Shown here in pieces: positions 1 to 46,755 of a DNA stretch of 46,755 nucleotides; positions within the stretch are counted from its first letter, which is position 1, and each line of letters begins with the position of its first letter. The stretch comes from Actinomycetes bacterium. Lineage in GTDB: Bacteria > Actinomycetota > Thermoleophilia > RBG-16-64-13. A model generated the notes under the pieces. The model searched no databases, had not been told where the DNA came from, and saw nothing but the letters and a program-made list of their open reading frames with translations. Location of the stretch: positions 1-46,755 of the forward strand of contig JAGXFV010000023.1 in assembly GCA_024637095.1 (NCBI GenBank), written 5' to 3'. The position numbers and the translations under genes were made by a program.

Positions 1-75
1 CACGGCAAGCGCCACGGGCGACCGGTTGGCGTAGTTGAGACGCGCCCGCGCCGAAGGGGGGGACAGAAAGCGTGA
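1..75 (+). CDS. 3' tail of an unknown upstream gene (partial)
   Basis: An open frame runs in from the left edge and ends in TGA at 73-75. It overlaps the GTG start of the next gene at 72-74 in a GTGA arrangement typical of translationally coupled genes. Only about 24 Arg/Gly-rich residues are visible, so no function can be given. A second frame ends in TAG at 32-34 and could be the true tail instead; the GTGA overlap is why this frame is preferred. Confidence 0.3.
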   Translation, partial: HGKRHGRPVGVVETRPRRRGGQKA

Positions 76-1677
76 CAGACAACATGCTGTATTACGGCGA
101 CAACCTAGACGTGCTGCGCCGTTACATCGAGAGCGAGAGTACCGATCTGGTCTATCTTTGACCCACCCTTCAACTCGAACGCGACCTACAACGTCCTCTT
201 CGCGGAGAAGGACGGGACTGAGGCAGCGAGCCAGATCCAGGCCTTCGAGGACACGTGGCACTGGGACGAGCAGGCGGCGCGGGAGTACGAGGAGTGCGTC
301 GAGTACGGCGGCCAAGTCTCGAGGGCGCTTCAGGCCTTCCGAACGCTGCTCGGCGAGAGCAATATGATGGCCTACCTGTCGATGATGGCGCCGCGGCTGG
401 TCGAGCTCCGACGGGTGATGAAAGAGACGGGGTCGATCTACCTGCACTGTGATCCCACGGCGAGTCATTACCTGAAACTGCTAATGGATGCGGTGTTCGG
501 GCCGGAGAATTTTCGGAACGAGATAGCGTGGCAGAGGTCGACGGCAAAAGGACATGCGTACACACGTTTTCCCTCCGCGCAGGACACCCTCTTGTTCTAC
601 ACGAAGTCCGACTCTTATAGGTGGAACGCGCAGTATCTCCCGCATCGGGAGGAATACATAAAGTCCCACTACGGCAACATCGAGCCCGGCACGGGACGTC
701 GGTATACGTTAGGCGACTGCCTCAACCCCAATCATGACCGCCCCAACCTCACCTACGAATGGCGGGGGCATACACGCGTGTGGCGGTGGACCAAAGAGAA
801 GATGCAGAAGATGGAAGACGACGGAAGGCTGGTCTACACACGCACTGGTCTCCCGCGGTATAAGAGGTATCTCGACGAAATGAAGGGTACTCCAGTGACA
901 TCCGTCTGGACCGACATTCCACCGATCAATTCCCAGGCACAAGAGCGGTTGGGCTACCCTACGCAGAAGCCGGAGGCCCTGCTTGAGCGGATTATCCAAG
1001 GGAGTAGCAGTTCCGGGGACCTAGTGCTCGACCCATTCTGTGGATGTGGGACCACGATCGCAGCGGCCGAGAAGCTCGGACGAAGATGGATCGGTATCGA
1101 CATCACTCACCTCGCGATCACCCTGATCAAGAGTCGGCTGCTCGATCAGTTCGGGGAAGAGCACATGCCAGACGTCATCGGCGAGCCCGTCTCCATTCCG
1201 GACGCCCAGTGGCTCGCCGACCATGATCCTTATCAGTTCCAGTGGTGGGCCCTCGGTCTGGTCGGAGCTCGCCCCCAGGAGCAGAAGAAGGGAGCTGACA
1301 AGGGGATCGACGGACGGCTCTACTTTCACGACGAGGCCAAGGGCAAGACGAAGCAGGTCATCATCTCGGTCAAGGCCGGCAAGCCGAAGGTGCCGCACAT
1401 GCGCGATCTTCGGGGTGTGGTCGACCGCGAAGGAGCCGAGATCGGCGTCTTGATTACAATGCAGGAGCCGACCCGAGACATGCGCAAGGAGGCGGCGAGC
1501 GCCGATTTCTACGAGTCGCCGGGATGGCACTCCAAGCACCCACGGCTTCAGATCCTCACAGTGGAGGAGCTCCTCGAGGGCAAGGGCATCGACTACCCGT
1601 CGACCCAGGGGAACGTGACATTCAAGCGCGCGCAGCGGGTTGAGCGGCGCCAGGGCGATCAGTTGGCATTGGAATAG
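72..1677 (+). pseudogene. DNA methyltransferase fused to a PD-(D/E)xK-like domain, frameshifted
   Basis: This is a site-specific DNA methyltransferase of the beta type (motif IV before motif I), expected to methylate adenine or cytosine amino groups. The frame opens at GTG 72, behind a G-rich ribosome site, and hits TGA at 159-161. Dropping one T from the TTT at 157-159 restores a continuous reading of about 534 residues. The break falls exactly before the catalytic DPPF (residues 30-33 of the repaired protein). SAM motif [10 protein letters not shown] is at about 320-328. The C-terminal part has GADKGIDG (D at about 413) and SVKAG (K at about 434), resembling a PD-(D/E)xK nuclease core, so it may be a combined modification/restriction enzyme. 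ATG 364 could start a shorter product, but it would lack DPPF and be inactive. The indel may be real decay or a sequencing error. Confidence 0.82.
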
Positions 1678-1836
1678 GGTGATAACGATGAGCATCAACT
1701 CATCGGCGAGGTGAACGCCGTGAAGCGCGCGGCAAGGTTGGCCAGCGGCTCGGCCGGAGGATGACCGTCAAGATGCCGGCAGGGCGCTGGGGGCAGGATT
1801 TGGAGGTCGGTGTCGCAAGATTGAAAGGAGCTGTAA

Positions 1837-2247
1837 ATGCAAGTGGACCTCGCGCTACTCGCTGACTACGCGGCTGTCACCCAGGAGAACAAGTTCGTGG
1901 TGGCCGGGATATTTGATGCGATCTTGTCGGGTGAGATCCCTATAACGCATCCACACATGGCCCTCGCCCTTCAGGTTCGTATCGTCGCAGGCGAGGACAC
2001 AGCACATAGGGTCAAGGTGAGCCTGGTGGACGCTGACGGGAACGACGTGATTCCGCCCCTCGAGGCGAGTGTAAGTGGGGACAGGTCGGTGGCCGATAAA
2101 GACGCCACGTTCAAACTGGTGCTGAATTTGGACAATGTGAATTTCCAGGCGGAAGGGTCTTACTCCTTTCACATCTTCCTCGACGGCCGATTCGAACATC
2201 GTGTGCCACTGCAGGTGCGAAAGGCACCGCAGTCTCGAGAGCCGTAG
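1837..2247 (+). CDS. DUF6941 family protein
   Basis: A 136-residue soluble protein begins at ATG 1837 behind a clear GGAG ribosome site. Its opening pattern (VDLALLADYA, then FVVAGIFDAI, then a THPHMALALQVR strand) matches the family annotated as DUF6941, small proteins without a known biochemical role. The rest predicts as a beta-sandwich with alternating hydrophobic strands ending in FHIFLDGRFEHRVPLQV. No signal peptide, membrane segment or catalytic motif is visible. It lies between the methyltransferase and the HicAB pair inside the presumed mobile element. The roughly 160 bases before it hold no other gene. The family call comes from memory of the N-terminal pattern and is moderately sure; a link to defence is only suggested by neighbours. 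Confidence 0.65.
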   Translation: MQVDLALLADYAAVTQENKFVVAGIFDAILSGEIPITHPHMALALQVRIVAGEDTAHRVKVSLVDADGNDVIPPLEASVSGDRSVADKDATFKLVLNLDNVNFQAEGSYSFHIFLDGRFEHRVPLQVRKAPQSREP

Positions 2248-2260
2248 AGGCGGAAAGGCG

Positions 2261-2551
2261 ATGAGTGCCGACAATCGAAGCAAGTTCCCACGCAGTGCGT
2301 GGAAGCGGCTTGAGAAGACACGAGCTTCTCGGGCCGGGTGGGACCACTCGCATTACGATAAGATGCTTCAAGGGTTCGGATTTGAGGTACGCGAAGGCAG
2401 ACACAGCAACTATATCGACGCCCAAGACCGGGACAACTTTGTCTCTGTTCCACGGGGCAAGAACCTTGGGCACTATGTGGGCGACCAGGCCATTGAAGCA
2501 ATCGAGACAGTCATTAGACGAGAGGGAGAGGATCCCAGTGGGCAACAATAA
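2261..2551 (+). CDS. hicA: HicA-like toxin (mRNA interferase fold)
   Basis: A 96-residue basic protein from ATG 2261 with ribosome site GGAAAGG. HicA toxins are small dsRBD-fold ribonucleases that cleave mRNA through one conserved histidine. Here the core reads GFGFEVREGRHSNYID, then FVSVPRGKN, which fits the HicA pattern of a glycine-rich strand, a histidine two residues after Gly (GRH), and a VPRHK-like strand. A helix (DQAIEAIETVIRR) closes the domain. The N-terminal extension of about 30 residues is longer than in minimal HicA proteins. The next gene overlaps its 3' end by 14 bases and looks like the matching antitoxin, which is the main support for this call. Local GC is lower than in the flanking chromosome, fitting a transferred segment. 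Confidence 0.65.
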   Translation: MSADNRSKFPRSAWKRLEKTRASRAGWDHSHYDKMLQGFGFEVREGRHSNYIDAQDRDNFVSVPRGKNLGHYVGDQAIEAIETVIRREGEDPSGQQ

Positions 2552-2963
2552 GGGATTGGACTACTACCGGTCGTTGCCATACGAGCGGGTCTGGAAAGAG
2601 AGCTTGCAGGGCAATGAGGTGTACTACGTTGTACACCTCGTAGACATACCTCGTCTCGCTGGGGGCGGTAAGACACGGGCGCAGGCCCTCTCCATCTTAA
2701 GGGATGCCTTTGACGACTATGTCGAGTGGCGGCTCGAGGAGAATCTCCCGATTCCGGCTCCAGGTGGTCGCGCTCAGCGAGCTCCATCCGCGCCGTCCTC
2801 TCCTTCCCAAGAGATCCGCTTCGAGCCGATTCAGTCCCAGGAAGCCGGCTGGTCCAGAGAGGACTCATACGATCAGGGGCGCGAGGTTGAGACCCACACT
2901 GGCGAGAGCGAGGAATCTAAGAGCCTGCAAGCTCGTTTCCAAGCAAGCCCCGTTCCTGCTTAG
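2538..2963 (+). CDS. hicB: HicB-like antitoxin
   Basis: A 141-residue acidic protein starting at GTG 2538 behind GGGAGAGGA, overlapping the HicA-like gene by 14 bases. Residues from about 20 to 70 show the HicB fold pattern: a strand (EVYYVVHLVDIP), a glycine-rich turn, a helix following KTRAQALSILRDAF, then the EENLPIPAP ending typical of HicB domains. HicB normally binds HicA and, through a C-terminal HTH or ribbon-helix-helix domain, represses its own operon. Here residues 72-141 are Ser/Glu/Gln-rich, look disordered and show no DNA-binding motif. The protein may therefore only neutralise the toxin, or rely on another repressor. The toxin-first order is the usual one for hicAB. Confidence 0.6.
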   Translation: MGNNKGLDYYRSLPYERVWKESLQGNEVYYVVHLVDIPRLAGGGKTRAQALSILRDAFDDYVEWRLEENLPIPAPGGRAQRAPSAPSSPSQEIRFEPIQSQEAGWSREDSYDQGREVETHTGESEESKSLQARFQASPVPA

Positions 2964-3020
2964 AGACCAGCCTATTTAATCCAACCCGTTAGCTTCAACC
3001 GTAACTCGACACCTGGTCTC
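2963..3020. repeat. 8-bp inverted repeat upstream of the recombinase
   Basis: GAGACCAG at 2963-2970 is repeated in inverted form as CTGGTCTC at 3013-3020, with 42 bases between. The left arm begins at the last base of the HicB-like gene, and the right arm lies 39 bases before the recombinase start. It could be a control site for the recombinase promoter, or chance. No recombinase binding has been shown. Confidence 0.3.
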
Positions 3021-3059
3021 GCGGCCCGTTCCCGGCGCTGCATCCCTTAGACTAGGGAC

Positions 3060-4454
3060 GTGATCGCCCTCGGCTACATCCGCGTCTCAAAAGCCCGCGA
3101 CGACATGGTCTCGCCCGAGGTCCAGAAGGACGAGATCCAGCGCTTCGCGGACCAGAAGGGCTGGACCGTGGCCGACTGGTACACGGATCTCGACATCTCA
3201 GGGCGCACTGACGAGCGGCCGGCACTCCAGGAGATGCTCGATCGAGCCGTCACCGGCGGCGCTGAGGCCGTTGTCTTCTACCGTCTCGACCGCTTCAGCC
3301 GGAACCCCGCCCACCACTACGCGATGCTCGCGCTACTCCGGAACGCCGGCGTCCTGGTCGACTCCGTCCACCAGCCCTACGAAGACTCGCCCGAGGGGGA
3401 GTTTCGCTGGGGCCTCGAGGCGGTGCTTGCCCAGTACGAGTCTCTCCGCCTGGGAGCTCGTCTCCGCGACGCACACAGGCGGCTCGCACGGCAGGGGCGT
3501 TGGAACGGGGGAACTGTCCCCTACGGCTTCCAGCGGGTGCAAGACGAGCGCGGCGTTCGCCTAGTCGCGGATCCGGAAGAGGCCAAGTGGCGTCTCTGGA
3601 TCCACGAGCAATATCACTCCGGCTGGGGAGCCGGCCGGATCGCCCGAGAGCTTAACCGTCGGGAGATCCCGACGCAGCGAGGGCGCACTTGGGAGCGGCA
3701 TACCGTCGAGGTAATCCTCTTTGGCGCAGTGCAGGTGGGAGCGCGGGAGGTCGACGGTGAGCTCGTCTTCGGAGGCAATATCGAGCCGATCGTGCCGCTT
3801 GAGATGTTCGAGCGGACTCTTCAGATGAAAGAAGCGCGGCGGCGGAAGCCTCGAGAGGGACGGCCGCCTCGGACTCCTCTCACTGGTCGGCATCTGCGCT
3901 GCGCGAACTGTGGCAACCGGCTCTATTCTCGCTGGCACCACAAGCCCAGCGACCTCTACTTCCAATGCCACGGCAGACAAAAGGCGATCTGTGACCGCGG
4001 AGTCGCCATTCAGGCGGCCCGGCTGATCCCATACGTGGAGGAACGACTCTTCGAGCGACTCCAGCAGGCCTACGCGCCAAAGGTAAGGAAGGATCCGGCG
4101 CCGGTCCCTCCGCTAAAGGAGGAGGTGCGCGACGTCGAGGAGGTGCTCGGGCGCCTTGCCGTAATGTACGCCGGCGGCGAGCTCCTCGAGGCGGAGTACC
4201 GGGCGGCGCGGCAGACGCAGCTGCGGAAGCTCGAGCGGGCTCGGGCAAAGCTCGAGAAGGCTCTGCAGCGGACGGAGGCCTTAGTCCAGGCGGATCTCCT
4301 CGAGGAGACGTGGCGGGATCTCGGCCGGATCACGAAGGCGCAGTGGGACGCGCTGTCGATCCAGGCGCAGCGCGACATTTACGATCTGGTGCTCGACCGG
4401 GTGATTGTGAGCCCTATGGGGCAGGGGCCGCGGATCCGGGTGTACTGGAAGTAG
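3060..4454 (+). CDS. Large serine recombinase / integrase
   Basis: A 464-residue site-specific recombinase starting at GTG 3060. The N-terminal resolvase domain (about 1-150) has the nucleophile in GYIRVS (Ser10) and the conserved YRLDRFSR block. A recombinase domain follows (GWGAGRIARELNRREIPTQ). A zinc ribbon comes next: CANC, then two further cysteines in FQCHGRQKAICDRG. A Glu/Arg-rich coiled coil at about 350-420 is typical of large serine integrases. Such enzymes integrate and excise phages or islands by attP x attB recombination and usually sit next to an attachment site. The reading frame is intact. TAGACT at 3048-3053 just before the start, with no clear ribosome site, suggests a leaderless or weakly translated message. 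The truncated ssb gene 52 bases downstream suggests the target. Confidence 0.93.
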   Translation: MIALGYIRVSKARDDMVSPEVQKDEIQRFADQKGWTVADWYTDLDISGRTDERPALQEMLDRAVTGGAEAVVFYRLDRFSRNPAHHYAMLALLRNAGVLVDSVHQPYEDSPEGEFRWGLEAVLAQYESLRLGARLRDAHRRLARQGRWNGGTVPYGFQRVQDERGVRLVADPEEAKWRLWIHEQYHSGWGAGRIARELNRREIPTQRGRTWERHTVEVILFGAVQVGAREVDGELVFGGNIEPIVPLEMFERTLQMKEARRRKPREGRPPRTPLTGRHLRCANCGNRLYSRWHHKPSDLYFQCHGRQKAICDRGVAIQAARLIPYVEERLFERLQQAYAPKVRKDPAPVPPLKEEVRDVEEVLGRLAVMYAGGELLEAEYRAARQTQLRKLERARAKLEKALQRTEALVQADLLEETWRDLGRITKAQWDALSIQAQRDIYDLVLDRVIVSPMGQGPRIRVYWK

Positions 4455-4506
4455 ACCGGGCCCCGCTCCCCTTTTCCTGCACGGTTCTCAGCCTCGCCAT
4501 CTTCCT

Positions 4507-4713
4507 ATGCCTGTAGGCAGAATCCGAAAGTCAGCAGAGGCGGACTTCTTCAGGATCAAGGCCTGGAACTCCCAGGCGGAGGCTGCGGCCGACAACTTGG
4601 CCAAGGGGAGGCGGATCGGCGTGGAGGGCTCGCTCCGCCAGGACACGTACGAGAAGGAGGGGGAGGAGCGGCGAAGCGTCTCGGTGGTAGCCCGGCGTCT
4701 TCAGTTTCTCTAG
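4507..4713 (+). pseudogene. ssb: 3' half of a single-stranded DNA-binding protein gene
   Basis: A 68-codon frame whose residues from about 11 onward match the second half of the SSB OB-fold: ADFFRIKAWNSQAE, LAKGRRIGVEGSLRQD, then SVVARRLQFL. Full SSB proteins begin with about 50 further residues (the first OB strands, MNSVTLIGRL type), which are missing here. The acidic C-terminal tip is missing too. The first ten codons look unrelated to SSB. The fragment starts 52 bases after the integrase stop, so the simplest reading is that insertion split the gene and the 5' half lies beyond the left edge. It could also be an old remnant or a divergent short paralogue. A hairpin follows directly. Confidence 0.65.
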
Positions 4714-4723
4714 ATGTGTATGT

Positions 4724-4749
4724 CGGCCGGGCGTTCGCGCGCCCGGCCG
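4724..4749 (+). terminator. Hairpin after the ssb fragment
   Basis: Perfect 10-bp stem, CGGCCGGGCG at 4724-4733 and CGCCCGGCCG at 4740-4749, with a 6-base loop. It lies 10 bases after the ssb fragment stop. There is no T-run on the plus strand; five A residues follow, which would give a U-run only for minus-strand transcripts. It probably belonged to the original ssb gene. Confidence 0.5.
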
Positions 4750-4770
4750 GACTAGAAAAAGGGTGCGGAT

Positions 4771-7647
4771 ATGTCTAGGCTAAGCAACCCCACCAGAGCG
4801 GATCGAGCCGCCGTGGGGAGTGAGCAAAACGCAGGGAGCAGTGAGCTCGGGGGCGCACGGGAGATGACTTCTCCTTTCCATCTAGCCATGCCCTATCATG
4901 GTCAGCTGATTACCCGCCGCCGGCTACTGGCCATGCTCCCTCCCGTGCGGGAGGGGGGTGTTGTGAACATCGTGGCCGGCCCCGGCTACGGGAAGACCGC
5001 TCTGGTGGTCGATATCCTGCGCGGGTCCGAGGTGCCGGCGGCCTACCTTCAGCTAGAGCAGGGTGATCGCAGGGCAACCGGCTTCTTGCGCTCGCTTGCA
5101 GCGGCCGTAACCCAGGCACATGCCGGACTGGGGCCGCCGCTGAGGGAAAGACTTGCGGAGTGCCGGGATACCGAACGAGAAATCCTGGCGGTTCTCACGG
5201 CGTTCCTCGAGGAGGCCAACGCTTGCTGTACCGAGCCGACCTATCTCGCCGTCGATGACGTCACCGAGGTGGAACAGAGTCCGGCCATCCTGTCGGCCCT
5301 GGAGTACCTACTGCAGGGCGTTCCTTCTGCGTGGACCGTCCTGCTAACCTCCCGGGGTCCCCTTCCCATCGATCTGGAGCCGCTCCGGAACTACGGGAGG
5401 GTCGTCGATATCGGACCGCGGCAACTCCGCCTCGCGCCGGGCGAACTGGTCGAATGGTCCCGCTTGAAGTGGGACGTTCAGCTCGGACTGCAGGAGGCGC
5501 GGGCGCTATGGAAGGTGACCGAAGGATGGCCCCTCGCCTTGACCCTCCTGGGCGGCCGACTCCGCGGTAGCCGCGGGAGACGGGAAAGGCTAAGAGAGGA
5601 GCTCACCTCCCTTCTGCAGCGAGGCGAGCGTCTGAACGATTACCTCACGGGCAATGTGTTCGACGCCCTCGACGCGGCGTCAACAGAGGTAATCCTGAGT
5701 GCCGTTTTCCTGCCCGAAGTCTCCTTTCCCAGGGAAGCGTCCTTTTTTCACGGCAAGGCCCCGCGCGCCGAAGCCATCTTGAGCAGCCTGGTGGAATCGG
5801 GATTCATGTTGGCCAGGACCGGGCAGCGGACCTATGTCCTTCACCCCCTTCTCCGCGCCTTTGCCGAAAAGATGCAGGAAGACACGACGGGACCTGACCG
5901 GACGCGTTCGGAGCGTCTTCGGGCGGCGGCGCACCTGGAGAGTGTGGGAGATCTGCATGCCGCGGTAGCCCTGTATCTGAAGGCGGAGGACGTCGCCGCC
6001 GCTATCAATCCCCTGCGTGTGCTTTCCAAGCGGGACCTCAACGCATCGTTGCATGACTCGCCGGCCGAGTGGCTGCAGCCGTTGCCCGAGGGAAGGATCA
6101 ACGATGAGCCGTGGCTCCTCATGTTGCGGGCAAAGACGCTTCAAGAGCAGGGCAAGTTCATCGAAGCCGAGAAGGTGTACCAGCGGGCAGCGAGGTTGTT
6201 TCAGAGGAACCAGGATCGCGAGGGCGTGCTGGCGGCCCTGCTGCGAAGGGCCTTCTGCCTGTACATCTCCGGCAGGTGGGACGACAGTCTCGGGGTCTTG
6301 GGCGAGGCGGATAGCGTCGTCACTGATCCAACCGAACGGGCGGAACTCTACGCGAGTCGGGGAAATGTCATGGTGGGGCAGTGCCGCTGGGACGAGGCTG
6401 TGGAGAACTTCGAGTTGGCGGTGACCACGGCTCCGCCCGAGGCCAGGCTGGGCTACGAGCTTCGCGTCTTCAACTTTAGGGCCCGCCTCTTCTTCCTGCG
6501 CGGGGAACTCCCCAAGGCCCGCGACTGGACAGAAAGGGTCATTGCCCGTGCCGCTCGTTCCTCCCGCCCCGCCTACGTAACCGCCCTCAACACGGCCGGC
6601 ACGCTCGAGTACATGATGGGGCGCTATGACGAGTCGCAGATGCATGCCGAGGCGGCGCTCGCTTTGGTGCGCTCCCGTGGTTATGCCTTCCTCGAGTCGC
6701 CGGTGCTCCTCACCCTGGCCGGCGTATCGATGGGGAAGAAGGACTACCGCGCTGCTCTGGGTCAGATCAAACGGGCGCAGGCATTGAGTGACGAATCCGG
6801 AGATATTGAAGCCGTGGTGTGGGCGATGGATATGCAGGGAGCGATCTATCGGCGTAACCGCAACCCGCAGCGCGCCCTCGAGGTGCACCGAGCCGCGCTC
6901 GAGTTGATAGAGGATAACCAGTTGTCGTCCGTTGAGCGCGTCCGTGCTCTGGTGGCCGTTGGCATCGACCTGGCTGCCCTGCAAGAAGACCGGGAAGCGG
7001 AGACGCTTCTGGGCGAGGTGGTGCAACAGGCTCGGCAGGCCAATCTGAACGCTCCCTTGGCCCAAGCATTGTTCTATCTGGGGTGGCTCGAAGCCTGCCG
7101 CGGTGACGAGGTGGGCTCGGCCAATCGGCTGACGCAGGCGCTGGAGTTGATGCGGCAGAACCGCTACCTCGATTTCCTGCACCAGGAGTCCGCGCTCGCG
7201 ACTCCGATTCTCGCTCTCTGTGCCCGTCGCGGCCTTGGCGGCGAACTGCTCGACGCCGTTGTTTTCGCTATGCCCTCGCGCTATCTGGCCTATTACGAAG
7301 AGTTGGCCGAGGGCGGAATCTATCCGACGGACGTGGCGCTTGGTCCTCCCGCACAGAGCCGGCGGGCCCTGGCGCCCGGGACCGCGCCCATGACTTCGGT
7401 TGAGGACCGCGCTCTGCTCGCCAGGTTCGAGACTCTGACCGATAGGGAGATGGAGATCCTGCGGCAGATTGCCTTCGGTCTGCCCAACAAGGTCATCGGG
7501 GCCAAGCTCTTCATCACAGAGAAGACCATCAAGACCCATGCCAACAAGATCTATCGCAAGCTAGAGGTGGGGAACCGCCTGCAGGCGGTGCTTGCTTTGC
7601 AGCGGTTCGACCGCGTCGGGGGGCGGAGAGGGCGGAAGCCCGCATAG
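4771..7647 (+). CDS. LAL-type LuxR family transcriptional regulator
   Basis: A 958-residue STAND-class regulator of the MalT/LAL type. Residues 1-40 are a variable lead. Walker A is GPGYGKTA at 70-77, and a Walker B-like strand TYLAVDDV lies near 160. A long helical middle region (about 380-800) shows repeated Ala/Leu-rich helix pairs that read as TPR units and probably sense a ligand or partner protein. The C-terminal LuxR HTH begins near residue 889 (LTDREMEILRQIAFG, then the recognition helix around TEKTIKTHANKIYRKL). Such proteins use ATP and inducer to oligomerise and activate nearby promoters. Start ATG 4771 follows a purine-rich AAAAAGGG. It is monocistronic: a hairpin precedes it and two strong hairpins follow. 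The target is unknown. Confidence 0.9.
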   Translation: MSRLSNPTRADRAAVGSEQNAGSSELGGAREMTSPFHLAMPYHGQLITRRRLLAMLPPVREGGVVNIVAGPGYGKTALVVDILRGSEVPAAYLQLEQGDRRATGFLRSLAAAVTQAHAGLGPPLRERLAECRDTEREILAVLTAFLEEANACCTEPTYLAVDDVTEVEQSPAILSALEYLLQGVPSAWTVLLTSRGPLPIDLEPLRNYGRVVDIGPRQLRLAPGELVEWSRLKWDVQLGLQEARALWKVTEGWPLALTLLGGRLRGSRGRRERLREELTSLLQRGERLNDYLTGNVFDALDAASTEVILSAVFLPEVSFPREASFFHGKAPRAEAILSSLVESGFMLARTGQRTYVLHPLLRAFAEKMQEDTTGPDRTRSERLRAAAHLESVGDLHAAVALYLKAEDVAAAINPLRVLSKRDLNASLHDSPAEWLQPLPEGRINDEPWLLMLRAKTLQEQGKFIEAEKVYQRAARLFQRNQDREGVLAALLRRAFCLYISGRWDDSLGVLGEADSVVTDPTERAELYASRGNVMVGQCRWDEAVENFELAVTTAPPEARLGYELRVFNFRARLFFLRGELPKARDWTERVIARAARSSRPAYVTALNTAGTLEYMMGRYDESQMHAEAALALVRSRGYAFLESPVLLTLAGVSMGKKDYRAALGQIKRAQALSDESGDIEAVVWAMDMQGAIYRRNRNPQRALEVHRAALELIEDNQLSSVERVRALVAVGIDLAALQEDREAETLLGEVVQQARQANLNAPLAQALFYLGWLEACRGDEVGSANRLTQALELMRQNRYLDFLHQESALATPILALCARRGLGGELLDAVVFAMPSRYLAYYEELAEGGIYPTDVALGPPAQSRRALAPGTAPMTSVEDRALLARFETLTDREMEILRQIAFGLPNKVIGAKLFITEKTIKTHANKIYRKLEVGNRLQAVLALQRFDRVGGRRGRKPA

Positions 7648-7704
7648 CTGGGCAATTGCTTCCAATCGCCGGAAGCGAACTGGCCCGCCGGCGAGGACAA
7701 GGTT

Positions 7705-7739
7705 GGGGCCCGTTCGGGAGGGTCTTCCAAACGGGCCCC
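7705..7739 (+). terminator. First of two tandem hairpins after the LAL regulator
   Basis: Perfect 10-bp stem GGGGCCCGTT (7705-7714) / AACGGGCCCC (7730-7739) with a 15-base loop, 57 bases after the regulator stop. No T-run follows, so it may act as an intrinsic terminator of the GC-rich type or stabilise the mRNA end. Confidence 0.6.
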
Positions 7740-7744
7740 GGCGC

Positions 7745-7784
7745 ATGGCTGGCCGCCCCGAGGGTCAAGAGGGCGGCCAGCCAT
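7745..7784 (+). terminator. Second tandem hairpin
   Basis: Perfect 14-bp stem ATGGCTGGCCGCCC (7745-7758) / GGGCGGCCAGCCAT (7771-7784), 12-base loop. It starts 5 bases after the first hairpin. Together they form an unusually strong stop between the regulator and the minus-strand genes that face it. Confidence 0.6.
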
Positions 7785-7958
7785 TAGGGAGGGAGGTCTG
7801 GGAGGAGGTGCGTCGATAGGTCGAGAGATACCCCCTCACCTGGCCCTAGTTACGTTACCGGCAGGTATCGTAACTGCGGGTATTTTACCCCCGCGGACAG
7901 GGCGGGTCAATGGGTTTAGAGTGGCGGGACCATCAGAACTGTTACGACTAGGCAACGC
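7785..7958. other. Non-coding stretch with a GTTACG inverted repeat
   Basis: No gene is visible. AGTTACG at 7848-7854 and CGTAACT at 7869-7875 form a perfect 7-bp inverted repeat with 14 bases between. Another GTTACG lies close by, near 7942. The same hexamer recurs upstream of the lipoprotein gene at 9430-9470, which hints at a shared protein-binding site, but no regulator is known. Confidence 0.3.
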
Positions 7959-8142
7959 TCAGATCTCGTCGCCGTGCTCTTCGTTCCGGCCTCCATCCCT
8001 CTCGATCGCGAGCCGGGCCAGATAGAAGCTGACCACGGTGCTGATCACGATCCAGCCGAGGATGCCAAGGAGCAACGGGACGCCCCAGGAAGCTCGGAAG
8101 AGGACCGGCCAGCACACCCAGGGAAATGAAGATCCACAGCAT
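7959..8142 (-). pseudogene. Small two-helix membrane protein, frameshifted
   Basis: Read on the minus strand from ATG 8142, the frame encodes a hydrophobic segment MLWIFISLGVLAGP. It then loses sense about 45 bases later. Moving by one base gives WGVPLLLGILGWIVIS and a second hydrophobic helix, then a charged tail ending GDEI and TGA at 7961-7959. The joined protein would have two membrane spans and about 61 residues. Sense also extends upstream of the ATG (DLYRVLLIAG) until a TAG without an ordinary start codon, which suggests further damage. No family is recognised. It lies downstream of the lipoprotein gene on the same strand. A sequencing indel is possible. Confidence 0.4.
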
Positions 8143-8228
8143 GGCCGCGCCGGCTATTAGAAGGACCCGGTACAGGTCAATCCCCTAACTGAGGCAATCA
8201 GGTCGCGCAGCGGGGCGGCGCGTTACCG

Positions 8229-9299
8229 TCACGACGCCGGCTCGAACCTCACCGGAATCTCCTGCAGGTTCTCCTGGGAGCCGTCCTTGGCACTGTAGAC
8301 GTACACGATCAGGCCACCCAGACCGGGCTTCGCGTTCTCGTACTCAAGAGTGACGTCGAAGGTGCCCCTGGTACCGGTACCGCTTGTGGCCGTGACCGTG
8401 CGCTCCACCAGGATGAGGCCGTCGCCGTCGGCCAGCGTCGTCTGGAAGGTGGCTTCGAAGACGTTGGCGCTCCCGGTTACGCGCAGGGGACTGCTAACCA
8501 CATCCCCGACTGCCGGAGTTTCCACCAAGATGGCCGGGGCCACGTCCTCGAAGTATTCCCGTCCGACCGGTTCCTGCAGGAGAATGCCTTCTCCTCCGAA
8601 CACGGTGACCGCCTCACCATCCAGCATGAATTGCACGTTCTCGATACTGGGGAATTGAGTGAGCGTGAAGACCACCTGCGCGAGACGCAGGGTCATCGAG
8701 GTCGTGCCCCCACCCGAGGAGAATTCCTTGGAGAGATCGACCGTAGCGGTGGCGTTGGAGACGTTGATACCGAGGAGGGTGGTGCCGTCGGGAATGGCGG
8801 TCGCCATATTCACCGTCTCCTTCTCGAAGTCGGTGGGTCCTTCGAGCAGTTCTCCCATGGCGGCATCGGCGGTTTCAATTGTGTAAGGCACTGTCCGGTG
8901 GGCGGTGGCGATCTTCTCACCCGCCGCCGGGAAGTAAACGGATAGCGTGAGGTTCTCCGGCTTGCTGGGATCGTCCGCGGTGGTTGTGGTGTTCTGTCCG
9001 GGAGCTTGTGTGCTCGGAGTGGTCTCCGTCTCGCCGGAACCATCGGTGGTCTCGGCGCTGGTCACCGGGCCCGCCTCCTGGACGTCGTCGCCGTAACCGC
9101 ATCCGGTAAGGGCCATTAGGAAGCTCATCGAAGCGGCCAGGCCGAGGACGAAAAGCAAAGCCCCCCAGCGCCGCCGCTTGGTTCTGGTCCGGTCCGCGGC
9201 CTGACGCGTTGAGCGCATGGGAGGATCGGGCAGCCTTTCTTCCAGTTCGGCCTCTATCTTGACGTACGCCTCCCAGCCCCTGCGACCGGCCGTGTACAT
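8229..9299 (-). CDS. GerMN and Gmad2 domain lipoprotein
   Basis: A 356-residue exported protein. ATG 9299 is chosen because a GAGGGAG ribosome site sits just before it; the ATG at 9380 has none. A basic stretch precedes a hydrophobic segment (GALLFVLGLAASMSFLMALT) ending in LTGC, a plausible lipobox, so it is probably lipid-anchored outside the membrane. A Ser/Thr-rich linker follows. Next comes a GerMN domain (TLSVYFPAAGEKI to about VFGGEG) and a C-terminal Gmad2 immunoglobulin-like domain (VETPAVGDVVSSPLRVTGSA to the end). These domains are named from spore germination proteins but occur widely in non-sporulating Actinomycetota as cell-envelope lipoproteins. No other sporulation gene is in the window. 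The exact role is unknown. Confidence 0.85.
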   Translation of the reverse strand: MYTAGRRGWEAYVKIEAELEERLPDPPMRSTRQAADRTRTKRRRWGALLFVLGLAASMSFLMALTGCGYGDDVQEAGPVTSAETTDGSGETETTPSTQAPGQNTTTTADDPSKPENLTLSVYFPAAGEKIATAHRTVPYTIETADAAMGELLEGPTDFEKETVNMATAIPDGTTLLGINVSNATATVDLSKEFSSGGGTTSMTLRLAQVVFTLTQFPSIENVQFMLDGEAVTVFGGEGILLQEPVGREYFEDVAPAILVETPAVGDVVSSPLRVTGSANVFEATFQTTLADGDGLILVERTVTATSGTGTRGTFDVTLEYENAKPGLGGLIVYVYSAKDGSQENLQEIPVRFEPAS

Positions 9300-9429
9300 C
9301 GCTCCCTCGCTTTCTTTGCCCGCGCTCACGAAAAGCGGAGCGTTCGAGCCACGGCCTGCGGAGAAGGAAGATCCCACCATACGAGGAGGGGGCCGCTGTC
9401 GAACGCTCCGAAAGCAAGTGTCGCCCTAT

Positions 9430-9500
9430 CCGGTTACGCGTGCCGAACGCGTGAGTAACGATAGCGTTACGGAAGTCGCTGCGTCACGGGAGTAACTGAC
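9430..9500. promoter_or_regulatory. GTTACG-rich divergent control region
   Basis: Between the lipoprotein and the oxidoreductase, GTAACG (9455-9460) and CGTTAC (9465-9470) form a perfect inverted repeat with a 4-base spacer. Another GTTACG lies at 9433-9438, and GTAAC recurs near 9492. The same hexamer forms an inverted repeat at 7848-7875. It may be an operator shared by the two divergent genes. Confidence 0.3.
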
Positions 9501-9596
9501 GGTATTCTGGCCCAAACCCCTGCATAACCCGGCTCGAGTGGGTATCCTCTGCGTGCAGTGCGGGTGCAGTCCGGTCCATGGGGGGGAGTAGACGGC

Positions 9597-11216
9597 TTGG
9601 TCCTTTCGCGGCGAACTCGATTGTATCGAAGGTTGGCCGCACTCGCGGTTGGGGCATCGCTCCTGCTGGGTGCCGTCTGGTTGGCGTCCGATTCTTCTCT
9701 CATTCCTCAGCCACTGCGCGAGGCGCTTCCCGGGGGAGGGAACTCTCTGCCGGAAACGGCTTCGCCGGCCGAGGCTCAGGCGCGTCCCACAGGGGACCGA
9801 GCTTTCACCGAGGGTTTGCGGTCGGAGCCGTCGGAAGAATCCGCCCGCGAATCGGTGGGGGTGCGCGAGGTCGACGTGTTGATATACGGGACGACCACAG
9901 CAGGGGTTGGCGCGATACGGGCGCTCCAACTGGCAGAGGAAGGCCTTGGCCGGCGCCTGCGGGTGGCTTTGGTTTCGGGCGAGCGTCTGCTGGAGAGCCC
10001 GCTGGCCCAAGGTCTCTCGGTCGAGGACCGATACGGCAACCAAGGCATGTCCGGCTTTTACGGTGAGTTCCGCAAGAAGGTGGCCGCCACCTACGAAGCT
10101 GAGGGTTTGGACCCCGTTGTGGACGGGCGGATCCGCTACGAGCCCGAGGTCGCGCGGGAAGTTCTCCTGTCGTTTATCGAAGGGCATCCCGATGTCGTGT
10201 GGTTGAGCGGGGAGCTGCGGGCCGCCGAGGGCGCGGATGGGCACGGACCCCGCTACGCCGTGTTGGAGGAGCCGGACGGGAATGTCGTGCGCATCAACAC
10301 AAAGTATTTCGTCGACGCATCGCCCGAGGGTGATTTGGGTCGGCTGCTCGGGGCGTCTTACATGCTGGGCAAGGGCGACGAGCTCTACAACCAGCGCACC
10401 GGGCCTCATCCTGCCCCGCCTTCCCCGGCGAACGAGTTCGTCACCGCGCCGCAGCGCTTTAGCTTTCTTCTCACGCTTCAGGTGTACGAGGAGGAGGCCC
10501 CCTCGCTGGCCGGGTTCGAGCACGATTGGTACAGCAAGTCGACGTACGGTCCCTCTTTCGAATTTGCCGACCACCATCGGGAGGGCTTTGCCACGAGCTG
10601 GACCCTGCGTCACGTGCTGCCTCACGGCAAGCGGGAGCTGAACGAGGTGTGGTCCGACTATCCCGGCCACGAGGCGAGCTTCGACTGGGTGCTCTTCCCC
10701 GAGAAGCGCCCGGAGTTGCGGGAAGTAATGCTGAGCTACGTGCTCGACAAGTTGCGCTACATTCAGGAGCACGGATATCCCGAGATTGGCGTGGTCAACG
10801 TTCCCTCGAGGCCATACGTGCGCGATGGCGTGCGTTTTCGCGGGCTCGACTTCTACACGGGAGAAGATATTGACAGTGAGGTGGTTGATCGGCCCGTAGC
10901 CCACGGAGTCTACGCTCGGTATGACCGTCACGACCTTTCGCTGGGTTCCCTGCAGGACTCAGAGGCGGCGGAGGTTTTCGTGCCCATGGGAGCCCTGTTG
11001 CCTCGGCAGCATCCTTACCTGGTGGTTCCCACGGCCATTTCTGCCGACGAGAGCGCCATCTGCTCCGCGGTACGGATGGAGCCGGTCCGGGGCAACCTGG
11101 GGGGTGCCGCGGGCGTCATGGTCGCCGCTGCGGCTGCGAAGGGAATCGACCTGCACCAGCTGGAATACGAGACGGTTCGAGGAGAGTTGGAGCGGCAGGG
11201 CTACGACTTGAACTGA
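9597..11216 (+). CDS. Membrane-anchored FAD-dependent oxidoreductase
   Basis: A protein of about 539 residues from TTG 9597, which follows GGGGGGAG at a good distance; GTG 9558 is an in-frame alternative with no ribosome site. A basic start and hydrophobic segment (LAALAVGASLLLGAVWLA) predict export or an N-terminal anchor. After a Pro/Ala/Glu-rich linker comes VDVLIYGTTTAGVGAIRAL, a dinucleotide-binding start of the FAD_oxidored type. An internal NTKYFVDASPEGDLGRLLG block is typical of that family, and a closing segment (RGNLGGAAGVMVAAAA) supplies flavin contacts. Family members oxidise sugars or unknown metabolites; the substrate here is unknown. An extracytoplasmic location for a flavoenzyme lacking a Tat RR motif is unusual. 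The gene ends inside the 3' end of the convergent histidine kinase gene (16-base overlap). Confidence 0.8.
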   Translation: MVLSRRTRLYRRLAALAVGASLLLGAVWLASDSSLIPQPLREALPGGGNSLPETASPAEAQARPTGDRAFTEGLRSEPSEESARESVGVREVDVLIYGTTTAGVGAIRALQLAEEGLGRRLRVALVSGERLLESPLAQGLSVEDRYGNQGMSGFYGEFRKKVAATYEAEGLDPVVDGRIRYEPEVAREVLLSFIEGHPDVVWLSGELRAAEGADGHGPRYAVLEEPDGNVVRINTKYFVDASPEGDLGRLLGASYMLGKGDELYNQRTGPHPAPPSPANEFVTAPQRFSFLLTLQVYEEEAPSLAGFEHDWYSKSTYGPSFEFADHHREGFATSWTLRHVLPHGKRELNEVWSDYPGHEASFDWVLFPEKRPELREVMLSYVLDKLRYIQEHGYPEIGVVNVPSRPYVRDGVRFRGLDFYTGEDIDSEVVDRPVAHGVYARYDRHDLSLGSLQDSEAAEVFVPMGALLPRQHPYLVVPTAISADESAICSAVRMEPVRGNLGGAAGVMVAAAAAKGIDLHQLEYETVRGELERQGYDLN

Positions 11217-12727
11217 AGTGTGTCCTCATCCTCGTTTGCCAAGCCCGCCGAATCGGCGCGGGCGGGCAGCCGCAGGGTGAATCGCGTTCCCTCTTCCGGG
11301 CTGCTCTTCACGCTCACGGTTCCGCCAAGCAACCTGGCGTTCTCCCAAACGATAGCCAGTCCCAGCCCCGATCCCGGGCGCTCGCCCCGGCTGGGGTCTG
11401 TCTTATAGAAGCGGTCGAAAACACGTTCCTGGTGCTCGGCAAGGATCCCGAAGCCGAAGTCGGTCACCGATAGGGCGAGTTCTCCTGCCGCTGGACGCCC
11501 GCCGGCGGACTCGGCGGCGGCTCGAGCAGCCAACATAGTCGGTTGGAGCCTCCGCGCCTCCACCACTACCGGAGGCGCTCCGTGCCGCAGCGCGTTCTCC
11601 ACCAGATTGACGATGATGCGCTCCAAGCGTCGCGGATCGGTCCAGAGGGTGAGTTGGCGATCGCCGGTCACGCGAACCCCATCCGGCCAGTCGCGCGCCT
11701 CTCCCATCCGTTCCAGAAAGTCGATTATGGGCAACTCTACGCGGTTGAGGTCCACGGCCCCGGCGTCCAGGCGACTGATCTCCAGCAGATCGTCCACCAG
11801 GCGGCGCAACCGGGCGACGTCCCGGACGAGTAGCTCCGCCGCGCGGCGGGTCTCCACGGGAATGGTGCCGTCTGTGATCAACCTCAGCCGCTGCTCGAGC
11901 AGCGACGCCTCTCCGACCAAGGCCGATACCGGCGTGCGCAGCTCGTGGGCCACGTCCGCCGTGAACTGACGCTCGCGCCTCCGGGCGTCTTCCAGTTCCT
12001 CCATTCGCGCCTGCAGGCTGGAGGCCATCTGGTTGAAGTCGGCGGACAGCTCGCCGAATTCGTCGCGGCCTTCGGGCAGGCGGACATCTAGATTGCCCGC
12101 GGCCATGCGTCCGGCGGCCACCCGCGCCTCGTAGACCGGCCGGAGCACCCTCCCGGCAAGCCCCCAGCCAAGCAAGGCTCCGGCGAGTGCGAGCAACAAA
12201 CCGGCCACGGAGAGAAGCAGGCCCAGGCGGTCCAACAGCTCCTCCCGTTCCTCCTGCGGATAGAAGAAGTAAAGCCGTGCCTCGCCTCCGGGCAGCCGGC
12301 CTCCCACGACCAGGGTGGTCACGCTGTTGGGGTGAACGGGTTGGTAGCCCAGTTGTCCTCGCCCGACGGCGTCCTGCAGTTCAGGAGTGATCAGATCGCG
12401 CGAGGCTCCGGGACCCGACACCAGGGATTCGTCTCCTTCGGCGACGAGCGTCTCGAAATCTCCCCGGGTCGCGAGGGCCTGGAGCAGGCGCTCGAAGTCG
12501 GCTTGCGCAGGTTCGGCCGGCAGCAGGGCTTCGGCGAAGCGCAGGTTGAAGCGTGATTGAGCCAGGGCTTCGTCGATCGCCCGGTCGCGCAGGTAGATGC
12601 CCACCAGGAAATACGAGCCAAGGGTGACGACCAGTGCGGTCACCACCACCGCGCCCGCGAAGGCCATGCCCAAGCGGCGCCTGAGGTGTGTGGGCCTGCG
12701 GCGCGGAGGTGTCCCAGTGGGGGGCAT
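11201..12727 (-). CDS. Sensor histidine kinase (HAMP, HisKA, HATPase)
   Basis: A 508-residue membrane sensor. Two membrane spans (about 20-45 and 166-190) flank an extracytoplasmic domain of some 120 residues. HAMP follows (about 190-245, with DVRLPEGRDEFGELSADFNQM). The dimerisation domain has the phosphorylated His261 in FTADVAHELRTP. The ATP-binding domain has the N box NLVENALRHG, a G1-like DFGFGI and GSGLGLAI. It resembles MtrB/AfsQ2-type kinases of Actinomycetota. The start at 12727 lies 7 bases after the response-regulator stop, so the pair is co-transcribed, regulator first. Its 3' end overlaps the convergent oxidoreductase gene. The signal is not known. Confidence 0.93.
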   Translation of the reverse strand: MPPTGTPPRRRPTHLRRRLGMAFAGAVVVTALVVTLGSYFLVGIYLRDRAIDEALAQSRFNLRFAEALLPAEPAQADFERLLQALATRGDFETLVAEGDESLVSGPGASRDLITPELQDAVGRGQLGYQPVHPNSVTTLVVGGRLPGGEARLYFFYPQEEREELLDRLGLLLSVAGLLLALAGALLGWGLAGRVLRPVYEARVAAGRMAAGNLDVRLPEGRDEFGELSADFNQMASSLQARMEELEDARRRERQFTADVAHELRTPVSALVGEASLLEQRLRLITDGTIPVETRRAAELLVRDVARLRRLVDDLLEISRLDAGAVDLNRVELPIIDFLERMGEARDWPDGVRVTGDRQLTLWTDPRRLERIIVNLVENALRHGAPPVVVEARRLQPTMLAARAAAESAGGRPAAGELALSVTDFGFGILAEHQERVFDRFYKTDPSRGERPGSGLGLAIVWENARLLGGTVSVKSSPEEGTRFTLRLPARADSAGLANEDEDTLQFKS

Positions 12728-12734
12728 CAGCGGC

Positions 12735-13454
12735 TTAGTCCTCCGGCTTGGCCGCCTTATAGCCCACCCCCCGTACGGTGAGGATCAGTTTGGGCTCCGT
12801 GGGATCTGCCTCGATCTTCGAGCGAAGGCGCTGCACGTGCACGTCTACCAGTCGGCTGTCGCCCAGATAGGTGTAACCCCAGACCCTCTCCAGCAACTGA
12901 TCACGACTTAGTACCTGACCGGCGTGGCGCGCGAGTTCCAGCAGCAGGCGGAACTCCGTGGCGGTGAGGCGCAGTTCATCACCGTCGCGGACGACGCTGA
13001 AAGCATCAGGGTCAAGAGTGATGGGTCCCAGGTGAATCAGCGTGGCCGCGGCCTCACCCTGCTTGGCGGTCGAGCGCCGAAGAACGGATCTGATCCGCGC
13101 GACCAACTCGGGAAATTCGAATGGCTTGGTCAGGTAGTCGTCTGCGCCGGATTCCAGTCCCACCACGATATCGACGGTAGAGGTCCGGGCGGTGAGCATG
13201 ATGATCGGGGCCTGCGAACGGCGGCGGATCTCGCGGCAGACCTCGAAACCGTTCATCCCCGGGAGCATCACGTCGAGGAGCACCAAGTCGGGATCGTGAT
13301 CCTTGAAGGCAGCCAGTCCCTTGGGACCGTCCTGGGCCAGGTCAACGGTGAAACCCTCGCCGCGGAGGCCCATCTGCAGGACCTCTCTCAAGGAGGCGTC
13401 GTCTTCGATTACAAGGATGCGGGGATTGTCGAGCTTGCGCGTGTCTTTGTTCAT
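12735..13454 (-). CDS. OmpR-family response regulator
   Basis: A 239-residue DNA-binding response regulator. The receiver domain has the acidic pocket IEDD, the phosphorylated Asp61 in LVLLDVMLPG, Thr in MLTART and Lys in LTKPFEFPEL. The C-terminal winged helix begins near LTATEFRLLLEL and ends VRGVGYKA, typical of the OmpR/PhoB and MtrA/AfsQ1 group. ATG 13454 is chosen because the receiver begins a few residues later; upstream in-frame codons read as unrelated sequence. No ribosome site precedes it, but CATAAT lies only 6 bases before the ATG on the coding strand, which suggests a leaderless transcript. It is the first gene of the two-component operon with the kinase. Confidence 0.93.
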   Translation of the reverse strand: MNKDTRKLDNPRILVIEDDASLREVLQMGLRGEGFTVDLAQDGPKGLAAFKDHDPDLVLLDVMLPGMNGFEVCREIRRRSQAPIIMLTARTSTVDIVVGLESGADDYLTKPFEFPELVARIRSVLRRSTAKQGEAAATLIHLGPITLDPDAFSVVRDGDELRLTATEFRLLLELARHAGQVLSRDQLLERVWGYTYLGDSRLVDVHVQRLRSKIEADPTEPKLILTVRGVGYKAAKPED

Positions 13455-13554
13455 GTCTGCATTATGGCCGGAATCGGTGGGCCTAGTCCATAAATCCAGC
13501 GGCGAGGGCGCGATCGCGGTAGTCTTTCGGCAGTCATTCACGGTGGGAGGGATC

Positions 13555-13866
13555 ATGCGCGACGATCTGGTCAAGCTTTTGGCGGCATTGGGGTTCGTGT
13601 TCTTCGTGGTCCCCGTGGCGCTTGTGGTGATTCTGGGCTCGGGTGGCCCGGCGGACATCACCGACGTCGATTCCATCGTCGGCCTCGGCAGCCTGCTGGC
13701 GGCGGCCCTGGTCGGCGTTATCGGCGCCTGGCGCTCGATGCCGTCCCTGATCTGGGCGGCCGGTCTGGTCTTCGCGGTCATGTGGTTCATCGATGGATAT
13801 CTCCTCTGGATCGTCCCGGCCCTCTTGTTCCTCTCCGCAGGCATCATCTCCCTGGTTCGGTACTAG
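13555..13866 (+). CDS. Small membrane protein of unknown function
   Basis: A 103-residue hydrophobic protein starting at ATG 13555 with an excellent GGGAGG ribosome site. Three or four membrane segments are visible: LAALGFVFFVVPVALVVILG, then SLLAAALVGVIGAW, then IWAAGLVFAVMWFI and a closing IVPALLFLSAGIISLV. No family is recognised. It is divergent from the response regulator, with 100 bases between the starts, so the two-component system could control it. A Leu/Val/Ala-rich make-up and two small Gly/Ser loops are all that can be described. Confidence 0.7.
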   Translation: MRDDLVKLLAALGFVFFVVPVALVVILGSGGPADITDVDSIVGLGSLLAAALVGVIGAWRSMPSLIWAAGLVFAVMWFIDGYLLWIVPALLFLSAGIISLVRY

Positions 13867-14012
13867 GCCTCTCGGGGCGCCGCCCTCGGGGTCCGCCGCG
13901 CCCCCACTTCGGCGGCCGCCTCTCCATTTTTCTGTCCGCCCCCAGCGGTAGAATCTTCTTCACATCACAGCTTTTTCAAGGCGGCCAAAATAGTCGCGGC
14001 ACTTCTGGTAGG

Positions 14013-14058
14013 TCAAGATGTGGTGTGGTAGCGTACTCATGCGCACTAGATGTTGTGG
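14013..14058 (+). promoter_or_regulatory. Two NrdR-type boxes upstream of nrdR-nrdJ
   Basis: TCAAGATGTGGTGT (14013-14026) and ACTAGATGTTGTGG (14045-14058) share the AAGATG/TAGATG core followed by G/T-rich sequence and resemble NrdR boxes. Their starts are 32 bp apart, about three helical turns, as is typical of paired NrdR boxes. They lie about 100 bases before the nrdR start, so the operon is probably autoregulated and repressed when (d)ATP is high. The box match is from memory of the consensus. Confidence 0.6.
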
Positions 14059-14152
14059 ATTATGTAGAGGAAGCTGTGGAGAACTTGTTGATATCTTGGG
14101 GACGATCTGGGGAAACGGAGTACGCTCCTGGGGACACCCCTGGGGATAACTG

Positions 14153-14614
14153 ATGCGCTGTGCTTATTGCAAGCGGGGAGACACGCGGGTCGTCGATTCG
14201 CGAGACTCGGAGGGCCAGGACGCAGTACGCCGCCGCCGGGAATGCATGGCCTGCGGCCAGAGATTCACGACCTACGAGAAGGTCGAGGAGCCGGCGATCA
14301 GGGTCGCCAAGCGCGACGGAACCGTGGAGGAATTCCGGCCGGAGAAGCTCCTTCAGGGCGTGGTGCGGGCCTGTACCAAGCGCGAGGTCCCACTCACTCT
14401 GCTGGAAGATCTGGTGACGGATATCGAAGGTGAGCTTCGCGCGAGGGCGGACTACGAGGTGACGGCGGAGCATCTGGGCGAGATGGTGCTTGAGCGTTTG
14501 CAGGATATCGACCTCGTGGCGTACGTCCGCTTCGCGTCGGTCTACCGGCAGTTCGAAAGTGTTGAAGAGTTCAAGCGCGAGCTCGAGGAGCTCAGGAAAG
14601 AGGGGATCCGATGA
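14153..14614 (+). CDS. nrdR: Transcriptional repressor NrdR
   Basis: A 153-residue repressor of ribonucleotide reductase genes. The zinc ribbon is formed by CAYC near the start and CMAC about 30 residues later, in the signature MRCAYCKRGDTRVVDSR with RRRRECMACGQRFTTYE. An ATP-cone (about 50-140) begins VAKRDGTVEEFRPEKL and binds ATP or dATP, which controls DNA binding. Length is normal for the family. The ATG lies right after TAACTG with little ribosome-site signal. Its stop overlaps the nrdJ start by 4 bases (ATGA), so the two are translated together, and two NrdR-type boxes precede it. Confidence 0.96.
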   Translation: MRCAYCKRGDTRVVDSRDSEGQDAVRRRRECMACGQRFTTYEKVEEPAIRVAKRDGTVEEFRPEKLLQGVVRACTKREVPLTLLEDLVTDIEGELRARADYEVTAEHLGEMVLERLQDIDLVAYVRFASVYRQFESVEEFKRELEELRKEGIR

Positions 14615-16962
14615 CGCCTGCGCAAATCCAGTCTGCAGCCGAAGAGCTGGAGCGGCGGCTTTCGCCAAGCGCGAAGAAGGTGCTGGAGAAGCGCTACCTC
14701 AAGCGGGACGAGGCAGGCAATCCAATCGAGACCGCTGCGGGCATGCTTGCCCGCGTGGCCGAGAACATCGCTCAAGCGGACCGTTACTACGACGCCGAAG
14801 CCGATCTGGGGGCCACGGCGGCCGACTTCTTCGAGATGATGGCCGAGCTCAAGTTCCTACCGAACTCCCCCACCCTGATGAACGCCGGCCGTGACCTGCA
14901 GCAGCTCTCGGCCTGCTTCGTCCTGCCCGTGGAAGACTCGATGGAGTCGATCTTCACGGCGATCAAGGACGCCGCTATGGTGCATCAGTCGGGCGGCGGC
15001 ACCGGTTTTGCCTTCAGCAGACTTCGGCCTAAGAACGACACGGTCAAGTCCACCAATGGCGTCGCCAGCGGCCCGGTGTCATTCATGCGCGTGTTCGACA
15101 TGGCGACGGAGACCATCAAGCAGGGCGGCACCCGCCGGGGGGCCAACATGGGCATCCTCCGGGTCGACCATCCGGACATCCTCGACTTCATCACCGCCAA
15201 AGAGGAAGAACACATCCTCAACAACTTCAACATCTCGGTGGGGATGACGGAGGAGTTTGTGGAGGCGGTCCGCACGGGCAGCGACTATGCCGTCAAGAAC
15301 CCGCGCAGCGGCGCCGTGGTCGCCCAGTACAATGCGCGGGAAGTTTTCGACCTCGTGGTCAAGCTCGCCTGGAAGAACGGCGAGCCCGGGATCATCTTCC
15401 TCGACCGCCTGAATCGCGATAACCCCACCCCCCACATCGGAGAGATCGAATCGACAAACCCCTGTGGCGAGCAGCCTTTGCTGCCGTATGAGAGCTGCAA
15501 CCTCGGCTCGATCAACCTCAAATTGATGGTCAAAGACGGGCAGGTCGACTGGGACGAGTTGCGCCGCGTGACGCACAAGGCCGTGCACTTCCTCGACAAC
15601 GTCATCGACATGAACCGCTACCCCTTGCCCCAGATCGACGAGATGACTAAGACGAACCGCAAGATCGGTCTGGGCGTCATGGGTTGGGCCGACATGCTCA
15701 TCAAACTGGGCATCGCCTACAACTCGGTCGAGGCAACCGACCTGGCGTGCAAGGTGATGGGCTTCGTGGACGAGGAGGGCAAGCGGGCGAGCGAAGAGCT
15801 GGCCATGAAGCGCGGGTTGTTCCCCAGTTGGGAAGGCAGCCGCTGGGAGCAAAAGGGCCGGCGTCTGCGCAACGCCACGGTTACCACCATCGCCCCCACC
15901 GGAACCATCTCCATCATCGCCAACTGCTCGAGCGGGATCGAGCCACTGTTCGCGCTGGCGCTCATTCGCAACGTCATGGATAACACCGAACTGCCCGAAG
16001 CTCATCCCCTTTTCGAGCAGGTTCTGCGGGAGCGCGGGCTGTTCTCGGAAGAGCTGATGATGGAAGTGGCGGCCAAAGGCGGACTCCACGACATCGTCGG
16101 GCTGCCTGAGGATCTGCGCCAGGTATTCACCACCGCTCACGACGTCACCCCGGAGTGGCATATCCGGATGCAGGCCGCCTTTCAGGACCACACCGACAAC
16201 GCCGTTTCCAAGACGGTCAACTTCTCCAATACGGCCGAGCCCAAGGACGTCGAAGAGGTCTATCTGCTGGCGCACGAACTCGGAGTCAAAGGCGTCACCA
16301 TCTACCGCGACGGCTCCCGGGACGAGCAGGTGCTCAACATCGGCGAGGTCAAGCGCAAGAAGGCCGTCCTGCAGGGCGCGGCAGATGCCGGCAAGAACGG
16401 TGGGGCCCACCATCTACTCGACCTGGACCACCTGGAACTCCAGCCGGGCGAAGACTGTCCCGCCTGCCATCGCCAGGTTCTGCCGCCTCGGGGTTCCCGG
16501 TCCCGCGTTCTCAAGGGCGAGACTCGGGAGAAGGTAACCGGCTGCGGCAGCCTCTACATCACCATCAATGAGGACGAGTTCGGCGCCCGTGAGGTGTTCG
16601 CCAACATGGGCAAGGCCGGCGGTTGCGCCTCCGCTTCGACTGAAGCGCTGGGGCGATTGATATCGCTTGCCTACCGTTACGGGGCGACGCCGGAGAAGAT
16701 TGCGAAGCAACTCAAGGGTATCCGTTGTCACGTGCCCACCGGACTCGGGCCCAATCAGATCCTGTCCTGCCCCGACGCCATCGCCCGAGCGATCGAGGAG
16801 AAGTGCATCGAGGTCGTGGTGGTTGAGGACGGCCAGGACGTGCGTCAGCTCGAGATGCCCATCGCCTACGCTCAAGGCGCCTGCCCCGATTGCGGGGGTG
16901 CGGTGGAACACGAAGGCGGATGTGTGGTTTGCCGGGGCTGCGGCTACTCCAAGTGCGCGTGA
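14611..16962 (+). CDS. nrdJ: Adenosylcobalamin-dependent (class II) ribonucleotide reductase
   Basis: A 783-residue vitamin B12-dependent ribonucleotide reductase that makes deoxynucleotides without oxygen. Family landmarks are FLPNSPTLMNAG, SACFVLPVEDSMESI, GGTGFAFSRLRP, and the active-site NPCGEQPLLPYESCNLGS with Cys285 and Glu287. PTGTISIIANCSSGIEP forms the later barrel. The C-terminal part carries the TSCPD-type domain (about 640-750), then CPDCGG and CVVCRGCGYSKC, cysteine pairs that act as a zinc site and redox shuttle. No B12 riboswitch was seen upstream. Using this enzyme fits life with variable or no oxygen. It is coupled to nrdR through an ATGA overlap. Confidence 0.96.
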   Translation: MTPAQIQSAAEELERRLSPSAKKVLEKRYLKRDEAGNPIETAAGMLARVAENIAQADRYYDAEADLGATAADFFEMMAELKFLPNSPTLMNAGRDLQQLSACFVLPVEDSMESIFTAIKDAAMVHQSGGGTGFAFSRLRPKNDTVKSTNGVASGPVSFMRVFDMATETIKQGGTRRGANMGILRVDHPDILDFITAKEEEHILNNFNISVGMTEEFVEAVRTGSDYAVKNPRSGAVVAQYNAREVFDLVVKLAWKNGEPGIIFLDRLNRDNPTPHIGEIESTNPCGEQPLLPYESCNLGSINLKLMVKDGQVDWDELRRVTHKAVHFLDNVIDMNRYPLPQIDEMTKTNRKIGLGVMGWADMLIKLGIAYNSVEATDLACKVMGFVDEEGKRASEELAMKRGLFPSWEGSRWEQKGRRLRNATVTTIAPTGTISIIANCSSGIEPLFALALIRNVMDNTELPEAHPLFEQVLRERGLFSEELMMEVAAKGGLHDIVGLPEDLRQVFTTAHDVTPEWHIRMQAAFQDHTDNAVSKTVNFSNTAEPKDVEEVYLLAHELGVKGVTIYRDGSRDEQVLNIGEVKRKKAVLQGAADAGKNGGAHHLLDLDHLELQPGEDCPACHRQVLPPRGSRSRVLKGETREKVTGCGSLYITINEDEFGAREVFANMGKAGGCASASTEALGRLISLAYRYGATPEKIAKQLKGIRCHVPTGLGPNQILSCPDAIARAIEEKCIEVVVVEDGQDVRQLEMPIAYAQGACPDCGGAVEHEGGCVVCRGCGYSKCA

Positions 16963-16999
16963 GCTAGATACCCCCCAAGAAGAGAGCCTGGTGATACAG

Positions 17000-17929
17000 A
17001 TGGAATCGAGAAGCGCAACCCGGGGCCGGGTGGCCGTCTTGGGCCTGGGGATTATGGGTTCGGCCATGGCCCGGAATCTTGCCGCCGCCGGCTTCGGGGT
17101 CAACGTATGGAACCGGAGCGACGAACGCTTACAGGCCTTTGCCGGGTCGGGCGTCGTGGGATACCCGGATGCCCAAGAGGCGGTCGCCGATGCCGGCGTG
17201 GTCATCACCATGCTCGCCCACGGCGACGCCGTCGAGGAGGTGGTCAACGGGAGGCATGGGGCTATTCAGACAATGCCCAAGGGCGCGCTCTGGCTCCAGA
17301 TGAGCACTGTGGGGATCGACGAGCAGGCTCACTTTGCCCAGTTGGCGGACTACCGGACGCTCGAGTTTGTCGACGCTCCCGTCTTGGGCACCAAGGGCCC
17401 GGCCGAGGCGGGCGAACTGCTCGTTTTGGCGGCGGGTCCGGAGAGCGTTCGCCCCCGGGCCGATCCGATTTTCGACGTCATCGGGCGCCGGACCCTTTGG
17501 CTCGAGCCGCGTGGCGCCGCCACCCGCCTGAAGCTGGTCTTTAACTCCTGGGTGATCAACTTCATCACCTCGCTTGCGGAGACCATCGCCTTCGCGGAGG
17601 GGGTCGGGGTCGATCCGCATCTCTTTCTCGAGGTGATCCAGGGCGGCGCGATGGACTCGCCCTACGCCCAAATGAAGGGCAAGCTGATGATCGAGGAATC
17701 CTTCGAGCCGATGTTTCCTCTCAAATGGGCCCACAAGGACGCCAACCTGGTGCTGAAGGCGGCCGAGCCCGCGGGCACTCGGATGGAGATGACCAAGCGC
17801 GCCAGGGATCAGTTCAAACGCGCCATGGAGCAGGGCTTCGGTGAACGGGATATGGCCGCCGTCTTCTACGCGGCGAGGGGCGAAGCGACGGGGGGCGCAG
17901 AGCCCGGAGTGACCAAGCCCGGCCGGTAG
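17000..17929 (+). CDS. NAD(P)-dependent 3-hydroxyisobutyrate dehydrogenase family protein
   Basis: A 309-residue beta-hydroxyacid dehydrogenase. The Rossmann motif VLGLGIMGSAMARNL is near residue 12, the substrate-binding block is FVDAPVLGTKGPAEAGEL, and the catalytic lysine is in RLKLVFNSWV. An all-helical C-terminal domain follows. Relatives reduce or oxidise short hydroxyacids or semialdehydes (3-hydroxyisobutyrate, glyoxylate, succinic semialdehyde); the substrate cannot be decided here. ATG 17000 is preferred (GGTGA just before it); GTG 16991 is three codons upstream in frame. It follows nrdJ by 37 bases, and a small conserved-looking gene begins 6 bases after its stop, so those two probably form a unit. 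Confidence 0.88.
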   Translation: MESRSATRGRVAVLGLGIMGSAMARNLAAAGFGVNVWNRSDERLQAFAGSGVVGYPDAQEAVADAGVVITMLAHGDAVEEVVNGRHGAIQTMPKGALWLQMSTVGIDEQAHFAQLADYRTLEFVDAPVLGTKGPAEAGELLVLAAGPESVRPRADPIFDVIGRRTLWLEPRGAATRLKLVFNSWVINFITSLAETIAFAEGVGVDPHLFLEVIQGGAMDSPYAQMKGKLMIEESFEPMFPLKWAHKDANLVLKAAEPAGTRMEMTKRARDQFKRAMEQGFGERDMAAVFYAARGEATGGAEPGVTKPGR

Positions 17930-17935
17930 CCCGAT

Positions 17936-18235
17936 ATGGCCTGGATCATCGACATCGAACTGGTCGACCTCTCCGAGGCGCCTCCACCGGACGCTCTGGA
18001 GGCGATCTTCGACGTGATCTATCCCGGCGAGACCTGGGTGCGCTCCCGCGTCCTGGTCTCGCCGCTGGCCTTGGCGGCCATCTCCACCGGTGAAAATGAG
18101 CATGCCGTGGTGTCTGCGGCACGGGACGCGTTAGCCGCCGTCCTGGAGCGGGCCTCGGGGCCGATCTCGTTGGAAATGCGGCTTACAGGCGGACCGGCCG
18201 AGATACTACGCTCTAGCCCCGTCGACCCGCGCTGA
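17936..18235 (+). CDS. Hypothetical protein of 99 residues
   Basis: A small soluble acidic protein starting at ATG 17936, 6 bases after the dehydrogenase stop. It reads as alternating strands and helices (WIIDIELVDLSEAP, then ALEAIFDVIYPGETWVRSRVLVSP, then ENEHAVVSAARDALAAVLERA). The pattern suggests a small alpha/beta fold. No family is recognised. Tight spacing with the dehydrogenase suggests shared translation. A 7-bp hairpin (CCCGCGC 18226-18232 / GCGCGGG 18238-18244) covers its stop codon and may end the transcript. Confidence 0.65.
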   Translation: MAWIIDIELVDLSEAPPPDALEAIFDVIYPGETWVRSRVLVSPLALAAISTGENEHAVVSAARDALAAVLERASGPISLEMRLTGGPAEILRSSPVDPR

Positions 18236-18385
18236 TCGCGCGGGGCTTGGTGCCTTGTGCCGCCGGGGCATAGGCACCGTCTCCCCCCGTTGGAATCGGC
18301 TCCCGCTCAGTCTCTGCATGCCTGAGCTTATCCAATAGTCCTATGCCCCCTCGCCCGAGGGACCGGCTGTCCAATCGGCGAATCA

Positions 18386-18435
18386 CCAGGGTACAAATTG
18401 TGGCCGCCAGGAGAAGGCTGGCCTTGTACCTCTGG
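18386..18435 (+). repeat. Long imperfect hairpin in the amt leader
   Basis: GGTACAA (18390-18396) pairs with TTGTACC (18424-18430). CCAG (18386-18389) and CTGG (18432-18435) extend the stem outward, and GGCC/GGCC pairs further in. It sits in the 292-base gap before the ammonium transporter and has no T-run after it, so it may be an RNA control element or an operator rather than a terminator. Nothing else was recognised in this gap. Confidence 0.4.
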
Positions 18436-18527
18436 AGCTAGGCTTCCTACCGTCAGCACCCCGCCAGAAGCGGGCGCCGCCTGCATGGAGTGCTGCGTTC
18501 AGGCAACGGACGGAAAGGAAGACCATA

Positions 18528-19964
18528 ATGATTTGGAAGCGCTTGCACCGAATTGGGAGACTGGCGCTTCAGGGCGCCTTGGCGGGCCTCGCCGGCTCGC
18601 TGCTTCTGCCGGCGGTCGCCCTTGCCCAGGAGCAAGGCATCCCGGCTGAAGATGTGGCCACCCGCCTCGACGCGGTCTGGATTCTGCTGGCGGCAGCCCT
18701 CGTCTTCGTCATGCACCCCGGGTTTGCCATGCTTGAGTCCGGACTGACCCGGGCCAAGAACACGGTGAACGTGTTGATGAAGAACTTCATCAACGTGGCC
18801 ATGGGAGTCGTGGCCTTCTACCTCATCGGGTACGGCCTCACCGGCCAGGGCACTCCGCTCTTCGGGACCGAGGGCTTCATGATGATCGGAGTCGATACCA
18901 AGGATCCGATGACGCTGATCTACTTCGTATTCGCACTCATGTTCTGCGCGACGGCAGCGACGATCGTCTCCGGAGCGATGGCCGAGAGGATGAGGTGGCC
19001 CGCCTACCTTATCTACGCCTTTGTCATGACGGCCGTCATCTATCCCGTCGTGGCCAAGTGGGTATGGACCAGCGACGGTTGGCTCGCCGAATTGGGCTTC
19101 ATGGACTTCGCCGGTTCGACGGTGGTCCACCTGGTCGGCGCCACCTCGGCCCTGGCCGGACTGCTTCTTCTCGGCGCGCGCATCGGTAAGTACGGACCGG
19201 ACGGGCGCATCCACGCCATCCCCGGCCACAATCTGCCGATGGCAACTTTGGGCGCCATGATTCTCTGGTTCGGTTGGTACGGCTTCAACGTGGGTTCCAC
19301 CCTGGGCGCCGAGAACCCGGCCCTGATTGGCTGGACCGCAGCGACCACCACGATGGGCGCGGGCGCCGGAACGCTCGCCGCGATGTTCACCATCTGGATC
19401 ATCTCCGGCAAACCCGATCTGTCCATGACGCTGAATGGCGCGCTGGGTGGCCTCGTGGCCATCACCGCCTCCACCGCATTCGTGGGTTTTGCCTCGGCGC
19501 TGCTGATCGGAGCGGTTGCGGGAGTCATCGTGGTACTTGCCGCCCTGGCCTTCGACCGCCTGCGCTTGGATGACCCCGTCGGCGCGTTGGCGGTCCACGG
19601 TATCGGAGGAATCTGGGGTACGCTCTCGATCGGCCTGCTGGGTTACACCGACATCACGTCCGCGGAACCCACCCCCGTGGGTCTGCTGGTCGGAGGCGGA
19701 CTGAGCCAACTGGGCGTGCAGGCCGTCGGCATCGTGGCCACGATCGCGTGGGTCTTTGGCACCTCCCTTGCCCTGTTCGCGGCCATCAAGTACACCGTCG
19801 GGCTCCGGGTGACCCCCGAAGAAGAAATGGAAGGACTGGACGTGGGCGAGCACGGTACCGGTGCCTACCATGGAGAGATGTTCGGTCTGGGCTCCCACGG
19901 ACTGGAAGGCGGACACCACCGCACTCCGCGCGCCGCCTATCTGCCCGGTGAAAGCCCGGCGTAG
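18528..19964 (+). CDS. amt: Ammonium transporter Amt
   Basis: A 478-residue ammonium channel of the Amt/Mep/Rh family. A cleavable signal-like segment (about 1-33, ending AVALAQ) is followed by eleven expected membrane spans. The pore histidines are in STVVHLVGA (His201) and AVHGIGGIWG (His357), and the signature DFAGSTVVHLVGATSAL is present. The cytoplasmic tail of about 60 residues is His/Gly-rich (GEHGTGAYHGEMFG, GLEGGHHR), longer than in AmtB. Start ATG 18528 follows GGAAAGGAAG. No glnK (PII) gene accompanies it here, although amt-glnK pairs are common. A PucR regulator follows. Confidence 0.95.
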   Translation: MIWKRLHRIGRLALQGALAGLAGSLLLPAVALAQEQGIPAEDVATRLDAVWILLAAALVFVMHPGFAMLESGLTRAKNTVNVLMKNFINVAMGVVAFYLIGYGLTGQGTPLFGTEGFMMIGVDTKDPMTLIYFVFALMFCATAATIVSGAMAERMRWPAYLIYAFVMTAVIYPVVAKWVWTSDGWLAELGFMDFAGSTVVHLVGATSALAGLLLLGARIGKYGPDGRIHAIPGHNLPMATLGAMILWFGWYGFNVGSTLGAENPALIGWTAATTTMGAGAGTLAAMFTIWIISGKPDLSMTLNGALGGLVAITASTAFVGFASALLIGAVAGVIVVLAALAFDRLRLDDPVGALAVHGIGGIWGTLSIGLLGYTDITSAEPTPVGLLVGGGLSQLGVQAVGIVATIAWVFGTSLALFAAIKYTVGLRVTPEEEMEGLDVGEHGTGAYHGEMFGLGSHGLEGGHHRTPRAAYLPGESPA

Positions 19965-20068
19965 AGGCGGGAGGACGTCCGGGGGGTGCAGGTACGTCCT
20001 AATACAAGTGTAGCCCTGGCGGCCCTCGGCGGAGTACAGGTGTACAAGGACTTTCGTCCAGTAGCGCA

Positions 20069-20074
20069 TATAAT
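20069..20074 (+). promoter_or_regulatory. TATAAT -10 element before the pucR-like gene
   Basis: A perfect TATAAT lies 41 bases before the PucR-type start. The matching -35 region (about 20046-20051) is poor, so the promoter may need an activator, possibly the encoded regulator. The GTAC-containing sequence at about 20034-20045 just upstream (GTACAGGTGTAC) is a candidate operator. Confidence 0.4.
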
Positions 20075-20115
20075 GGGTGAGAGCAATATCCGAGTCGCCC
20101 GCCTCAGGGAGCGTG

Positions 20116-21771
20116 ATGTCCGTATCGGTCGAGCAGATTCTCAAGCTGGGAGCCCTGTCTCAGGCCCGCATTCTCGCGGGAGGGGCCGGGCTCCAGCGGG
20201 CGGTCACTTCGGTGACGGTCGGCGAGGTGCCCGATATCGCCGACTGGCTTTCGGGGGGTGAGATCGTGCTATCCACGATGTTCGCCCTGACGAACGACGT
20301 GGACCGGCAGCGGGACTTCTGCCGCCGCATCATGGCGGCGGGAGCCTCCGCCCTTTTCGTGAAGCCCAAGCGCTTCGTGGGGGCTTTCCCCCCAGACGTG
20401 CTGGAGATAGCGGACAAGCGGAACTTCCCAATCGTCGAGGTCCCTCAGGAGATCCGCTGGACCCGCATCATGCAGGAGGCGATGGAGGTCCTGATTAACC
20501 GGCAGGCCTCTCTGCTCGAGAAGTCGCAGGAGATCCACCGGCAGTTGCTCGACGTGGTCATCGAAGGCGGCGGATGGGGCGAGGTGGCGAGCGCGGCTTC
20601 ACGGGTGATCGATCGGCCGGTGCTGGTACTAGACGTGTCTCTGGAGCCGCTCGGAACCTCTGACGATTTTCCCTGGCCCGAGTCCGAGCTTCACCGATTG
20701 CTCGACAGCAAACCGGTGCGCAGCCAGTTCGAGGAGCTGGCCAAGTATCCCAACCGCGTCCTGCACCTGGTGGAGAAGGGCGTACCTCCGCTCTTTGTCG
20801 TCCCGATCGTGGTCAGCCGCTCGTGTCTGGGATACGTGGGCACGATTAACGAGCGTCCCGAGCTCGACGAGATGGAGCGGGTGGCCCTGGAGCATGCCGC
20901 GACCATCGCCGCGGTGGAGATGGCCCGCGACCAGGTCAGGTTCGAGACCGAGGTGCGGCTCAAGGGCGACTTCGTCGATGACCTGATTGGGGGTCGTTTC
21001 AGCAGCGAGGACTCCATTCTGCGCCGCGCGAGTTTCCTGGGCTGCGACCTCAGCCGGGGTTCCACGGTGGTGGTCGCCGACGTCGATGATTTCGAGCAAA
21101 CCATGGTTGACCGCAAGCTGTCGGAGAATGACGTGCAGCGGCTCAAGGCCCGTTTCTTCAACCGCTGCACCCGAGCGGTGTCTGAGATCGAACCCGGGTC
21201 GTTGGTGAGCTTGAAATCCGATCGCGTGATCGTATTCCTCACCGGAACGGCTTCCCGGGAGCCGCGGGGCCTCGATCAGATCACATCGCGGATGCAGGCT
21301 CTGGGCCGGGAGGTTGCCGACCTATCGATCTCCATCGGGGTAAGCCGGCACACCGACGATCTCAACGGCCTTCGCAAGGCTTTTGAGGAGGCTCTTGCGG
21401 CGCTGAAGGTGGGCCGGAAGCTGCAGGGACGGGGTAGCTTGATGCAGTTCGACAGCGTGGGCTCTTACAAGCTGCTGCTCAGCATCTGGGAACATGACCC
21501 CGACGAGCTGCGCTCGTTGTTTCTCGAGACCATCGATCCCGTCGAACGCTACGACAAGCAGAACGACAGCCAGCTGCTCAACACGCTCACCACCTATCTC
21601 GCCAACAACGAGAACCTCTCCCAGACGGCCAAGGACCTCTACGCCCACCGGCACACCATCCGCTATCGGCTGCAGAAGGTAGCCGATCTAACGGGCCTGT
21701 CGGTCTTTCGCAGCGAGGACAAGGAGAGGCTCAGTCTGGGGCTTAAGGCTCGGAGTCTGCTGCAGGTCTAG
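20116..21771 (+). CDS. PucR family transcriptional regulator
   Basis: A 551-residue regulator beginning at ATG 20116, which has AGGGAG at the right distance; an in-frame ATG 39 bases upstream has none. The N-terminal PucR domain (about 5-120) reads VEQILKLGALSQARILAGGAGLQRAVTSV in successive blocks. A GAF/CdaR GGDEF-like region occupies the middle (about 280-420). The C-terminal HTH_30 domain ends the protein with LLNTLTTYLANNENLSQTAK, then LYAHRHTIRYRLQKV, the family signature. PucR proteins control purine, allantoin, proline or GABA use in other bacteria. Here the neighbours are an ammonium transporter and a pterin methyltransferase, so a nitrogen or one-carbon role is possible but unproven. 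Confidence 0.92.
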   Translation: MSVSVEQILKLGALSQARILAGGAGLQRAVTSVTVGEVPDIADWLSGGEIVLSTMFALTNDVDRQRDFCRRIMAAGASALFVKPKRFVGAFPPDVLEIADKRNFPIVEVPQEIRWTRIMQEAMEVLINRQASLLEKSQEIHRQLLDVVIEGGGWGEVASAASRVIDRPVLVLDVSLEPLGTSDDFPWPESELHRLLDSKPVRSQFEELAKYPNRVLHLVEKGVPPLFVVPIVVSRSCLGYVGTINERPELDEMERVALEHAATIAAVEMARDQVRFETEVRLKGDFVDDLIGGRFSSEDSILRRASFLGCDLSRGSTVVVADVDDFEQTMVDRKLSENDVQRLKARFFNRCTRAVSEIEPGSLVSLKSDRVIVFLTGTASREPRGLDQITSRMQALGREVADLSISIGVSRHTDDLNGLRKAFEEALAALKVGRKLQGRGSLMQFDSVGSYKLLLSIWEHDPDELRSLFLETIDPVERYDKQNDSQLLNTLTTYLANNENLSQTAKDLYAHRHTIRYRLQKVADLTGLSVFRSEDKERLSLGLKARSLLQV

Positions 21772-21807
21772 CCCGGTTGATCTGGCCGTTCTCCTTGAGT
21801 GGATGGC

Positions 21808-21839
21808 GAGGTTCGGGGTATAAGGGATGAGGTTCGGGG
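21808..21839 (+). repeat. 11-bp direct repeat with 21-bp period
   Basis: GAGGTTCGGGG occurs at 21808-21818 and again at 21829-21839, two helical turns apart. It lies 67 bases before the pterin methyltransferase start, where a regulator bound twice on one face of the DNA could act. Confidence 0.4.
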
Positions 21840-21905
21840 CGAGGATCTTCTTGCGAGGCTCGGGCCGACCGCGAGACCGGGAACGAATTCAAGGGGAGGG
21901 CGCGC

Positions 21906-22712
21906 ATGCTGGTGGTTTCTGACAACATCAACGTGACCTACAGCCACGTGGCAAAAGCGATAGAGAAGCGTGACGGCGGCTCGATCCGGGAACTCGCTCA
22001 CCGGGTGGACAAAGCCGGCGCCGATGTGATCGATCTGAATCTCGGCCCCATGAACGGGGAATCCATCGAGGTTCTCCCCTGGCTGGTGGAGCAGGTCCAG
22101 TCGGTGACCAAGAAGCAGATCAGCCTGGACGCCCACTCCTCGGAAGCCATCATGGCGGCAGCGGAGAAATGCGAGCAAAAGCCGATCATCAACACGTACT
22201 TTGTTCAGTCAGCCAAGCCGCAGGAAGTCAAGGACAAGCTGCTTCCCTTCGCCGCGGAACGCGGACTCGAGGTCTTTCTGCCGACCATCGGCCACAACGG
22301 TCCTCCGCTGGATCCCGACGAACGGGCTTCGCTGGCGGCCGAACTGGTTGACGTTGCACTGGCGGCCGGCCTGACCGCCGACATGATCTTCGTCGATCCG
22401 GTGGTGATCCATCTTTCCGGCCCGGACGCCCAAGAGCATGCGCTGGCGGTGATGGAGACGATGAAGCGGATCCCCTCCCTCTACGACAACCCGCCGGTCA
22501 AGACCATAGCGGGAGTCGATTATCTGTCGGCGGGCGCGCCGCAGGAATTGCACTCGCCCATCAACCGCACGATGCTGGCCATGCTGGGAGCCCTCGGATT
22601 GGACGCGGCCATGGTCAACGTGACCGATCCTGCGATGATGAGGGATATCCGGCTGATCCGCGCCCTGCGGAACGAGTCGCTCTACTCCGTGTCTGACGCG
22701 GAGATCAAGTAG
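21906..22712 (+). CDS. Pterin-binding (methyltetrahydrofolate) methyltransferase family protein
   Basis: A 268-residue TIM-barrel protein of the dihydropteroate synthase/methyltransferase family, close in layout to AcsE (methyltetrahydrofolate:corrinoid Fe-S protein methyltransferase). Features are DNINVTYSHVAKAIEKRD, the pterin-site strand ADVIDLNLGP, and ISLDAHSSEAI, where enzymes of folate synthesis would have a pABA loop. The late strand IAGVDYLSAGAP is the usual G(V/L)SN-like position, with Asp-Tyr in place of Ser-Asn. AcsE moves a methyl group from methyl-THF to a corrinoid protein in the Wood-Ljungdahl pathway. No corrinoid protein gene is nearby, so the partner is unknown. A GGGGAGGG ribosome site precedes ATG 21906. 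Confidence 0.82.
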   Translation: MLVVSDNINVTYSHVAKAIEKRDGGSIRELAHRVDKAGADVIDLNLGPMNGESIEVLPWLVEQVQSVTKKQISLDAHSSEAIMAAAEKCEQKPIINTYFVQSAKPQEVKDKLLPFAAERGLEVFLPTIGHNGPPLDPDERASLAAELVDVALAAGLTADMIFVDPVVIHLSGPDAQEHALAVMETMKRIPSLYDNPPVKTIAGVDYLSAGAPQELHSPINRTMLAMLGALGLDAAMVNVTDPAMMRDIRLIRALRNESLYSVSDAEIK

Positions 22713-22779
22713 TCTCCAACCGCGGAGGCTCCAACTGCGGGCGGGCCGTGATCAACTGTAGCCGTGACTCTCGAGGCTG

Positions 22780-22807
22780 AACGGGCGCCGGTTCTCCGGC
22801 GCCCGTT
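22780..22807. terminator. Bidirectional terminator hairpin
   Basis: Perfect 12-bp stem AACGGGCGCCGG (22780-22791) / CCGGCGCCCGTT (22796-22807), loop TTCT. It lies between the convergent methyltransferase and nifU genes and ends 6 bases before the nifU stop, so it can serve both. Confidence 0.75.
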
Positions 22808-22813
22808 GGTGTC

Positions 22814-23194
22814 TCAGCCTTCCCCGCCGCCTTGCTTGGAGCGGTAATCCTTGATCGCTTCCTGAAGACCGTCCGCTGCCAGGTTGGAGCAGTGCATCTT
22901 GTTGGCCGGCAACCCTCCGAGTTCTTCAGCCACCGACTTGTTGGTAATGTCCATCGCCTCGTCGAGCGTCTTGCCCTTGGCCATTTCGGTGACGATGCTA
23001 GAGGTGGCAACTGCGGCGCCGCAGCCTAGAGTCTGAAACTTCACGTCGTCCACCCGGTCGTCTTTGACCTTGATGGTGATCCGCATCATGTCGCCGCAGG
23101 TGGGATTGCCCACCTCGCCAACGCCGTCGGCGTCTTCGATCACGCCCATGTTCCGGGGATTGCGAAAGTGATCCATCACCTTCTCGGTATACAC
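22814..23194 (-). CDS. nifU: Fe-S cluster scaffold NifU/IscU
   Basis: A 126-residue iron-sulfur scaffold. The three cluster cysteines are Cys33 (GNPTCGD), Cys58 (TLGCGAA) and Cys102 (KMHCSNLA), with the helper Asp35. It receives sulfur from the cysteine desulfurase encoded just upstream on the same strand and passes [2Fe-2S] or [4Fe-4S] clusters to target proteins. Start ATG 23194 follows a GGAGG sequence. It corresponds to the NifU N-terminal domain alone, with no C-terminal Nfu extension. It is the last gene of the sufR-like - nifS - nifU run, ending at the bidirectional hairpin. Confidence 0.95.
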   Translation of the reverse strand: MYTEKVMDHFRNPRNMGVIEDADGVGEVGNPTCGDMMRITIKVKDDRVDDVKFQTLGCGAAVATSSIVTEMAKGKTLDEAMDITNKSVAEELGGLPANKMHCSNLAADGLQEAIKDYRSKQGGGEG

Positions 23195-23292
23195 GGAAAC
23201 CTCCTCCCCACCCTTAGGTGGGAGCTCAAAGGGAAAACCCCTTGCTCGCTTGTTTTCTCATTGTTCCCGCGCGAACCACCGCGTATGCGGGC

Positions 23293-24468
23293 TCATTTGT
23301 CGTAGACCGGGGACATGTCCCTCAGACGCTTCACCACCGGGGCGAAGACGTCAACGAAGTAGTCCACGTCGGTCTCGGTATTGTCTCGGCCCAGGCTGAT
23401 GCGCAGGCTGCCGTGTGCCAGTTCGGCGGGGATGCCCATTGCCAGCAGCACGTGACTGGGATCGAGCGATCCCGTGGTGCAGGCTGAGCCCGAGGAGACG
23501 CCAACCCGGTTCATGTCGAGGCAGAGGATCATGGCCTCTCCTTCGATCCCTTCCACCCGGAAGTTGATCATCCCCGGTAGACGCAGGCTGGGGTCCTCGG
23601 GCCCGTTTAGGGCCATGTCGGGGATCCGCTCCTGCAGCCCCATCCACATTCGCGCGACCAGAGCCCGCTCGCGCTCCGCCTCGCCGTCCCGGGTCTCGGC
23701 GGCGAGTTCTATCGCCTTCGCCACGCCGATAATTCCGGGTACGTTCTGGGTGCCGGCGCGCCGGCGCCGCTCCTGCCCGCCCCCATGAAGCAGCGGGGTG
23801 ATCCGCGTGCGCTTTCTGATGAAGAGGGCGCCCACCCCCTTGGGGCCGTAGATCTTGTGGCCGCTGAGGGACAGCAGATTGACCCCAAGCTGATCGACAT
23901 CGACGGGAATCTTGCCCACGGACTGCACGGCATCGGTGTGGAACAGGGCACCGCTGTCTTTGATCAGCTCGCTGATCTCGGCTATGGGCTGAATGCTGCC
24001 GACCTCGTTGTTCGCGTGCATCACCGAGACAAGGATGGTGTCCTCGCGCAGCGCCTTGCGAATGTCCTCGGGATCGACGATCCCGCGGGAATCGACCGGC
24101 ACGCGGGTCACCTCGTAGTCGCGCTTCTCCAGAAACTCCATCGTGTCGATCACGGCGTGATGTTCGATGGTGGTGGTGATCAGGTGACGGCCCCTCTTGC
24201 GGTGAGCGTCGGCCGCTCCTTTGAGTGCCCAATTGTCCGATTCGGTGCCGCCGCTGGTGAAGAAGATCTCCTCGGGATGTGCCCCGAGGAAGTCAGCGAT
24301 TGTCGCTCGGGCCTCTTCGATCGCGCGCGCAGCATGGCCGCCGATGGTATAGAGCGTGGAGGGGTTGCCGTACTGCTCGCGCACCCACGGTTCCATGGCG
24401 TCGGCCACGCGCTCATCCGTCGGTGTCGTGGCGGCATGATCCATGTAAATCATGTGTTCCAGTTGCAT
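23293..24468 (-). CDS. nifS: Cysteine desulfurase NifS/IscS
   Basis: A 391-residue PLP enzyme that takes sulfur from cysteine. The start motif is MIYMDHAATTP. The PLP lysine is Lys205 (SGHKIYGPKG), and the persulfide cysteine is Cys330 in SSGSAC within the longer loop of the NifS/IscS (group I) type. His104 in TTTIEHHAV stacks on PLP. ATG 24468 is chosen because GAGGAG lies 8 bases before it; the frame stays open further upstream without family likeness. The nifU gene follows after about 100 bases. The sufR-like regulator gene lies just upstream. Confidence 0.95.
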   Translation of the reverse strand: MQLEHMIYMDHAATTPTDERVADAMEPWVREQYGNPSTLYTIGGHAARAIEEARATIADFLGAHPEEIFFTSGGTESDNWALKGAADAHRKRGRHLITTTIEHHAVIDTMEFLEKRDYEVTRVPVDSRGIVDPEDIRKALREDTILVSVMHANNEVGSIQPIAEISELIKDSGALFHTDAVQSVGKIPVDVDQLGVNLLSLSGHKIYGPKGVGALFIRKRTRITPLLHGGGQERRRRAGTQNVPGIIGVAKAIELAAETRDGEAERERALVARMWMGLQERIPDMALNGPEDPSLRLPGMINFRVEGIEGEAMILCLDMNRVGVSSGSACTTGSLDPSHVLLAMGIPAELAHGSLRISLGRDNTETDVDYFVDVFAPVVKRLRDMSPVYDK

Positions 24469-24564
24469 CCGAGGCTCCTCGGTTCTTTGGGAAATCGCCG
24501 GACTGCTATGAATATCGCTCCCGTTCGCCTCTTTCAATCTCCCGGCTAACCATGTTCTTGGCGA

Positions 24565-25332
24565 CTAGGCTGTCCCAGGTGGTTTCAGAGACCCTGTAAC
24601 CGCGAAGCGGCACGATCTCTGGCCGGCACAGATCGCGGGACTGGCCTCGACCTCGAACTCCTCGATGAAGCTCTCCAGGACTCCCTTGAGCATCGCCGTG
24701 TGCAGCGTGCAGACTAGGTCCGGATGCCGGCTGGAAAGTTCTTTGAACACGCAGTTGCGGATCTCGATCTCCAGACGCCCATCGTCGCTTCGTTCTATTC
24801 GGGGGTAGAGGCCCAATGAGGAACACAGGTCGCGTAGTTCGGAGACCATGGCGTCCGGGTCTTGGGACTGTAGCGGCCGCGCCCGGCTGAGTGCTTCGCG
24901 CGCCTGCTCGCGGCCCATCTCGTAGCCGATTCGTTCCAGCACTTCGGGTTCTTCTGCGGCGAGTGTTTCCACGACTTTCAAGGCCAGTCCGGCCAGCAGG
25001 CGGTAATCGCGCGGGGGGAAATGGATGTCGGCCACGCGATCCCCAAGGCGATAGATGCGGGCGGGCCGTCCTCCGGTGGGGGACTTGCGCGAGTCGACTT
25101 CGACGAGGCCCACGTCGACCAATTTCTGCAGGTGCATGCGGGCCACGTTGGGGTGCAGCGAGAAGGTCGCCGCCACGTCGGACACAGTGACCGCTTCGCC
25201 TGCGGCGTCCACAATCGTGCGGTAGATGCCAAAACGGGTAGGATCGCCGAGAGCGTTGGTGACGTCCAAGGTCTCGTCTACGGTCAGGATTGATTGGTTG
25301 CTCTGCCGCTCGCTCGGGTCGTTGCTGGTCAC
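24565..25332 (-). CDS. SufR-like Fe-S sensing transcriptional regulator
   Basis: A 255-residue winged-helix regulator. The N-terminal DNA-binding domain (about 20-100) reads ALGDPTRFGIYRTIV, then a recognition region SLHPNVARMHLQKLVDVGLVE and a wing with GGRPARIYRL. The C-terminal domain has four cysteines at about 194, 208, 235 and 241 (RNCVF, LVCTL, AICAGQRSC) suited to hold an Fe-S cluster, as in SufR. SufR represses suf/isc genes while its cluster is intact. Here it heads the nifS-nifU set, which supports that role. GTG 25332 follows GGAAGGGG. A palindromic region just upstream is shared with the divergent DUF166 gene. Confidence 0.85.
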   Translation of the reverse strand: MTSNDPSERQSNQSILTVDETLDVTNALGDPTRFGIYRTIVDAAGEAVTVSDVAATFSLHPNVARMHLQKLVDVGLVEVDSRKSPTGGRPARIYRLGDRVADIHFPPRDYRLLAGLALKVVETLAAEEPEVLERIGYEMGREQAREALSRARPLQSQDPDAMVSELRDLCSSLGLYPRIERSDDGRLEIEIRNCVFKELSSRHPDLVCTLHTAMLKGVLESFIEEFEVEASPAICAGQRSCRFAVTGSLKPPGTA

Positions 25333-25373
25333 CCTTGGTCGGCCCCTTCCATTTTGACAGCTCCCTCTGCCTA

Positions 25374-25395
25374 CTTTATACTACATAAGTAGTGT
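25374..25395. promoter_or_regulatory. Palindromic operator candidate between sufR-like and DUF166 genes
   Basis: ACTTTATACTACATAAGT at about 25373-25390 contains nested inverted repeats, and ACTAC / GTAGT flank ATAA. On the minus strand 25395-25381 reads ACACT-N5-TGTAG, close to the ACACT-N5-TGTGA repeat reported for mycobacterial SufR. A minus-strand TATAAA lies within the same AT-rich patch, so binding would block the promoter of the Fe-S operon and possibly that of the divergent gene. Confidence 0.5.
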
Positions 25396-25564
25396 AAACC
25401 CCAACCTCTGTTGAGGAAGCTCGTTCGACGGGTCGGCTGCGAACAGCCCGGGCGGTTCGGTGTTTCACATTTTTTGGATAATACCCGAGCTAGAGGGCCG
25501 GCTATACGCCGGTCGCATGGTTTCTCTGGGAGGGACGTGGTCTCTCGGGAGGGAGGGAGAGAGC

Positions 25565-26458
25565 GTGAGGCTCTTCTTTGCGTTCTCAGGCGACGAAACG
25601 GTCGAATCGGGAGTGCCCAACGCGTTCACCCGGCCTTACGACGACGCCTTCGCTCAACGCGTGCTCATGCACCTGACGAATGACCCCGCCCTTTGCACCG
25701 GATGCGCAGACTTCTGCGAGCATTGCCGCGACCAATACCCCATTCAATTCGCCCAAGACATCGTGGGCCTGCTCCAACTTCCTGCCCGCCTGCCCATGTA
25801 TATAGATGAGCCCTTCGACTTCCTGCCGGATACGGTGGAGGAGCACGACCTTGCCCTGGTGGTCAACGTGCACGAGGATTTGCTGCTAAGCCTTCCCGAC
25901 CTGATCCATCGCTCGGGGGGGAGGGCCATGATAGTTCCCCAGGATGACACGGCCTGGTACACAGCCGGAGTGGTGCGGCAGGCTACCCGCCGCTGCACCG
26001 AACTGGGACTGGAGTGCGCCTTCCCCAAGCCCGCCTGCGACCTTCACGCCGGGGAAGGACAGAGGATGATCGCCGACTTTCAGGAGGAGTACCGCATCGG
26101 ACGACCGCAGATCACCGTGGAGAGCCGCGACGGCGTGATCCGTGAGGCGCGCGTGCTGCGCAGCGCGCCCTGCGGTAACACATATTATGTCGCCTACAAC
26201 CTGGCCGGGCAGAAGATCGGCCCGGATCTGAACGAGCGGGTGGTGGCCAAGTACTGGCACAGCTTTCCCTGCGTGGGCTCCATGCAGACGGACCCTGATC
26301 TGGGGGACAGCATTCTGCACAAAGGCGGTTATCTGCATTACGCGGCGGTTGATCGGGCCCTGGCGGAGGAGCGGGAGGCGCAAGAGCGGGGGCGGCAGGC
26401 AACTGGTGAAGCCGGCGGCGATCGCGGCGATGAGGACTTCGAGGACGAGGCGGCCTAG
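25565..26458 (+). CDS. DUF166 family protein
   Basis: A 297-residue protein, start GTG 25565 after a run of GGGAG repeats; the open frame extends upstream but only this start gives a normal N-terminus (RLFFAFSGDETVESG). DUF166 proteins, known mainly from methanogens and some anaerobes, were once labelled thymidylate synthase-like; their function is unproven. Seen here are a four-cysteine knot CTGCADFCEHC, later SAPCGNTYYVA, and the end block HSFPCVGSMQTD with DSILHKGGYL, all matching family landmarks. At least nine cysteines suggest metal or Fe-S binding. It is divergent from the Fe-S assembly operon across a palindromic region. A Glu/Asp/Gly-rich tail of about 30 residues closes it. Confidence 0.78.
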   Translation: MRLFFAFSGDETVESGVPNAFTRPYDDAFAQRVLMHLTNDPALCTGCADFCEHCRDQYPIQFAQDIVGLLQLPARLPMYIDEPFDFLPDTVEEHDLALVVNVHEDLLLSLPDLIHRSGGRAMIVPQDDTAWYTAGVVRQATRRCTELGLECAFPKPACDLHAGEGQRMIADFQEEYRIGRPQITVESRDGVIREARVLRSAPCGNTYYVAYNLAGQKIGPDLNERVVAKYWHSFPCVGSMQTDPDLGDSILHKGGYLHYAAVDRALAEEREAQERGRQATGEAGGDRGDEDFEDEAA

Positions 26459-26477
26459 GGGGTAAGCCCTGGCGAGA

Positions 26478-26720
26478 CTACTTGTCCGAGTCCTCCTGGA
26501 GCAGGTCCCGGAGTTCCACGGCGAAGTCGGGGCACATCAGTTCGCACTGCCGGCAGGCGTTGCACGCCTCCGGATCCACAACCTCGGGCACACCCTCTTC
26601 GCTCATCTGGAGGGCTCCCTTCGGACAGAAGTGGATGCAGATCCCGCACTCCTTGCAGCGGTCGGAGTCGAAGGAGGGGAGCCGGCTTGGGCGACGGGAG
26701 CTCTTTTGTGGCTTGCTCAT
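26478..26720 (-). CDS. 2[4Fe-4S] ferredoxin
   Basis: An 80-residue bacterial-type ferredoxin. Two cluster motifs are complete: Cys22-25-28-32 (CKECGICIHFCP) and Cys53-56-59-63 (CNACRQCELMCP). A basic 20-residue lead precedes them. The layout resembles the delta subunit of 2-oxoacid:ferredoxin oxidoreductases (KorD), but no other subunit of such an enzyme lies here, so it is called a free electron carrier. It is the last gene of the seven-gene minus-strand run, starting 9 bases after the PAP2 stop. Confidence 0.92.
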   Translation of the reverse strand: MSKPQKSSRRPSRLPSFDSDRCKECGICIHFCPKGALQMSEEGVPEVVDPEACNACRQCELMCPDFAVELRDLLQEDSDK

Positions 26721-26729
26721 AGGACCATT

Positions 26730-27353
26730 CTACATGTTTCGGGCGGTTAAGAAGGCCAGTGCGGCGGAGGTTACCAGCAGAGAAACCGCTGTCCCGGCAA
26801 ACACCTGGGCGACCGTGTGCCGGCCCAGACTCACGCGCGACCAGCCCACCGCGACCACCAACAGGAGGCCCAGCAGAGCGACCTGGCCGAGCTGTTGCGC
26901 GAGCACCAGGACGGAGGCGGCGAGCGTGGCTGTGTGGAAACTGATCTTCCACCAGTAGGTGATGGATAAGAGGACCATCCCATTGAGGAAGGCAACGCTG
27001 AGCGCGACAGTTACGCCCGGGGGCGCCCCGAAGAGCAAGGCCGCGAGAAGGGCGATTCCGGCCCAGGTCAGGGTGACGAGCAGCGGGGCCAAGCGTTCGG
27101 TTCGAAGCATGATCTGGAAGTCGGTGATGCGCCGCGAACGCAGCCGGTAGAGGAGGTCCAGGGTGGGCATCACCACGGTCATCCCGATGGTAGCCAGCGC
27201 CCAGATCACCGCCTGAGCGAGCGAGGAAGCGGTGAGGAGGGCCATCACGACCAGCAAGTAAGTTCCCGTCAAGAGCGGCTGAAACAGCATCGAGAGCACC
27301 GAGGCGGCCGCCGGAGCGTCGGTGCGGGAGAGGGCTAAGCGTTCCTCGGCCAA
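26730..27353 (-). CDS. PAP2 family membrane phosphatase
   Basis: A 207-residue protein with about six membrane helices. PAP2 landmarks are the SFHTA block (in place of the usual SGHA) and SRVSLGRHTVAQVFAG, which supplies the Arg and His of the third motif. The first motif (KX6RP) is not clear, so activity is less sure. Members remove phosphate from lipid phosphates such as undecaprenyl pyrophosphate or phosphatidic acid. The start is taken as TTG 27353, 7 bases after the MetE-like stop, without a visible ribosome site; translation may be coupled. A later start near the first helix is possible. Confidence 0.72.
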   Translation of the reverse strand: MAEERLALSRTDAPAAASVLSMLFQPLLTGTYLLVVMALLTASSLAQAVIWALATIGMTVVMPTLDLLYRLRSRRITDFQIMLRTERLAPLLVTLTWAGIALLAALLFGAPPGVTVALSVAFLNGMVLLSITYWWKISFHTATLAASVLVLAQQLGQVALLGLLLVVAVGWSRVSLGRHTVAQVFAGTAVSLLVTSAALAFLTARNM

Positions 27354-27360
27354 GCGCGGC

Positions 27361-28470
27361 TTAGGCCGAAGCGCGAAGCCAGGCGCTGGTCTCGGCGGTG
27401 CGGCGGAAGCAGGCCTCGGCTACTTCGACAGTCAGGGTACCCGTGCCACAGGCCGGCGAGACGAAGGACGCGGCGAGCACCTGCTCCGGGGAGAGGCCTC
27501 CGGCGGCGGCGAGCTCGGCCGCCGCCGCCCGCACCCGGGAACCCAACACCGCGGGGTCCAGAGCCAGGGCGCTTTCATCGGTGGGCACGATGCCCCACAT
27601 CAGCAGGCCTCCCTCGGCGACGAAGGCCGCAACCGCCTCGCGGTTGGCCAGTATCGCCTCCATGTGCCCCGCCGCGTCGAAGTTCAGCAGGTCCAGCGGC
27701 AGCCGCGCGACGCGCTCCCAGTCGGTGCCGCCGCAGACATGGACGCCGCGAAGACACCGGACCGCGGTCAGGCACTCCTCGAGAAGCGGCATGCTTACGT
27801 CCTCGGGCATGGATACGAAGGCCGAGCCCAATTGGGTCAGGAACGGCTCGTCAAAGACGATCAGAGGGAGGGAGGCCGGCGCCGCCCGCGAGAAGAGGGC
27901 CTCCTGCCACCTCGCCTTGCGGCTGACCAGCGCGCTGATGATCTCTCTGTAGGTGGGATCGTGCAGCAGCGCTCGGCGGTCCGCGAAGGTGACCCCGAGG
28001 GCCAGCGAGATCGGGCCGGTGACCTGGCCTTTTACGAAGGGCGGCGCGGACTGTCCCAGACTCCGTAGGAGCAGGGGCAGAGTGGCGGCCGCCTCCTCGC
28101 TGATAGCGAAAGCTTCCAGATCGTCAGCCTCCAGGGCTTCGTTGAAGCGCTCGAATTCGTCTGGGTCGGGATCTCCCACCCACAGGCGCTCCGCCTCGCG
28201 GTCGAGTTCGAGGCCGGGAAGTCCCTCCAGAAATTGGGCGTAGAAGCCCTCCCGTTGGTCGCGACGGGGAAGCTGCGGCCAGGTGGGGATCTCCGGAGTG
28301 TAGCGCAGGACGAGTTCGAGACCCTGAGCCGGGTCCACGTGCGGGATGGAGCCCACTGCCGCTGCAGCGCAGTGGGGCAGCACCGCGGGGTAACCGTGTT
28401 GGGCGGCGCGCCCCGGGCCGCGCCGCCGGGGCAGGTCTTCCTCTTGTCCCGTGCGGTCGTTTATGGCCAC
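27361..28470 (-). CDS. MetE-like (core-type) methionine synthase / UROD-superfamily protein
   Basis: A 369-residue TIM-barrel protein matching the catalytic C-terminal half of cobalamin-independent methionine synthase and lacking its N-terminal half. Zinc-ligand candidates are His and Cys in GVHVCGGTDW and a late Cys in SPACGTGTL. The glutamate ligand of MetE seems replaced in LLNFDAAG. Other landmarks are AVGSIPHVDPAQ at the start and VKGQVTGPISLA. Short MetE proteins (core-MetE) of some anaerobes and archaea take the methyl group from a methyl-corrinoid rather than from folate. GTG 28470 has a perfect AAGGAGG before it and overlaps the TgpA-like gene by 10 bases. The substrate is inferred only. 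Confidence 0.75.
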   Translation of the reverse strand: MAINDRTGQEEDLPRRRGPGRAAQHGYPAVLPHCAAAAVGSIPHVDPAQGLELVLRYTPEIPTWPQLPRRDQREGFYAQFLEGLPGLELDREAERLWVGDPDPDEFERFNEALEADDLEAFAISEEAAATLPLLLRSLGQSAPPFVKGQVTGPISLALGVTFADRRALLHDPTYREIISALVSRKARWQEALFSRAAPASLPLIVFDEPFLTQLGSAFVSMPEDVSMPLLEECLTAVRCLRGVHVCGGTDWERVARLPLDLLNFDAAGHMEAILANREAVAAFVAEGGLLMWGIVPTDESALALDPAVLGSRVRAAAAELAAAGGLSPEQVLAASFVSPACGTGTLTVEVAEACFRRTAETSAWLRASA

Positions 28471-30848
28471 GCCAGCCTCCTTGGTTTCTCCATGCCTTCC
28501 TTTCCCGAACTCCGCCGCCCGCTCCTGACTGCGCGCACCTCGGCGCCGAGACGCCGGTCCGCCGAGGCCACGGCCGCCGCGAAGCGGATTCCCCCGTACC
28601 AGGCGAGGAATGACCAGACGGTTCCCTTCTGCCGGATCAGAGCGCGCTCAACCCGGCGCCGCAGCGTTTCCGCGCTTCGCACGTCCTGGGCCGTCACCTG
28701 CCGGCCTCCATAGAGTATCTGTTGAGCCTCGACGGAGAAGAACTGCGCGTCGATGTGGGTCGCCCGTTGGATCGCCCGCGCCAACTGTTCGGGGGTTGAG
28801 GCCGGACTTACGGGGAGTCCCAGGTCACGCGCGTTGCCACAGAGGCCCTCCACGGAGGCACGCACGCGCGACTCCGGAGATCGGCGGGAGCGCAAGGCTT
28901 CCCCGCGCCAACGGACCAAGGGCGGCAATGCCAATAGCGGGAGCAGCAGTGCGAGTATCAGGATAGATCGCACTGGTCCGGCGGCGTTGGGAGTGATCAC
29001 GCTCTGGCCGCCCTCTTCTCCGGGATCCGCTCCCGCGCCCGCGGGGAGTCCCGTCTGCGCGTCGGCCGGATTTCCGCCTTCGTCAAAAGTACCCGTGAGG
29101 GGCGCGGCGAAGGGGCTCTCGAACTCGGGAGAGGCCGTTGAAGGACCGGGCGTGGGGAATTCTCTCCCCGGGGTGGGATCGAAGGCCACCCAGCCTGCTC
29201 CCGGGAAGTAGGCCTCCACCCAGGCGTGGGCGTTGTTGCTCGTAACCACGTAGGACTCCGGGCCCGTTGGCCGCCCCGTGGTGAAGCCCACCGCGACCCG
29301 GGAGGGTATCCCGTTAAGGCGTAAAAGCAGCGTCATCGAGCCCGCGAAGTGCTGGCAGTACCCTGTGCGGTGGTCGAAGAGGAAGGCGGCGTACGGAGAG
29401 ATGAACGACGATTTCGGGACCTCGAGAGAGTAGGCAAAGCTCTCGCGCAGGTGCCTCTCCAGGCGCAGGGCAATCTCATAGGGATCGGAGGCATCGCCCA
29501 CAATTTGCCGGTTCAGCTCGTATAGCTGCAGGTACTCGCCGCCTCGAGGTGATCCGGCTGCGACCTCGGCCTCCCAGTCCTCTCCCGCCGCAGCCCGCTG
29601 AGAGATGTCGGCTGCGCTTGGCAGCGGCAGACCCGTATAGTTCTGAGTGATGTGGGAAGGGTAGTCTCTCCCCCGCCCCACCAGTTCCTCGGGAGCGAAT
29701 TGCGCGACCTGGGCCAGGACTCGGTAGGCGGCGGGCGCACGCAAGGCATACTCCGCCCGAACGGCGCCGGAGGGGGAGGCGTAGAGCACCGGCTCGTCGT
29801 CGGGAAAGCCGTCTTCCGGCCAGATCCCCAGGATGTGCCCGCCGGAGAAGAGGTAGGTGCTGGAGATCCCGTCGAACTGGAAGCGCTGGTAGAGGGGAGT
29901 GCCCCGTGGGGGTTGTTCAAGGTCGCCGGCCCGCTCGAAGCCGCCGCTGGTCAGAGGGAGCAGCCGGTCGTAGAAGGTGCCGCGGCTGAGCCAGGCGTCG
30001 CCGGTGAACACCTCCAGCGTGTTGGCCTGCCAGTATGAAGGGACCGGGGACTCGACCTCCATCAGCTTGATCTCGTTGCGTGGATCGAGAAGCCGCGGAT
30101 AATTCTGTTTCCAGTTGAACACCACTTCGTTGGCGCCTTCACCGAAGGGTCGCCAATCCCGCCAGTTCTCTATGGCAGGCGCGGCTATGCCCGGCGCGGT
30201 CGTCAGGACGAAGGCTGCGAGCCCCAGACTGGTGAAGCCGACCAGGAGCCCGGCTCCGAGCTCGCCCAAACCCCAGCTGCGGCGCGAGCCCGCCTCGGTA
30301 AAGAGTAGGACCAATACCGCTAAGGCCAGGAAGCCGAGAGTCACGGTCACGTCGCGGTCCACGGCATCCACGGTCAACACGAAGGCCAGAAGTGCAAGCA
30401 GCACCGTCGTCCCCAGCAGCGGACGCCCCCCGCCCAACGCCACCATCGAGGCGAGGCCTACTACGGCAAAGGCCCATAGCATCACGAGAAGCTCGAGGCC
30501 CGGCGTGTCCTCGAGGGGGAGGGGAAAGATTGCAAAACGATAGGCTTCGAAGCCGCTTCGCAGTTCGCCTGCGTAGAAGGCGAACTGCGCGTGCCAGTCC
30601 AACTCGCCCCCGGGCAGTGGTGTCACCAATCTGAGCAGCACGTAGCCGGCGGCCAGGAGAACCACCGGCGCCAGAGGATTCAGACGGCGGTGAAGGAGGC
30701 CCGGTAGTCCCACGGTCAGCCCGAGGAGGCCGGCCAGTAAGAGAGACCGGCTGCCGTCGGTCTCCAGCACACGGCCGAGGGCGAGGATCGACCAGAGCGC
30801 CAGCGCGGCGAACGCGGCGCCGTAGAGAAGTCTGCGCAGTGCCATCAT
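28461..30848 (-). CDS. TgpA-like transglutaminase membrane protein (DUF3488)
   Basis: A 795-residue protein. The first 210 residues hold about six or seven membrane helices (DUF3488). An external region follows, then the transglutaminase core at about 480-570. The catalytic cysteine is in HRTGYCQHFAGSMTLLLR, the histidine in SNNAHAWVEAYFP, the aspartate in WVAFDPTPG. After a Pro/Gly/Thr-rich linker another membrane helix (about 625-645) leads to a cytoplasmic DUF4129-like tail. Relatives occur beside MoxR and DUF58 genes and are thought to work on envelope proteins or glycopeptides. ATG 30848 shares one base with the DUF58 stop (TGATG), so translation is coupled. Confidence 0.92.
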   Translation of the reverse strand: MMALRRLLYGAAFAALALWSILALGRVLETDGSRSLLLAGLLGLTVGLPGLLHRRLNPLAPVVLLAAGYVLLRLVTPLPGGELDWHAQFAFYAGELRSGFEAYRFAIFPLPLEDTPGLELLVMLWAFAVVGLASMVALGGGRPLLGTTVLLALLAFVLTVDAVDRDVTVTLGFLALAVLVLLFTEAGSRRSWGLGELGAGLLVGFTSLGLAAFVLTTAPGIAAPAIENWRDWRPFGEGANEVVFNWKQNYPRLLDPRNEIKLMEVESPVPSYWQANTLEVFTGDAWLSRGTFYDRLLPLTSGGFERAGDLEQPPRGTPLYQRFQFDGISSTYLFSGGHILGIWPEDGFPDDEPVLYASPSGAVRAEYALRAPAAYRVLAQVAQFAPEELVGRGRDYPSHITQNYTGLPLPSAADISQRAAAGEDWEAEVAAGSPRGGEYLQLYELNRQIVGDASDPYEIALRLERHLRESFAYSLEVPKSSFISPYAAFLFDHRTGYCQHFAGSMTLLLRLNGIPSRVAVGFTTGRPTGPESYVVTSNNAHAWVEAYFPGAGWVAFDPTPGREFPTPGPSTASPEFESPFAAPLTGTFDEGGNPADAQTGLPAGAGADPGEEGGQSVITPNAAGPVRSILILALLLPLLALPPLVRWRGEALRSRRSPESRVRASVEGLCGNARDLGLPVSPASTPEQLARAIQRATHIDAQFFSVEAQQILYGGRQVTAQDVRSAETLRRRVERALIRQKGTVWSFLAWYGGIRFAAAVASADRRLGAEVRAVRSGRRSSGKEGMEKPRRLAWP

Positions 30849-32077
30849 CAGACCGCTGCCTGCCCGGTGCGTGCCAGGACCTTCTCGAGCGAATCACCCT
30901 TGTGCAGTACCAGGCCGAGTATCCCTGCGGATTGCAGGCGAAGCAGGAACCGCTTTCGCTCGAGGTCCGCTCCTCCCACGAATCCATTCTCCAGATAGGA
31001 CCAAGAGTCGATCAGAATGACCGAGACGCCGATGCGCCTGCCCGCGAGACCCAGCAGCGAGCGTAGGAGGCGGTCCCCGAAGCCGGGGGTGATCACGACT
31101 AACGCCGCGGACTGGGCAAACCGGTCGGCTTTCGCCAGCGTCTGGGCCAAATCCATCTCGGCCCGGGCTTCGACCTCGGCCAGGCGGTCGAGCAGTCTCT
31201 CTTCGCCCTCGCTGCCTGCGGAAAACCGCTGCTCATGCTCCGCCTCGCCGTGAACCAGCAGGGCGACCGGACGGCGGGAGCGCAGCAGGTAAGTGCCCGC
31301 GCCTGCGGCCACGTCGACCGCCGCCTCGAAGCTGGTTTCCGGAGGAGCCCCCATCACCGAAGCCCGGGTTCCGTCCAGGACGAGCACCACCTCGCCTCCG
31401 GCTTCGTCCTCGGTCTCGCGTAGCATGAGTTGCCCGGTTCGCGCCGTGCTCTTCCAGTCGATGTGCGAGAGGGGCTCACCCGGCAGATGCGGCCGCACGC
31501 CCCGCAGGTCGCTGCCGCTGCTCAGAGGGCGCAGCCGGCGGCCGCTGAGCGCGGTCTGAGAGGCGGACAAGAAGGAGGCACCCGACAGCGGCACCAGCCG
31601 AGGGCGCACGGTGACTTCCAGCCGGGGCAGCGTCAGGCGGCGGTTGACCAAGCCCAGCGGGTCACGCAGCAGTCCCTGAGTGGGCGGCAGCTCGTGCCGC
31701 CCACGACGCACGGGCTGGAGTTCCTGTCGGCGCGTGCGCGAGTGTCCCGGCAGCAAGGGTGCCACGTCCAGGTCGAGGGTCTGTCCGGAGAGTGACTGCA
31801 GGGGAGCGGCCAGGCGGAGGCCGGGAGAGGGCAGCCACGAATGGTTGTGTAGGGTCAGTTCGAGCTCCGGAGTGGAGCGGGCCTCGGGCCGATTGGGGAA
31901 AAAGGACCAGGAGAGTTCCAGTCGTCGGCCCATCGGGAGCAGAGCCAACGCGGGAATGGCCACCAAAGCCAACAGGGCAAGCGAGATCAGGTAGAGCTCC
32001 CAGGTCCCGACCAGGCGCGCCGCGACGTAGGATCCAAAGGCGATCAGCAAGAGACCGAGGCCGCGTGGTGTGGGCAC
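30848..32077 (-). CDS. DUF58 domain protein
   Basis: A 409-residue protein with two membrane helices near the N-terminus (about 5-50), a beta-rich middle, and the DUF58 signature at about 190-225: SGSDLRGVRPHLPGEPLSHIDWKSTARTG split around PHLPGEP. A von Willebrand A-like C-terminal half starts VVLVLDGT. DUF58 proteins are partners of MoxR ATPases, and the pair is thought to assemble or activate metal-binding or envelope complexes. The start is 5 bases after the MoxR stop, and the end overlaps the TgpA-like gene by one base. Confidence 0.92.
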   Translation of the reverse strand: MPTPRGLGLLLIAFGSYVAARLVGTWELYLISLALLALVAIPALALLPMGRRLELSWSFFPNRPEARSTPELELTLHNHSWLPSPGLRLAAPLQSLSGQTLDLDVAPLLPGHSRTRRQELQPVRRGRHELPPTQGLLRDPLGLVNRRLTLPRLEVTVRPRLVPLSGASFLSASQTALSGRRLRPLSSGSDLRGVRPHLPGEPLSHIDWKSTARTGQLMLRETEDEAGGEVVLVLDGTRASVMGAPPETSFEAAVDVAAGAGTYLLRSRRPVALLVHGEAEHEQRFSAGSEGEERLLDRLAEVEARAEMDLAQTLAKADRFAQSAALVVITPGFGDRLLRSLLGLAGRRIGVSVILIDSWSYLENGFVGGADLERKRFLLRLQSAGILGLVLHKGDSLEKVLARTGQAAV

Positions 32078-32082
32078 ACCAA

Positions 32083-33084
32083 TTACCTCGTCGGCACCGG
32101 CACCACGTCCAAGAGGCCCGCCACGACGGCATCTGGTGTGAGCCCGCGCAGCTTGGCCTCGGGTGCCAGTATCAATCTGTGAGAGAGGACCGGGGCGGCC
32201 AGATCCTTGACGTCCTGAGGGACCACGAAATCCCTGCCTCTGAGGAGCGCAAGCGCCATGGACGCCCGCAGTAGCGCAAGTCCCGCCCGCGGGCTGGCTC
32301 CCAGATAGAGGTCATTGTTGTTACGGGTGGCGTTCGAGATATCGACCACATAGCGGTGGACTGGCGGCGCGGTGCGCACCCGCCGGCCGGCGTTGATCAT
32401 CAGCATCAGGTCGTCTCCCCGGACCACCGGAGACAGATCGAGCAAAGGATCGCGCGAGGCCTGTTCGGATAGCAGCCGCAGTTCTTCGTCTGGTTCGGGA
32501 TAGCCCAGGCTGAGACGCACCATGAACCGATCGAGTTGCGCCTCGGGAAGGGGGAAGGTGCCTTCGTATTCAATGGGGTTCTGCGTGGCGATAACCACGA
32601 AAGGCGTCTGAATCGGATAGGTGGCGCGGTCGACGGTGGCCTGCCGCTCCTGCATGGCCTCCAGCAGGCTCGACTGGGTTTTGGGAGAGGCACGGTTTAT
32701 CTCGTCCGCCAGCACGACGTTCGCGAAGATCGGTCCCGCCCGGAATTCGAACTCGACCGTCTTTTGGTTGAAGACGCTGACTCCGGTGACGTCGCCGGGG
32801 AGCAGATCGGGAGTGAACTGAATCCGTGAGAAGCGGCAATCAAGCGAGCGGGCCAGGGCCTTGGCCAACAGGGTCTTTCCCACCCCGGGGAAATCCTCGA
32901 GCATGATGTGGCCCTCGGCCAGGAGCGCGACCACGCAATACTCCACGACCTCGCGCTTGCCCCGGACGGCCGAACTGACGTTGTCGACGATTGCCCGCGC
33001 TGCGTCCCGGATGCCCGTGACTTCATGCTCCTCGAGCCGCGGCCGCTCCTCCACCAGTTCCATCGGGCTCTCGCTGGGCGTCAT
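32083..33084 (-). CDS. MoxR family AAA+ ATPase
   Basis: A 333-residue AAA+ chaperone-like ATPase. Walker A is in DFPGVGKTLLAKA, Walker B in VVLADEINRA, sensor 1 near VVIATQNPIEYEGTFPLPEAQ, and the MoxR signature FSRIQFTPDLLPGDVTG is present. Members act with DUF58/VWA partners in protein maturation. The ATG overlaps the upstream aminotransferase stop by 4 bases (ATGA). Together with the DUF58 and TgpA-like genes it forms the common MoxR-DUF58-transglutaminase module. Confidence 0.95.
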   Translation of the reverse strand: MTPSESPMELVEERPRLEEHEVTGIRDAARAIVDNVSSAVRGKREVVEYCVVALLAEGHIMLEDFPGVGKTLLAKALARSLDCRFSRIQFTPDLLPGDVTGVSVFNQKTVEFEFRAGPIFANVVLADEINRASPKTQSSLLEAMQERQATVDRATYPIQTPFVVIATQNPIEYEGTFPLPEAQLDRFMVRLSLGYPEPDEELRLLSEQASRDPLLDLSPVVRGDDLMLMINAGRRVRTAPPVHRYVVDISNATRNNNDLYLGASPRAGLALLRASMALALLRGRDFVVPQDVKDLAAPVLSHRLILAPEAKLRGLTPDAVVAGLLDVVPVPTR

Positions 33085-34247
33085 GGGCCCTCCCGTCGCG
33101 CGGCCGTCTTGGCCGCGATCTCATTTACCGCTTCGACGGCCGCATCCACGTCAGCCTGCACATTGAAGTATCCCAGACTGAAGCGAATCAGGCCGGAATG
33201 TAGGGTACCGGCCACCCGGTGGGCTTCCGGGGCGCAGTGGAGCCCTGATCTAACCGCTATGCCGTACGCTCGGTCGAGGATGAAGGCGGCCTCGGCGGAG
33301 GACATGCCCGGCAGCGACACGGCCACGACTGGGGCGGCATTTTGTCCCGCACCTGGACCGTACAGGCGCACGCCTTCGATCTCGGCCAGTCTGCGGCGCA
33401 GGTCGATTGCAAGAGCCTCCTCTCGCCGTCCGATATCCGCGGCTCCTTCCTCCAGGATCAAATCCAGCCCGGCGCTCAATCCGGCGATGCCGGGAGTGTT
33501 GGGCGTACCCGCTTCGTAGCGGTCCGGCAGCGTCTGCGGGTGCTCTTTCGATTCGGAGTTGCCGCCCGTTCCTCCCTCCACCAGGGTTTCGAGCTCCGCG
33601 CGCTCGCCCACGTAAAGGGCGCCCACCCCCTGAGGGCCCAGCAGTCCTTTGTGGCCGGGCACGGCGAGGAGGTCGATCGCCCAGTCCTCGACATCGATCG
33701 GGTGACTGCCGGCTGTCTGCGCGGCGTCCAACAGGAAGAGCTTTTCCCGCTCCCGCACCGCCGGCCCGATCTCCTCTACGGCCAAACGGGTACCAAGGAC
33801 GTTCGAGGCGTGCGTAAAGGCCACCAGTTTGGTGTCGGCGCGGATGGCGGCGATCACGTCGGCGGGATCGGTCTCGCCGTCATGACCGCAGGGAACGCGC
33901 GTAACCGCGATCCCTCTCTTGGCAACCAGGGACTGGAGCGGACGCCACACGGCGTTGTGTTCCAGCGAGGAGACCACCACGTGGTCGCCCTCGGCGAGCA
34001 GGCCTTTCAGCGCCATGTTCAGCGCGTGGGTAGCGTTGAGGGTGAACACTACCCGGGAGGGATCGCGGGCGGAGAGCAAGCGGGCGAGTTGCCGCCGGGT
34101 CTTCAACAGGATGCGCCCCGCCTCCAGCGCCGGTTCGTACGCACCGCGGCCCGGGTTGGCACAAACTTCGCCTAGCGTGCGTGTCACCGCCGCGATGACC
34201 GTCGAGGGCTTGGGGCAGGAGGTGGCTGCGTTGTCGAGGTAGATCAT
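33081..34247 (-). CDS. Class V aminotransferase / cysteine desulfurase-like protein
   Basis: A 388-residue PLP enzyme of the SufS/CsdA (group II) branch. MIYLDNAATSCPKP opens it. His in SSLEHNAV stacks on PLP, Lys200 in VPGHKGLLGPQG binds PLP, and Cys338 in RSGLHCAPEAH is the persulfide position. It differs from the nifS product at 23293-24468, which has the long SSGSAC loop. It may supply sulfur to a factor matured by the MoxR module, or act as an isopenicillin-epimerase-like enzyme. It heads the seven-gene minus-strand run, and its stop overlaps the MoxR start. Confidence 0.88.
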   Translation of the reverse strand: MIYLDNAATSCPKPSTVIAAVTRTLGEVCANPGRGAYEPALEAGRILLKTRRQLARLLSARDPSRVVFTLNATHALNMALKGLLAEGDHVVVSSLEHNAVWRPLQSLVAKRGIAVTRVPCGHDGETDPADVIAAIRADTKLVAFTHASNVLGTRLAVEEIGPAVREREKLFLLDAAQTAGSHPIDVEDWAIDLLAVPGHKGLLGPQGVGALYVGERAELETLVEGGTGGNSESKEHPQTLPDRYEAGTPNTPGIAGLSAGLDLILEEGAADIGRREEALAIDLRRRLAEIEGVRLYGPGAGQNAAPVVAVSLPGMSSAEAAFILDRAYGIAVRSGLHCAPEAHRVAGTLHSGLIRFSLGYFNVQADVDAAVEAVNEIAAKTAARREGP

Positions 34248-34362
34248 TCGCTTCTCTGGGTCCTCTTTCCTGGGGAACCGCGAATCGGGCGGGGCGGATG
34301 GACCCGTGTGCGGATTCTACCAGTGGGACTGCCTGCGCAGGTCTAAGGGCGCCGCGCCGGCC

Positions 34363-34941
34363 TCAGGACTCGGTTGTTTGCAGCCTTCGAAGCACGTCGC
34401 CAACCGCGGGTGAGAGTTCCCACGCCTCGTCTCCCCGGGTGCCCACACGCTGAGACAGGTCGAGGTCGAAAGTGATGGTTGAGCGGTCCTCGGCGACGAA
34501 GGTGACCGTAGCCTCGCTGCGGACGGGGAGGTTGAGATCGATCGGCCTGCCGGGGAGCAGTTCAGCCAGGGCGGCGAACTCGGGGCGCTCCGGGGAGACT
34601 GAGTAAGCTTTGACCCCTTCCGGGCTCTGAATCGTTACGCTGGCGAACTTGGCCGTGGCGAGCGCATCGAGGGGCGCCTCGGCCCCGGCCTCGGCAAAGT
34701 CATAAGGCCCTGCCTCGGTGGGAGTGGGAGCGACCGATGCCGTGGTGCTCTCCGCTTGGTCTTCGCCGAAGCCGAGAAGGAAGATGCGGCCCAGCCCGGC
34801 CAATAGGAGAGCGAAGGCAACCACCACGACCAGCTGCCACGTACGGCGCGCCCGCCTGCGTTGCCGCGTTCTCTCCGCGCGGGTCTGCCGCCGCCCGCTT
34901 CCGGACGGGTTTCTTGCCGAGCGCTTCTCGAGCCCTGCCAA
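34363..34941 (-). CDS. Hypothetical single-span membrane protein
   Basis: A 192-residue protein read from TTG 34941, which lies 7 bases after AGGAG; frames continue far upstream without protein-like sense. The N-terminal 40 residues are very basic (Arg-rich). One membrane helix follows (TWQLVVVVAFALLLAGLGRIFLL cut at its middle), then an outside domain rich in Ser/Thr/Ala with strands such as ASVTIQSPEGVKAYSVSPE and ATVTFVAEDRSTITFDLD. No family is recognised. It is divergent from the ileS T-box promoter, whose -35 box lies 16 bases upstream of its start, so the two may share control. Confidence 0.6.
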   Translation of the reverse strand: MAGLEKRSARNPSGSGRRQTRAERTRQRRRARRTWQLVVVVAFALLLAGLGRIFLLGFGEDQAESTTASVAPTPTEAGPYDFAEAGAEAPLDALATAKFASVTIQSPEGVKAYSVSPERPEFAALAELLPGRPIDLNLPVRSEATVTFVAEDRSTITFDLDLSQRVGTRGDEAWELSPAVGDVLRRLQTTES

Positions 34942-34956
34942 AAGCCCTCTCCTGCC

Positions 34957-34985
34957 TTGAAAGTTCTTGCCGCCGGGATTAGAAT
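34957..34985 (+). promoter_or_regulatory. Promoter of the ileS T-box leader
   Basis: TTGAAA (34957-34962), exactly 17 bases, then TAGAAT (34980-34985): a near-consensus housekeeping promoter. The start point would be near 34992, just before the T-box Stem I. Confidence 0.75.
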
Positions 34986-34991
34986 TCCGCT

Positions 34992-35418
34992 GTCCAAAGG
35001 CGATGACGGGAATGAGTAAGCGGAGCTCATCCGCTGAGCGAGCCGGGGCTGGTGAGAGCCCGGCCGGAACGCCCGCCCAAGATCCTCCCCGAGCCGCCAG
35101 CCGAAAGGCTCTTCCCCGGCCGCGCCCGTGCGATTTGAAACGAGTCGTGCCGCCGTCGGATACGGACCGCTGATCGCCGTCGAACGACCGCGGCAGCGAG
35201 TTGAGAGAGCCGAGTAGACCTGGCCGGGTCCTTCCCGTGATAGAAGGAGGGCGTGGCAGCCCCGATGGGTGTCGCACCCGGTTAATGAGCGGGTCGCTCG
35301 GCGGCGGGAAGTGCCGCCGGAGGGGCCAAGTAGGGTGGTACCGCGGGAAGCTCTTTGCCCCGTCCCTACGGTGCGGATCATGCGATCGGCGTGATCCCGG
35401 CCGTGGCGGCGGGGTTTT
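34992..35418 (+). ncRNA. T-box leader (Ile, ATC specifier) of ileS
   Basis: A complete T-box riboswitch that reads uncharged tRNA-Ile. Stem I parts in order are the K-turn GATGA (35002-35006), the loop-E AGTA (35015-35018), an AG-bulge/distal-loop segment around CGAGCCGGGGCTGGTGAGAG (35039-35058), the specifier ATC (35082-35084), and the 3' K-turn side CCGAG (about 35089-35093). The T-box sequence AGGGTGGTACCGCG is at 35332-35345. GTAGGG / CCCTAC (35330-35335 / 35364-35369) close the antiterminator. The region between holds Stems II and III. With uncharged tRNA-Ile the antiterminator forms and ileS is read. Confidence 0.92.
35358..35418 (+). terminator. T-box attenuator terminator
   Basis: CCCCG (35358-35362) pairs with CGGGG (35410-35414), TACGG (35367-35371) with CCGTG (35401-35405), and TTTT follows at 35415-35418. 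It uses the CCCTAC segment also needed by the antiterminator, so the two folds exclude each other. This points to transcription attenuation rather than the translational control usual for actinobacterial ileS. Confidence 0.65.
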
Positions 35419-35444
35419 GTCGTTATTTGAGGAAGTGAGGATCG

Positions 35445-38400
35445 ATGTCGGAAGACCAACTCTACCGGCCGGTGGATACCGGACAGCGCTTTCCCGAGCT
35501 GGAGGAGCGCATCCTGCAGTGGTGGAAAGAAAACGACATCTTCGCCAAGAGCCTCGAGCTCCGCGAGGGTGCCGAGGAGTGGGTTTTTTACGAGGGACCA
35601 CCAACGGCCAACGGTAAGCCCGGTTCCCACCACGTGCTGGCGCGTATCTTCAAGGACATTTACCCCCGCTTTCGCACCATGCAGGGGCGTTACGTGCCCC
35701 GCAAGGGAGGCTGGGACTGTCACGGGCTTCCCGTCGAACTCGAAATTGAGAAGCGCCTGGGCCTCAATAAGAAGGAGGAGATCGAGGAATTCGGCATGGC
35801 CGAGTTCAACCGTCTCTGCCGTGAGTCCGTCACCGAGTATGTAGACGACTGGAAGCGCATGACGGAGCGCATCGGCTTCTGGCTCGACCTGGACGAGGCC
35901 TACTGGACCATGACCGACGACTACATCGAGTCGGTCTGGTGGATTCTCAAGAAGCTCTGGAAACAAGAGCTGCTCTACCAGGACTACAAGGTGGTGCCCT
36001 ACTGCCCCCGCTGCGGCACGGCCCTCTCCTCGCACGAGCTCGCCCAGGGCTACTCCGACGTGGTGGATCCTTCCATCTACGTGCGCTTCCCGCTGCTGGA
36101 CGAGTCGGGTGAGCAGGAAGACGGAATCAGCCTGCTGGTTTGGACCACCACGCCCTGGACCCTGATTTCCAACGTGGCCGCCGCCATCGGCCCGCGCATC
36201 ACTTACGCCCGCGCGCGCCTGGGCGCCGAGCGGTTTGTCCTAGCCGCGGACCGGGTCGAGGAAGTGCTGGGCGCGGAGGCAGCGATCGAGGAGACCTTTC
36301 CCGGGAGCGAGCTCATTGGCCGTCGCTACCGGCCGCCGTTCAACTTCATCCAGCCGGACAAAGAGGCCTGGTACATCGTCGCCGGAGAGTTCGTCAGCAC
36401 CGAGGAAGGCACAGGGATCGTGCACATCGCCCCAGCGTTTGGAGCCGACGACATGGCCGTGGGCCGCGCCAACGACCTGCCGGTAATCATGCCGGTGGAC
36501 GGGGAGGGTAAGTTCACCGCAGAGGTGCCCCCGTATGAGGGCAAGTTCGTCAAGGACGCCGACGAGTTCATCATGCGCGACCTGGACGACATCGGACTGC
36601 TCTACCTGCACGTGCCCTACGAGCACAGCTATCCGCACTGCTGGCGCTGCGACACGCCCCTGATCTACTACGCCAAGGGCTCCTGGTACGTTCGCACTAC
36701 CGCCAAAAAGGACGCCCTGCTCGCCTCCAACGAGGAGATCAACTGGTACCCAGAACACCTCAAGCACGGCCGCTTCGGCAACTGGCTGGAGAACAACGTC
36801 GACTGGTCGCTTTCCCGGGAGCGCTACTGGGGAACGCCGCTGCCGGTTTGGATCTGCCCCAACGATCACCAGCAGGCGGTGGGCTCACGCGAGGAGTTGG
36901 CGGAGCTTGCCGGCCTGAGCCGCGCCGAGTTGGACGAGAAAGTGCCGGAACTGCACCGTCCCTGGGTGGACGAGGTGACCTTCGGCTGTTCCGAATGCGG
37001 CGAGGAGATGCGGCGCGTGCCCGAGGTCATCGACGCCTGGTTCGACTCGGGGAGCATGCCCTTCGCCCAGTGGCACTATCCCCACGAGAACGCGGACACC
37101 TTCCGCGACCGCTTCCCGGCCGACTTCATCTGCGAGGCCATTGACCAGACGCGCGGCTGGTTCTACAGCCTGCTCGCGATCAGCGCTCTGCTGGAGGGGC
37201 ACACCAGCTACAAGAATGTGGTCTGCCTGGGCCACATCCTGGACGGTGAAGGCCGCAAGATGTCCAAGCGCCTGGGCAACGTGGTCGACCCCTGGACCAT
37301 TCTCAACCAACAGGGCGCCGATGCCTTGCGCTGGTACCTCTTCACGGTGAGCTCGCCCTGGTACGCTCGGCGCTTCAGCCCCGAGGCCATCGACGAGGTG
37401 GTGCGCAAGTTCACCTTGACCCTGTGGAACACCTACTCCTTTTTCGTGCTCTACGCCAACATCGATGGTTTCGATCCGGCCGAGCACGAGCTGGCCGCGG
37501 AGGAGCGCTCGCTGCTGGACCGGTGGATTCTCTCCGAGCTCAACCGCGTCGTGGCGACGGTGACCGAGGGTCTCGAGAACTACGACGCCTTTGCCCCGGG
37601 CCGCGCCATCGCCGAATTCGTGGACGAGCTTTCCAACTGGTACGTGCGCCGTTCCCGCCGCCGCTTCTGGAAGGGCGAGGAGGACACCGACAAAGTCGCC
37701 GCCTACCTGACCCTTTACGAGTGCCTGACCACCCTCAGCAAATTGCTGGCGCCTTACACTCCGTTCCTGGCCGAGGAGATGTACCGCAATCTGGTGGCGG
37801 AACGTGACCCGTCCGCGCCGGAGTCGGTGCACCTCTGCGATTGGCCGCTGGTGCACCGGGAGTTGGTCGACGAGGACCTCTCCTTCCGCATGAACGCCGC
37901 CCGGCGGGTGGTCAACCTGGGCCGCGCGGCCCGGAACGCCAGCCAGCTGAAGACTCGGCAGCCCCTGGCGGAGGCCCTGGTGGCGGCTCCCGAGGCCGAG
38001 CGAGAAGCGGTCAGCACCCTGGAGGCGGTGGTCGCCGAAGAGCTCAACGTGAAGGCGGTGCGCTACCTCGCGGACGCCGGTGGGCTCGTGAGCTACACGG
38101 TCAAGCCCAACTACCGCGTGCTGGGCCCGCGCTTCGGCAGTCGTATGCCCGAGTTGGCGGCGGCGGTTTCGACTCTGCCGGCGGCCGAACTCGCGGCCAA
38201 AGTTTCAGCCGGTCAGACCGTGACCGTGCAGCTGGGCGGCGAGGAACACGTGCTCGCACCTGAGGATCTGGTGGTCGACTCCGAGCAGCGGGAGAACTAC
38301 GCCGTGGAGCAGGAAGGGGACATGACCGTTGCCCTCGATACCACGGTCACCCCCGAGCTCGCGCGCGAGGGACTGGCGCGCGAGCTGCTGCATCACGTGC

Positions 38401-38669
38401 AAAACACCCGTAAGGCCGCCGGTCTGGAGATCGAGGACCGCATCCATCTGGTGCTCGAGGGTCCGCGGGAGGTCGCGGAGGTGATCGCCGATTACGGTGA
38501 CTGGCTGCGCCAGGAGACGCTCAGCGAAACCCTGACCCTGGGCGCCGGCGGTGGGGAAGGCATGCCTGCCGAGGGTGGCGATATCGCGCCCGGCGGCGGG
38601 GACGGCCGGTACCGCGAAGAGCTCAAAGTCAACGGACTCCCCGTGGCGGTGACTGTGGCCAAGGCCTAA
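35445..38669 (+). CDS. ileS: Isoleucyl-tRNA synthetase
   Basis: A 1074-residue class I synthetase that charges tRNA-Ile. The HIGH-type motif is GPPTANGKPGSHHVLAR near residue 60, KMSKR begins at residue 605 (GRKMSKRLGNVVDP), and the long CP1 editing domain lies between them. Cysteine pairs CPRC and CWRC are present, and GCSECG-like pairs (FGCSECGEE) may bind zinc. Length and motif style fit the type 2 (eukaryote-like) IleS group common in Actinomycetota. ATG 35445 follows GAGGAAGTGAGG. Expression is set by the T-box leader. Its last 4 bases overlap the convergent lipid kinase gene. Confidence 0.97.
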   Translation: MSEDQLYRPVDTGQRFPELEERILQWWKENDIFAKSLELREGAEEWVFYEGPPTANGKPGSHHVLARIFKDIYPRFRTMQGRYVPRKGGWDCHGLPVELEIEKRLGLNKKEEIEEFGMAEFNRLCRESVTEYVDDWKRMTERIGFWLDLDEAYWTMTDDYIESVWWILKKLWKQELLYQDYKVVPYCPRCGTALSSHELAQGYSDVVDPSIYVRFPLLDESGEQEDGISLLVWTTTPWTLISNVAAAIGPRITYARARLGAERFVLAADRVEEVLGAEAAIEETFPGSELIGRRYRPPFNFIQPDKEAWYIVAGEFVSTEEGTGIVHIAPAFGADDMAVGRANDLPVIMPVDGEGKFTAEVPPYEGKFVKDADEFIMRDLDDIGLLYLHVPYEHSYPHCWRCDTPLIYYAKGSWYVRTTAKKDALLASNEEINWYPEHLKHGRFGNWLENNVDWSLSRERYWGTPLPVWICPNDHQQAVGSREELAELAGLSRAELDEKVPELHRPWVDEVTFGCSECGEEMRRVPEVIDAWFDSGSMPFAQWHYPHENADTFRDRFPADFICEAIDQTRGWFYSLLAISALLEGHTSYKNVVCLGHILDGEGRKMSKRLGNVVDPWTILNQQGADALRWYLFTVSSPWYARRFSPEAIDEVVRKFTLTLWNTYSFFVLYANIDGFDPAEHELAAEERSLLDRWILSELNRVVATVTEGLENYDAFAPGRAIAEFVDELSNWYVRRSRRRFWKGEEDTDKVAAYLTLYECLTTLSKLLAPYTPFLAEEMYRNLVAERDPSAPESVHLCDWPLVHRELVDEDLSFRMNAARRVVNLGRAARNASQLKTRQPLAEALVAAPEAEREAVSTLEAVVAEELNVKAVRYLADAGGLVSYTVKPNYRVLGPRFGSRMPELAAAVSTLPAAELAAKVSAGQTVTVQLGGEEHVLAPEDLVVDSEQRENYAVEQEGDMTVALDTTVTPELAREGLARELLHHVQNTRKAAGLEIEDRIHLVLEGPREVAEVIADYGDWLRQETLSETLTLGAGGGEGMPAEGGDIAPGGGDGRYREELKVNGLPVAVTVAKA

Positions 38670-39697
38670 CCCGGGAAAGGGCGGCCCCGGGCGGCTCGGG
38701 GGACGAAGACTTCGAGTGCCCGCGGCTCTACGCTGAGGCGCACCGGCAGGCTTCCGGCTACCTCGCCATCGGTCTGATACCAGACGGGCTCGAGCCCGCC
38801 AACCGCCCGATCGTCGGCATCGGCCTCCACGGGCTCGTCGGGCCGAGTCTCAACGGAAGCCCGGGGCTCGCCCGGGTCATCCCTGATGGGCACCGCGTCC
38901 GTCGGCTGCGCCGCGCCGCCCGTCGCCTCCAGCGGATCGCCCAGCAGAATCTCCGCCCCCCGCAGATAGGTGACCCGGGGATGGCGCAGGTGCTGGTGTA
39001 ACGGCGTTCCCAGCCAAAAGGCCACCGTGCTCAGCGTGCCTTCCCCGTCGAAAAGCAGCACGTCCAGCAGCCCGTCGGCCGGATCGGCCTTGGGAGTCAA
39101 CCCAAAGCGGCCCCCGTAAAAACGGCTGTTGCCCACCACAGCGAAGGTGGCTTCGTGACGTTCCCCGTCGACCACCGCCGGGAAGCGGCGGGCGTGATGA
39201 CGGTGGTAGCTGCGCAGCCCGCCTGCGACGAAGGCCAGATGCTTGAACCGTCTCTTGGCCTCGGGATCGAGCTCACGGATGGTGAGCGCGTCGAGGCCGG
39301 CGCCCGCCATCAGCACGAAACGACGTCCGTTGGCCCGGCCGAGATCGAGGGTGCGTTTTTTCCCTTCCGCGATCACGCGGCAGGCTCCTTCGATGTCCCG
39401 CGGAAGGTGGAGTTCCAGAGCCAGCACGTTAGCCGTTCCGGCCGGGACGATTCCCAGCGGGATCGGTTCGGTCAGCCCGTTGATGGTCTCGTTCACGGTT
39501 CCATCGCCACCGACGGCGACCAGCGCGTCCACCTCGGGTGAGAGTTGCCGGGCAAGGCGGGTGGCGTCGCCGGGGCGATGGGTCTCTCCGGAGATCACGT
39601 CGAAACCACGAGCGTGGAGGCGCTGCTCCACCCCGGTGGCGACGCGGGCGCGGTGGCCCCCTCCGGCGACCGGGTTATGGATGACGCCTACCCTCAT
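38666..39697 (-). CDS. Diacylglycerol kinase-like lipid kinase
   Basis: A 343-residue member of the DAGK/YegS family. The nucleotide site is VAVGGDGTVNETINGL with NPVAGGG at the N-terminus. GIVPAGTANVLA and GAGLDALTI are further landmarks, as is FYGGRFGLTPKADPADGLLDV. It phosphorylates lipids or sphingoid-like substrates; the substrate is not clear. An unusual insert of about 45 residues (roughly 255-300), rich in Glu, Asp, Pro and Thr, interrupts the C-terminal beta domain. It is the last gene of the minus-strand run and its stop overlaps ileS by 4 bases. Confidence 0.9.
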   Translation of the reverse strand: MRVGVIHNPVAGGGHRARVATGVEQRLHARGFDVISGETHRPGDATRLARQLSPEVDALVAVGGDGTVNETINGLTEPIPLGIVPAGTANVLALELHLPRDIEGACRVIAEGKKRTLDLGRANGRRFVLMAGAGLDALTIRELDPEAKRRFKHLAFVAGGLRSYHRHHARRFPAVVDGERHEATFAVVGNSRFYGGRFGLTPKADPADGLLDVLLFDGEGTLSTVAFWLGTPLHQHLRHPRVTYLRGAEILLGDPLEATGGAAQPTDAVPIRDDPGEPRASVETRPDEPVEADADDRAVGGLEPVWYQTDGEVAGSLPVRLSVEPRALEVFVPRAARGRPFPG

Positions 39698-39719
39698 ACG
39701 CGCCGTTTCCTCGCGCCGC

Positions 39720-40529
39720 TCACGGAAGGGGATGCTCGCTGAAGCCTTCGGGGCCGATCTGCACGTAAGCCTGGTAGCCGGCGGTTCTGGCTGCGGCCAC
39801 CGCCTGGTCGAAGTCCCGGCCCACAGCGTCCGGGCAGTGGGCGTCGGAGCCGAAGGTAAGCGGAACGCTAAAGCGGCCGAGTATCTTGAGCACCTCGGGT
39901 GCGGGATAGAGTTCGCCCACCGGCTTGCGCAGTCCGGCGGTGTTCAACTCAACGGCAACTCCAGCCCGCTTCAGGCGCGCCGCGAGCCCCTCCCATTCCG
40001 AGGTCATGTCCGCCGAGGCCCGGTGGCCGAACTTCTTGACCAGGTCGAGGTGGCCGATGATGTCGAACAGGCCGGTCTCCGCGGCGTCACCCACAAGCCG
40101 AAGATACTGACGATAGACCTCATCTACGGAGCGGCGCTCGTATTCCTCGACGTAGCGGGGATCGTCGAAGCCCCAGCCATCCAGGAAATGGACCGAGCCC
40201 ACCACGTAGTCCAGGGGCAGACGGCCGAGCAGTGCCGCGGTGACCTCGAGGCTCGCCGGCAGGTAGTCGGCTTCGACGCCCAGGAGAACGAAACCGGGAT
40301 ACTCCACCTTCAGTGCGCCGACCTCGTTCACGTAGTCGTCGAGCTCGGCCAGAGGCATGGCCAGCGAGGGATCGGGGTCAGGTTCGTGCGCCAGGGGCAG
40401 GTGGTCCGCGACCCCTATGGCACTAAGACCCTGATCTCGCGCCGCGGCGACATACTCTTCGGCGCGGCCGCGGGCGTGGCCGCAACGCTCGGTGTGCGTG
40501 TGGTAGTCGGGCAGTCTCAAGCCTGTCAT
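39720..40529 (-). CDS. PHP-domain phosphatase (HisJ-like histidinol phosphatase)
   Basis: A 269-residue PHP metal-dependent phosphoesterase. Metal ligands appear in DYHTHTERCGHA at the start, then GVADHLPL, GVEADYL, VGSVHFLDGW, IGHLDLVKKFG and FGSDAHCPD. The order and spacing match HisJ-type histidinol-phosphatases, which carry out a late step of histidine synthesis. No other his gene is near, so another phosphoester is possible. ATG 40529 is chosen because the metal motif begins eight residues later; it lies 20 bases after the lepB stop. Confidence 0.85.
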   Translation of the reverse strand: MTGLRLPDYHTHTERCGHARGRAEEYVAAARDQGLSAIGVADHLPLAHEPDPDPSLAMPLAELDDYVNEVGALKVEYPGFVLLGVEADYLPASLEVTAALLGRLPLDYVVGSVHFLDGWGFDDPRYVEEYERRSVDEVYRQYLRLVGDAAETGLFDIIGHLDLVKKFGHRASADMTSEWEGLAARLKRAGVAVELNTAGLRKPVGELYPAPEVLKILGRFSVPLTFGSDAHCPDAVGRDFDQAVAAARTAGYQAYVQIGPEGFSEHPLP

Positions 40530-40549
40530 TTCCAGGGCCGTCTCGAGTC

Positions 40550-41101
40550 CTAGAGAAAACCAATGCGGTTGGGCGGCCAGTAGGTCATGAAGACCTCGCC
40601 AATCACCGAGTTCAGGGGGAGAAAATCCCACTCATGGCTGTCGACGCTGTTGTTGCGGTTGTCCCCGAGCACGAACAGCTTGTCGTCGGGGACACGCCTC
40701 GCAGGATAGCCGTAGTCGGGCACGGTGGCGCCTTCGACCTCGAAGCGCTCTCCGTTGACCAGCACCTGACCCTCGCGCACCTCGATCAGGTCTCCGGGCA
40801 ATCCGACCACTCGCTTGACGAAGGGCACGGACGAGTTGAGGCGGGCCGGGGGTCTGAAGACGATGATGTCGCCGCGCTCCACGTCCTGGAAGTGGTAGAT
40901 GAAGCGGTTGGCGAGCACCCGTTCTTCCGGCCGGATGGTCGGCATCATCGAACCGGTGGGGATTTCGTAGGGCTTGGCCACAGTCGCCTGGATGAGCAGG
41001 GCAAGGACGATGGCCAAGGTGAGGGGAAACAGGATCTCCCGCAGAGCAAAGCGAAGAAAGCGTCCCAGCCCCCGCCCGACGCTTGCGGACTCAGTGCTCA
41101 A
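40550..41101 (-). CDS. lepB: Signal peptidase I
   Basis: A 183-residue type I leader peptidase that removes signal peptides outside the membrane. One membrane helix (about 23-40) precedes the catalytic Ser51 in IPTGSMMPT; Lys96 in FVKRVVGLPGD completes the dyad. The C-terminal block VLGDNRNNSVDSHEW is box E. The start is TTG 41101, overlapping the dtd stop as TTGA, a coupled arrangement. It is short like Gram-positive enzymes, with a single anchor. Confidence 0.95.
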   Translation of the reverse strand: MSTESASVGRGLGRFLRFALREILFPLTLAIVLALLIQATVAKPYEIPTGSMMPTIRPEERVLANRFIYHFQDVERGDIIVFRPPARLNSSVPFVKRVVGLPGDLIEVREGQVLVNGERFEVEGATVPDYGYPARRVPDDKLFVLGDNRNNSVDSHEWDFLPLNSVIGEVFMTYWPPNRIGFL

Positions 41102-41544
41102 TGAGCCTCGGTTTCGAGCAGCAAGGTGAACGGGCCGTCGTTCACCAGAGTCACCTGCATGTCGGCTCCGAACCTTCCCGACGCCGTGGGCACTCCCGCG
41201 CTCTCCAGCGCCTGGCGGAAGCTCTCGACCAGTGCTTGGGCCGGCTCCGGGGCGGCCGCGTCGGTGAAGGAGGGCCGCCGCCCCCGACGGGTGTTGGCGT
41301 ATAGGGTGAACTGGCTGACCACGAGTGCGCTCCCCTGGACGTCCAGGATGGACAGATTCGTCTTGCCCGCTGAATCGGAAAAAACCCGGAGTTCCGCGAG
41401 CTTCCGGGCGAGTATTCGGGCCTGATCCTCGGTATCGCCGTGCGTGACTCCGATGAATACGACGAAGCCCTGTCCCACTCTACCAAGCCTCTGGCCGTCT
41501 ACGGCTACCGTCGCCTCCAGGACGCGTTGTACCAGAAGTCTCAC
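41098..41544 (-). CDS. dtd: D-aminoacyl-tRNA deacylase
   Basis: A 148-residue homodimeric enzyme that frees D-amino acids (and glycine from tRNA-Ala) from tRNA. Signatures are VVSQFTLYA (catalytic SQFTL) and LVNDGPFTLLLE (the NxGPxT motif). Length is normal. It lies 7 bases after mtaB and overlaps lepB by 4 bases. Grouping with mtaB (tRNA modification) suggests a translation-quality theme for this run. Confidence 0.96.
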   Translation of the reverse strand: MRLLVQRVLEATVAVDGQRLGRVGQGFVVFIGVTHGDTEDQARILARKLAELRVFSDSAGKTNLSILDVQGSALVVSQFTLYANTRRGRRPSFTDAAAPEPAQALVESFRQALESAGVPTASGRFGADMQVTLVNDGPFTLLLETEAH

Positions 41545-41551
41545 GACTGTC

Positions 41552-42898
41552 TCATTCCACGATCTTCCCGGTCCAACCTTCTCCAGAGGACTCCAGCAGT
41601 TTGACCGGGACCAGCCGGTTGATCATACGCCGGTCCGCCGGCACGGCGACCCGGAGGTAGTTTCCGGTTAGCGCGATCAGGCGGTCGTCTTCCCCTTGTC
41701 TCTCGAGGACCAGAGCTTCGAGGACCCGGCCGCGGAAGGCCTCCTGGAACGCGCGGTTCTTCTGGTCCCCGAGCTCCCGCAGCCGGCGGCTGCGTTCGTG
41801 GATGATCTCGGGTCCGACCTTGCCCTTCATCGCCGAAGCCCGTGTGCCCGGCCGGTCGCTGTAGGCGAACACGTGCAGATAGGTGAGCGGGGAGTTCGCA
41901 ACCAGGGCGTAGGTTTCCTCGAAATCCTCTTCGGTCTCCCCGGGAAAGCCCACGATGACGTCGGCGCCCAGCGCCGCCTCCGGAAACGCGGTCCTCACCT
42001 GGCGCACCCGGGCCATATACTCGGCCGCCCCGTAGGGGCGGTTCATACGCCGCAGCACCCTGTCCGAGCCGCTCTGCAGGGGGAGGTGGAAGTGGTCGGC
42101 GTAGCGGAGACCAGCCGCGGAAATCGCGCGAAGCACACGCTCGTCCAACTCCATGGGCTCGATCGAGCTCAGGCGAAAACGGCGCACCGACTCGACGGAC
42201 GGAAGCCGCGTGAGGAGGTCCGCGAGCGTCTCTCCGGTGCCCAGGTCCCTGCCCCAGGCCCCGACATGGATCCCGGTCAGCACGACTTCGCGGTAGCCCC
42301 GATCCCCGAGCAGCTGCATCTGCTCCAGCACCTGGGCCGGCGGCATGCTTCGGGAAGGTCCCCGCGCAGTGGGAATTATGCAGTAGCTGCATCCCGCGTC
42401 ACAGCCATTCTGGATCTTGAGAAAAGCTCGGGTGTAGCCGGAAAAGTGGGTGATGAAGTCGCCCTCGGTTCCTCCCGAGAGGTCTTCCGCCGAAGCGTAG
42501 GACGTCACGCGTTTTGGCGCGACGTCTGCGGGCGCCGCGCTGCCGTCGCGCGACGAGGCATGGAGGTCGGCCAAATGCTCCACCAGCCGCAATTTATCCG
42601 CGTTCCCCAGCACCAGATCGACCTCAGGAATGGCGGCCACTCGGTCGGGCGCTACTTGGGCGTAGCAGCCTGTCACCACCATGCGGCTGGATGGGTCCTC
42701 CCGCTTGGCGCGGCGGATCAGCCGGCGGCACTCACGATCGGTTTTGGAGGTGACCGTGCAGGTGTTGAGCACCCGCACCGCCGCGGTCTGATTCCAGGGA
42801 ACCACCCGGAAACCCTGGTTCAGCAGCGCTTCTTCCATCTGGGCGGTCTCGCACTGGTTGAGCTTGCAGCCGAGGGTGTGGAAGGCGACGGTCGGCAT
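41552..42898 (-). CDS. mtaB: tRNA t6A37 methylthiotransferase MtaB
   Basis: A 448-residue radical-SAM methylthiotransferase that converts t6A37 to ms2t6A37 in tRNA. The N-terminal domain binds one [4Fe-4S] cluster through Cys11 (GCKLNQ), Cys47 (NTCTVT) and Cys83 (TGCYAQ). The radical-SAM cluster is in QNGCDAGCSYCIIP. The C-terminal TRAM-like region begins near VLVLERQGED. Start ATG 42898, with a GGAGCGGATGA-like lead. It depends on Fe-S clusters, which the nifS-nifU set in this window could supply. Confidence 0.95.
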   Translation of the reverse strand: MPTVAFHTLGCKLNQCETAQMEEALLNQGFRVVPWNQTAAVRVLNTCTVTSKTDRECRRLIRRAKREDPSSRMVVTGCYAQVAPDRVAAIPEVDLVLGNADKLRLVEHLADLHASSRDGSAAPADVAPKRVTSYASAEDLSGGTEGDFITHFSGYTRAFLKIQNGCDAGCSYCIIPTARGPSRSMPPAQVLEQMQLLGDRGYREVVLTGIHVGAWGRDLGTGETLADLLTRLPSVESVRRFRLSSIEPMELDERVLRAISAAGLRYADHFHLPLQSGSDRVLRRMNRPYGAAEYMARVRQVRTAFPEAALGADVIVGFPGETEEDFEETYALVANSPLTYLHVFAYSDRPGTRASAMKGKVGPEIIHERSRRLRELGDQKNRAFQEAFRGRVLEALVLERQGEDDRLIALTGNYLRVAVPADRRMINRLVPVKLLESSGEGWTGKIVE

Positions 42899-42918
42899 TC
42901 ATCCGCTCCGGCCGAGAA

Positions 42919-43749
42919 CTACTCGCGTATGAGGACTGGGGTCCCGAGCGGCGCGTAGTTGGTTAGTTCCATGATGTCGGCGTCCCGTAGGCGGATACAC
43001 CCGTGGCTGACTCGTTTGCCGATGCTGCCCTCGGGATCGTTGGTTCCGTGAATGCCCACCTGGCCGCCGCCGGGCCAGTCGGTGAGTTGTTCGGAGAACG
43101 CGCTGATGCCCATGGCCATCGCTCCGTAGACGCCTTCGGGATCCTCGCTGAGCATCTTGATGACCACGTAGTACTCACCGAGAGGGGTGGGAGTTTCCGC
43201 CTTGCCCAGCCCGATGGGGTAACTCTTGAAGGGCTGGCCGTACTCGAGCACGTTCAGCTGGAAGTCAGAGATGTCGATTTCCACTCGATAGGGGATTTCG
43301 AACGCCCTGACCTTGCCCGCCTCGACCCAGCCAAAGGTGCCGTTGGGCCGGACCGGCAGCTGTACCCGGTACCAGATGAGCCCCTCGGAATCCGTGGTTT
43401 CTTCATAGGTGCGGAAGGTCGTCATGCTGCCCAGATCATCGTACTGGGGGAAGGTCTCGAGGACCTCCGCAGCGGCGTTTGGCTCCGCGCGCACTTCGAG
43501 GGGGTCCACGGCCGCTTCGGCAGCGAGGGTTGCTCCGGCGTCGGTGGCCTTTTCGAAGACGGTTCGGTCGTCCACCGAAACCGTGGGAGCCTCACTGGCA
43601 TCGGCGGCCTCGGTGCTCGGCGGCGACATCGTGCCCGTCGAGGCCTCGTCGCCCGAGGCGATCAACATGATGACTACTGCCATCAGCCCAAGTCCCAACA
43701 GCAATTTGCCGGCGAGCAGAACCGAGTTGTTCGAAGTCTTCTCTCCCAT
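42919..43749 (-). CDS. L,D-transpeptidase with SH3-like domain
   Basis: A 276-residue envelope enzyme. One membrane helix (about 12-30) and an Ala/Ser/Thr-rich linker lead to an SH3b-like region (about 80-150) and a YkuD domain. The catalytic block is IHGTNDPEGSIGKRVSHGCIRLRD, seen as GIHGTND and the nucleophile in SHGCIRL. Such enzymes make 3-3 crosslinks in peptidoglycan or attach proteins. It opens the six-gene minus-strand run; a terminator of the preceding cytochrome gene lies just upstream. Confidence 0.93.
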   Translation of the reverse strand: MGEKTSNNSVLLAGKLLLGLGLMAVVIMLIASGDEASTGTMSPPSTEAADASEAPTVSVDDRTVFEKATDAGATLAAEAAVDPLEVRAEPNAAAEVLETFPQYDDLGSMTTFRTYEETTDSEGLIWYRVQLPVRPNGTFGWVEAGKVRAFEIPYRVEIDISDFQLNVLEYGQPFKSYPIGLGKAETPTPLGEYYVVIKMLSEDPEGVYGAMAMGISAFSEQLTDWPGGGQVGIHGTNDPEGSIGKRVSHGCIRLRDADIMELTNYAPLGTPVLIRE

Positions 43750-43796
43750 TAGCGGCGGATTCTACCACCGGCACGACGGAGCGATACAAAAAAAGA

Positions 43797-43825
43797 AGAG
43801 ACGCCGGGAAGGTCCCGGCGTCTCT
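43797..43825 (-). terminator. Terminator of the cytochrome gene
   Basis: Perfect 13-bp stem AGAGACGCCGGGA (43797-43809) / TCCCGGCGTCTCT (43813-43825) with a 3-base loop. On the minus strand it is followed by a T-rich run (TTCTTTTTTTTG), a textbook intrinsic terminator for the gene ending at 43855. Confidence 0.92.
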
Positions 43826-43854
43826 GGTGATTCTCCGGTTAGGGAGTAATCAGA

Positions 43855-44397
43855 TTAGCCCGTGAACGGACGAGTCGCACGACGCAGGGTCGTGGAGGTC
43901 GTTCCTCCCGTCGGCGCCGACGTGGTCGGCGGGGACGTGCTCGTGGTGCTCAGGCTGGTCGGCGGCGTCGTCGAAGACGTGGTGCCGCCCGCCGTGGTGG
44001 TGGTCGCACCGGCCGTGGTGGTGGTTGCCCCACCCTCGGTCGTGGTGGTGACCTGCTGGGTCGGGTGGCAGGAAGCGCAGGTGGCTCCGCTGACGGCGGC
44101 GTGCTGAGCAGCGATGTTGTCACCGTCAACGTGGCAGCTCGAGCCGAAGCAGTTGGTCACATCGATAGCCGGAGCCGTCGTGTGGCAGTCGCTACAAACC
44201 AGCCCGACATGGTTGGCGTTCCCTGGCGGGTGAGCAGCAGGTGCGACGGCGACCGAGCCTCCGTTGTGGCAGCCTCCGCAGTTCTCCGCAGTCCAACCCG
44301 TGGAAAACGCATCGGCGTCATCCGTGGCGAAAGCCGCGAACATGGCGAGTGCGCCGACTACAAATACGAGCATGGCGACGAACAGATATTTCTTCAT
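43855..44397 (-). CDS. Exported tetraheme c-type cytochrome-like protein with Thr-rich tail
   Basis: A 180-residue secreted protein. A signal segment (about 1-26, KKYLFVAMLVFVVGALAMFA) precedes four heme sites: CGGCH at 40-44, CSDCH at 68-72, the wider CFGSSCH at 83-89 (CX4CH) and CASCH at 107-111. Extra histidines near 56, 63 and 99 could be axial ligands. From residue 116 the protein is almost only Thr, Ser, Pro and Gly, a stalk likely to be glycosylated, ending RPFTG. ATG 44397 follows GGAGAGGGGGTG. Multiheme proteins of this kind carry electrons outside the membrane. The redox partner and any c-type maturation genes are not in the window. Confidence 0.85.
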   Translation of the reverse strand: MKKYLFVAMLVFVVGALAMFAAFATDDADAFSTGWTAENCGGCHNGGSVAVAPAAHPPGNANHVGLVCSDCHTTAPAIDVTNCFGSSCHVDGDNIAAQHAAVSGATCASCHPTQQVTTTTEGGATTTTAGATTTTAGGTTSSTTPPTSLSTTSTSPPTTSAPTGGTTSTTLRRATRPFTG

Positions 44398-44659
44398 TTC
44401 ACCCCCTCTCCTTCTCCGCATTTTCCTCCCTTACAAAGGTGATCATCGACGGCATGGCAGTCGTGGCAGTGTCCTTGGAGTACGCCGTCGATCCTTGCTC
44501 TCCTTCTGGAGCACTCCCGCCATCTTACGACTTCCGCACCTGGCTAGCAATTAGATTCCTTCTAATCGAATAGTGATCCCCGCGCGGAAGTGCGCGGTGG
44601 TAGGATTAGCCGCCGCGAAACCGCAGCATTGACCGCCTCCTGAACGTAGAGATATTCGG

Positions 44660-45166
44660 GTGCAACAGACGAAAGAACAGCTGAAGATAGAATCCGTGGG
44701 CCCGGTTCAGCATTGGCGCCACCGCTTTGTCCCCACCTTTCTTCACCGGCAGCGCCTGGCCGGGCAGGTGGTGCGCTTCGGCATGGTGGGCTTTCTCAAT
44801 ACTGCGGTCGACTTCCTGCTGCTCAACCTGCTGTTTCACGTGGCCGGGCTGCCGCTGCTGCTCGCCAACACGCTTTCGTACACAGGCGGGGTGGCCAACA
44901 GTTTCGTCTGGAACAAGCACTGGACCTTCAGCGCCGGCGGTTCGAAGCGGTGGCGCCAGGAACTCGTGGCCTTCATGTTGGTCAGTCTCTCGGCGCTTCT
45001 CCTGAACGACCTGGGTATTCTTACGCTCAACCGCCTCTTTGGCGGCGATTCCTTCCTGGCCATCAACCTGCAGAAGGCAGGCGCCTCGGCGATCTCCATG
45101 GTCTGGAACTTCGTCGGCTACCGCTTCTTCGCGTTTGGCTCGCATGACTCCGAGGCGGGCGTGTGA
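44660..45166 (+). CDS. GtrA family membrane protein
   Basis: A 168-residue protein of the GtrA/DPMS flippase-like family with four membrane helices. Landmarks are VVRFGMVGFLNTAVDF, SYTGGVANSFVWNKHWTF and NFVGYRFFAF. GtrA proteins are thought to move polyprenyl-linked sugars across the membrane for polysaccharide or lipid glycosylation. The start is taken at GTG 44660. Its stop overlaps the next glycosyltransferase start by 4 bases (GTGA), so they act together. Confidence 0.92.
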   Translation: MQQTKEQLKIESVGPVQHWRHRFVPTFLHRQRLAGQVVRFGMVGFLNTAVDFLLLNLLFHVAGLPLLLANTLSYTGGVANSFVWNKHWTFSAGGSKRWRQELVAFMLVSLSALLLNDLGILTLNRLFGGDSFLAINLQKAGASAISMVWNFVGYRFFAFGSHDSEAGV

Positions 45167-45903
45167 GTCCGTCCTTGGCCGCCGCGCCTCGTTTCTCGAT
45201 CGTCATCCCCATCCATAACGAGGCCGACTGCCTGGAGTCCGAGGTGGCGGAACTTCTCGGTGAGGTGGAGGCGCGCGGACTCGAATACGAGCTGATCCTC
45301 GCCGAGAACGGCAGCACGGATTCCACGGTCGAGGTAGCTCAACGGCTGGCGGCCGACAATCCTCGCATCCGTCCGCTGCATCTGCCGATTGCCGACTACG
45401 GGGCAGCGATGCGGGCCGGCTTCGGCATGGCGGAAGGCCAAGCCGTCGTGAACTTCGACATCGATTTCTACGACGTGGATTTCATGGAGCGCGCCGCCCG
45501 CTACCTCGATGAGTACGGCATCGTGGTGGGCAGCAAGCTGATCGTCGGCTCGGAGGACCGGCGGTCCTGGTTCCGGCGTCTGGTCAGCTGGGTCTTCACC
45601 ACTTTCCTGCGTATACTCTTCGACCGAAGAATCGACGACACGCATGGGATGAAGGTGGTCCGGCGGGACGTCGTCGACCGCTTCCTCCCTCGTACCGTGA
45701 TGACCAAAGATCTATTCGATACCGAACTCGTGCTGCGCGCGAGGCGCGGCGGCGTGGAAGTGCGGGCGATCCCTGTGGTGGTCGAGGAGAAGCGGAAGCC
45801 CCGTCTGAGCATATCCCGGCGCATTCCCAGGGCGATTTTCGGAATGCTTCGTCTGAGGGTGTTGTTTTGGAAGGAGCGTTTTCTTGGCGCAGGACGAGAG
45901 TGA
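45163..45903 (+). CDS. Family 2 glycosyltransferase
   Basis: A 246-residue cytoplasmic glycosyltransferase, GT-A fold, with FSIVIPIHNEADCLE, the donor-site ILAENGSTDST and the metal motif VVNFDIDFYD in the DXD position. A dolichol-phosphate mannose synthase-like role (making a polyprenyl-phosphate sugar) is likely, since GtrA and a GT-C-like enzyme flank it. No C-terminal membrane helix is visible. It overlaps the upstream gtrA-like gene by 4 bases and the next gene by 20. Confidence 0.9.
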   Translation: MSPSLAAAPRFSIVIPIHNEADCLESEVAELLGEVEARGLEYELILAENGSTDSTVEVAQRLAADNPRIRPLHLPIADYGAAMRAGFGMAEGQAVVNFDIDFYDVDFMERAARYLDEYGIVVGSKLIVGSEDRRSWFRRLVSWVFTTFLRILFDRRIDDTHGMKVVRRDVVDRFLPRTVMTKDLFDTELVLRARRGGVEVRAIPVVVEEKRKPRLSISRRIPRAIFGMLRLRVLFWKERFLGAGRE

Positions 45904-46755
45904 GCTGACCGGACCAGGAGTTCTGCTGCCGCCCGAGCGGCACGAGGCCATTCGAGACGACGCCGCCCGCCCTGAAGCGGCCGCTATGTCTGGGGAGGTG
46001 GACGCTCAAATTGCCGCCTCTCCGGCGGAGAAAGAGCGGCTGGGCCTGAGCGAACGGCTGGCCCCCCTGCTCGGGTCGCGGGTGCTGCCGGTGGGCATCG
46101 TCTTCTTGACCGCCTACATCGGCCTCTTTTGGCTCTACCGCCCCGATCTGTTGTTCAGCCTGACCACGACGGCAGGCGGGGACACCGGGGCCCACCACTA
46201 CCCGGCACGCTACCTGATCGACTACCTGCTGCCCAACGGCAAGGTGACCGGATGGGCGCCCGGTTGGTATGCCGGCATGCCCATGCTCACCTTCTACTTT
46301 CCCTTCCCATTCCTGCTGATCGCGCTGTTCAATGTGTTCCTGCCCTATCAGTTGGCCTTCAAGCTGATCACGGCGGCCGGCGTCTTCCTGCTGCCCTTGG
46401 CGGCCTACGCTTTCGGCCGTCTCTTCCGTTTGCGGCCGCCTTTCCCTCTACTCGCGGCCGCGTTCGCCGTGCTCTTCCTGCTGATGGAGAGTTACTCCAT
46501 CTACGGGGCCAACATCCTCTCCACGTTGGCGGGCGAATTCGGTTTCTCACTTTCCTTCGCGCTGACCTTTGTCTTCCTGGGCATGGCCCACCGTGGGATG
46601 GAGCGCGGCCGCATCGACTGGTGGCTCGCGCTCACGGGGCTGCTGCTTGGCGCTCTGGTGCTTTCGCATCTGGTGACCACTCTGGCGCTCATCTTCATCA
46701 CCCCCAGTCTCCTGGTGCTGCACCGCAACCTGCGGTCGTTCTTTTGGCTGGCAGC
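45884..46755 (+). CDS. Multi-pass GT-C / PTPS_related-like membrane protein (partial, 5' part)
   Basis: The first 290 residues of a large membrane protein cut by the window end. TTG 45884 is chosen because AAGGAG lies 7 bases before it, and it overlaps the upstream glycosyltransferase by 20 bases. After about 60 acidic Ala/Glu/Pro-rich residues come several membrane helices. The motif GGDTGAHHYPARYL after the first helix, with acidic and histidine residues facing outside, resembles GT-C glycosyltransferases and the PTPS_related membrane proteins. It would use the lipid-linked sugar made by the upstream enzyme. Confidence 0.72.
   Translation, partial: MAQDESELTGPGVLLPPERHEAIRDDAARPEAAAMSGEVDAQIAASPAEKERLGLSERLAPLLGSRVLPVGIVFLTAYIGLFWLYRPDLLFSLTTTAGGDTGAHHYPARYLIDYLLPNGKVTGWAPGWYAGMPMLTFYFPFPFLLIALFNVFLPYQLAFKLITAAGVFLLPLAAYAFGRLFRLRPPFPLLAAAFAVLFLLMESYSIYGANILSTLAGEFGFSLSFALTFVFLGMAHRGMERGRIDWWLALTGLLLGALVLSHLVTTLALIFITPSLLVLHRNLRSFFWLA

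Follow-up and report, generated by a model that had tools for sequence, protein, structure and literature searches.

A large serine integrase encoded by an integrative element has very probably recombined the element's attP with a fixed attB in a short, non-housekeeping ssb gene, splitting the gene in two. The stretch of DNA analysed here (the window) is 46,755 nucleotides long and is the whole of contig C42 of a draft genome, G000, from an uncultured actinobacterial family. It carries the integrase gene, the right part of the element and the 3' half of the ssb gene. The 5' half is on a second contig, C19. A genome of the same genus has the empty site, and related integrases are found at the same ssb codon region in other genomes.

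An integrase gene adjoins half of a short ssb gene

The integrase gene (3060-4454, plus strand) is a complete ORF with a GTG start and encodes 464 amino acids. Its product matches the Pfam Resolvase (3.7e-31), Recombinase (3.4e-11) and zinc-ribbon (9.5e-6) domains, all above cut-off, as well as a PHROG integrase family (2e-95). This is the domain composition of a large serine integrase: a Resolvase N-domain with the catalytic Ser, a Recombinase domain and a zinc ribbon. The catalytic Arg, Ser and Asp positions (Arg8, Ser10, Asp77, Arg78, Arg81) and four Cys residues are invariant in the integrase clade. The best-covering phage integrases on record are only about 25-28% identical to it.

The gene adjoins attR and points at it. 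Its stop codon lies 52 bases ahead of ATG 4507, which opens a frame (4507-4713). Of the 104 positions in the SSB model, this frame covers only 43-104 (1.9e-15). The first 10 codons of this 68-aa ORF are supplied by the element, and the rest is the 3' half of the short ssb (4537-4713, plus strand; codons 38-95). It is followed by a terminator-like hairpin (4722-4752, plus strand; RNA fold -26.2 kcal/mol, z -2.1) and a host LAL (LuxR-type ATPase/TPR) regulator gene with GerE and TPR domains (4771-7647, plus strand). The arrangement is as the earlier note described it, an integrase beside a split ssb and then a hairpin and host genes. The 3' half might still be a working gene, with a new start provided by the element (MPVGRIRKSAEADFF...), and in-frame ORFs with new starts are present at attR in G000, G004 and G099. 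We regard this as very improbable. The 3' half is missing the first 37 OB-fold residues and is degraded in G005 and G012, and no clear ribosome-binding site was seen by eye before ATG 4507.

The 5' half was recovered by searching our genome (49 contigs, 96.6% complete) with the SSB family profile. Three matches scored above cut-off: an intact gene on C4, the window fragment (model positions 42-104) and C19:32845-32952 (positions 1-36). The last is the 5' half of the short ssb (C19:32845-32967, outside the window), which had been predicted beyond the left edge of the window; it lies 2.3 kb from the end of C19 at 35293. The attL junction on C19 reads ...AACAGCGAAGAGGCCGACTTtccaattctgcctaca and the attR junction in the window reads tgtaggcagaatccgaaagtcagcAGAGGCGGACTTCTTCAGGATC..., and they have AGAGGC(C/G)GACTT in common, a 12-nt core. 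Joining the halves at the core gives one open 95-codon SSB frame, 97% identical to that of the same-genus genome G001. Comparison of the rejoined gene with that of G001 gave a dS of 0.66 and a dN of 0.026, and the short ssb is under strong purifying selection. Both halves still look constrained, suggesting that the insertion is recent relative to the split from G001, or too young for visible decay.

A split of this kind could also be made by chimaeric contigs, since the assembly is a draft in many contigs and the window is a whole contig. Such an artefact is almost certainly not the explanation: both junctions (C19:32956 and window position 4537) are inside contigs and not at their ends, and independent assemblies show the gene split at this codon too, with both halves on one contig in G004.

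The empty site and the interrupted gene

In G001 the short ssb is whole (97% identity over 95 aa) and adjoins the LAL gene, with no integrase. This is the uninterrupted relative that the earlier note had proposed to look for. In blastn alignments to G001, the C19 match stops at L008:10122 and the window match starts at 4536; within G001 they meet at 26295/26306. The two flanks are contiguous there apart from a 12-nt overlap, which is the core, and C19 and C42 align end to end to G001. The existence of a 5' half, and of a whole gene instead of an equally short one in an element-free relative, both favour the proposed insertion.

The earlier note was right that an ssb gene is interrupted. The gene is not the essential ssb. 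The housekeeping ssb is intact on C4, with 151-152 codons and an acidic DDIPF tail, between rpsF-like and rpsR-like genes (neighbours named by sequence). The interrupted gene encodes a 95-aa SSB paralogue without the acidic tail, a secondary SSB. It is intact (72-97% identity) in G001, G002, G003, G005, G007, G009, G010, G011, G012, G013, G015 and G017, and a relative at about 50% identity is found in a second family of the class. The EADFF stretch at the break point is invariant. The neighbours of the short ssb encode the LAL regulator, a STAS protein and OsmC. The LAL regulator stands beside the intact gene in the family genomes examined and is a conserved neighbour, in the same order in G001, G009, G011, G013 and others. 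An apparent split in G016 was rejected; the gene there is cut by a contig end.

The two parts of the element

The right part of the element spans window positions 1-4537 (~4.5 kb), and G001 has no alignment to the window left of 4536. Its cargo begins with a DNA methyltransferase gene with an Mrr-like C-terminal part (72-1677, plus strand; N6_N4_Mtase 8e-42, Mrr_cat 9e-8). This gene has a frameshift near 153-160, within the catalytic DPPF motif. The frameshift may be genuine or stem from sequencing; the related methyltransferase gene beside the G005 integrase (L046:3041-4660) is unbroken. A DUF6941 protein gene (1837-2247, plus strand; PF22091, 1e-31) and two small overlapping ORFs (2261-2963, plus strand) follow. 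The two ORFs resemble a HicA/HicB pair by eye only; the first had no Pfam match and neither matched NCBIfam or PADLOC.

The left part spans C19:32957-35293 (L008:10113-12449; ~2.3 kb), and G001 aligns to C19 only up to L008:10122. A Gp49/HigB-type toxin gene, an HTH gene and a weak SecB-like gene are consecutive in it (L008:10327-11644), and the row resembles a toxin-antitoxin-chaperone locus. An assembly gap of unknown size separates the left part from the right part. No terminase of the type seen in relatives (see below) was found in our assembly, which has its gap in the middle of the element, and this copy may therefore be a small island instead of a prophage. With the gap in the assembly, prophage, satellite and island are all candidate identities.

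The attachment sites

Comparison of the junctions in the window, C19 and relatives placed attR at 4507-4565, with the attB arm bounded only approximately on its outer side. The attP half-site occupies 4507-4536, with the motif TGTAGGCAGAA at 4512-4522. It is followed by the crossover core GAGGC (4537-4541; central GA at 4537-4538) and the attB half-site in ssb. The prediction of attR at about 4455-4540 thus holds, with the element arm, the start of the core and then the host side in that order. The short core is identical in attL and attR, and GAGGC is common to the G000, G004 and G005 junctions. We infer that the crossover takes place at the GA of Glu codon 38, within the conserved EEADFF, with this GA as the central dinucleotide.

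We rebuilt attP from attL and attR and scored its symmetry against 20,000 shuffles, taking the GA of GAGGC as its fixed centre. The G000 attP has 21 of 30 symmetric positions (0/20,000 shuffles as good), that of G004 has 17/30 (5/20,000) and that of G005 18/30 (3/20,000). With a free centre, only G000 beats the shuffles. The G004 palindrome then scores 17 against a best of 18 among 300 shuffles and is notable only with the core-fixed centre. An arm consensus, TTCTGCCTAC or a near form, is located 16-25 positions from the centre in all eight available arms. In the attP of the LI integrase, the zinc-domain motif is at positions 16-24 (PMC3783163). The matching position of TTCTGCCTAC provides independent support for the centre and for the enzyme class. 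The rebuilt attP of G000 is a strong inverted repeat centred on the core, and its outer motif stands where published serine-integrase attP sites have theirs. In attB the zinc-domain motif is expected to be shifted 5 bp towards the centre, and no clear match to this was seen by eye in the ssb attB.

A search of IMG/VR with the attR pattern returned one contig, G099, as the sole match, and no unintegrated attP with both exact arms was found in IMG/VR. At all four attR sites (window 4507-4536, L043, L046 and L114), translation of the attP arm in the ssb frame gives V-G-R, for example MPVGRIRKSAEADFF. This resembles the VGR near the normal SSB start, but the V-G-R of the attR arms is probably a by-product of the arm motif.

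Related elements use the same site

Relatives of the integrase were found in genome contigs by an alignment-based scan; a single-sequence scan gave no match. In the family they are present in G014 (60% identity), G004 (57%), G005 (54%) and G010 (47%), with a decayed copy in G006, and the IMG/VR contig G099 carries another (50%). The same ssb codon region is broken in G004, G005, G014 and G099, each with an integrase relative. In G004 both halves are on a single contig (5' half at C21:97408, 3' half at C21:156550) with 59,058 bp between the cores, and the element flanks meet in G013, of the same genus as G004. In G014 about 50 bp separate an attL junction from the integrase. G099 ends in attR and the ssb 3' half. 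In G005, C71 carries an attL-type junction, and C138 carries an attR-type junction together with the integrase; the contigs are separate and their bin also holds intact copies, so the two junctions need not belong to a single element. In G006 an integrase pseudogene faces an ssb stump broken at codon 23, and we read this locus as a relic.

Among the family genomes with a scorable short ssb, the gene is broken in 5 of the 6 that have the integrase clade and in 0 of the 10 without the integrase, with G012 counted as intact despite a decayed extra 3' piece. The hypergeometric probability, calculated by hand and ignoring kinship, is 6/4368 = 0.0014. The exception counts against our explanation: G010 has the 47% relative, yet its short ssb is intact. 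That integrase (G010:C10, L108:11826-13268) is an open frame 13 kb from the ssb on the same contig, and an NlpC-like reading frame extends as far as the 3' end of the integrase gene. Also counting against our explanation, the two halves in our own genome are on different contigs, and the element is not read through.

The G004 element encodes a terminase (8e-105), a portal protein, head morphogenesis and protease functions, a virion structural protein and an endolysin. G099 encodes a terminase (2e-105), portal, capsid and virion structural proteins, a helicase and a Sak4-like annealing protein. Judged by gene content, these elements are prophages of 59 kb and at least 38 kb.

The integrases are found in two arrangements. 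In G000, G005 and G099 the integrase is at attR and points at the ssb 3' half. The closest pair of integrases (72%), those of G004 and G014, are instead at attL and point at the 5' half. According to work cited in PMC3783163, the orientation of integration depends on the central dinucleotide. The two arrangements would then be explained most simply by an attP that is inverted relative to int in the G004/G014 subclade.

The ssb 3' halves on G005 C138 (L046:9153-9308) and G012 C9 (L109:520-672) have an identical internal deletion and a changed end, and both genomes hold intact short ssb copies besides these degraded halves.

Discussion

We propose that an element of a lineage including full prophages encodes the large serine integrase, which recombines the element attP with the fixed attB inside the short ssb. 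Integration leaves a 5' stub at attL (C19) and the 3' half at attR (window). This integrase very probably made the junction. The split most likely inactivates the short SSB, which would be lost in the lysogen while the cell lives on its housekeeping ssb.

The element may be able to excise. The site is precise within the coding frame and excision would restore the full frame; gene-restoring excision switches of this kind are described for SPbeta/spsM and skin/sigK (PMC4191935, PMC5025042). Regulated excision that restores the short SSB, with the element as a switch, seems rather improbable to us. No recombination directionality factor was identified, and decay of the 3' half in G005 and G012, and of the whole locus in G006, suggests loss, not a maintained switch, in those genomes.

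Large serine recombinases often integrate into coding genes, and distant clusters can have one conserved target in common (PMC10083194). The integrase studied here resembles those of A118/LI, TP901-1, phiC31 and SPbeta (YokA) in the order of its resolvase, recombinase and zinc-ribbon domains, in an inverted-repeat attP with the outer motif at 16-24 from the centre, in an attB within a split coding gene and in the integrase gene adjoining the att site. It differs from them in its short ssb target, in an attB motif shift that is not evident and in its 25-28% identity. As with the prolyl isomerase and Mg chelatase clusters in that survey, divergent integrases use one attB in a conserved protein-coding gene; the target gene and the host are different (PMC10083194).

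The view that ssb is an unusual integrase target, taken in the earlier note, is only partly right. Prophage phiB6 of Streptococcus mitis B6 disrupts ssbB, which encodes an SSB with a role in transformation (PMC2828477; PMC12637031), and competence genes are reported to be enriched among large serine recombinase targets (PMC10083194). As in the case described here, phiB6 breaks a secondary, non-housekeeping SSB gene within the coding frame, and its attP is just downstream of the integrase (PMC2828477). The phiB6 host belongs to another phylum, and its site is near the 5' end of ssbB with a 9-bp core (PMC2828477). In addition, its target has a known role in competence (PMC2828477). The literature search gave no direct match for ssb as a serine integrase attB, and ssb may be among the supplementary targets of PMC10083194; no report of this integrase clade, host family or short SSB was found. 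Neither the mechanism nor the broad target class is new. What is new is the host family, the target gene, the clade-wide attB and the presence of both integration orientations.

The phiB6 case raises the possibility that the short SSB serves DNA uptake or recombination as SsbB does, and that breaking it limits removal of the prophage by transformation. Prophages at competence loci (PMC12637031), the disruption of ssbB by phiB6 (PMC2828477) and the enrichment of competence genes among serine-recombinase targets (PMC10083194) are consistent with this idea, as are the conserved, tailless nature of the paralogue and the presence of ComEC in 15/18 family genomes, our own included. We consider it unlikely. 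The same control also gave ComEC matches in E. coli and Corynebacterium, so that ComEC is no proof of competence, the neighbours of the short ssb (LAL regulator, STAS protein, OsmC) are not competence genes, and a conserved, dispensable attB alone may explain the targeting. With similarly low confidence, we suggest that this phage clade keeps one attB in the short SSB because breaking or switching the gene benefits the phage, for instance by limiting recombination-based removal. If true, the conflict between prophages and transformation known from pneumococci would have a counterpart that involves another gene in a distant phylum.

Our analysis identifies a conserved short SSB that phages target repeatedly within an uncultured actinobacterial family. 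The phages spared the essential ssb and used a dispensable paralogue, which makes the function of the paralogue a testable question. The analysis also provides a clean attP/attB pair for an integrase clade far from the phage integrases on record, and natural examples of both integration orientations within one clade. Among 399 genomes drawn from the class, only this family gave strong integrase matches; another family gave two that were weak and distant. More distant integrases in another family of the class (profile E about 1e-52), those of G097 and G020 (L120, L121), adjoin a common small gene pair that resembles the replication genes of a small integrative element.
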